Source: Paracoccaceae bacterium
GTDB lineage: Bacteria; Pseudomonadota; Alphaproteobacteria; Rhodobacterales; Rhodobacteraceae
Length of the DNA: 38,369 nucleotides
Direction: 5' to 3'
NCBI GenBank assembly: GCA_902554705.1
Contig: CACDPP010000019.1
Location: 1 to 38,369 of the forward strand
The notes under the pieces are model-generated. The model was not told the DNA's origin. It saw only the letters and a list, made by a program, of their open reading frames with translations, and did no database searches. Position 1 is the stretch's first letter. Each line of letters begins with the position of its first letter. This document shows positions 1-38,369 of the stretch, one piece after another. Both the position numbers and the translations under genes were made by a program.

Positions 1-2095
1 TTCCAGATGATTTTAATCGACTAACAGCTGAGTTCATAGAACTTTTGTTTGTTTTATTTCCAGGTATTTTTCTTGATCTTAGCGCATTTAGCACAATCTG
101 ATTTCTACTTTTGGGTCGAATATCATTAAGTAAGTCAAGAACTAAGAAGGTCATATATCCAGAACTAATAGACCAACGCTGTATTAACATATCATCTAAC
201 TTAGTTATTGGTTCAGCACTTTTGAGTTTAAATAATTTCAAATAATCTATCGACAAATCAAAATCGTTTGGACGTTCAAAAAAGGCGCCAACAGCCTCAG
301 CAGCATCAGAGGACAGCAAATCTTTAGCCTCTGATTTTTCAAGATTAGGCACTAAATCATTTTCACGACATTTGAGACATATACAGAGAATAGTACTCCA
401 TAAGTCTTTTAAATCCTGAATATATGCACTGTGGTTATCATGTCCAAACTCCACGAATAATGAGGCATTATTTAATTGGACTTCATCACCATCAATAACA
501 ATTGAGCCCAAGTTTAAGCGTCCGTGGTGCAAGTCGTTATTATGCAAATAATTGAGTGCGCGTAATATTTGTCTCAGCCAATCAAGAAGTTGCTGGTTTG
601 ATGCCTCTAAAAAAGCTTCTTCAAAATTCAGTCCATCAGACAAAGATTTACATACAGCAAAACAATCACTTTTGGGAACATAATCTAAATCAAAAATTCG
701 CTGTAAATTTGGGTGGAATGCTCGCATTAATGCCGTTATTCTACCTTGAGCGATGGGCCAGAGAGCCTCTGCCTCATAGATTTTCTCTACCTCACAACTG
801 AAGCGCCCTGCTATATGCGTAGCACTCCATATCTCAGACCTTTGATCATTGAATTTAAGTGATTCAAAATTTATCCGTCCAAAGAAAGGCTCTAAGTTTT
901 GATCCTCGGATGTATCTGCAGTCACTATCCCACTTATTGTCTTTGTTAAATAAAATTTTATTGTCTCAATATCTTCTTCGCTATCATCGTTAAACCAATT
1001 CTCAACTTCGGTGCTTGACAAAATAACTGCTAGATCAGAAAACAACCTTTTGAATGTTTGCGAAGGGCTTTCAGCTTCGCTTTGAATAAAATCCGCATAA
1101 AAAGTTACCTCGGAGTCGTCAGCAATAAGGATATTTGATTTCTCACAATTTGATAATGAAAGGCCCCTTGAGTTAATTTGTTCAATAGCATTAACAGCAA
1201 ACCTTAGGGCCTTAGCAATGTCAGTCACTCCTGGATTTTTTTGAAGAAATGCCTCTATCGAATTTCCTTGTGGGCGCTTTATAGCCAATGATAAGTACCC
1301 ATCACCACCTATCATGGGAGCACTAACGGGCACTCCTAGAACTCCTGATAATTGCTCTAACCTAGCGGCCTGATCAATTAGCCTTTCAGCATCCGCACTA
1401 GAACCTTCGGAAGTTATATCAACTTCTTTCAATATCCACTCGGTGATAAGCTCTCCCTGCTCATGCGTTGCTGACCAAATACTAATCGTTTGATCCGAAC
1501 CAAGTTTCTTTAATTTTTGAAACCCAGTTTTATCTGTTCTTTTGCTGGGAATTTTTCCAATATTTCCAAGGACATTTATTGCTTTTTTTCGCTGGAATGA
1601 TGTGATCTCGTAATGATATTCCGTTGTACAATAGTAAGGATCTGTGAGACCTTTAATAATATCTTTAGGTCCGAAAATACTGAGATTTTCCTGAGATTTA
1701 TCGAGATCAATGTCCGACCCCTCTCGTCCTGTGATAAAGACCATTCCTTGGCACCATGGCGCATGTTCTGATCGCAGCATACTGCTTTTAATCTGTCCAG
1801 CGTATACTCGAGCGATACCATTTACTTTCGCTAGAGCATTATCCACCCGAATGCCATCAAGCACCCAAGAATTTGCGTCTACAGACAGTTGGCCATGATA
1901 ACCTTTAATATCGATTAAATAGATAGCGTTTCGCCCAAAAACAATCGCATCAATTTCTTTCAATTGACCGTTTGGGGTTGGAATTTCTACGTTTGTTACC
2001 AGTAAATATTCATCTGGAAGATTTGATTTAAGAAATTCAAACGCCCATGCCTCAGCTGTGTTTACCGGCTCTCCAACTTTTATACCTTTAGCCAT
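1..2095 (-). CDS. NERD-domain protein with two degenerate kinase-like domains (PglW-like), 3' end outside window
   Basis: Open frame of 698 codons from the ATG at 2095 to the window edge without a stop, so the C-terminus is missing. Residues about 10-125 resemble a NERD nuclease domain: EIDAIVFG (48-55) then DIKGYHG (62-68), the D..D-x-K pattern of PD-(D/E)xK enzymes. Two kinase-like segments follow, each introduced by an IW-S-A-T-H motif (206-211 and 422-427). In the first (about 205-365) the HRD region reads RGLSLSN; a DF remains near 335. In the second (about 420-570) HPNLQRIFDLD and LNYLHNND look kinase-like, but HRD becomes HGR (524-526), the catalytic Asn becomes Ser, and DFG becomes N-A-S (543-545). 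NERD fused to kinase is the architecture of PglW of BREX type 2; here at least the second kinase looks inactive. The start overlaps the methyltransferase stop (TAATG), implying translational coupling. Function inferred: sensor, scaffold or nuclease in defence. Confidence 0.8.
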   Translation of the reverse strand, partial: MAKGIKVGEPVNTAEAWAFEFLKSNLPDEYLLVTNVEIPTPNGQLKEIDAIVFGRNAIYLIDIKGYHGQLSVDANSWVLDGIRVDNALAKVNGIARVYAGQIKSSMLRSEHAPWCQGMVFITGREGSDIDLDKSQENLSIFGPKDIIKGLTDPYYCTTEYHYEITSFQRKKAINVLGNIGKIPSKRTDKTGFQKLKKLGSDQTISIWSATHEQGELITEWILKEVDITSEGSSADAERLIDQAARLEQLSGVLGVPVSAPMIGGDGYLSLAIKRPQGNSIEAFLQKNPGVTDIAKALRFAVNAIEQINSRGLSLSNCEKSNILIADDSEVTFYADFIQSEAESPSQTFKRLFSDLAVILSSTEVENWFNDDSEEDIETIKFYLTKTISGIVTADTSEDQNLEPFFGRINFESLKFNDQRSEIWSATHIAGRFSCEVEKIYEAEALWPIAQGRITALMRAFHPNLQRIFDLDYVPKSDCFAVCKSLSDGLNFEEAFLEASNQQLLDWLRQILRALNYLHNNDLHHGRLNLGSIVIDGDEVQLNNASLFVEFGHDNHSAYIQDLKDLWSTILCICLKCRENDLVPNLEKSEAKDLLSSDAAEAVGAFFERPNDFDLSIDYLKLFKLKSAEPITKLDDMLIQRWSISSGYMTFLVLDLLNDIRPKSRNQIVLNALRSRKIPGNKTNKSSMNSAVSRLKSSG

Positions 2096-5000
2096 TAGCT
2101 TGACCGCGAGGATACTGGCGCAGCGAAGGAATCTGGCCAGCCTCCGTTTATATTTATTACGTCATCAATTTTTGCCATAATATGGATTGTTTCACCAACA
2201 GCAAAAATTAATTTATGGTAATGTCCAATATCTTCATCGGTCAGCGTTCGCCCAGGTTTTCCCTTTTTGGGGGAACGGTACTTGAGCCATTTTTCACATA
2301 CTTTATAACCGCCGATATGAAAATTCCAAATCTCTTTGCTAACAGGACTGAAACCGCTAGTGCCAGATTTAAAATTCTTGCCATTTCCACAACCATTGAT
2401 CCAAACAGTGCCACCATTTTCATCTGTCCAACCAACTTTTTCGACCTGCCTTTGACTTCCAAAAAATTTGTTACTTAGGTTCTCTAAATTTTTTGATTCT
2501 AGCAAATGATAGTTCACGAGATCACGCCCCAAGCAAACAAGTTGTTTAAACAAATCCAGCGTTTTAGGTAAGAAAATACGCGGGGCTTCAGAGGTGAGAG
2601 ATTGCATATTTGATGAACGGTAATAAGGAGAATGAAAAAGCGCGTAACAGTAATGCAAAATCTCTTCACTACCTAAGTAATTTTCAAAATCCCCTTCTTT
2701 AAATTCATCCCAAGTTAGGCCCAGATTAGCTGCAAATTGTTTGCCAAATATTGAAGAAATACATGACCTTTTGTCGAAGACCAGACCTCCATTTGAATAT
2801 TGATATAATGGGTAATAGGTAGCGGTTCCCTTCTTACTATAGAATATGCGAGCGTCCGGCACTTTTCGACTGACAAAAAAATGTGTTACTTCGCTTGGAC
2901 CATCAACCTGGTTTGCTAAGATCAAGCAAATTCCATCATCTCTCTTTAAATTTTTTCCAGCTACAGAGCTTGATGCCTTAAGTAATTTTGACGGCCAAGG
3001 AACAAAACGAAAATCTAACGGTCTATAAGAAAACTGAACAAATTCCGAGGTCTCTTTCGCCAAATCAGCAGTTTTTTCTTGATTACTCAGAAGCTGATTT
3101 GCCCAACCTTTCTGTCCAACTTTATATTTCTCAAATAGATAATCTGGTCTTTGTAAAATATCTGAAATTTCCTGAATTTTTTGACGTACTTCAAAGTCGG
3201 AAAAACCAATAAGTCCCTCATCAAAACCTGTTTTAATTCCTTCTGCATATACCGTAAAAGCAGTTTGAAAAGGCACTCCGTTTTGCCATAGAAATGATTC
3301 ATTGATTTGAGCAAAAATAAACATAGGCCCTTTTACTTCAATATTCTCAAATTTTGGCAATGCGGTTTGATTGGTCGTGAGCATTGCATATTTTTCAATT
3401 CGATCGCCCTTTACAATAAGATGCTTAATAGATTGACTTCGGTTTTTTGAAATTTTTTGTCGCCCTAAAATTGATATTGCCACCCCCTGGCTAATATCAA
3501 AAACATTCTCATCTTTGTCTCTGTCAAAGGAGCTTCCACTCAACTCACTACTTCCACCAAGATCAAAAATTGATAATTTTTGAAACGACCCTAGTAGTTG
3601 TGCTCTGACACCTCTAAACGTTTTTGCCGTAAGCCAAGAATTATTGGTAATCATTGCCATGATCGCCATTGAGGAACCCGATAAACAATCTTCTGCCAGA
3701 GCAAAAAATTTTATGTAATCGTCGTTTAGGTTGCGCTCAAGTTGAAGAGCATTCCGTTCCTGAAGTGGCTGGCCATCAATAACTTTATAACGATTTATCA
3801 TGCTTCTTTGATGTGCACCGAGGTTAGATGAAAAGTTTGAGTATGGAGGATTTCCTATTACTACTGTGAACTGTCGCTTCCGTTTTATTGAGTTTACTGC
3901 TTCAGCTTCCTTTGCCAATGCAGGTATAGCGAAAGCGAATGTACCTGAAGCATCCTGAGCAGGCTCAAGAGCATTTGTAAGATATATGCGTGCACGTTGA
4001 TCGCTCCTAAATCGATATCCAGTCTCGTAAAGTTTGAGCCCAATTTTCATATGCGCGATAGCGTATGGGGCCATCATTAACTCATATCCATGCAGCCGTG
4101 GAAGTAAGTTCTTTGGCACGTACTCATTCCAGAGTTCCTTAATCTGTGCTTCTCGATTACCCTGCTTCTGCCATTTAGCAGTCATCGTTTTGTAAATCAG
4201 ATCAATGACCTCTACTGGGAAAGTACCTGTGCCTGTGGCAGGATCAAGAATTTGGACAAAAGCCTGATCAGGAGAAGTACCTTCGGGGATTTCTACGTCA
4301 GCTGTCCGTTCAACCAACTCCCCCCAAGTAGTCGTATCAGCGAGCCCATCTTCTAATCCAAATTCCGTACGCAATTGCTCATCCACTGAACGAACGATGA
4401 AAGAAACAACTGGTTGTGGCGTATAAAAAACACCTCGCTCTTTCCTAATTTTACTATCATATTCTTGAAGAAATCCCTCGAAAAAATGCATGACAGGATC
4501 TTCTTTTTGATTGCGATCCCCAAAGTCACGCAAGACGGCTTCCATATTCGTATTGTCGAGTAGATCAACAACTTCGTTGATACCCAGCTCGTCAAAATCC
4601 AAACTGACACCACTACTATGATTACGGCCCCCCACACTTAAAAATGTCTCCATTAAATCTTTGAGAAATGGATTGGTTATTGGTATTTGGGTATGGGCTG
4701 CATCGGCCGTATTTGCTTTTGGATTAATGATGCGGGCCGACAATAGACCATAGGCGATTGTCTGAGCGTACATGTCTGAAAAGGAACCTGCATCGAGGTC
4801 TGAAATCAAATTTTGTTTAAATACTGACATCAGCTTATGAATAGGACCTTCCTCGCTTTCAATCGCAAGCACTTCACGTAAGCGAGTTCGGACTGCTAAG
4901 GCTAATTGTCCCAGACGCTCAGCCATTTCTTTGGAACTTTGAATAACTTCACGATTTTTAAGCGTAAACGCATCTCGCCACTGAGCTCTCCACGCGTCAC

Positions 5001-5544
5001 TGTCGGTTGGGTTGTCAGGCCAAATCAATTTTTCGCGCAGCGTTTCTATGACGTAATCAATTTTAAGCCCAGTATCATCGTCGTCCCAACCTAATACTTT
5101 TAATATAGGAAGATCTGTCTTCTCTGGATTAGAGGCAAAATGCGCAAAAGAAATGCTCTTTGCCCCAAGGCTGCCTGTTTGCGAAATCAACAAAAGGTCA
5201 CTCTCATGCCATGACGCCCGGTCGCCTGAATTACTGGTAGATCGTTTGTTAAGTACCAACTTACTCAAAAGTCTTCGAAGCGCGACAACCGGCAGTTTGT
5301 TATCATCAAAGCGTATAAAGAAAATGCCCCACGGCTGGTTTTTATCCAACGGTCTTAAGCGACGTATTTCTAGGAACTTTGGGGCAGTTTTTTCATCCAA
5401 ACCGAGTTCAGCTGCAGAATACTCAAATGTCATTTCTTCAAAGTTGTCAGTTTCTATCGGCCAATCAAGTTCATCGCCCAGGTAGTTCACCAACTCAGAA
5501 AATTCTCTTATAGATCTAAAACTATTTGCAGCAGTTGGGCTCAT
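2095..5544 (-). CDS. Type ISP-like N6-adenine DNA methyltransferase/specificity protein
   Basis: 1149-residue protein. The gamma-class adenine methyltransferase core is plain: GVFYTPQPVVSFIVRSV (371-387), motif I LDPATGTGTF (433-442) for S-adenosylmethionine, and motif IV VVIGNPPYSN (561-570). The C-terminal part (roughly 700-1125) resembles the target-recognition and C-terminal domain of type ISP restriction enzymes (LlaGI/LlaBIII family), including IGGYKVCEKWLKYR and a following LTDEDIGHYHKLI segment. Unlike true type ISP enzymes it has no N-terminal nuclease-helicase; its N-terminal 350 residues are an unassigned soluble region. The helicase gene ends 15 bases upstream and the NERD gene overlaps its stop, so the three are one operon. 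Expected role: methylate host adenines in a specific site and supply target recognition to the separate motor. Whether it restricts or only modifies cannot be read from sequence. No clear Shine-Dalgarno precedes the ATG. Confidence 0.87.
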   Translation of the reverse strand: MSPTAANSFRSIREFSELVNYLGDELDWPIETDNFEEMTFEYSAAELGLDEKTAPKFLEIRRLRPLDKNQPWGIFFIRFDDNKLPVVALRRLLSKLVLNKRSTSNSGDRASWHESDLLLISQTGSLGAKSISFAHFASNPEKTDLPILKVLGWDDDDTGLKIDYVIETLREKLIWPDNPTDSDAWRAQWRDAFTLKNREVIQSSKEMAERLGQLALAVRTRLREVLAIESEEGPIHKLMSVFKQNLISDLDAGSFSDMYAQTIAYGLLSARIINPKANTADAAHTQIPITNPFLKDLMETFLSVGGRNHSSGVSLDFDELGINEVVDLLDNTNMEAVLRDFGDRNQKEDPVMHFFEGFLQEYDSKIRKERGVFYTPQPVVSFIVRSVDEQLRTEFGLEDGLADTTTWGELVERTADVEIPEGTSPDQAFVQILDPATGTGTFPVEVIDLIYKTMTAKWQKQGNREAQIKELWNEYVPKNLLPRLHGYELMMAPYAIAHMKIGLKLYETGYRFRSDQRARIYLTNALEPAQDASGTFAFAIPALAKEAEAVNSIKRKRQFTVVIGNPPYSNFSSNLGAHQRSMINRYKVIDGQPLQERNALQLERNLNDDYIKFFALAEDCLSGSSMAIMAMITNNSWLTAKTFRGVRAQLLGSFQKLSIFDLGGSSELSGSSFDRDKDENVFDISQGVAISILGRQKISKNRSQSIKHLIVKGDRIEKYAMLTTNQTALPKFENIEVKGPMFIFAQINESFLWQNGVPFQTAFTVYAEGIKTGFDEGLIGFSDFEVRQKIQEISDILQRPDYLFEKYKVGQKGWANQLLSNQEKTADLAKETSEFVQFSYRPLDFRFVPWPSKLLKASSSVAGKNLKRDDGICLILANQVDGPSEVTHFFVSRKVPDARIFYSKKGTATYYPLYQYSNGGLVFDKRSCISSIFGKQFAANLGLTWDEFKEGDFENYLGSEEILHYCYALFHSPYYRSSNMQSLTSEAPRIFLPKTLDLFKQLVCLGRDLVNYHLLESKNLENLSNKFFGSQRQVEKVGWTDENGGTVWINGCGNGKNFKSGTSGFSPVSKEIWNFHIGGYKVCEKWLKYRSPKKGKPGRTLTDEDIGHYHKLIFAVGETIHIMAKIDDVININGGWPDSFAAPVSSRSS

Positions 5545-5559
5545 TAAATTTACATAACT

Positions 5560-8500
5560 CTAATTTATTTCCATCCAAGCTAGAAGCTTTGGCTTGGCGC
5601 TAATGGGTGCTTCCACTTTTTTAAGATAACTATTCTTAATATGCTTTTGAACTTTTTCTCGAATATCAATAAGTTGTTCCTGGGTATTGATACACTTCCG
5701 AGGCTCTTCAACTGAACACTTTATGGATGTGATGATTTCAGAAACTTCTTGAAGCACATCGCCACTTACCATTTCATACAGATACCATTGGCACGGCCCT
5801 TGCTCTATAATGAAGTCTTCTAGCTCTACGTTCCAAGCTGGCAATCTGTAACAAAAAAACACACCCACAGTACCCTTTTTGGGAACTGCCCGACCACTGA
5901 ATATACTTCCTGGAAAATCGTCTAACCGTTCTTTTAAGTTAGGAATACTTTTTAACAGTTCCTGCAACTCAAGTTGTAAATTTTCAAGTAATGAACGCTC
6001 GCCCTCATATCCAGCATTAAACTCGCGCAAAGCATCAAACTCATCTTCTGGGGTCATGAGCCTGCGACCCTCTATGCCCATGGTTTTAGAGATCAACAAT
6101 GTTTTCCGAGTTACAGTATTATACAGACTGAGCAAGGTATTTAATTCGTTTGGCGGCAAAAAATTCCAAAATGTTACTTTTCCTCTATCCGACCGTAAAT
6201 CTGGGCAGTCTTCAAAAAGTTTAGTCTCAACCACTGGATCCATTCGCCTGTCAACACGACCAATTCTCTGCATCAATCGTACCGGGTTCCAGTGAATATC
6301 ATAATTGATTAGACGGGTACTGTCTTGGAGGTTAAGTCCCTCAGAAAGCACATCTGTTGCAATTAAGATTCTAATCTCTTCTAAGCCTTCTTCAACTAAT
6401 CCTGCTGAACTTGTTGAATTATAATAAGGCGCAAATCTGCGAACCGCATCATATCTAGTACCTGCAGAACCTCCATCTATTTTTGCTAAGCCATCAAAGC
6501 CATCCTCTTTTAAATTGCTTTCCAAGTAGCGTGCAGTGTCCGCAAACTCTGTAAAGATTATAACTTTTTTACCAGTAAACTCTTTACTCTTCAGCATACG
6601 CTTCAGCTTATTAAGTTTATCATCTCTCGCAGGTTTGAATTTTCGAGTTTCTTTCAAAAACTTAATAAGTTCATCTAAATCCTGCAAAGTAATATCAATT
6701 ATTGATGCTACATCGTATTCATCACGCTCAAGCTTTTCCCACCTCTCTAATAGCTCTGGTGGGAAAAGTTCTGGATCGTCTTCCTCTTCTTTATCCCACA
6801 ATTCGAGTTGCTTATTAGCTGCATAATTCAGAATTGTTTCGTTTTTTGCAATCCATTGCTTAAAGAGTTGTTTTTCATGGTCTGTCTCACAGTGCATTTC
6901 TAAAAAGGCTAGTAATTTTCTGAGCAACCTATCGCAGGAAGTTTCAAAAGCATAAACTGAACTTTCAAATCTTTTAAGAAACTGGGTTCTTATGAGCGTA
7001 ACGACATTTCTTAGTCTTGTTCTATGAAAAGGGTCTATCTCATCTGCATCTCCAAGGTAATATTCCACTGGGTTATAGACAACCAAACTAAAAAGTGGAG
7101 AAGAACGCTCAAAAGCACGCTCAATTAAACCCAAAAGAGCACCGTAGGTCTTAAAAATCGAGTACTCTGCTACTTTTGGTTTTTGCCGCTGGGGAAAAGC
7201 TGCCGCCTCGCCATACTCCTTTTTCTGGCTTTCTATTGCATATGCCCTGCTGCGCTGAACAATTAGACTTTCAAAAATTTGATCACTGTCTAAGACCTCC
7301 TTGATTGCTGCGGGATTGTCACCAATACTTTCAGCCGCTTCGGATAGATTTTTTTCTAATTCTCTTTGAAGTCGATTGAAATGATTACGAAGGCTGTGAA
7401 CTCCAAGTGTCCTTGAAAAATGTGCTTCATTCCCATTTGTAAATAGTTCTATCATATGTCTTATGTCACTTAGCTTATTATTAATTGGTGTCGCTGTGAG
7501 CATGAATAATTTTTTATTCGGGTTTCCTTGATGAATTAAATCCATAAATTTATAATATCGCGAGCGCTTAATACCTATTTCTAGATCGCCTCTACGTCCT
7601 GGGTTTCTGAAGTGGTGAGCCTCATCGACAATTACAACATCAGCAATTTCAGAAATGCGTTTAAACCGTCCTGGATATTCACCTTCGCGATTTAAGTCTG
7701 TATGCGAAAATACTGCAAGATTTGAAAAATCTGTTCCAAAAAGATCTGGTAGCAATTCTCTGAGTTTGGGATCCCAAACACCTTCTTTTGCACCTTTAGG
7801 CGCAAATAAGACAACATGCTTTTTTTCTCGAACCATCCGTTCTATCAGCATTAACCCAACAAACGTTTTCCCGAGTCCCACGCCATCACATAAAAATGCT
7901 CCATCAAAGCGACTAGCTATCTTTACTAGCGACCAATATGCTTCTTTTTGATATTGATCTAATTTTGAAAATATAACAGACTCATTTTCTTCCCAAACAT
8001 TTGCAGACTCCTCTCTGTCACGAAACAATTCTCTAAGTGAATGCGAGTAAATATCAAAAGGAGACCAAGCTTTTGTGTGACGCTGTATTATTTTCACTAT
8101 CTCATCAGAAATATCTTCTGCTTCATTCCAGTATTCTTCGTACCAATTTTGGAGTTGGGCCACTTCACTAGGGCTTTGAATTTGAACATTAAGCTCTACG
8201 TTTTGATTCAACCCTGGTTTTGTAAAGTTACTGGAACCAACTAAGGCTTTTGAGCCTACAATGTCTAATTTAGGGTGCGTTATATATGCTTTTGCGTGAA
8301 ACTTGGATTTATTATAAGCTCTGCACTCAATTTTACCGCTAATAATCGCTTTAACAACGGCATCAATACCATTCAAAAAAGGATTGTCATTTTTAATTAA
8401 CTCTAGATCCGTGTCGACGGTGAAATTAGCTCTATTTTTAAGAGCTTCAAGAAAAAGTCTTTTAGTTCTATGAGTTGTTTCATCTCCCATAAGAATACGA

Positions 8501-8733
8501 ATTTTCTCAAGTTTCTGCCAATGGCCGTCAAGAGCCAGTAGAGCCCCAGTCTCAAAATAACCAGTAGCTATATCAAAACTAGTAGAGATTTCGGTCCATT
8601 GCTCAAGATACTTTATACCCGTCCAGCCGGTTAATGAGTTATCAACGATAAAAAGGTCACCACCCGACGGTTTCAATTTGTTATTACCTTTTAAACTTCC
8701 AGCTAAAAATACTTTTTCATGGATATAGTCCAT
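5560..8733 (-). CDS. PLD-family nuclease fused to SNF2-type helicase
   Basis: About 1057 residues from the ATG at 8733 (in-frame TTG codons at 8742 and 8739 are alternatives; none has a good ribosome site). Residues about 30-210 form a phospholipase-D-like domain with one HKD-type motif: FHAKAYI (H149, K151 in the 1060-residue numbering from 8742) followed by GSSNFTKPG (169-177) and N-x-E. Superfamily 2 helicase motifs follow: Walker A DGVGLGKT (286-293), DEAH (373-376), TAT (416-418), then a C-terminal lobe with KVIIFTEFADTARYLE, ATDVLSEGLNLQ and QRIGRVDRR. This is a DNA translocase with a linked nuclease-like module. It is the first gene of the left-edge operon; the methyltransferase starts 15 bases after its TAG. 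Families of this shape occur in phage-defence islands next to large adenine methyltransferases. Role inferred: translocation and cleavage of unmodified DNA. Confidence 0.85.
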   Translation of the reverse strand: MDYIHEKVFLAGSLKGNNKLKPSGGDLFIVDNSLTGWTGIKYLEQWTEISTSFDIATGYFETGALLALDGHWQKLEKIRILMGDETTHRTKRLFLEALKNRANFTVDTDLELIKNDNPFLNGIDAVVKAIISGKIECRAYNKSKFHAKAYITHPKLDIVGSKALVGSSNFTKPGLNQNVELNVQIQSPSEVAQLQNWYEEYWNEAEDISDEIVKIIQRHTKAWSPFDIYSHSLRELFRDREESANVWEENESVIFSKLDQYQKEAYWSLVKIASRFDGAFLCDGVGLGKTFVGLMLIERMVREKKHVVLFAPKGAKEGVWDPKLRELLPDLFGTDFSNLAVFSHTDLNREGEYPGRFKRISEIADVVIVDEAHHFRNPGRRGDLEIGIKRSRYYKFMDLIHQGNPNKKLFMLTATPINNKLSDIRHMIELFTNGNEAHFSRTLGVHSLRNHFNRLQRELEKNLSEAAESIGDNPAAIKEVLDSDQIFESLIVQRSRAYAIESQKKEYGEAAAFPQRQKPKVAEYSIFKTYGALLGLIERAFERSSPLFSLVVYNPVEYYLGDADEIDPFHRTRLRNVVTLIRTQFLKRFESSVYAFETSCDRLLRKLLAFLEMHCETDHEKQLFKQWIAKNETILNYAANKQLELWDKEEEDDPELFPPELLERWEKLERDEYDVASIIDITLQDLDELIKFLKETRKFKPARDDKLNKLKRMLKSKEFTGKKVIIFTEFADTARYLESNLKEDGFDGLAKIDGGSAGTRYDAVRRFAPYYNSTSSAGLVEEGLEEIRILIATDVLSEGLNLQDSTRLINYDIHWNPVRLMQRIGRVDRRMDPVVETKLFEDCPDLRSDRGKVTFWNFLPPNELNTLLSLYNTVTRKTLLISKTMGIEGRRLMTPEDEFDALREFNAGYEGERSLLENLQLELQELLKSIPNLKERLDDFPGSIFSGRAVPKKGTVGVFFCYRLPAWNVELEDFIIEQGPCQWYLYEMVSGDVLQEVSEIITSIKCSVEEPRKCINTQEQLIDIREKVQKHIKNSYLKKVEAPISAKPKLLAWMEIN

Positions 8734-8910
8734 TTTCAACAATTAGTTATTTGATTGAGGAGTCGATTGGTTCGCAGCTTTTATAATTGATAAGGAACAA
8801 TCCAGCCATCTGTAAGCATTAACTGAAGTTTTATTATGGGTAATATTGTGGGTAGGAGAAAAATTATTTTTTCAAAATACAATCAATTCAACAATTTAGG
8901 TTAATTTAGT

Positions 8911-8999
8911 GGCGGAGACGAAGGGATTCGAACCCTCGAGACGATTCCTCGCCTACTCCCTTAGCAGGGGAGCGCCTTCGACCACTCGGCCACGTCTCC
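8911..8999 (-). tRNA. tRNA-Ser (anticodon GCU)
   Basis: The reverse strand folds as an 89-base class II tRNA. The 7-bp acceptor stem GGAGACG/CGTCTCC is followed by discriminator G and an encoded CCA (8911-8913 on the plus strand read TGG). The anticodon stem CTCCC/GGGAG encloses loop CTGCTAA, giving GCT at 8963-8965. A long variable arm and the GGTTCGAATCC T-arm are present. It reads the serine codons AGC and AGU. Its 3' end faces the defence operon, which makes it a candidate island attachment site. Confidence 0.95.
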
Positions 9000-9078
9000 G
9001 TCGACCGGTTTAACTATCTGTTTCAGCGAGGACAAGGTCTCAAATTAAAAATAGCAAAATTTTTGCTTGCACTATAAA

Positions 9079-10176
9079 TCAAGTATTAAAAAGGAAATGC
9101 ATCACATCCCCATCTCGGACTAGATAGGATTTGCCTTCGACACGCATTTTTCCTGCCTCTTTAGCTCCACCCTCACCTTTGCAATTGACATAATCATCAA
9201 AAGAAATTGTCTCGGCTCTAATAAAGCCACGTTCAAAATCACCATGGATAACACCAGCAGCCTGTGGTGCAAGTGTTCCTTTTTTAACTGTCCACGCCCT
9301 TGCCTCTTTAGGCCCACATGTAAAATATGTTTCCAATTGCAACAAATTATACCCAGCACGTATCAAACGATCCAAGCCCGCTTCAGACAGTCCCATTTCA
9401 TTAAGAAAAAGTTCGGCTTCACCGTCTTCTAATTGGCTTATCTCTTCCTCTATTTTAGCACTAATAATAACAGTTCCAGCACCTTGATCAGCAGCCATCT
9501 TTTCTACTTGTTGAGAGTACTTATTTCCATTGGAAGAACTATCTTCATCCACATTGCAAACATAAAGAGTAGGCTTTGAAGTTAATAACTGAAGGTTTTT
9601 CCAAGCAACCTTATCATCCCCAGAAATTTCTACTGACCGTGCAGGTTTACCTTTTTCAAGAGCATCCATTGCCAATTTCAAGAGACGATCTTGCTCAATA
9701 GCTTCTTTATCACCACCCCTAATTTTGCGGACAAGTCCAACCATTCTTTTTTCAATGCTTTCAATGTCAGCCAACATCAACTCAGTCTCTATAGTTTCTG
9801 CATCCTCAACTGGATTTATTCTATCTTCCACATGCGTTACATCTTTATCATCAAAGCATCTTAAAACATGGGCAATGGCGTCAACTTCTCGAATATTCGC
9901 TAAAAATTGATTACCCAAACCTTCTCCTTTGGAGGCGCCTTTTACAAGACCAGCGATATCAACAAAGGTCATTCGCGTTGGGATAATCTGATTTGACTGA
10001 GCAATTTTTGCCAGTGTATCCAATCGACCATCAGGCACCGCCACTTCGCCCACGTTGGGCTCAATTGTACAAAATGGAAAATTCGCTGCCTGAGCAGCAG
10101 CTGTTTTTGTCAATGCATTAAAGAGAGTGGACTTACCAACATTTGGGAGCCCGACTATTCCCATCTTGAAACCCAT
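9079..10176 (-). CDS. ychF: Redox-regulated ATPase/GTPase YchF (Obg family)
   Basis: 365 residues, the usual YchF length. The P-loop GLPNVGKST lies near residue 9, switch region DIAGLVKGASKGEGLGNQFL near 73-92, and the G4 position reads NVDE rather than NKxD, the YchF hallmark that shifts preference to ATP. The C-terminal TGS domain ends in GDVMHFLFNT, the conserved YchF tail. Known members bind ribosomes and influence oxidative-stress response and start-codon selection in bacteria. It is divergent from trpA, with about 190 bases between the starts, and is probably monocistronic. The neighbouring tRNA-Ser lies downstream on the same strand. Confidence 0.96.
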   Translation of the reverse strand: MGFKMGIVGLPNVGKSTLFNALTKTAAAQAANFPFCTIEPNVGEVAVPDGRLDTLAKIAQSNQIIPTRMTFVDIAGLVKGASKGEGLGNQFLANIREVDAIAHVLRCFDDKDVTHVEDRINPVEDAETIETELMLADIESIEKRMVGLVRKIRGGDKEAIEQDRLLKLAMDALEKGKPARSVEISGDDKVAWKNLQLLTSKPTLYVCNVDEDSSSNGNKYSQQVEKMAADQGAGTVIISAKIEEEISQLEDGEAELFLNEMGLSEAGLDRLIRAGYNLLQLETYFTCGPKEARAWTVKKGTLAPQAAGVIHGDFERGFIRAETISFDDYVNCKGEGGAKEAGKMRVEGKSYLVRDGDVMHFLFNT

Positions 10177-10210
10177 AAGAAAACCTAAATTAAATAATTC
10201 GGCCTGCTTC

Positions 10211-10287
10211 TAAATCTTGTTTTTTGCCAAAGCAAGCAAAATAGAGGGACACCTCTTTAAAGCGCTATTGAGCAAAAACAAGATTTA
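10211..10287. repeat. Long inverted repeat with nested hairpin between ychF and trpA
   Basis: TAAATCTTGTTTTTTGC at 10211-10227 pairs with GCAAAAACAAGATTTA at 10272-10287: 16 base pairs with a single extra T in the left arm. The 44-base interval itself contains a small hairpin AGAGG-GACA-CCTCT (10243-10256). It occupies the shared upstream region of two divergent genes, so it could be an operator, an RNA leader structure for trpA, or a miniature mobile element. No Trp-rich leader peptide was seen, which argues against classical attenuation. Confidence 0.6.
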
Positions 10288-10362
10288 ACTGTCCTTGGAG
10301 TGTAAGGATTGATTTCTTAGAGAAATTTAGGCAAGTGAATGATAGTGAATTGGAGCATCGAG

Positions 10363-11154
10363 ATGACAAGAATAAATCAGACCTTTAAAAAGCTAAAATC
10401 TGAGGGCAAAAAAGCTTTTGTTTCATATATTATGGCAGGAGATCCTGATTTCGAAACATCTTTAGAATTGGTAATGGGACTTCCAGCTGCTGGTGTTGAC
10501 ATAATAGAGTTAGGTTTGCCCTTCACTGACCCGATGGCGGATGGCCCAACAATTCAGTTAGCCGGTGGTCGTTCATTAGAAAGTGGAATGACACTAGTTA
10601 AAACATTAGAAATGGCAAAAAGATTTAGAGAAAAAGATGATAGCACGCCGATAGTAATAATGGGCTACTACAACCCAATTTACAGTTACGGTGTAGAACA
10701 GTTTTTAGTTGATGCAAAATCTGCAGGAGTTGATGGACTTATAGTTGTAGATCTTCCTCCAGAAGAGGATGATGAACTTTGCATACCGGCACAGGCAGCA
10801 GGCATAAATTTTATCCGGCTAGCGACGCCAACTACCGATGAGCATCGCTTACCAAAAGTTTTGCAAAATACTTCAGGTTTTGTCTACTATGTATCAATTA
10901 CTGGGATTACCGGTGCAGCTGAGGCTCAGGCTACAGATGTTGGTCCTGAAGTCGCACGAATACAAACAAATAGCGGCTTGCCAGTCGTTGTCGGCTTTGG
11001 AATAAATACACCAGAAAAAGCTAAGGCAATTGCCGAGGTTGCTGACGGCGCCGTAGTTGGATCGGCGATTGTATCGGAACTAGCTAAGGGCAAACCTGTG
11101 GCTGACGTTTTAGCATTCGTCAAAACATTAGCAGATGGTGCACATTCAGCTTAA
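10363..11154 (+). CDS. trpA: Tryptophan synthase alpha chain
   Basis: TrpA cleaves indole-3-glycerol phosphate to indole and glyceraldehyde-3-phosphate and passes indole to TrpB. The TIM-barrel signature is complete: [12 protein letters not shown], catalytic Glu in [16 protein letters not shown], catalytic Asp in VDLPPEED, and the phosphate-binding [12 protein letters not shown] and VVGSAIV near the end. The start used is ATG 10363 (263 residues) because GGAG at 10352-10355 sits 7 bases before it and the protein then begins [12 protein letters not shown] as in relatives. An in-frame ATG at 10339 would add eight residues without a ribosome site. trpB is not in the window. lldD follows after 20 bases. 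Confidence 0.96.
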
Positions 11155-11174
11155 CTTTAGGGAGATTAGCAATT

Positions 11175-12338
11175 ATGGCCACGATTACAAATGTAGAAGA
11201 TTTAAAAAAAATCTATAAACGTCGTGTGCCTAAAATGTTTTATGACTATACAGAAAGTGGCAGTTGGACAGAGCAAACTTTTCGAGATAATGTGAATGAC
11301 TTTGAAAAACTGCGATTTCGCCAGCGAGTTGCGGTTGACATGACCGGAAGAAGTACTGCATCTAAAATGATTGGGCAGGATGTTTCAATTCCTGTCGCAC
11401 TTGCACCTGTTGGATTAACGGGAATGCAATATGCAGACGGAGAGATTTTGGCTGCAAGAGCAGCCGAGAAATTTGGAGTACCCTTTACCCTTTCCACAAT
11501 GTCCGTTTGTTCAATTGAAGATGTAGCTGAAAACACGACTAAGCCGTTTTGGCTTCAATTATACATGATGAAAGATACAGATTATATTTCAAGGTTAATA
11601 CAAAGAGCCAAAAATGCAAAAGTATCTGCGCTTGTTATAACTTTAGATCTTCAAATTCTCGGGCAACGTCATAAGGATCTGAAGAATGGATTATCAACAC
11701 CGCCAAAATTGACGTTACGGACCATGGCTAATCTTGCAACAAAATGGAGTTGGGGCTTGGGCATGCTTGGCACAAAGAGGCGGTTTTTTGGAAATATAGT
11801 TGGCCATGCGACAAACGTTACGGACACTACAAGTTTATCGTCTTGGACTGCCGAACAGTTCGATCCAAGTTTAGACTGGGACAAGGTGAAACAAATAAAG
11901 AATGAGTGGGGTGGAAAAGTTATCTTGAAAGGAATCCTAGATTCTGAAGATGCTAAAATGGCTCTAAATGTTGGTGCAGATGCGATTATTGTATCTAACC
12001 ATGGCGGCCGTCAGCTAGATGGAGCCATTAGTTCAATCAAAGCACTCCCTTCAATTCTCGATACTGTTGGTGATAAAATTGAAGTTCATATAGATGGCGG
12101 AATAAGAACGGGTCAAGATGTGCTAAAGTGTATGGCAATGGGTGCCAAAGGAACTTACATAGGACGGGCCTACACCTATGGGTTAGGTGCTTTGGGAGAG
12201 AAAGGCGTCACAAAAACTTTGGAAATTCTTCAAAAGGAGATGGATGTTACAATGGCCTTGTGCGGAGAAAAAAATATTCTAAAAGTTAGTAAGAAAAATT
12301 TACTTATTCCTAAAGACTTTATCCCGGAGTGGATCTAA
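11175..12338 (+). CDS. lldD: FMN-dependent L-lactate dehydrogenase (alpha-hydroxy acid oxidase family)
   Basis: 387 residues, full length for the family. It would oxidise L-lactate to pyruvate with FMN, passing electrons to the quinone pool at the inner membrane. Signature residues: PVALAPVGLTGMQ (substrate/FMN loop), the active-site SNHGGRQLDG with His276 as base and the following Arg, then VHIDGGIRTGQDVLK and GAKGTYIGRAYTYGLGA for the FMN phosphate. A ribosome site GGAG (11161-11164) precedes ATG 11175. It lies 20 bases after trpA on the same strand, so the two may share a transcript, although they have no metabolic link. Other 2-hydroxy acids remain possible substrates. Confidence 0.88.
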   Translation: MATITNVEDLKKIYKRRVPKMFYDYTESGSWTEQTFRDNVNDFEKLRFRQRVAVDMTGRSTASKMIGQDVSIPVALAPVGLTGMQYADGEILAARAAEKFGVPFTLSTMSVCSIEDVAENTTKPFWLQLYMMKDTDYISRLIQRAKNAKVSALVITLDLQILGQRHKDLKNGLSTPPKLTLRTMANLATKWSWGLGMLGTKRRFFGNIVGHATNVTDTTSLSSWTAEQFDPSLDWDKVKQIKNEWGGKVILKGILDSEDAKMALNVGADAIIVSNHGGRQLDGAISSIKALPSILDTVGDKIEVHIDGGIRTGQDVLKCMAMGAKGTYIGRAYTYGLGALGEKGVTKTLEILQKEMDVTMALCGEKNILKVSKKNLLIPKDFIPEWI

Positions 12339-12413
12339 AAATCCAAAAGTCTTACGAAAACATAATCAAAGTCTTTTCAATCTGAAATTTTAAGTTTATA
12401 GAGCCTCATTCAT

Positions 12414-12442
12414 GCAGGACTACAGCCTTGGAGGAGCCCTGC
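12414..12442 (+). promoter_or_regulatory. Possible hairpin in rplY leader
   Basis: GCAGG (12414-12418) can pair with CCTGC (12438-12442) about 20 bases upstream of the rplY start, enclosing a purine-rich GGAGGAG. The stem is short. It could be a ribosomal-protein autoregulatory leader, but I know of no established L25 leader to match it to. Confidence 0.25.
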
Positions 12443-12464
12443 CCTTATAGAATTGGAGAACAAA

Positions 12465-13130
12465 ATGGCTGGTGAGATACCTGATCTTATAGCTCAAGAA
12501 CGCACGGGGACAGGCAAGGGCGCCGCTCGTCAAGCAAGACGCGATGGAATGGTACCAGGCGTTGTATATGGCGGCGGGATTGACCCCTTACCTGTACAAA
12601 TTCCTTTCAATGACTTGTTAAAGCGATTAAAGGCAGGTCGGTTCCTTTCCACACTCTTTAATCTGAAAGTAGAAGGCCATGATGACGTCCGCGTTATTTG
12701 CAGGGATGTTCAACGCGACGTGGTAAAGGATTTGCCAACCCATCTAGATCTCATGAGACTGAGAAGAGCCTCGAAAGTAAATCTGTTTATCGCAGTTGAC
12801 TTTATAAATGAAACTGAAGCTCCCGGATTGAAGAAAGGTGGTGTTTTAACAGTTGTCAGACCAGAGATTGAATTAATCGTTACAGCAAGCGAAATCCCTG
12901 AGAGTATTATTATAGATTTAACCGGGTTAGAAGTTGGCGATGTAATAACGATCTCAAGCGTTAACATCCCAGAGGGTGCAAAACCGACTATCGACAGGGA
13001 CTTTGTAATCGCAAATGTCTCCGCTCCTTCAAGCCTGAAGTCTTCTGAAGAAGCGGAGGAAGATACTGACGCAGCAGGAGAAGAGACAGAGACAGTCGAA
13101 ACATCTGATGAAGAAACTGCTGAAGAGTAG
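12465..13130 (+). CDS. rplY: 50S ribosomal protein bL25, CTC type
   Basis: 221 residues from ATG 12465, chosen because GGAGAA (12455-12460) is correctly spaced and [20 protein letters not shown] is the usual N-terminus; the frame also extends to a TTG at 12453. The N-terminal L25 domain (about 1-95) contains [19 protein letters not shown] and binds 5S rRNA. The C-terminal TL5/CTC domain (about 100-185) has the conserved VEIP-type core, here [16 protein letters not shown]. The tail of about 35 residues is almost entirely Glu, Asp, Ser and Thr, a common low-complexity feature of alphaproteobacterial L25. A terminator follows, then pth: rplY-pth is a very common bacterial pairing. Confidence 0.96.
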
Positions 13131-13151
13131 ATTTTTACTAATCAAATTTTC

Positions 13152-13181
13152 AAAGGCCTCGGTTTATCGGGGCCTTTTTTG
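13152..13181 (+). terminator. Rho-independent terminator after rplY
   Basis: AAAGGCCTCG (13152-13161) pairs with CGGGGCCTTT (13168-13177) across a 6-base loop, with one T-G wobble, and runs into a six-T tract. It lies 22 bases after the rplY stop and separates rplY from pth. Confidence 0.88.
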
Positions 13182-13232
13182 TTCATAGAACTTTAATTAC
13201 AAAATAATATTAATTTTACAGCCAAGTTACTC

Positions 13233-13238
13233 TATAAT
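13233..13238 (+). promoter_or_regulatory. Candidate -10 box for pth
   Basis: A perfect TATAAT lies 38 bases before the pth ATG and downstream of the rplY terminator. The hexamer 17 bases upstream (TTAATT, 13210-13215) is a poor -35. A TATAAT by chance is not unlikely in such A+T-rich DNA. Confidence 0.3.
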
Positions 13239-13276
13239 ATCTCTAAAATAAAAGCTCAAAGAGTCTGAAAGAAAAA

Positions 13277-13921
13277 ATGCAACTATTTGTTGGTCTCGGA
13301 AATCCAGGACAACAGTACCAAATGAACCGTCATAACATTGGTTTTATGGCTGTAGACGAAATAGCAAATGCCAATTCGTTTGGCCCTTGGCGTTCCAAGT
13401 TCCAAGGTCTATTTTGTGAAGGAAGTCTAGAAAACCAGAAGGTTATAATTCTCAAGCCCTCAACTTTTATGAACCTATCAGGACAATCAGTAGGTGAACT
13501 AGCTCGTTTTTATAAGATTAATTCGCAAGATATAACTGTTTTTCACGATGAACTGGATTTAACTCCTGGAAAATGCCGTTTTAAGTTGAGTGGGAGCCAC
13601 GCCGGCCACAATGGTTTAAAATCAATCCACAGCCACATAGGTGAAAACTATAAACGCATAAGGCTTGGAATTGGACATCCTGGTCAAAAAGATCTGGTCT
13701 CAAAATATGTTTTGGAAAATTTCTCAAAAAAAGAGCAACAGTGGCTTGAAAAGCTTCTGACAAAAATTGCTGACGAAGCTACTCACCTAGCTAATGATGC
13801 TTCAGAAAAATTTATTAATCAAATTTCTCTTGGCTCCAAAAACGAAAATAAAAAAGATAAAAAAAGTAAGGAATTAAAAGTTGCAACTCCATCTGAAAAA
13901 ACTAATTTCCAGACGGATTAA
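13277..13921 (+). CDS. pth: Peptidyl-tRNA hydrolase
   Basis: Releases peptides from peptidyl-tRNAs that drop off ribosomes. All catalytic positions are present: N9 in VGLGNPG, H19 in [15 protein letters not shown] with D91, and [12 protein letters not shown] with the conserved Asn112. [12 protein letters not shown] is also intact. The usual domain ends near residue 190; the last 25 residues are Lys-rich and low complexity (many Lys, Asn, Ser). It starts 146 bases after rplY with its own candidate promoter. The ribosome site before ATG 13277 (GAAAG) is weak. Confidence 0.96.
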
Positions 13922-13983
13922 AACAAAATGCAGAAATCTACTCTGCAAAAATTGATGGACAAGTTTAGTAGAAAGTAAACAAA

Positions 13984-14361
13984 ATGTTTATAAAAGATAA
14001 ATCAGTCAATGTTATGGGAGAAGAACTAAAAACCTGCTCAGATGAGCCTAAAACAGGGTTCTTCAGGGATGGCTGTTGTAATACCTGCGACGCTGATCAA
14101 GGAAGCCACACGGTCTGTGCGATTATGACTTCAGAATTTTTAGCTTTTTCAAAATATGTGGGAAATGATCTATCGACCCCACGGCCTGAATTCGAGTTTC
14201 CTGGTTTAAAGGCTGGAGAGTCTTGGTGCCTATGCGCGAGTAGGTTCCTACAGGCTCATTATGAAGGTTGTGCACCAAAAGTTAATCTGAACAGCACTCA
14301 CCACAAAGCACTTGAAGTTGTACCACTGGAAATTTTAGAGCTATATTCTGAAAATATTTAG
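13984..14361 (+). CDS. DUF2237 family Cys-rich protein
   Basis: 125 residues matching the conserved DUF2237 pattern: NVMGEELKTCS, then GFFRDGCCNTC, GSHTVCAIMT, FLAFSKYVGNDLSTPRPEF and WCLCASRF, ending ALEVVPLEIL. Eight cysteines, most of them in conserved positions, suggest metal binding or redox-active clustering, but no function is established for the family. A second Met lies at residue 11, giving a slightly shorter alternative start. It is 62 bases downstream of pth on the same strand and convergent with proS. Confidence 0.85.
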   Translation: MFIKDKSVNVMGEELKTCSDEPKTGFFRDGCCNTCDADQGSHTVCAIMTSEFLAFSKYVGNDLSTPRPEFEFPGLKAGESWCLCASRFLQAHYEGCAPKVNLNSTHHKALEVVPLEILELYSENI

Positions 14362-14408
14362 GTTTTTATTATAATATGAATAAATCTCAATAAGATATTC
14401 TGAGAGAC

Positions 14409-15740
14409 TTATCGATATATTGATATCAATTTATTTATGGTGCTTTCAGGAGTTAACTCTTGACTGATCCCTGAACTTCTGGAAGTTAGCTCAACAACAC
14501 CATTCTTTAATCCACGTGGCCCCACAGTTATTCGCCACGGAAGACCAATTAAATCCATAGTGGCAAACTTTCCTCCCGCTCTTTCTGTCCGATCATCATA
14601 AAGAGGTTCTAAACCTGCTTTTACTAAGTTTTGATAAATATTTTCACAAGCCGCATCAGCTTCTGGGTCGCCTTGTTTTAGATTTACTAAACCACAATGA
14701 AATGGTGTCACTCCTTCAGGCCAAATAATACCTTTCTCATCATGATTAGCCTCAATAATGGCTCCAACTAACCGACTCACACCAATGCCATGGCTGCCCA
14801 TATGTACTGGAGTATCCTGACCATTAGCATCAGTTACGGTGGCGCCCATAGCCTCGGAATATTTTGTGCCAAAATAGAATATTTGGCCAACTTCTATACC
14901 GCGAGCTTTGCATTGCCTTTCCTGAGGAATTTTTTCGAATAGAGACGGTTCATGCGTTTCATCTGTTCTAGCGTATAGTGAGGTAAATTCGTCTAATACC
15001 GACTGGCAAGCCGAATGGTCAAAATAGTCTATTTTACGATCTCCAAAGTTTAAGTCAGTAACCTTGCTATCATAAAAAACCTCTGACTCTCCAGTTTCAG
15101 CCAGTACTAAAAACTCATGGGTATCCTCTCCCCCTATCGGTCCACTGTCAGCTCGCATAGGTATAGCCTTTAATCCCATTCTTTCATAAGTTTTCAAATA
15201 ACTAACTAGATGGCGGTTATACGAATGAAGGGCATCCTGTTTTGTTAAATCAAAATTATAACCATCTTTCATATAGAACTCTCTACCCCGCATAACTCCA
15301 AACCTTGGACGTATCTCATCCCTAAACTTCCACTGAATTTGATAGAGCGTTAAAGGTAAATCTTTGTAACTTGTTATATGACTTCTAAAAATATCCGTCA
15401 CTAATTCTTCGGCCGTTGGCGTGAATAGTAAGTCGCGGTCGTGACGATCTTTCATTCTGAGCATTTCTTGACCGTAATCATCGTACCGACCACTCTCTCT
15501 CCATAAGTCAGCAGATTGAAGTATAGGCATTTGAATTGCCTGGTGACCTGCGCTTTGCTGCTCTTCATGAATAATATTTTCTAAGCGTCGAAGGACCTTA
15601 AAACCTAAAGGAAGCCAAGAATAAATTCCTGCCGTGGCTTGTTTAATTAATCCAGCCCTTAGCATTAGCCTGTGACTCACAATTTGAGCCTCTGCTGGGT
15701 TTTCTTTCAAGACTGGAACAAAATATCGAGATAGGCGCAT
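14409..15740 (-). CDS. proS: Prolyl-tRNA synthetase, short alphaproteobacterial type
   Basis: 443 residues charging tRNA-Pro. Class II motifs are visible: motif 2 in [20 protein letters not shown] and YMKDGYNFD, and motif 3 in [13 protein letters not shown]. The anticodon-binding domain covers about the last 95 residues, with [18 protein letters not shown]. The roughly 180-residue editing (INS) domain found between motifs 2 and 3 in E. coli ProS is missing, as is normal in Rhodobacterales and most alphaproteobacteria; mischarged Ala-tRNA-Pro would need trans-editing by a ProXp-type protein elsewhere. Convergent with the DUF2237 gene and divergent from the AI-2E permease gene. Confidence 0.96.
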
Positions 15741-15879
15741 GAGTTTTCCAAACTATTCACAAATTAATGAACATGTAGCGCCATGATGAAAGCTACACAA
15801 GTCTCAGATCACGTTTTCGCACTTGCATGCGCTGCGTTAGTAGCTCACATTAGCGTTATAGAACAAGGTCGGAGAGAAT

Positions 15880-16938
15880 ATGAACTTTTCAGTTCGCCAA
15901 CAACTATTTTTTTGGGGAATATTATTGATAGTGAGTATTATCCTGCTCTCTTTCATTGGAAATATTTTACTTCCTTTTGTAGCGGGAACGGCCTTAGCTT
16001 ATTTACTTGATCCATTAGCAGACCGCCTTCAAAGAGTAGGCCTTAATAGGTTATGGGCGGTCATTTTTATTTCATTTATTTTCATCCTAATTTTTGCTCC
16101 TTTAGCTGTATTTATATTTGCAAATCTGGTTGACCAACTAACAAAACTTATATCCGCTGCACCCGCAATCTCAGAAAAATTAACTAAAGCATTAAATGGA
16201 ACCTTACCTTCAAAACTGAGTGAGACTTTCAACTTGGACCAATCTAATTTGCCAGTAGGCGAATTTTTGAAATCCACAATTGTAGTCATTATGTCGAGTT
16301 TAGTTAATTCTTTTTCGTCTCTCTTAAGCATAGCGGGATTAATGCTGATAACTCCTATTGTGACAATTTACTTATTGCTTGATTGGGATCGATTAGTAGC
16401 TAAAATTGATAGATTACTTCCCCTAGATCATGCCGAAACCATCCGGAGCCTATCTAAAGAAATACACGATGTTATCGCTGGGTTCATTAGAGGTATGGGC
16501 TCGGTTTGCTGCATATTAGGTATCTATTATGCCGTTGCACTAATGTTTTTAGGCTTGGAATTTGGACTGATTATAGGAGTATTCGCTGGATTGTTAACTT
16601 TTATACCATATGTGGGAGCTATCTTAGGTGGTATAATGGCAATAGGTTTAACCACCGTTCAGTTCTGGGGAGATTGGAATACTATCTTATTAGTTATTGG
16701 AATTTTTGTCTTAGGCCAACTAATTGAGGGCAATTTTTTAACTCCAAAACTTGTAGGTAATTCTGTTGGCCTACATCCCGTTTCACTTCTGCTTGCTCTA
16801 TCTATTTTTGGATCGATATTCGGATTAGTCGGTATGATGATAGCCGTTCCCATAGCAGCTTCAATAGGTGTATTGGTCAGGTTTTTAATAAACCAATACG
16901 TAAATAGTCCAGTCTACGTCGGCAAAAGCAAAAAATAG
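15880..16938 (+). CDS. AI-2E family transporter (PerM/TqsA-like membrane protein)
   Basis: 352 residues with about seven or eight membrane segments, beginning MNFSVRQQLFFWG and with the paired helices near 10-65. The conserved central soluble stretch and the family motif LIVIGIFVLGQLIEGNFLTPKLVG occur near 270-290, followed by HPVSLLLAL. The family includes TqsA (autoinducer-2 export) and Na+/H+-exchanging members, so the name is a family label, not proof of AI-2 transport. A ribosome site GGAGAG (15871-15876) precedes ATG 15880. hdaA starts 11 bases after its stop, so the two are probably co-transcribed. Confidence 0.88.
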   Translation: MNFSVRQQLFFWGILLIVSIILLSFIGNILLPFVAGTALAYLLDPLADRLQRVGLNRLWAVIFISFIFILIFAPLAVFIFANLVDQLTKLISAAPAISEKLTKALNGTLPSKLSETFNLDQSNLPVGEFLKSTIVVIMSSLVNSFSSLLSIAGLMLITPIVTIYLLLDWDRLVAKIDRLLPLDHAETIRSLSKEIHDVIAGFIRGMGSVCCILGIYYAVALMFLGLEFGLIIGVFAGLLTFIPYVGAILGGIMAIGLTTVQFWGDWNTILLVIGIFVLGQLIEGNFLTPKLVGNSVGLHPVSLLLALSIFGSIFGLVGMMIAVPIAASIGVLVRFLINQYVNSPVYVGKSKK

Positions 16939-16949
16939 GATAGCATTTG

Positions 16950-17615
16950 ATGGCGGAACAAATTGGCCTTAGCCTACCAGTTCAATCGTCTGAGGGAATT
17001 GACGAATTTTATATATCTGAGTGTAATAAAATGGCAGTTAACCTTTTGGAGGATTGGAAAAATTGGCCAAGTTTGAAACATGTTTTATCAGGACCACCAG
17101 CATCAGGTAAAACCCATCTAGGCCGAATTTGGGCGAAGCAAGCAAATGCATCTTACACTGATGCCAGAAGCCTCAAAATTAAACATATTGATAAAATTGC
17201 AACTACTGCATTAGTCATAGACAATATATCAGAATTGAATTCTCAAAAAGATCTAGAAGGATCGCTTTTCCATTTGCATAATATTTTACAAGAGAGGGAA
17301 TTGCCCTTTCTTCTGATAGGAACGGGTTCTCCTCAATTCTGGAAAATTTCTCTTTCTGACTTAAGATCGAGAATAGAAGGCACTAGAAATGCGCAGATTG
17401 GCGAATTAGATGACAAGCTGTTTCCATTAATTATGGCAAAGCTTTTTGCCGATAGACAAATGTATCCAAGTCCAGACGTTTTTGAGTATCTCAGCAGAAG
17501 AATAGATAGGTCTTTTTTATCAATTTATTCAATTGTTGAAAAAATTGACCGTGTGTCAATTGAAAAAAAGCGCCCTATAACCAGATCCTTGGTCGCAAAA
17601 ATTTTCAAAAATTGA
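16950..17615 (+). CDS. hdaA: DnaA-related AAA+ regulator HdaA
   Basis: 221 residues, related to the DnaA AAA+ core without the DnaA DNA-binding domain. Walker A is GPPASGKT (48-55). The Walker B region reads ALVIDNISEL with Asn instead of the second acidic residue, as in weak or inactive Hda ATPases. In alphaproteobacteria HdaA, loaded on the beta clamp, converts DnaA-ATP to DnaA-ADP to limit re-initiation. The N-terminus contains QIGLSLPV, matching the clamp-binding Q-x-(L/M)-x-L-P type motif. Start is ATG 16950 with AGGA at 16937-16940; a TTG directly precedes it. ppk, a frequent downstream neighbour in relatives, is absent here. Confidence 0.87.
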   Translation: MAEQIGLSLPVQSSEGIDEFYISECNKMAVNLLEDWKNWPSLKHVLSGPPASGKTHLGRIWAKQANASYTDARSLKIKHIDKIATTALVIDNISELNSQKDLEGSLFHLHNILQERELPFLLIGTGSPQFWKISLSDLRSRIEGTRNAQIGELDDKLFPLIMAKLFADRQMYPSPDVFEYLSRRIDRSFLSIYSIVEKIDRVSIEKKRPITRSLVAKIFKN

Positions 17616-17692
17616 AAATAAACCCTTTCAATTACGCATAAATATGCCTTTTATTGTGACTCTGATATTTATAGATTTTCAGGACGAGCTTT

Positions 17693-19237
17693 ATGGTAGA
17701 AATCTCGCAAGATTTTGAACCTTTTTTTGGTTATAGTAAAAAAAATATTCCTGAAACTGGTGCCTTTCACTACCTTAGAAAACTAGGTGTTATAGATATT
17801 GGGTCCAATTCAGTGCGAATGGTAATATTTGATGGAGCGGCCAGATCACCAGCTTATTTTTTTAATGAAAAGATTTTATGCGGCTTAGGCTCAGGGTTAG
17901 GTCACTCCGGAAGACTTCACTCAGAAGGCAGATTAAGGGCAATTTCTGCAATTGAAAGGTTTGTAAATATGGCCCACGCCATGGAAGTCCCCCAATTAAC
18001 CTTAATTGCAACAGCAGCAGTAAGATCAGCCTCGGATGGCTTATTATTCTGTGATGAAATTAAAAGAAAAACAGGAAAAGAGATAAATATTATTGATGGC
18101 ATTGAGGAGGCACGCCTCTCGGCACAGGGAGTGATGCTAGGTTGGCCCGGGGCTTACGGACTAGTTTGCGATCTAGGCGGGTCATCTATGGAATTAGCAG
18201 AGATCAATGAAGGCACTGTAGGAAAATGCTTAACTTCAGAATTAGGGCCGTTAATTCTAAAAGAACTTAAGGGTGGCAGAAAAAATCGCAAACATCACAT
18301 TAAAGAAACTATGGCTAAACTTGCAGCAGAAATGGGGCCACAGCATAATAGGCTTTTTTTAGTTGGCGGTTCTTGGAGAGCCTTTGCTAAAATAGATATG
18401 TTGCGCAGGGATTATCCTCTGCATGTTATGCATGAATACCGAATTTCCCTCAGTTCAGTTAAAAAAACAATCAAGTTTATTGAAACTAGTGAACTTGAAG
18501 AAATTCGTAAAAAATGCGGAATTACGGAGGCAAGAATTGCACTAGTACCAATGGCCTGCGAAATCCTCTCACGTCTCGTTGGCTCTTTTAAGCCGAAGGA
18601 TATAGCTATTTCCAGCTATGGCATCCGCGAAGGCTTATTATACGAAAATATGCCACAAGAGTTGCGAGACAGAGATCCTCTAATTGAAGCTTGTTATTTC
18701 TCAGAGGCAAAAGATGCCCGTGTGCCAGGTTCTGGAAACCATCTTTACAAATTCGTACTGCCATTATTTTCAAGACCAAGCAAAGAATTAAAGCGCCTAA
18801 TCCACGCCGCTTGTCTTTTGCATGACGTGAGTTGGAGAGCAAATCCTGATTATAGAGCCGAGATATGTTTTGATAATGCAACCAGGTCAAATTTAGGAGG
18901 CCTAAAGCACTCAGAAAGAATTTTTCTTGGTATAGCTCTTATGTACCGCTATCGAAGCAAACCTACTGGATCTCAATTTGAAAATCTTATCTGGCTCTTG
19001 GAACCAAAATTTATTCATCAAGCCAAAGTTCTTGGAAAAGCTATGCGATTAGGAGCGATGCTATGGGTAAATGGTAGCAAACAGCCAGCCCATTTGGATT
19101 GGAGACCAAGATCCAAACAATTAACTCTAAAACTTAATTCAATTGGGGAAAGTTTATTTGGGGAAGTTGCGGAAGCGCGTTACTTTTCTTTAGCAAACGC
19201 CATTAAAGCAAAAGATTTCAAAATAAAAACTGAATAG
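17693..19237 (+). CDS. Ppx/GppA family exopolyphosphatase/pppGpp phosphatase
   Basis: 514 residues. The actin-like ATPase fold is clear: GVIDIGSNSVRM (32-43), ATAAVRSASDG near 105, DGIEEARLSAQGV and the phosphate loop VCDLGGSSMELAEI near 160-170. A C-terminal HD-like region (about 340-500) carries HAACLLHDVSW and ALMYRYRSKP. Members remove terminal phosphate from polyphosphate or from pppGpp; the sequence cannot tell which. About 30 residues precede the usual start, but AGGA (17681-17684) favours ATG 17693. It follows hdaA by 77 bases and is convergent with the DnaJ gene. Confidence 0.9.
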   Translation: MVEISQDFEPFFGYSKKNIPETGAFHYLRKLGVIDIGSNSVRMVIFDGAARSPAYFFNEKILCGLGSGLGHSGRLHSEGRLRAISAIERFVNMAHAMEVPQLTLIATAAVRSASDGLLFCDEIKRKTGKEINIIDGIEEARLSAQGVMLGWPGAYGLVCDLGGSSMELAEINEGTVGKCLTSELGPLILKELKGGRKNRKHHIKETMAKLAAEMGPQHNRLFLVGGSWRAFAKIDMLRRDYPLHVMHEYRISLSSVKKTIKFIETSELEEIRKKCGITEARIALVPMACEILSRLVGSFKPKDIAISSYGIREGLLYENMPQELRDRDPLIEACYFSEAKDARVPGSGNHLYKFVLPLFSRPSKELKRLIHAACLLHDVSWRANPDYRAEICFDNATRSNLGGLKHSERIFLGIALMYRYRSKPTGSQFENLIWLLEPKFIHQAKVLGKAMRLGAMLWVNGSKQPAHLDWRPRSKQLTLKLNSIGESLFGEVAEARYFSLANAIKAKDFKIKTE

Positions 19238-19271
19238 AAAAATAAAATTCAATCGAAGCCAAGAAATTTAC

Positions 19272-19952
19272 TTAGACAAAGTCTTTTTTAATAATTTCAT
19301 AAGCTTTATTGATCTGAATAATCCTTTTTTCAGCAAGGTTTATAGCTTCTTCCGGTAATCCTCGTGCTATCATTCTATCAGGGTGATAAGTGCGCACTAG
19401 ATCCCTCCAAGCACCTCTTATTTTTTCAAAATCATCATCTAATTTCACCCCTAAGACTGTGTACGGATCCGGTTCCATATTTGGAACACATCGGGCTCGA
19501 ATAGCCTTGAACTGAGCATCCTTGAGGCCAAAAATAGAGCCTACTGTTGATAGAAATTTATCTTCATTTGGATGATAATCATTATCGGCGGTAGCAATGT
19601 GAAATAGGCCCTCTAATAGATCAATTAATGTTTGATGTCCTTTACCAAACATTGATGAAATTCTTTTTGCATAGAACTCATAGCCAGTAACATCCTGCCT
19701 AGCCAAGTTGAAAACCCGAGCAGCATTGCTTTCCTCACCGCTAGGAATCCGAAATACTTGTCTAAAAGCCTTCACTTCTCCCGGTGTCACATAACCGTCA
19801 GCCTTTGCCATTTTCGCACCCAACGCGATTACAGCTATTGTAAATGCTATTGAACGTTCTGGTGGAGCTTTAAGCTTATCAAACACATCTGATAAGCTTT
19901 CACCTTTTGCTAAGGCCTCAATTGCTTTAATTATACGGGTCCAAATCGACAT
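19272..19952 (-). CDS. TerB-DnaJ co-chaperone (DjlA-like)
   Basis: 226 residues. An N-terminal TerB-like helical domain (about 40-150) is followed by a C-terminal J domain (about 165-226) starting DPYTVLGV and containing the diagnostic HPD in TYHPDRM, which activates Hsp70/DnaK ATPase. It has no N-terminal membrane helix typical of enterobacterial DjlA, so it is probably cytoplasmic or peripheral. It is the last gene of the yebC-led minus-strand series, 28 bases after the acetyltransferase, and is convergent with the Ppx/GppA gene. Confidence 0.9.
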   Translation of the reverse strand: MSIWTRIIKAIEALAKGESLSDVFDKLKAPPERSIAFTIAVIALGAKMAKADGYVTPGEVKAFRQVFRIPSGEESNAARVFNLARQDVTGYEFYAKRISSMFGKGHQTLIDLLEGLFHIATADNDYHPNEDKFLSTVGSIFGLKDAQFKAIRARCVPNMEPDPYTVLGVKLDDDFEKIRGAWRDLVRTYHPDRMIARGLPEEAINLAEKRIIQINKAYEIIKKDFV

Positions 19953-19980
19953 ACTTATATTCTTAAATTTAATACACTAA

Positions 19981-20469
19981 TTACAAAAGTTTACGCATTA
20001 AAACTAAATCCACGAAAGTACCAAATTTATAACCTACTTCTGGTAACCTCGCGACAATTTTAAAGTCCAAGCCTTCATGAAACTTGATCGCAGGAACATT
20101 TAAAGAACTCACTCCTGCCCACATCGAATTTATACCTCGGTTCTTAGCATGACCACATAAGGTACCCATTAAATTTTTACCAACCCCCAAAGACTTATGT
20201 TTTTCCGAAACAATAATTGTATGCTCCATGGAATATCTGTACCCTACTCCTGCTCTCAATTGATCATAACTCGCAAATCCTATTATTTTATCATCTTGAC
20301 TTGCTACCCAAAATTCATGGCCATCATTGCGTCGATCTTTGATTAGGTCGCAAACTTCTTCTCGAGTCTTTTCAGAAGCATTAAATGTGACAAACGTTTT
20401 TTTTATATAAGGGTTCCAGATTTCTACGATTTCAGTACTATCTGAAAATTTTGCAGGCCTAACCTTCAT
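19981..20469 (-). CDS. GNAT acetyltransferase, phosphinothricin/methionine-sulfoximine acetyltransferase-like
   Basis: 162 residues forming one GNAT domain. The order IWNPYI, GFASYDQLRAGVGYRYSMEHT, then the acetyl-CoA loop KHKSLGVGKNLM and a late W-AGVSSLNVPAIKFHEGLDF matches the PAT/MddA subgroup that acetylates amino-acid analogues. True substrate unknown. Its ATG overlaps the stop of the VOC gene (ATGA at 20469-20466), indicating coupled translation. Confidence 0.85.
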   Translation of the reverse strand: MKVRPAKFSDSTEIVEIWNPYIKKTFVTFNASEKTREEVCDLIKDRRNDGHEFWVASQDDKIIGFASYDQLRAGVGYRYSMEHTIIVSEKHKSLGVGKNLMGTLCGHAKNRGINSMWAGVSSLNVPAIKFHEGLDFKIVARLPEVGYKFGTFVDLVLMRKLL

Positions 20470-21089
20470 TCCAAAACCACTATTCCTTTAGGTGTCGATA
20501 TATGAGCTTCAAATGATAAACGCTGTGAAAAATTTACTTCTATTCTTTGGTCAGAAAGTATTTTTTTCAGTATCGGAGCCAAGTCTCCAGCAAAAGGCGT
20601 ATTAATTACAAAACGCTCCAATCTACAACTATGATCATCCATACTTAAAGTAGGATGCTGAGTAGAGCCCCAGTTTATTAGAGCAGGAGCAGCTCCATCC
20701 ATAGGCATTTTACCCTTGTTTGGTACTGTGAAATCCCATGCTAGTTCATCCCTAAAGAGTTTTTTAATTTCACCAGGATTATCCCAAATTTTCGGTAACA
20801 GGGCCAAAATGTCATCTGTGTTAGCTATCCAGGTAATGATGCGCGGATTGCCAGAAAAGTTATCAAGATCAAACCACCTTGGCTGCTGAAATGATGTGGC
20901 AAGAGGATTGATAGCAATCACTTCTAAGTAAACATCACTTAATCGAAATAACCGATTGTGCGTACCAAACATCTTATGCTCACCACCCGTCGACAATGGA
21001 TATTCTAGAATCTTTTCCAGATTTTGAACCGTGTGATCTAAATCCTCTGTTGCTATCGCAAAATGATCAAATTTAATTTCTGTTTGTAT
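20466..21089 (-). CDS. VOC superfamily protein (glyoxalase-like domain), unusual start
   Basis: Glyoxalase-like protein beginning near KFDHFAIATEDLDHTVQNLE, the usual first strand and helix of this family, then GTHNRLFRLSDVYLEVIAINP and PRWFDLD. Function not assigned. The frame is open back to a TTG at 21179, but that extension lies inside the C-terminal coding region of the upstream EamA gene and does not look like protein of the family. No ATG, GTG or TTG lies where the domain should begin. The best-placed codon is ATA at 21089 (AAAGG about 10 bases upstream, 5 bases after the EamA stop), or ATT at 21077; 21089 is used here with low certainty. The stop overlaps the GNAT start. Confidence 0.75.
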   Translation of the reverse strand: MQTEIKFDHFAIATEDLDHTVQNLEKILEYPLSTGGEHKMFGTHNRLFRLSDVYLEVIAINPLATSFQQPRWFDLDNFSGNPRIITWIANTDDILALLPKIWDNPGEIKKLFRDELAWDFTVPNKGKMPMDGAAPALINWGSTQHPTLSMDDHSCRLERFVINTPFAGDLAPILKKILSDQRIEVNFSQRLSFEAHISTPKGIVVLE

Positions 21090-21094
21090 TTTCT

Positions 21095-22010
21095 TTAAAC
21101 CTTTGTTTGCGGCACTGTAGGTGTCATTGCTTTTCTTTTTATAACTGCTTCTCTCCAAGACATAAATGTAATTGAGCAAAGAATTAACCCTCCTCCTCCA
21201 ATCACATAAAGGTCAATTTCCTCACCAAAAATAATGGATCCAACAAGAACAGCCCAAACTAGTTGGAGAAAAGTGGCAGGTTGTGTTACCGAAATCGGTG
21301 CTGCGGCGAATGCGAGTGTCATTGTATAATGGCCAGCTGTCGCAAAAAAAAGCCACGGCGAAAAGTAAAATTAATTCTACCCAAGTGGGTGTCACCCAAT
21401 TTAAAAATGCCAAAGGTGCTAGTCCGATCGTTACATAAATTGAAAGCATAACCACAACGACTGATGCAGTCGTTTTGCCGCTAGTATGTTTGGCTATCAA
21501 GTATGAAAAAGCAAAAAATATTGCCGTAAAAATCATTGCTAAATGGCCAATGCTTACTTCTCGAAAGCCAGGCCGCAATATTAGAAATGCGCCAACAATA
21601 GCGAGTAGAATAGCTAAAATTCTCCGCAGAGCTAAAGGTTCACCTAAGAAAATTGCAGCACCAAGCGTCACATAAATAGGTGACATGTAATTCATAGCGG
21701 TTACATCTGCTAATGGAATTCTTGACATAGCAAAAAACCAAAGCACCACCCCAACCGTATGAACAACACCCCTAGCAGCAAATAAAATAGACAGTTTTCG
21801 GTTTGGTAAGTTCTGGGAAAAGTCTTTTAGCATTGGTAAAAGCAATACTAGACCAAGAGCATATCGTAAAAAAGCGGCCTCAGCAGCCGGAATTCGCGTT
21901 CCCATAAATTTTACTAAAGCGGTTACTCCAAGAAAACATATCCCCGTTAAGATCATCCAGAATACGCCAGTAAGGTTTTGCGATTTTTGTTTTGTTAGTT
22001 TTTCGTTCAT
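21095..22010 (-). pseudogene. EamA/RhtA-family drug/metabolite transporter, frameshifted
   Basis: From ATG 22010 the protein reads as a ten-helix DMT transporter: MILTGICFLGVTALVKFMGTR..., an AAFLRYALGLVLLLPML segment, SRIPLADVTAMNYMSPIY and LRPGFREVS. After LLFAVAFF near residue 210 the frame changes to a sequence unlike the family. The coding strand has eight T in a row (A8 on the plus strand, 21344-21351); with seven, translation continues ATAGHYTMTLAFAAAPISVT and on through QPATFLQLVWAVLVG to a TAA at 21095, exactly the expected C-terminal half. One extra base thus disrupts an otherwise intact gene. It may be a sequencing error, a recent mutation, or slippage-controlled expression. It lies 5 bases after lysE. 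Substrate unknown. Confidence 0.85.
21344..21351. repeat. A8/T8 homopolymer at the EamA frameshift
   Basis: Eight consecutive A on the plus strand (T on the coding strand). Seven would keep the transporter in frame. Homopolymers of this length are prone to replication or polymerase slippage and to sequencing indels. Confidence 0.9.
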
Positions 22011-22015
22011 AAAAT

Positions 22016-22612
22016 TTAACTGCTATAAACAAGAGAATAAGCAATACTCCACATAACTATTCCAATAATTCCATCTAGTATTTTCCATGAAAATGGGTGT
22101 TCAAAAAAGTTTGACAGTAATCTGGCTCCAAAGCCAAGCGAATAAAAAAATATGAAACTCGCGGAAATTGCGCCGGCTGCAAAATAGGTATTTTGACTAT
22201 ACTGTGTGGAAGCAATACCCAAAAGTATAACAGTATCTAGGTAAACATGAGGATTAAGCCAAGTTAATAGCAAACATATTATAACTGTCTCTCTCAAAGA
22301 CCCCACTTCACCTTTAGCCAACAGAAATCGCCCGCCTCTAAAAGAATTTAACAGAGATCGAAGCCCATAGACAAAAAGAAATGCTGCACCCCCATATTTC
22401 ATAAAAGCCAAGAAAACTGGGGCTTTGCTAACAAGTATTCCTAGACCAGAAACACCCGCCGCAATTAATAACGCATCAGATAAAGCACAGACAGAACATA
22501 AAATAAAAATATGTTGCTTTAGCAAACCAGCCCTTAAAATAAAGGCATTTTGGGCACCAATCGCTACAATTAAAGAAAGTCCTAAACCAAACCCCGCTAG
22601 AAAAGTATTCAT
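22016..22612 (-). CDS. LysE/ArgO family amino-acid exporter
   Basis: 198 residues with six predicted membrane helices. The N-terminus [21 protein letters not shown] is the LysE/ArgO signature, and [18 protein letters not shown] is the conserved middle motif containing the Asn-Pro-His of basic-amino-acid exporters. Expected role: efflux of L-lysine or L-arginine across the inner membrane. The start overlaps the yebC stop (ATGA at 22612-22609), so it is translationally coupled to yebC. No LysG-type regulator is adjacent. Confidence 0.9.
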
Positions 22613-23355
22613 TGCGATATCTGAGACATTACCTCATCGTTGATTTCAAAATTCGTTGTAACGCGTTGAACGTCGTCATCATCTTCAAGTGCGTCAACTA
22701 ACTTCATAAGTTTTTGCATACCTTCTAAGTCTAGTTCTGTTGTGGTATTAGGCTTCCAAACTAATTTCATCGATTGGCTCTCTCCTAATTCACTTTCTAA
22801 AACAGCTGCAACATCACTTAAATTTGTATCAATACACCAAATGATATGCCCATCTTCAGAGCTCTCAACATCCTCGGCTCCAGACTCGATGGCAGCCATC
22901 ATCACAGTATCTTCGTCTCCAATCTCCGAAGGAAATATTATTTCACCTTTTCGCTCAAACATAAAACCGACAGATCCGGTCTCTCCCAGATTACCCCCAT
23001 TTTTGGAAAAAATTGATCGCACATTAGATGCTGTGCGGTTTTTATTATCTGTCATTGCTTCGACAATGACAGCTATACCATTTGGTCCATATCCTTCGTA
23101 TCTTATTTCTTCGTAATCGTCACCGTCTCCAGCAGTAGATTTTTTGATAGCTCTTTCAATTACATCTTTTGGAACTGAATTTTGTTTAGCCTCTTTGACA
23201 GCCAGCCTCAAACGAGGGTTTTTTTCCGGATCGGGATCGCCCATTTTAGCAGAAACTGTAATCTCTTTTGATAATTTTGAAAAAAGCTTTGAGCGCGCAG
23301 CATCTTGCCTGCCTTTTCTATGCTGGATGTTTGCCCATTTTGAATGACCTGCCAT
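22609..23355 (-). CDS. yebC: YebC/PmpR family protein (translation/transcription factor)
   Basis: 248 residues from ATG 23355, chosen because GGGAGG ends four bases before it and [19 protein letters not shown] is the invariant N-terminus; a TTG four codons upstream extends the frame. Conserved segments include [25 protein letters not shown] and [23 protein letters not shown], with an acidic C-terminal part. Members are described as transcription regulators and, more recently, as factors helping ribosomes through proline stretches. It heads a compact series with lysE, eamA, VOC, GNAT and TerB-DnaJ genes. Confidence 0.95.
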
Positions 23356-23504
23356 AGAACCTCCCAAACGAATTACTTGTCTTTATTAATATTTCATTCT
23401 CCTGTGAGCAAGACAGATAAACCCAAAATAATCAATAACTGCCTCTCTAAAATCCATGCTAATGAGATCTGGTTTTGACTAAGGCCAGATTGAAGTCATT
23501 CAAA

Positions 23505-24311
23505 CTAAGTTGGACGAAGACAGCCGCCCAAACGCAGCATTTCGATGGAGTTAGCTAGCCCCGATTTATCGTCTGTTTCTATTATTGCGCCACAGACAGT
23601 TCCTTCACCATCCGCTGGCGTAAAACGCTCTTTTGACATGCCCGTTACAAAACGCCTTAGAGGTTCCGACTTGTCCATGCCTATTACACTATTAAAACTT
23701 CCGCACATTCCGGCATCCGATTGATAAGCAGTCCCATTTGGTAAGATCATGGCATCAGATGTTGGAACGTGAGTGTGTGTTCCAATAACCGCAGAAACCC
23801 GACCATCGCAAAAATGACCAAACGCCATTTTTTCAGAAGTCGCCTCACAATGAATATCTATCAGAGATGCTTGTACCCCACCTCCCAATATATTTTTGCT
23901 TAAAATTCCATCTATTTCAGAAAATGGATCATCGAACGGTCGCTTCATAAAAACTTGGCCTAAAATTTGTGAAACCAATATTTTTCTACCTCTTTTGTCA
24001 GCATATATGTTTGAACCCTTGCCAGGCGCTGATTTTGAGAAATTTAAAGGCCTTAAAATTCTATGCTCTGTTTCGATAAATTGTAGCATGTCTTTTTGAT
24101 CAAAAGCATGATCGCCTAGCGTAATGCAATCTGCTCCAATTTCTAAAATTTCTTTGGCATGTTTCACGCTTAAACCCATGCCACTTGTCGCATTTTCAGC
24201 GTTAACAATTGAAAAATCGATCTTATTTGTTTTAATAATCGTGGGAAGGTTGTTAATAACAGCGGACCGGCCCGAACGACCGACTACGTCTCCAAGAAAC
24301 AAGATTTTCAT
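23505..24311 (-). CDS. TIGR00282/YmdB family metallophosphoesterase
   Basis: 268 residues. Metal-ligand motifs are visible: MKILFLGDVVGRSGR at the N-terminus (Asp), NAENATSGMG (Asn), TLGDHAFDQKD (Asn/Asp-His), and VIGTHTHVPTSD (His-x-His) near residue 180. Family members such as B. subtilis YmdB are 2',3'-cyclic nucleotide phosphodiesterases that affect RNA turnover and cell differentiation. ATG 24311 is preferred over the GTG at 24320 because AGGTGG lies at suitable distance. It follows the 5-FCL gene by 38 bases, an order common in Rhodobacterales. Confidence 0.9.
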   Translation of the reverse strand: MKILFLGDVVGRSGRSAVINNLPTIIKTNKIDFSIVNAENATSGMGLSVKHAKEILEIGADCITLGDHAFDQKDMLQFIETEHRILRPLNFSKSAPGKGSNIYADKRGRKILVSQILGQVFMKRPFDDPFSEIDGILSKNILGGGVQASLIDIHCEATSEKMAFGHFCDGRVSAVIGTHTHVPTSDAMILPNGTAYQSDAGMCGSFNSVIGMDKSEPLRRFVTGMSKERFTPADGEGTVCGAIIETDDKSGLANSIEMLRLGGCLRPT

Positions 24312-24349
24312 CGCTTCCACCTATAGAAGAAATAAAAAAGTTCAAGAGT

Positions 24350-24913
24350 TTATTTGGAATGTTTAAATTCGATAATCTCTCTTTCAGTTATTATAATATC
24401 CAACTTTTGATCTGTGGATTCCAAGGGTAAATTTTCAAATTCCTGTTCCGAGTAAGCAAATCCAATTGCTAAGGTGGCATGTTTGGACCGCAAATGCTCC
24501 AAGGACCTATCATAAAAACCTCCTCCATATCCTAATCTCCCACCATTTCGATCAAAACCGACCATTGGAATTATTAAAACTTCAGGAACAAAATAATATA
24601 AATTCACTGGTATTTGAACATCAAAAGGACCTTTTTTAAGATCACAATCCGGTTCCCATCTTGCAAACTTAAGTGGCTTTGAATTTCCCTGGATAACCGG
24701 TACTCCCACTAAACTATGTGCGGATGCCTCTTCCATTGCGGACAAAGGATCAATTTCCGTTTTGATAGGCAAGTAACCTGCAATTGGAACACCTCGATAA
24801 CCAGCCAAGACAGAAGAAAGCAAAGATGCTGAGTTTCCAATGTCAGCAGCAAATGCCTTCTGCCTATTAATAAAGGCTTCTTTACGAACTTTCTTTTTTA
24901 ATTCTTGTATCAT
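24350..24913 (-). CDS. 5-formyltetrahydrofolate cyclo-ligase
   Basis: 187 residues; ATP-dependent conversion of 5-formyl-THF to 5,10-methenyl-THF in folate metabolism. The N-terminal basic segment KKKVRKEAFINRQ, the YLPIKTEID folate region and the C-terminal nucleotide/phosphate motif GRLGYGGGFYDR near residue 128-139 are intact, as is VGFDRNGGRLG just before it. In most bacteria this gene sits beside the 6S RNA gene ssrS; I saw no convincing 6S structure in the flanking bases (24914-25021), though I could not fold them. Confidence 0.92.
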   Translation of the reverse strand: MIQELKKKVRKEAFINRQKAFAADIGNSASLLSSVLAGYRGVPIAGYLPIKTEIDPLSAMEEASAHSLVGVPVIQGNSKPLKFARWEPDCDLKKGPFDVQIPVNLYYFVPEVLIIPMVGFDRNGGRLGYGGGFYDRSLEHLRSKHATLAIGFAYSEQEFENLPLESTDQKLDIIITEREIIEFKHSK

Positions 24914-25021
24914 TAAATTAAAATCCAGACGGCAAGAGCCTAAAAAAGTCAGAATAACAAATGCATATATTAACCAACCAAGTGGCTAGTTATTTGATAT
25001 CTTAAGCTAGAATAAAAACAA

Positions 25022-25834
25022 TCATGAATTTAATTGCTCTAGGGCTTTCTTGTGTAACTTTTCGTTTGATGCAGCAATAATATGACCTCCGTTACTGGCT
25101 GGTTTCCCATCCCAGTTGGTAACAACGCCGCCAGCTGCCTCTATCACGCAAGCTGGCGCTTGAATATCGTAGATACTCAAACCCGCTTCGATTACCAGGT
25201 CAGCTGTTCCCATTGCTACGAGGGCATACCCATAGCAATCAAGACCATACCTGGTGAGTTTGGCATATTTTGAAACCCTTTCGAAAGCTTTTCTATCTTT
25301 TTCAGTTCCAATTTCAGGGAAAGTCGATAATAGAATTGCATTCTCAATTTCCTCTACATTACTAGTTTTCAATTTTATACTTTCATCACACTTTTTGTAT
25401 TCGGCCAGACCAAGCCCTCCAAAAAACCTTTCACCAATATAAGGTTGATCAATAATTCCAAATATTGGGCCTGCACCTATCTTCTCCAAAGAAATAAGCA
25501 CGCCCCAAGTAGGAGCACCTGCAATAAATGCTCGAGTTCCATCTATCGGATCCAATACCCATCGATACAGACTTTCACCGTTTAATTCACCAAACTCTTC
25601 ACCAAAAACACCATCAGTTGGACGTCTTTTCTTTAATTCACTAATCATAACTTTTTCGGCATCTTTATCTGCATCAGTAACGGGGTCAAAACTATGCAAA
25701 CTCTTGTTCTCAGGGACTAATGAGTTCGATCTAAAGCGAGGAAGTATAACTTCTCTTGCAGCATCTGCCATAGCATTAGCAGTATCTATTATACTTTTAG
25801 TCTCTGCGGCAGTTAAACTCTGACTATCAGACAT
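25022..25834 (-). CDS. hisN: Inositol-monophosphatase family protein, probable histidinol-phosphatase
   Basis: 270 residues of the Mg2+/Li+-sensitive phosphatase fold. Metal ligands lie in GEEFGE (Glu about 98) and WVLDPIDGTRAFIAGAPTWG (Asp about 117, 120), with the late metal Asp in YDIQAPACVIEAAGG. The DPIDGTRAFI-G-P-x-WG variant is typical of the HisN branch that dephosphorylates L-histidinol phosphate in actinobacteria and alphaproteobacteria; a general inositol or sugar phosphatase cannot be excluded. No other his gene is nearby. It stands alone, with gaps of about 110 bases downstream and 180 upstream to the divergent oxidoreductase gene. Confidence 0.82.
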   Translation of the reverse strand: MSDSQSLTAAETKSIIDTANAMADAAREVILPRFRSNSLVPENKSLHSFDPVTDADKDAEKVMISELKKRRPTDGVFGEEFGELNGESLYRWVLDPIDGTRAFIAGAPTWGVLISLEKIGAGPIFGIIDQPYIGERFFGGLGLAEYKKCDESIKLKTSNVEEIENAILLSTFPEIGTEKDRKAFERVSKYAKLTRYGLDCYGYALVAMGTADLVIEAGLSIYDIQAPACVIEAAGGVVTNWDGKPASNGGHIIAASNEKLHKKALEQLNS

Positions 25835-26004
25835 AGAGCACCTTTTTATTGAGTGCTAGTTAGCAAGAAACGAAGGTTATAACAAACAGTAGTTTAATTA
25901 TCTTTATAAAATTTTTTATAAAAATTCTTAAAATCAATAAGCTTTTTTTTTCAGAACTAAAAAGCTATATCATCCAAACAAGATAAATTTTCAGTGCAAG
26001 ATTT

Positions 26005-26019
26005 GAGGATGAAATATTG
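26005..26019 (+). promoter_or_regulatory. Ribosome site and TTG start of the MDR gene
   Basis: GAGGA (26005-26009) lies 7 bases before TTG 26017, which begins the expected N-terminus MKAFQV. An overlapping ATG at 26009 opens a frame that stops after three codons, so TTG is the real start. Confidence 0.75.
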
Positions 26020-26985
26020 AAAGCATTTCAAGTTACCGATTTTGAAAAAAATCCCACTATCGAACATATTCAAACACCAAATCCACAACCAGACCAGATT
26101 AGATTAAAAATAATGTCATGTGGATTAAACTTTGCAGACATACTTTTGAAGAATGGAACATATCAAGAGACGCCTCAGCTTCCTTTTATTCTTGGTATGG
26201 AAGTATCTGGAGTAGTAGACGCTTTAGGTTCAAATGTTACTAATTTTTCAATTGGTGATAGAGTTGCGGTTTTCGGCGGACAAGGGGGCTTGGCTGAATA
26301 TGGCTGCTTCGATGTATCAAGATGTGTTCAACTTCCTCAAAAAATGAATTTTGATGATGCTGCTGCTTTTCAAATAGCCTATGGGACAAGTCATTTAGCG
26401 CTTGGATACAAGGCACAGACCAAGCCAGGTGATACATTACTTGTTCTCGGAGCCTCAGGGGGCGTTGGACTAACCGCGGTACAACTAGGAAAGTTGATGG
26501 GAGCGCGCGTTGTAGGTATGGCGCGTGGTACCGAAAAAATGGAAATTATCAAGAAAGAGGGCGCAGATTTCGTTTTAGATTCAGACGACCCTGATTTAGT
26601 TTCCCGTTTAAAAGATCTTGGTGGTATCGATATTGTTTACGATGCTGTCGGAGGAGATCAATTCAGATCAGCTTTCAAATCGTGCAACCCAGAAGCTCAA
26701 ATAATTTTAATTGGTTTTGCTAGTGGTAATTTACCGCAGCTAAAAGCTAATCATCTATTGGTTAAAAATGTTACTATTCATGGTTTTTATTGGGGGGGCT
26801 TTTTACAATTTAAGCCAGATGTTGTCACAGAAAGTTTAAAGCAACTTTTCGAATGGTATGAATCTGGTCAGATAAAACCGCACATTAGCCATAAATTTAC
26901 TTTAGATCAGGCTCAAGATGCACTTGATTTATTAAAAAATCGAAAATCGACAGGAAAAGTTGTAGTTAAAATTAACGAAAGTTAA
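26017..26985 (+). CDS. NADPH:quinone oxidoreductase-like MDR family protein
   Basis: 322 residues. The N-terminal GroES-like domain has CGLNFADILLKNGTYQ and FILGMEVSGVVDALG; the Rossmann domain carries the cofactor loop LGASGGVGLTAVQLGK near residue 148-163. No structural-zinc Cys cluster or catalytic Cys/His zinc ligands are seen, so it belongs to the zinc-free quinone-oxidoreductase/enoyl-reductase branch. FYWGGFLQFKP in the C-terminal half is common in the group near acyl-CoA metabolism. Exact substrate unknown. TTG start (see the ribosome-site entry). Stands alone, 106 bases before the Bax-inhibitor gene. Confidence 0.88.
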   Translation: MKAFQVTDFEKNPTIEHIQTPNPQPDQIRLKIMSCGLNFADILLKNGTYQETPQLPFILGMEVSGVVDALGSNVTNFSIGDRVAVFGGQGGLAEYGCFDVSRCVQLPQKMNFDDAAAFQIAYGTSHLALGYKAQTKPGDTLLVLGASGGVGLTAVQLGKLMGARVVGMARGTEKMEIIKKEGADFVLDSDDPDLVSRLKDLGGIDIVYDAVGGDQFRSAFKSCNPEAQIILIGFASGNLPQLKANHLLVKNVTIHGFYWGGFLQFKPDVVTESLKQLFEWYESGQIKPHISHKFTLDQAQDALDLLKNRKSTGKVVVKINES

Positions 26986-27091
26986 AAATTTTATCGATTT
27001 TATTAATTTTCATCCAATAATGGGTTGAAAATTTGAAAGAGTTTACCAATATTATGACTAATAGAAGTAATCCTTGTTTCTGGAGGTATTA

Positions 27092-27868
27092 ATGGCAGAT
27101 TTTGAAACAATTCGCTCAGTGGCAGGCGCTAGAGCCAGTCAAATTGACGAGGGTCTACGGGCTCATATGAATAAAGTCTACGGTACTATGTCCGTAGGAA
27201 TGATTATTACGGCTTTAGCTGCTTGGGCTATTTCAGGCTTAGCAACAACATCGGATCCAGCTCTTGCAGTGGGTCAGATGCAAAACGGAACAATGCTGAC
27301 AGGCTTGGGAGCTACAATTTATACTTCACCTTTACGTTGGGTGATTATGTTTGCACCTCTTCTAATGATTTTTGGTTTTGGCGCAGTTATGAGGAGATCA
27401 ACAGCACAAGCAGCACAACTATTTTTCTACGTGTTTGCTACTCTGATCGGCGTATCATTGAGTTCAATTTTTATTTTTTACACTACATTTTCAATTACTC
27501 AGACGTTCTTGGTCACAGCAATCGCTTTTGCAGGGTTATCACTCTGGGGTTATACAACAAAGAAAGATATTTCCGGTTGGGGTTCATTTCTCATTATGGG
27601 AGTTATCGGGCTAATCGTAGCAATGATTATAAACATTTTCATTGGCTCTGGCATGATGATGATGATCATTTCAATGTTAGGAGTTCTTATATTTGCTGGC
27701 CTGACAGCATATGATACTCAAAATATCAAGAATATGTATGTGGCTCACGCTCACCATGGAGATGCCGATTGGTTGGATAAGTCAGCAATTCATGGCGCAC
27801 TAAGTTTATATCTAGACTTTTTAAATATGTTCCAATTTTTACTGATGTTTATGGGTAACTCAGAGTAA
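27092..27868 (+). CDS. Bax inhibitor-1/YccA family membrane protein
   Basis: 258 residues with about seven membrane helices. The first helix follows NKVYGTMSVGMIITALAAWA; the C-terminal family signature GLTAYDTQNIKNMY is present, and ALSLYLDFLNMFQFLL forms the last segment. Bacterial members (YccA, YbhL, YetJ) act as pH-sensitive calcium leak channels or modulators of FtsH. ATG 27092 is preceded by GGAGG (27082-27086); a TTG at 27074 would add six residues. A double hairpin follows the stop. Confidence 0.93.
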   Translation: MADFETIRSVAGARASQIDEGLRAHMNKVYGTMSVGMIITALAAWAISGLATTSDPALAVGQMQNGTMLTGLGATIYTSPLRWVIMFAPLLMIFGFGAVMRRSTAQAAQLFFYVFATLIGVSLSSIFIFYTTFSITQTFLVTAIAFAGLSLWGYTTKKDISGWGSFLIMGVIGLIVAMIINIFIGSGMMMMIISMLGVLIFAGLTAYDTQNIKNMYVAHAHHGDADWLDKSAIHGALSLYLDFLNMFQFLLMFMGNSE

Positions 27869-27875
27869 ATAAAAA

Positions 27876-27940
27876 ACGCCATTAAGAAATTTAATGGCGT
27901 AAACCTGAACATTGAGGGCCGCTTACAAGCGGCCTTTTTT
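27876..27940 (+). terminator. Double hairpin terminator after the Bax-inhibitor gene
   Basis: First hairpin: ACGCCATTAA (27876-27885) pairs with TTAATGGCGT (27891-27900), 10 bp, loop GAAAT, no T-run after it. Second: GGCCGCT (27917-27923) pairs with AGCGGCC (27928-27934), followed by six T (27935-27940), a canonical intrinsic terminator. The rpmG stop lies 10 bases further on the other strand. Confidence 0.88.
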
Positions 27941-27950
27941 ATTTGGTTAA

Positions 27951-28118
27951 TTACTTAATCTTTCCCTCTTTGTACTCAACATGTTTACGAGCAACGGGGT
28001 CATATTTACGAACAACCATCTTATCAGTCATCGTGCGAGCATTTTTTTTCGTCACATAAAAGTGGCCGGTTCCAGCGCTTGAGTTAAGGCGGATCTTAAT
28101 GGTTGTAGGCTTAGCCAT
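27951..28118 (-). CDS. rpmG: 50S ribosomal protein bL33
   Basis: 55-residue protein, [20 protein letters not shown] followed by [20 protein letters not shown] and [15 protein letters not shown]. The zinc-binding Cys pairs of C+ paralogues are replaced ([12 protein letters not shown]), so this is the zinc-independent C- form. AGGAG seven bases before ATG 28118 is an excellent ribosome site. rnpB lies upstream on the same strand, ending 134 bases before the start. Confidence 0.95.
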
Positions 28119-28252
28119 AATTTCACTCCTGCATTAGGTCATTTAATCGACCAAATAACGTGTATAAGAGTTGCCTTTTAAACAAGCCACGTGCCAAGTC
28201 AACACTTAGACATTGAAAATTTATACTTTAATCAACAAAATAAAAATAAAGT

Positions 28253-28622
28253 GCGGATGGCCTATAAGCCGGATTCTGTCCAAAGGTAAAAACCTTTTGG
28301 ATGATCATTCATCTAAAGTCTGTATTACTACAAACCCTATAGCTGCCTACCCGAACCTAACTCCAAAGCAAAGTAGAAGGCCTTTTCAAGCTTTCCTACA
28401 GGTTCCTATTCGGCATTGCTCCCGGTGGGGCTTGCCATGCAGGTCTTGTTACCAAAACCTCGGTGGGCTCTTACCCCACCCTTTCACCCTTACCCGAAAA
28501 ACGGGCGGTTTACTTTCTGTTGCGCTTTCCGTCGGGTTACCCCGCCCGGGCATTACCCGGCACCGCTGCTTTGAGGAGTCCGGACTTTCCTCGAGTATAC
28601 TCGCGACCATCCAGCCATCCGC
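28253..28622 (-). ncRNA. rnpB: RNase P RNA (bacterial type A)
   Basis: About 370 nucleotides on the minus strand. The 5' end GCGGATGGCTGG and 3' end CAGAATCCGGCTTATAGGCC, then ATCCGC, pair to form P1. Conserved elements include GAGGAAAGTCCGGACTCC near the 5' end, a GGTAAGGGTGAAAGGGTG-like region, and GTAGGCAGCTATAGGG-type P-region bases towards the 3' end. This is the catalytic subunit that removes 5' leaders from pre-tRNAs. Its 5' end is only about ten bases after the stop of the AmpD-type amidase gene, so its promoter must lie within that gene or it is read through from it. Several long open frames antisense to it are spurious. Confidence 0.95.
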
Positions 28623-28632
28623 AGTTTTGGGG

Positions 28633-29319
28633 TTATTGTGAATTTGATGAATCGTCAATATGAAAGGCATCTGCAAATTTTTTCATTAACGCACAGTCAT
28701 ATCCATCAAATTCTCCTAAGAAGTTCGGCCGGCAACGATTCCTAAACGTTTTTAAAATATGCTCAAAATTAGTATTAGGATTAAAACCAGCACGCTCAGC
28801 TTGAGCTAGAAATACTTGTTTATCGCACTCAATTGGCGCACTCACCTCCGGAAACAATCCGATTCCATTAGCCGAAAGTTTTTTCCAGTTAAACCATTTA
28901 CCAGGGTCAAGTTTTCGAGAAGGCGAAATGTCGGAATGACCTAAAACATTTTTGGGATCAATTTTAAATAATTTAATAAGATACTGTAAAAGACTTATTA
29001 AACTATTCATCTGAGCCTCAGGATATTTCTCATTACCAGAGTTCACTAGCTCTATTCCAAGTGACCGAGAGTTAAGATCGAGATAACCTCGCCAATATGA
29101 TTTTCCTGCATGCCAAGCACGTTTGTTGTCATCTACAAGCTGATAACAAATACCACTCGGATCTATAAGATAATGGCAAGAAACCTCGTGCACTGGGTCA
29201 CATAATCTTTCCAGCGATCTTTCTGTACTCATCGCGGTATAATGCAAAATAATAAAATCAATTTCAGTATCTTCCCTGCGCAAACCATAATTTGGAGAAG
29301 AATGCTTTATGAGTTCCAT
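28633..29319 (-). CDS. N-acetylmuramoyl-L-alanine amidase, AmpD-like
   Basis: 228 residues. Amidase_2 zinc ligands: His26 in ILHYTA, His128 in LGHSDISPSRKLDPG and Asp138 in the same motif; catalytic Glu90 lies in LGIELVN. AWHAGKSYWRG near 68-78 is also typical. No signal peptide, so it acts in the cytoplasm on anhydromuropeptides during peptidoglycan recycling, as AmpD does. The C-terminal third (160-228) has the helical segment seen in larger AmpD/AmiD proteins (AERAGFNPN, TFRNRCRPN), possibly a remnant wall-binding domain. It starts 7 bases after the lipoprotein gene. Confidence 0.9.
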   Translation of the reverse strand: MELIKHSSPNYGLRREDTEIDFIILHYTAMSTERSLERLCDPVHEVSCHYLIDPSGICYQLVDDNKRAWHAGKSYWRGYLDLNSRSLGIELVNSGNEKYPEAQMNSLISLLQYLIKLFKIDPKNVLGHSDISPSRKLDPGKWFNWKKLSANGIGLFPEVSAPIECDKQVFLAQAERAGFNPNTNFEHILKTFRNRCRPNFLGEFDGYDCALMKKFADAFHIDDSSNSQ

Positions 29320-29326
29320 GAAAGTA

Positions 29327-30178
29327 TTAGTTATTATCTTTTAAAACACTTCTGAAAGGACCGGGGTCCCAATAACAGGCAAAACCATCTCCATCCGGAT
29401 CCAAACTATTTGGATCAAATTTCGGCCCGCCTTTTACTAGAAAGGCTTCCTGAGCAGCACTTTGGGAAGCGTATTTTGCACAATTCCAATCAAAGCGTGT
29501 TTTGCTAGCAAATGGTCGCGAATATAGTTGTATTCCCATAGGATTTGTAGTTTTTATTGCGTATTCTACAATGCTAGGAGCTTTTGTTCCTGGTCTCCTG
29601 GGAAGAGAAGTGGGTTCAATCAATACATACATTGCGCGATTATTTTCTATACGTTCAGCATCGCTCTCTATCGATTGACGCTCAGAAACAGCTTCGAAAT
29701 CATTTTCATCAGACAATCTTGTAGTATCTAATTCTATAATTTCCTGTTTTTTCTCAACTGTTGTCACTGGTTCCTCATCAAGGACATCGCCCAAAATCTC
29801 AGCTATTACAGGATCTGTATTTTTTAAACTATTTTGATTAGACACTATGTTTTGATCTTGTTCAGATGAGGATGTTCTTAAATTTTGTAGATTTTCCCTC
29901 AAATTTTGAGCACCTTGGGTAATTCTCTGCGTATCTATATTTCGAACATTTTCTCTCAAATTTTGAGCACCTTGGGTAATTCTCTGCGTATCAATATTTC
30001 GAATATTTTCGCTCAAATTTTGAGCACCTTGGGCAATTCGTTGCGTATCTATATTTCGAACATTTTCTCTCAAATTTTGTGCGTTTTGAGTGATTTGTTG
30101 CGTATTGATTGTGGGTTCACAGCCACCAAAAATCATTAAGATTAGAAAAAAAAGGGAAAAGTTTTGCACTTTCAACAT
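29327..30178 (-). CDS. Lipoprotein with 19-residue repeats and C-terminal Excalibur-like domain
   Basis: 283 residues from ATG 30178, four bases after gatA. MLKVQNFSLFFLILMIFGGC is a lipoprotein signal with Cys20 as the lipidated residue (imperfect lipobox F-G-G-C). Four copies of a 19-residue unit (DTQRITQGAQNLRENVRNI in its commonest form) follow, predicted helical and Gln/Asn/Arg-rich. An acidic spacer leads to a C-terminal Excalibur-type segment: FDWNCAKYASQSAAQEAF then LDPDGDGFACYWDPGPFR, whose D-x-D-x-D-G loop suggests calcium binding and whose two Cys may form a disulphide. The frame extends upstream to 30256 inside gatA, but the signal peptide fixes the start. Envelope role is inferred; function unknown. 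Confidence 0.82.
   Translation of the reverse strand: MLKVQNFSLFFLILMIFGGCEPTINTQQITQNAQNLRENVRNIDTQRIAQGAQNLSENIRNIDTQRITQGAQNLRENVRNIDTQRITQGAQNLRENLQNLRTSSSEQDQNIVSNQNSLKNTDPVIAEILGDVLDEEPVTTVEKKQEIIELDTTRLSDENDFEAVSERQSIESDAERIENNRAMYVLIEPTSLPRRPGTKAPSIVEYAIKTTNPMGIQLYSRPFASKTRFDWNCAKYASQSAAQEAFLVKGGPKFDPNSLDPDGDGFACYWDPGPFRSVLKDNN
29886..30112. repeat. 57-bp tandem repeat, four units, in the lipoprotein gene
   Basis: The near-palindrome CTCAAATTTTGAG recurs at 29898, 29955 and 30012 and, degenerate, at 30069: spacing exactly 57 bases each time. Units are nearly identical at DNA level in the middle two or three and diverge at the edges. 57 bases equals 19 codons, so copy-number change would keep the frame. 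Confidence 0.93.
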
Positions 30179-30182
30179 CAAA

Positions 30183-31664
30183 CTACCACCATTTTGATGG
30201 TTTAGAGGAGAAACCCACAGACTGCTCCAAAGAGTAAGCAATATTAAGCATATCACCCTCCTCCCAAGGTCTACCTATTACCTGCAGACCCAATGGTAAT
30301 CCAGATTTGTCAACTCCCGCAGGAACCGAAACACCAGGAAGACCGGCCAAATTTACCGTGACTGTAAATACGTCATTTAAGTACATTTGAACAGGGTCTG
30401 CATCTGACATTTCTCCCAAGCCAAAAGCAGCAGATGGCGTGGTTGGCGTCAAAATAGCATCGACACCATCTGCAAATACTTCGTCAAAATCCCTTTTAAT
30501 TAATGCTCTAACTCTACGGGCTCTATTGTAGTACGCATCATAGAAACCAGCAGACAAAACGTAAGTTCCAATCATCACCCGCCTTTTTACCTCAGGGCCA
30601 AAGCCTTCCGCACGCGTCTTTTCGTACATTTCGTTTATGCCATCTGCTGATGATAAGGCTGCTCTTCGGCCATATCGAACCCCGTCATATCGGGCTAAAT
30701 TTGAAGAAGCCTCCGCTGGAGCAATCACGTAATATGCAGGCAAAGCGTATTTTGTATGGGGTAATGATATATTCTCAATCTTAGCACCTGCCTGGCGCAA
30801 CATTTCAGTGCCATCTGACCATAATTTTTCTATTTCACTAGGCATCGCATCTAATCGATACTCTTTAGGAATACCTATTCTTTTACCTTTAATGTCACCA
30901 GTTAACATGGCTTCAAAGTTTGGGACTTCTATATTCGCTGAGGTACTATCTTTTGGATCATTTCCTGCCATAGCCTCTAGCATAATTGCCCCATCACGAA
31001 CTGTTTTAGTCATCGGACCTGCCTGATCCAATGAACTAGCAAATGCGATTATCCCCCAGCGCGAGCAACGTCCATATGTAGGTTTTACTCCAACTATGCC
31101 AGTGAATGCCGCTGGCTGCCTAATTGATCCCCCGGTGTCGGTACCAGTAGCAGCCAAACATAGATTAGCAGCAACAGCCGCGGCTGATCCTCCCGATGAA
31201 CCGCCTGGCGTTAATTCACGGTCATCAATTTTCCAAGGGTTAATAGCATTTCTATATATGGAAGTTTCATTGGAGCTACCCATTGCAAACTCATCCATAT
31301 TAAGCTTGCCCAGCATAACTGTCCCATTATCAAGAAGGTTTTGGCTAACAGTACTTTCATATTCAGGTTTGAAATTTTCCAATATGCGGCTGCCTGCCTG
31401 GCTTTCAACACCCTTTGTGCAAAAAAGATCTTTTATCCCCAAAGGGATACCACAGAGGTCAGGAGCATTTTCTTTTTTGAGTCGCTCATCAGCACGCTGT
31501 GCCTGCTCTATGGCGAGTTCTGGGGTTTTGTGGACAAAGGCACCTAAAGCATCCGCTGCATCTATTGCAGATAGACAACTATTTGTTAATTCAAGAGAAG
31601 ATATTTCCTTAGATTTCAACTTATCTCGTGCTTCAGAAATCGTAAGATTGTTTAAGTTTGTCAT
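30183..31664 (-). CDS. gatA: Glutamyl-tRNA(Gln) amidotransferase subunit A
   Basis: 493 residues. Amidase-signature catalytic triad is intact: Lys in [10 protein letters not shown], cis-Ser in [13 protein letters not shown] and the nucleophile Ser in [14 protein letters not shown]. GatA supplies ammonia from glutamine to convert Glu-tRNA(Gln) (and Asp-tRNA(Asn) where relevant) with GatB and GatC. It overlaps gatC (TAATG at 31666-31662). gatB is not in the window. Confidence 0.97.
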
Positions 31665-31951
31665 TACTCCACAACCTTTGGCACAGCGAAAAAACCCTCT
31701 CTGGAGACAGGTGCATTTTTAAGTACAGAAGTTTGCTTATCACCATCAGTAATATTATCGCTACGACGTATTAACTTCTGTGGAGTAACTGATGTCATGG
31801 GTTCAATGCCTTCAACATCAACCTCATTCAGCTGCTCAATGAAGCCTAAAATATCATTAAATTCTTTAGCCAGAGCCGTTAAATCTTTGCTTTCAACTTC
31901 AATACGGGCGAGTTTCGCAACCTTAGCCGCTGTACTCTCATCAATCGACAT
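31664..31951 (-). CDS. gatC: Glutamyl-tRNA(Gln) amidotransferase subunit C
   Basis: 95 residues, small helical subunit that wraps GatA and Gat[43 protein letters not shown] and the final AVPKVVE are conserved GatC features. Its stop overlaps the gatA start by one base, which couples their translation and stoichiometry. The ceramidase-like gene lies 27 bases upstream. Confidence 0.96.
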
Positions 31952-31978
31952 ACTGAAACTCCATTTTTGTTAAACCGT

Positions 31979-32635
31979 TTAACGCCCTACAGAGTAACCT
32001 GCAAGCATATGTCTTCTTAAAATTTCTATCATCCACGATAGCATTATAGCATTCAAAATATGCCAAACAAAATGAGTGCCCACTGACAATATTGAACAAA
32101 GTGGTTCATCAATAGTCCTGAAAACAATAGATAAACAGAGAATAGTCGCACCAGCAAACAATCCACGAGATAAATTTGGTTCAGATTTAAATAATAAGCC
32201 TGAGTAGACAAATATCAAAATCGCAACTGGAATATATTGTACAGATGAACCAAAGAACTGAATATTTGATAAAATACTCGCCAAAAGTAACTGATATGGG
32301 AAAAACAATATGACGCCAATTAAACTAACCATTTTTGACCAAGCCAAGAACCTACGGTTTGCTAGGAAGATATAGGTCAATATAAAAATAAGGATTGCCG
32401 TAACATCTAAAAGAGCTGCCCAAGTTTGTGCAAAAGTATGAAAGAGAAAAGAACCGCATCCAATTGAGAACAAAAGAAAGGATAATATCCTGGCCTCAAC
32501 CAAATTTTTACATCTTAACCACATGATAATAGCAGCTAAAATGAAAGTAACATTAGTAACCGCATTTATTGGTTCGGCCCATACACCGATGTCCAGCCGC
32601 TCACAGTAAATATCAATTGGTTTGGATAGATCCAT
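31979..32635 (-). CDS. Ceramidase-like (CREST superfamily) membrane protein
   Basis: 218 residues, about seven transmembrane helices. The N-terminus IDIYCERLDIGVWAEPINA then VTNVTF matches bacterial alkaline-ceramidase-domain proteins. CREST metal-hydrolase residues are visible: Ser and His in GCGSFLFHTFAQ, Asp in LLDVTAI, and the two His in GTHFVWHILNA. These bind zinc in alkaline ceramidases and would support amide-bond hydrolysis of a lipid. Whether this organism makes sphingolipids cannot be told here, so an aminolipid (for example ornithine-type) substrate is an alternative. It lies between the nitroreductase and gatC on the same strand. Confidence 0.8.
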   Translation of the reverse strand: MDLSKPIDIYCERLDIGVWAEPINAVTNVTFILAAIIMWLRCKNLVEARILSFLLFSIGCGSFLFHTFAQTWAALLDVTAILIFILTYIFLANRRFLAWSKMVSLIGVILFFPYQLLLASILSNIQFFGSSVQYIPVAILIFVYSGLLFKSEPNLSRGLFAGATILCLSIVFRTIDEPLCSILSVGTHFVWHILNAIMLSWMIEILRRHMLAGYSVGR

Positions 32636-32672
32636 CTACACTAAAAAATTTACTATTGAAAAATTAACAAGT

Positions 32673-33344
32673 TTATACCCATTCTACGAATTCAACCAAA
32701 TCGGCCCTTTGGGTTCTAAAACTATTTGCCGGGTTATCTGTATCAGCAAAACCGAATGAGATGGCGCATAATACATCACGATCTTCTTCAATATTTAAAA
32801 CTTCACGGACAATCGGTGCACGTCCAGCAATTGCAGCTTGTGGTATTGATGAAACTCCAATTGCCGCGGCTGCCAAAGTAAAAGCAGTAATAAAAGCTCC
32901 ACAGTCTAAAACTCCATAAGCTCCAAGGTCTTTTGGCGTTGTTATTATAGCAACATGGGGCGCGCCAAAAAATTCGTAATTTTTAGCCATTTGCTGACTT
33001 GCGCCTTCTCTATTACCCTTTTGAATGCCAACCGCATTATACAATTGCCATCCACAAGTAGATCGACGGGTTTTGTAAATACCAGCATAACGCTTGGGAA
33101 ATTCTATATCGGGGGTTTCAAAAGCTTGATCTGCTGAATAAACTAACTTTTCAGAAAGTAACTCTCTTGTCTCTTGCCGGAGCAAAATAACCTGCCAAGG
33201 TTGCGAGTTGCACCAAGAAGGGACTTTTTGAGCAGTCTCAATTATTTGATCTATAAATTTTCGGTCGACTTCTCTAGTCAAAAATCCACGACAGGAAAAG
33301 CGACGGTGCATGAGTTCGTTAAATTCTTTTAGCTTTGGTGACAT
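32673..33344 (-). CDS. Nitroreductase family FMN oxidoreductase
   Basis: 223 residues. FMN-binding features: MHRRFSCRGF near the N-terminus, AQKVPSWCNSQPWQVILL (the S-x-x-N-x-Q-P-W motif) and late AISFGFADTDNPANSFRTQR, where an Arg closes the phosphate site. Members reduce nitroaromatics, quinones or enones with NAD(P)H as dimers. Substrate unknown. It starts 12 bases downstream of the CoA-transferase/racemase gene, implying co-transcription. Confidence 0.9.
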   Translation of the reverse strand: MSPKLKEFNELMHRRFSCRGFLTREVDRKFIDQIIETAQKVPSWCNSQPWQVILLRQETRELLSEKLVYSADQAFETPDIEFPKRYAGIYKTRRSTCGWQLYNAVGIQKGNREGASQQMAKNYEFFGAPHVAIITTPKDLGAYGVLDCGAFITAFTLAAAAIGVSSIPQAAIAGRAPIVREVLNIEEDRDVLCAISFGFADTDNPANSFRTQRADLVEFVEWV

Positions 33345-33356
33345 AATTATTTTCTC

Positions 33357-34427
33357 TCAAGTCCAGTCAGAAATAATATCTTTTTTATCAACTGTTATCT
33401 CAGATTTAAGGGTTTTTGGCCTTTTGTCATCAAACCGCGGTGCCGGAGAAGCCATCAAATAGCCATGTTCTCGAACCCATATTTCTCTTGATTTGATATG
33501 AGGATCAAGCTCAGCTTCTTCAGGATTTAAAATTGGCGCCACGCAGGCATCTAAATCAGAAAATAGTTCAGCCCAATAAGATTGTGGATTTTCTTGGAAT
33601 ATATCACTTAAAAATTCGGTTTGCGCCTTCCACTGACTGCTGTCGTACTGTGTTTGCATCAGGGGGTTTTTATCAGCCGATAAAACTTCTAAAAATTGAT
33701 TATAAAATTTGGGTTCCAAGCATTGCACCGAAATATACTTACCATCGGAACATCCGTAGCACCTCGAAAAGTGTGACCCATCTAAAAGACTTGACCCTCG
33801 TTTCATTTCGATTGCGCCTGTGTCTTGCATTGACATCAAAAGGTTCATCATATGGGCTGAACCATCGACAATGGCTGCATCTACTAAAGTACCTTCCCCT
33901 GTTTTTTGAGCTTTTAATAGCCCGGACAATATTCCGATGATTAAGTAAAGTGATCCACCTCCAATATCCCCCACCAAGGTTGGTATCGTTTGTGGGATAT
34001 CACCAGCTTGTGAAGCGTAATGCAGAGCACCGTTTAGCCCAATATAGTTGAGATCGTGACCAGCATGTTTAGATCGTGGACCTGTCTGACCCCAACCTGT
34101 CATTCGCCCATAGATCAGTTTTTTATTTTCCTTTTTAAGATCTTTGGGACCAAGATTTAAGCGCTCCATTACCCCAGGACGAAAGCCTTCAATAAGAGCA
34201 TCACTGTTTCTAATTAACTCTAAAGCTATCGAATGGTCACGTGCATTTTTTAAGTCGAGAAAGACTGACTTTTTTCCCGCATTTAATACACTATTCTTTA
34301 ATGATTTTTCCTTTTGATTGAAGTTTTTTATAACGAGGACATCTGCACCAAGCTCTACTAACATGCGTCCCGCAAAAGGAGCTGGTCCTAAACCTTCAAA
34401 CTCAATAATTTTAGTGCCTAGTAGCAA
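33357..34427 (-). CDS. CaiB/BaiF family CoA enzyme, probable alpha-methylacyl-CoA racemase
   Basis: 356 residues, family III CoA-transferase fold. RMTGWGQTGPRSKHAGHDLNY and LVGDIGGGS contain the His and Asp that form the racemase catalytic pair (with Glu later) in alpha-methylacyl-CoA racemases such as mycobacterial MCR. The short length and EFEGLGPAPFAGRMLVELGADV start also fit the racemase group rather than carnitine or formyl-CoA transferases. Expected role: interconvert (R)- and (S)-2-methylacyl-CoA for beta-oxidation of branched fatty acids or sterol side chains. It leads the run into the nitroreductase and ceramidase-like genes, 115 bases after the TRAP operon. Confidence 0.88.
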   Translation of the reverse strand: MLLGTKIIEFEGLGPAPFAGRMLVELGADVLVIKNFNQKEKSLKNSVLNAGKKSVFLDLKNARDHSIALELIRNSDALIEGFRPGVMERLNLGPKDLKKENKKLIYGRMTGWGQTGPRSKHAGHDLNYIGLNGALHYASQAGDIPQTIPTLVGDIGGGSLYLIIGILSGLLKAQKTGEGTLVDAAIVDGSAHMMNLLMSMQDTGAIEMKRGSSLLDGSHFSRCYGCSDGKYISVQCLEPKFYNQFLEVLSADKNPLMQTQYDSSQWKAQTEFLSDIFQENPQSYWAELFSDLDACVAPILNPEEAELDPHIKSREIWVREHGYLMASPAPRFDDKRPKTLKSEITVDKKDIISDWT

Positions 34428-34542
34428 TATATTCTTTCTACTTTACAAATTAGATTATCTGAGTCCTATTACGACTTTAGATACAAATCTACAAAGTTGT
34501 GATTATATTCAAGGTAATCCAATAATCAGCGCTGTAGACAGT

Positions 34543-36900
34543 TTAATTTCCACCGAGAAGTTGAGGAACAATCGTGACAATGGATGGTGCAAAATAGAGC
34601 ATCGTTAATCCAATTATTTGGATCAACACAAATGGCACCACGCCTCGGTATATGTGACCAGTTGTAACAGACTTTGGAGCCACACCTCGCAAGTAAAACA
34701 AAGCAAACCCAAAGGGAGGGGTGAGAAAAGAGGTTTGAAGATTAATCGCAACCATAATTGTTACCCAAAGAGGATCAAATGTTCCACCATAAATTACCGG
34801 GCCAACAATTGGGATCACAATGTAAATAATCTCAAGAAAATCGAGCACAAAACCTAAGATAAATAGCACGAGCATAACAATTAAAAATACGGTTACTTCA
34901 CTATCAAAAGACCGAAGAAATTGCTGAATATAATGTTCGCCACCAAATGAAATAACAACTAAGTTCAAAAGTTGAGACCCAATTAGGATAGCAAATACCA
35001 TTGTCGTAACTTTACTAGTCTCTTGAACAACTGACGTCATAACGCCAGCTGCATACAAAACCCAACAAGCGTAAATCAATCCTATTATTGCTGTCAGATA
35101 AGCACCGTAAGCTACGAAAAATGCAACCCAGCTTTCAAGTGAAACTTGTTCAGTATTGATACGCAAGTCAAAGTTAATTCCAACAAGAAGCATAATAATT
35201 AAAGCGAATGTCGCGTTAATAATAAACTTTCCAGAGCGATCCGTTTCTTTTAACTTTCGATATGCTGCCAACATGATCGCTCCAGCTGCACCAAGAGCAG
35301 CTGCTGGTGTGGGGTTAGTGATACCGCCAAGTATAGAGCCTAAGACAGCAACAATAAGAACGAGAGGAGGGAAAACAACTCTCAATAGCTCATTTTCCGC
35401 AAGGCGTGAAACTGCAGTTTTGGAAGAGTAGAGGATTAAAATTACAGGTAAAGCTAGCAGTGCCCAAGTCATTGAAGCTGAAGCATCCGGTTTTATTAAA
35501 ACAATGTCGAAAACTAACAAAAGTGCTGTTCCTAAACCGCCTACAAGTAAAAGTTTCTGGTCCAAATTAGGTGCTACACCTTTGGCGAAAGATAAGACAA
35601 TTGCAGATAGCACGAAAAGTACAAGTATGCCGGTGCCTATAGGAGGCGCAGATGCGATTTTCTCGGCAACTAAATCAGCTATCTCCTCATCAGAACGTTT
35701 CTCGCTTTCCGCGACACCGCCCGATGCATCAATTGCCACTTGCTGTGCAATCGCTTTATCCCAGGCTTCCTGTCCATGAAGCTCAATCATGGATTGCTGA
35801 CACTCCTCTGATACGTTTGTCCTTAAACTTGCCTCCTGGCCAATATCTGAATACGATTCCACATAGATAGATTGGCTTCCTGATATGCCGCCCATATTCA
35901 ACAAGATTGCTGCACCAATAATCCCCACGGGTACGTACACAAACCAAGTCAGAGACTGTTGGGCTGTCCCGGTTTTAGTATCCATAACCTCACCAGTAAC
36001 AGCAGGAGCTTTAGAAGGGTTTAGTAAAGCATATCCAAAGGCATATATTGCATACAAAAGGGCAAGCATGATCCCCGGAAGGAGCGCGGCCTGGAATAAT
36101 GAACCAACAGAGACAACAGCTGGCTTACCCAAATACGTAAGAGCGTCTGTGCAACCCATGCTTTGTGCCCTAGCTTCTTGAGCAGCAGAATATAAATCAC
36201 CGGTCAAAGTCCCCAATAAAACGATTACAATTGAGGGAGGTATAATTTGTCCCAAGGTACCAGAGGCAGCAATGACTCCAGTAGACAGCTCAGGCGAATA
36301 CCCATTTCTAAGCATTGTGGGCAATGACAATAAACCCATGGTAACTACAGTAGCTCCAACGATACCCGTTGATGCCGCCAAAAAAGCCCCGACGACGACG
36401 ACAGAAACAGCCAAGCCACCGGGCAAAGGTCCAAAAACTCGCGCCATCGTAGTCAGTAAATCATTCGCTATCTTGGATCTCTCTAATGTGATACCCATTA
36501 AAACGAACATTAAAACTGCAAGCAGAACTTCAATAGACTGGCCAGCTAGAACACGTTCATTGATCCGGTTAACGATGAACGATATATTCCTTTCCAGGGC
36601 AGTTTCCCAACCACCTTTAAACAGCGGCTCTATAATTCTAGGCAAATCAGGATAACGAAAAGTTGAAATTTGGTCAGCTTTCACCCCTGACGCCAACAAT
36701 TCCTTGTACATTTGAGATGTCGTATCAATGGCTTGATGGACTAATATACCAGTACTGTCCAAAACAGCTATTATGCCAAAAGAAACGACGCCAGCGCCAC
36801 CAATAGCAAACGCAACCGGAAATCCTGAAAGGATGCCCCCAAAAAGGCAAACGAACACGATTATTAAACCAATTTCTACGCCATCAAGACCAAACAACAT
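34543..36900 (-). CDS. TRAP transporter large permease (DctM type) with two soluble insertions
   Basis: 785 residues, much longer than the usual 430. Core DctM features: FVLMGITLERSKIANDLL, the GATVVTMGLLSLPTML region, GTLGQIIPPSIVIVLLG (the conserved I-I-P-P-S loop) and near the C-terminus LEIIYIVIPIVGPVIYGG and TSFLTPPFGFALFYLRG. Extra length comes mainly from a hydrophilic stretch at about 55-120 between the first helices and another at about 340-420 (acidic, rich in Glu, Ala and Lys), together with additional helices. Long DctM proteins of this kind accompany TakP-type receptors. It transports organic anions driven by Na+. It follows the small permease by 11 bases. Confidence 0.92.
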   Translation of the reverse strand: MLFGLDGVEIGLIIVFVCLFGGILSGFPVAFAIGGAGVVSFGIIAVLDSTGILVHQAIDTTSQMYKELLASGVKADQISTFRYPDLPRIIEPLFKGGWETALERNISFIVNRINERVLAGQSIEVLLAVLMFVLMGITLERSKIANDLLTTMARVFGPLPGGLAVSVVVVGAFLAASTGIVGATVVTMGLLSLPTMLRNGYSPELSTGVIAASGTLGQIIPPSIVIVLLGTLTGDLYSAAQEARAQSMGCTDALTYLGKPAVVSVGSLFQAALLPGIMLALLYAIYAFGYALLNPSKAPAVTGEVMDTKTGTAQQSLTWFVYVPVGIIGAAILLNMGGISGSQSIYVESYSDIGQEASLRTNVSEECQQSMIELHGQEAWDKAIAQQVAIDASGGVAESEKRSDEEIADLVAEKIASAPPIGTGILVLFVLSAIVLSFAKGVAPNLDQKLLLVGGLGTALLLVFDIVLIKPDASASMTWALLALPVILILYSSKTAVSRLAENELLRVVFPPLVLIVAVLGSILGGITNPTPAAALGAAGAIMLAAYRKLKETDRSGKFIINATFALIIMLLVGINFDLRINTEQVSLESWVAFFVAYGAYLTAIIGLIYACWVLYAAGVMTSVVQETSKVTTMVFAILIGSQLLNLVVISFGGEHYIQQFLRSFDSEVTVFLIVMLVLFILGFVLDFLEIIYIVIPIVGPVIYGGTFDPLWVTIMVAINLQTSFLTPPFGFALFYLRGVAPKSVTTGHIYRGVVPFVLIQIIGLTMLYFAPSIVTIVPQLLGGN

Positions 36901-36911
36901 AACTACCGTTC

Positions 36912-37847
36912 CTAATTCTCAGTTTTTGCAACTTCAGTTAAATCTGGAAGAACATCGAGGTCTTTGTATTTGTTTTCGCTCGATTGCCCTTCACGAAGTT
37001 CCTGAAACGATCGCATGAAAAATGCCACCGCGTGAATAAAAATCATTCCCGCAAATGCAACTAACAAGATCTTGAAGATAAAGTATCCGGTGAAACCGTT
37101 AGGAGAAAACCCAATCGTCTCAACATTCCATTTCAAAATCCTAGATTTAGCAAGCAGTCGATCCAAAGCATCTGACGCAGAGGGTTTTGGTACGATTAGG
37201 TGTCGCCATAAAAAATACCAACCATACATCCAAATAATAACAGCCATTGGAAGCATAAACACTATCGAACCGAACATATCGACTATTTTTTTTGTTCGAA
37301 ATTTAGCACCTGCGTAGAACAAATCTACGCGAACATGTCCACCTTGAACAAATGTGTAAGTGGCACAGAGACTGACAACAAGCGCATTGTAAAGTTTTAA
37401 TTCTTCAGCGTACCAGCTAATATCATAACTTAAAGGGACACCAAAACTAAGCACAATGTCAGGTCTCGTAAAAATCCGCTGCATCACAACTATTAGTACT
37501 TGCTGCAACACCATTAAAAGCCCGGCCCAAGCAAAAAACCGACCTACGGTGTTTGCAAAACCTTCAAGGACCCTAATATTTCCCCACATAAAGGAGGGTT
37601 TTAAAACACCGATAAAAAATAAAACTAAAACTAATAATAATACCGCGAAAAAAAACTCAACAGACCCGCCGTAATAGACAAATCGCATAATTGACTTCTT
37701 TTCGCTCCAATCCAACCATAGTCCAGGATTTGAAACTGCATATCCAATATTATAAACGGCAAAAAGTAGGTTTTGAAAGAACCAAACGCAGCCATCATAA
37801 ATAGCCGCGGCAGTATTAGCCAAACTCAATGTTTGCTCATTTTCCAT
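36912..37847 (-). CDS. TRAP transporter small permease (DctQ type)
   Basis: 311 residues, larger than the typical 170-200. Helices are seen at about 75-100, 115-130, 165-180, 200-225 and 265-290. The family motif LVVSLCATYTFVQGGHVRVDLFYAG (about 160-182) is present. An N-terminal extension of about 70 residues and an additional internal segment (PKPSASDALDRLLAKSRI) account for the size and match the enlarged DctQ of TakQ-type systems. Partner of DctM in the inner membrane. It starts 59 bases after the receptor gene, with a stem-loop between. Confidence 0.9.
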   Translation of the reverse strand: MENEQTLSLANTAAAIYDGCVWFFQNLLFAVYNIGYAVSNPGLWLDWSEKKSIMRFVYYGGSVEFFFAVLLLVLVLFFIGVLKPSFMWGNIRVLEGFANTVGRFFAWAGLLMVLQQVLIVVMQRIFTRPDIVLSFGVPLSYDISWYAEELKLYNALVVSLCATYTFVQGGHVRVDLFYAGAKFRTKKIVDMFGSIVFMLPMAVIIWMYGWYFLWRHLIVPKPSASDALDRLLAKSRILKWNVETIGFSPNGFTGYFIFKILLVAFAGMIFIHAVAFFMRSFQELREGQSSENKYKDLDVLPDLTEVAKTEN

Positions 37848-37872
37848 AGAAAAACTCTGGGTTTAGGTAGAT

Positions 37873-37895
37873 CCTGGGGTCTCTATAACCCCAGG
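37873..37895 (-). promoter_or_regulatory. Intercistronic stem-loop after the TRAP receptor gene
   Basis: CCTGGGGT (37873-37880) pairs perfectly with ACCCCAGG (37888-37895) over a 7-base loop. On the coding strand it lies 11 bases after the receptor stop and before the DctQ start. No T-run follows, so it is probably an mRNA-stabilising or partial-termination element that keeps the periplasmic receptor in excess. Confidence 0.7.
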
Positions 37896-37906
37896 AAATT
37901 ATTTTC

Positions 37907-38369
37907 TTATGATCCGCCTAGAACGCGAACGCGTTGTTGTACGTAATAACCGTCAGACTTACTGATCCAAGCCGCAGAATCTTTCAGCGAAGCTTCGAAA
38001 CTAGCACGAGTTGTTCTGAACAAATCATCACCCATATTCTCATCCATGACTTCAGCAGACGCAGCACCAAAAGCATCCCAGATTTCGTCTGAAAACTGAA
38101 CAGCTTTTACACCTTGCGATTGCATTCTTTGCAGAGCAGCACCATTGGCAGAAAATGTTTCAGCAAGCTGATACAGTGTGGTCGCCATGGACGAATATCT
38201 CAGTATAGCCTGATGTGTTTCTGATAGTGAGTTCCACTTATCCAAGTTAATATTTGCGGCAAGAGCTGAACCTGGCTCATGAAAACCGGCTGTGTAGTAT
38301 ACTTTTGCCACTTCGTAGAAACCAGCTCTTTCGTCGGCTGCTGGACCAACCCATTCAAGGCCGTCAAGC
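37907..38369 (-). CDS. TRAP transporter substrate-binding protein (DctP/TakP-like), 5' part outside window
   Basis: The last 154 codons are present; the start lies beyond the right edge, and the GTG at 38311 is internal. LDGLEWVGPAADERAGFYEVAKVYYTAGFHEPGS resembles the TakP/mannitol-type receptors (E-W-x-G-P, F-Y-x-V-A-K, H-E-P-G; quoted here in pieces of the family pattern). NGAALQRMQSQGV and ASFEASLKDSAAW continue the fold. TakP binds 2-oxo acids such as pyruvate with Na+, so an alpha-keto or short carboxylic acid is the likely ligand, but the ligand-binding part is largely outside the window. First visible gene of the TRAP operon. Confidence 0.9.
   Translation of the reverse strand, partial: LDGLEWVGPAADERAGFYEVAKVYYTAGFHEPGSALAANINLDKWNSLSETHQAILRYSSMATTLYQLAETFSANGAALQRMQSQGVKAVQFSDEIWDAFGAASAEVMDENMGDDLFRTTRASFEASLKDSAAWISKSDGYYVQQRVRVLGGS

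Follow-up and report, generated by a model that had tools for sequence, protein, structure and literature searches.

A PLD nuclease–translocase gene paired with a Type ISP-like methyltransferase gene as a candidate two-subunit restriction–modification system

The window analysed here, a stretch of 38,369 nucleotides, is an entire contig of a Paracoccaceae assembly (79 contigs, 69% complete) and carries at its left end two adjacent genes that probably encode a two-subunit ATP-dependent restriction–modification system, a reading to which we assign a probability of about 0.7. The sequences suggest that the design of Type ISP enzymes is here split over two polypeptides, with a PLD nuclease, and that a third gene directly downstream does not belong to the core. 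The three genes are co-directional minus-strand open reading frames at 5560–8742 (gene 1; 1,060 residues from a TTG start, with an in-frame ATG at 8733), 2095–5544 (gene 2; 1,149 residues) and 2–2095 (gene 3; 698 residues read, open at the contig end at base 1). Genes 1 and 2 are spaced by 15 bases, and a one-base overlap within TAATG joins gene 2 to gene 3, so that the ORF coordinates bear out the arrangement given in an earlier note on this DNA, namely three large co-directional genes with gaps of 15 and −1. A tRNA-Ser(GCT) gene (8910–8999, minus strand), which adjoins a ychF-like core gene, has its 3′ end 167 bases from gene 1; congeners carry differing genes 3′ of the same tRNA.

Gene 1 matches Helicase_C, PLDc_2, ResIII and RE_NgoFVII above the Pfam cut-offs and SNF2-rel_dom slightly under it (22.3 versus 24.9), in support of its earlier description as a nuclease-like/translocase fusion. 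The PLD-like nuclease domain identified by PLDc_2 (residues 53–205; 8128–8586, minus strand) contains H149-x-K151, S170-x-N172 and N181-x-E183, and these six residues are identical in all 26 rows that span them in a 28-row alignment, from which L078, L079, L137, L154 and L165 were omitted. The SF2/SNF2 motor located by Pfam (residues 264–833; 6244–7953, minus strand) carries Walker A K292 and a DEAH box at 373–376; K292, D373 and E374 are identical in 27/27 rows spanning them in that 28-row alignment. Among the tblastn matches listed (the best 80 of 583), identity to gene 1 reaches 85% in L073 and lies between 46 and 57% in 24 other genome loci. Two viral contigs match gene 1 at 56–57%.

Gene 2 had been described as an adenine methyltransferase with a type ISP-like C terminus, and Type_ISP_C, Eco57I and N6_Mtase, all above the Pfam cut-offs, agree with this. 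Its N6-adenine methyltransferase core (Pfam; 3550–4500, minus strand) displays DPATGTGTF and NPPY, which we take to be motifs I and IV. In a 24-row alignment, D434 is conserved in 23/23 and NPPY in 20/20 of the rows spanning them, and G440 is variable (18 G, 5 A); left out of this alignment were L154, L165, the split L061, L065 and L077, and the four loci that lack a methyltransferase. The Type_ISP_C specificity domain (PF18135, 162.8 bits) occupies residues 762–1123 (2176–3261, minus strand). Part of the recognition region, residues 701–950 (2695–3444, minus strand), is hypervariable, with a mean identity per 50-residue block of 15–19% as against 34–68% over residues 1–700 (L073 being excluded from these means). 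Structure comparison shows that the gene 2 fold resembles that of the Type ISP enzyme LlaBIII.

The N-terminal domain of gene 2 (residues 1–192; 4969–5544, minus strand) lacks the conserved PD-(D/E)XK motif, which is present in 9/9 related enzymes without a partner. These partnerless methyltransferases, defined by the absence of a gene 1 match within loci of 3.7–5.7 kb, come from ten matches (L144–L153), of which L149 was left out of the assessment and L150 and L153 share one genome. Plasmid relatives of gene 2, as far as listed (30 of 238 records), align only from residue 165–229 onward. It seems from these comparisons that an unrelated N-terminal domain stands where partnerless relatives carry a PD-(D/E)XK domain and that cutting has been outsourced to the PLD–motor subunit. 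The N-terminal domain may itself hold an unusual nuclease.

Judged by gene order in related loci, which come from the best 80 of 583 relatives in a scan of genome contigs, genes 1 and 2 form a conserved two-gene unit. The methyltransferase lies directly downstream of the helicase in 28 of the 32 loci listed; of the other four, three stop at a contig end and one (L071) keeps the helicase and 3 kb of downstream DNA devoid of a methyltransferase, so that pairing holds in 28/29 assessable loci. L138 and L139 were dropped because they duplicate the contigs of L003 and L004; L164 (G810), with a broken methyltransferase starting at a contig end, stands outside the 32. The closest relative of the pair among the matches listed is L073 (85%/94% identity), which ends inside the methyltransferase. 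The pair is rare, yet spread across bins of many phyla.

Several known systems share parts of this architecture. A Type ISP enzyme, as described in the abstract of PMC4666363, is a single polypeptide with an Mrr-family nuclease, an SF2 motor, a methyltransferase and a recognition domain. The methyltransferase core and recognition domain of LlaBIII and LlaGI align with gene 2, and the logic of SF2 motor plus nuclease is shared; here there are two polypeptides, the nuclease is PLD rather than Mrr-family, and the motor sits on the nuclease subunit. The combination of PLD nuclease and SF2 motor also occurs in the ATP-dependent nucleases SauUSI, in which an excerpt of PMC7913695 places both on one chain, and CglI/NgoAVII. 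SauUSI, however, recognizes modified cytosine through its own TRD, and in CglI/NgoAVII the motor is on a separate subunit and the PLD domain is joined with a B3 domain, whereas recognition here appears to be located in the ISP-type methyltransferase subunit. In the portion of PMC10853773 available, PbeA of the PbeABCD/CxC-ABC-DndE systems is likewise a fusion of an HKD nuclease with an SF2 helicase, and such systems can include a DNA methylase; PbeA, however, scores only 49 bits against gene 1, and an ABC ATPase and DndE are absent among the three genes. ARMADA is defined, in the excerpt of PMC12458937, with a YprA-like helicase in its operon. The literature, represented in part by excerpts, yielded no description of the pair.

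Gene 3 has a NERD nuclease domain above cut-off (PF08378, 48 bits, E 1.3e-13 in the genome scan; 1733–2059, minus strand), with D49 and D62-x-K64 of its motif, as read by eye, in place. The kinase part of its earlier description as a NERD protein with kinase-like domains fares less well than the NERD part, being reduced to one stretch (491–772, minus strand) that is weakly kinase-like and degenerate, since Pkinase scores 19.4 against a cut-off of 31.7 (E 7e-4); the HRD position reads HGR, the catalytic aspartate being replaced. A MAD6 kinase profile gives gene 3 15.5 bits, whereas three held-out relatives score 92.8, 96.3 and 36.3. Over its N-terminal part gene 3 is nearer to MAD6 of MADS (143.6 bits, residues 1–243) than to PglW of BREX-2 (66.7 bits), and it shows 40% identity over 106 columns with MAD6 of a MADS-like plasmid operon. 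The N-terminal NERD domain is what gene 3 shares with mad6 and PglW; its degenerate kinase-like sequence sets it apart, and other MADS or BREX genes are unseen in the readable sequence.

That all three genes form one defence system, perhaps longer still and lineage-specific, with the NERD-pseudokinase as essential sensor or effector, would agree with the TAATG overlap and with the position of gene 3's nearest plasmid relatives downstream of methyltransferase and specificity genes; L073 stops short of where a third gene could be, and 8/28 pair loci, with <300 bases downstream, are uninformative. However, a NERD or kinase frame is found in 0/32 of the orthologous loci listed, although 20/28 pair loci span at least 1 kb downstream, enough to reveal a gene 3. 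Searches of 15 further genomes from the genus and 243 further ones from the order sample gave no gene 3 either, and a class sample of 385 gave three weak NERD-only matches. We consider the three-gene reading unlikely, and gene 3 is probably outside the conserved core; its absence from the 32 loci, 20 of them with sufficient downstream sequence, suggests that it was added locally or that it opens a second module, one of MADS-like type. The proposal that the three genes are one conserved system, for which the earlier note had named co-occurrence in homologues as the test, is thus not sustained, and its broader view of a modification-based phage-defence system survives for the helicase/methyltransferase pair, which looks like one, with a conserved unit of two genes, not three.

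It is very improbable that the contig end has cut off the left side of a DISARM, BREX-2, MADS or HMA locus. Gene 3 does resemble MAD6 and PglW, and gene 1 resembles DrmD (141.5 bits) and HmaA (84.3 bits). Class 1 DISARM (DrmD + DrmMI) has, as here, an SNF2 helicase adjoining an adenine methyltransferase; in the present locus, however, PLD is fused to the helicase, the recognition domain is of ISP type, and the DrmD score falls far under its cut-off of 610. The same holds for PglW (cut-off 990) and MAD6 (cut-off 460) against gene 3, whose incompleteness at the contig end lowers its scores, and for MAD2 (23 bits, cut-off 720), in keeping with the earlier view that the combination fits no textbook DISARM or BREX locus. 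PglZ (PF08665) and DUF499 (PF04465), an ATPase tied to HMA (helicase–methylase–ATPase) systems, have no match in the 69%-complete assembly; nor does mad7, which in MADS lies with mad8 downstream of mad6 and for which the same search matched no control genome either. None of drmA, drmB and drmC is among the three genes before the contig ends, and no DISARM or BREX family is among those listed (25 of 108 and 25 of 41) for 98 neighbour proteins of orthologues. The least probable alternative by our estimate, hardly to be expected, is that gene 2 works on its own as a Type IIG-like enzyme beside a stand-alone PLD–helicase defence gene. PADLOC would indeed class gene 2 alone as Type IIG (512 bits), and DrdV is its first Foldseek match, with a score almost equal to that of LlaBIII; these assignments count against a split Type ISP pair, as do L071, four pairs that appear broken (L061, L065, L077 and L079) and the many orthologue neighbours that are ordinary metabolic or conjugation genes. 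The near-constant pairing and the missing nuclease motif nevertheless argue against two independent enzymes.

If genes 1 and 2 are such a split Type ISP pair, the gene 2 subunit would recognize its target through the specificity domain and methylate adenine in host DNA, and unmodified sites on incoming DNA would trigger gene 1, which would dock, probably onto the N-terminal domain of gene 2, then translocate along DNA and cut. With one PLD site per chain, a dimer would therefore be expected at the moment of cutting. Gene 3, likely translationally coupled here, would most likely be a recruited auxiliary sensor or back-up nuclease, or else would begin a MADS-like module next to the pair. More speculatively, and on balance doubtfully, the operon may be an immune hybrid, whose split ISP-type core captured a MADS/BREX-2-type NERD-pseudokinase sensor. 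In that case further genes of MADS-like type would lie past the contig end on the left, and what the restriction core detects would also set off a second response, possibly a suicidal one; a NERD–kinase module would then be exchangeable between unrelated methyltransferase-based systems. The pair suggests how the design of a restriction enzyme made of one chain can be reassembled from interchangeable modules. Should it work as proposed, it would be an ATP-dependent, sequence-specific restriction system of only two genes, whose recognition domains nature has already diversified and whose division of recognition and motor between subunits is open to direct study.

Around the orthologues lie 156 neighbouring ORFs with 260 residues or more, of which 98 near the pair were scanned. 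Defence genes, including Gabija-like genes and DRT1a, adjoin some orthologues. Neighbour matches to LmuB may be SMC proteins, because an SMC match is also found among the neighbours. One scanned neighbour (L072:13117–17331) is a diverged partner methyltransferase, and one neighbour of orthologues matched DndB.

Gene 1 (8742–5560, minus strand) encodes a PLD nuclease domain joined to an SF2/SNF2 motor, and is separated by 15 bases from gene 2 (5544–2095, minus), which encodes an N6-adenine methyltransferase core with a Type ISP specificity domain. Gene 2 in turn overlaps gene 3 (2095–2, minus) by one base, within TAATG. Gene 3, a NERD-domain gene, runs past the end of the contig (C19), which the window spans in full and which belongs to an assembly of 79 contigs that is 69% complete.

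The conserved unit is the pair formed by genes 1 and 2. Among the best 80 of 583 relatives of gene 1, which are hence no census, orthologues show 46–57% identity in 24 loci and 85% in L073, a Planktomarina bin, and the other 55 loci kept show 26–30%; this gap separates the gene 1 orthologues from other PLD-helicases. In 28 of 32 other loci (L003, L004, L057–L081, L137, L140, L141, L154 and L165), a homologue of gene 2 is located by profile searches immediately after gene 1 and in the same orientation; in L079, where both genes are split, the spacing is ∼0.8 kb. The association holds from either side, gene 2 being present in 24 of the 28 loci found via gene 1 and gene 1 in all four found via gene 2. 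Three of the four loci lacking a gene 2 homologue (L067, L069 and L078) stop at a contig end; in L071, none was found by profile searches in a further 3 kb of sequence.

Several copies of the pair depart from this layout. The methyltransferase is split into adjacent frames in L061, L065, L077 and L079, the last with a split helicase as well, and these are likely decayed or misassembled copies. The partner methyltransferases of L059, L060, L064, L072, L081 and L154 are ∼190–370 residues longer (1,336–1,516 residues), the extra length being C-terminal in the five of these checked (L059, L060, L064, L081 and L154). In L073, the two proteins are 85% and 94% identical to those of the window, and the 3.2-kb contig stops within the methyltransferase. 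The match to L073 suggests that the host may be a marine roseobacter close to Planktomarina.

By record title, the bins holding gene 1 orthologues among these best 80 of 583 relatives are assigned to Acidobacteria, Actinobacteria, Bacteroidetes, Lentisphaerae, Planctomycetes, Thermoflexus, Proteobacteria and an archaeon. The pair is rare. Just two of 398 genomes in a phylum-level sample, its own and one other, match at E ≤1e-150, and identity is at most 28.6% in the 40 listed of 527 plasmid matches.

In the ortholog alignments, all 26 rows that cover PLD residues H149, K151, S170, N172, N181 and E183 agree at these positions; three motor residues are invariant in 27 of 27 covering rows and the NPPY motif in 20 of 20. 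Measured in blocks of at most 50 residues, helicase identity is 36–76%. Gene 2 identity falls from 34–68% over residues 1–700 to 15–19% over residues 701–950, and is 32–46% beyond 950, a drop relative to both flanks that looks like the mark of diversifying target recognition. The best reading from sequence is that the pair is a predicted two-subunit, Type ISP-like, PLD-based restriction-modification system. The accessible text of PMC12839542, PMC12458937, PMC7913695 and PMC10853773, and of other mainly open-access literature, does not describe the pair; that of PMC10853773 does report PbeABCD-type systems, in which HKD-SF2 helicases occur together with methylases.

Gene 3 is not part of the conserved unit. 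The three-gene defence system proposed in the earlier note is not conserved, as tblastn and small NERD and kinase profiles (E up to 1) detect a NERD or kinase frame in 0 of 32 loci, and in 20 of the 28 loci that carry the pair the sequence continues for 1 kb or more past gene 2. The remaining eight, L073 included, have <300 bases there, too short for a third gene. The profiles detected the held-out relatives L054–L056, used as positive controls, showing that the search can find such frames. A search of 15 further genomes of the genus, many of them incomplete, did not find gene 3 either. L073 is the best place for seeking a third gene.

The best curated match of gene 3 is MAD6 (143.6 bits over residues 1–243), followed by PglW (66.7 bits), and its best-scoring plasmid relative lies in an operon matching mad2, mad3, mad5, mad6, mad7 and mad8 (a gene lying between mad3 and mad5 being outside the scan). 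Gene 3 is therefore a candidate for an added sensor, or else the possible opening gene of a MADS-like module past the contig end. The MADS-like operon on a Piscinibacter plasmid (L190:6600–23422) has a 1,391-residue MAD6-like protein and a last gene of 1,858 residues. The kinase match of gene 3 is weak (19.4 bits, where the cut-off is 31.7), with HGR at the HRD position in the alignments. A MAD6-type kinase profile, built from two MAD6-like proteins, gives 15.5 bits for gene 3 versus 92.8, 96.3 and 36.3 for the three held-out relatives, a low score suggesting that the kinase-like sequence is degenerate. A further kinase-like repeat nearer the N-terminus is suspected by eye only.

Defence genes adjoin individual orthologues: a GajA/GajB-like pair in L059 and a DRT1a gene in L060. 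PDC-S68, a RecD-like candidate defence gene, lies directly downstream of the pair in L070 (16551–20339), beyond one ORF in L060 (21296–23185; the third such match among the neighbours, assigned to L060 by clustering) and beyond two in L059 (20304–23123). PADLOC also matched IetA/IetS and PsyrA among 98 neighbour proteins, along with several methyltransferases and one Type III restriction gene (25 of 108 families covered). NCBIfam matches to these proteins (25 of 41 families) are mostly metabolic, housekeeping or conjugation genes, and include one to DndB (TIGR03233).

Upstream of gene 1 in the window lie tRNA-Ser(GCT) (8910–8999) and, beside it, a ychF-like core gene. The ychF-tRNA-Ser(GCT) site is a variable insertion site, as indicated by the differing genes that follow the block in the congeners L182, L183, L187 and L188 (with an extra ORF between in L188) and by the contig ends ∼0.2–0.8 kb past the tRNA in L184, L185 and L186.
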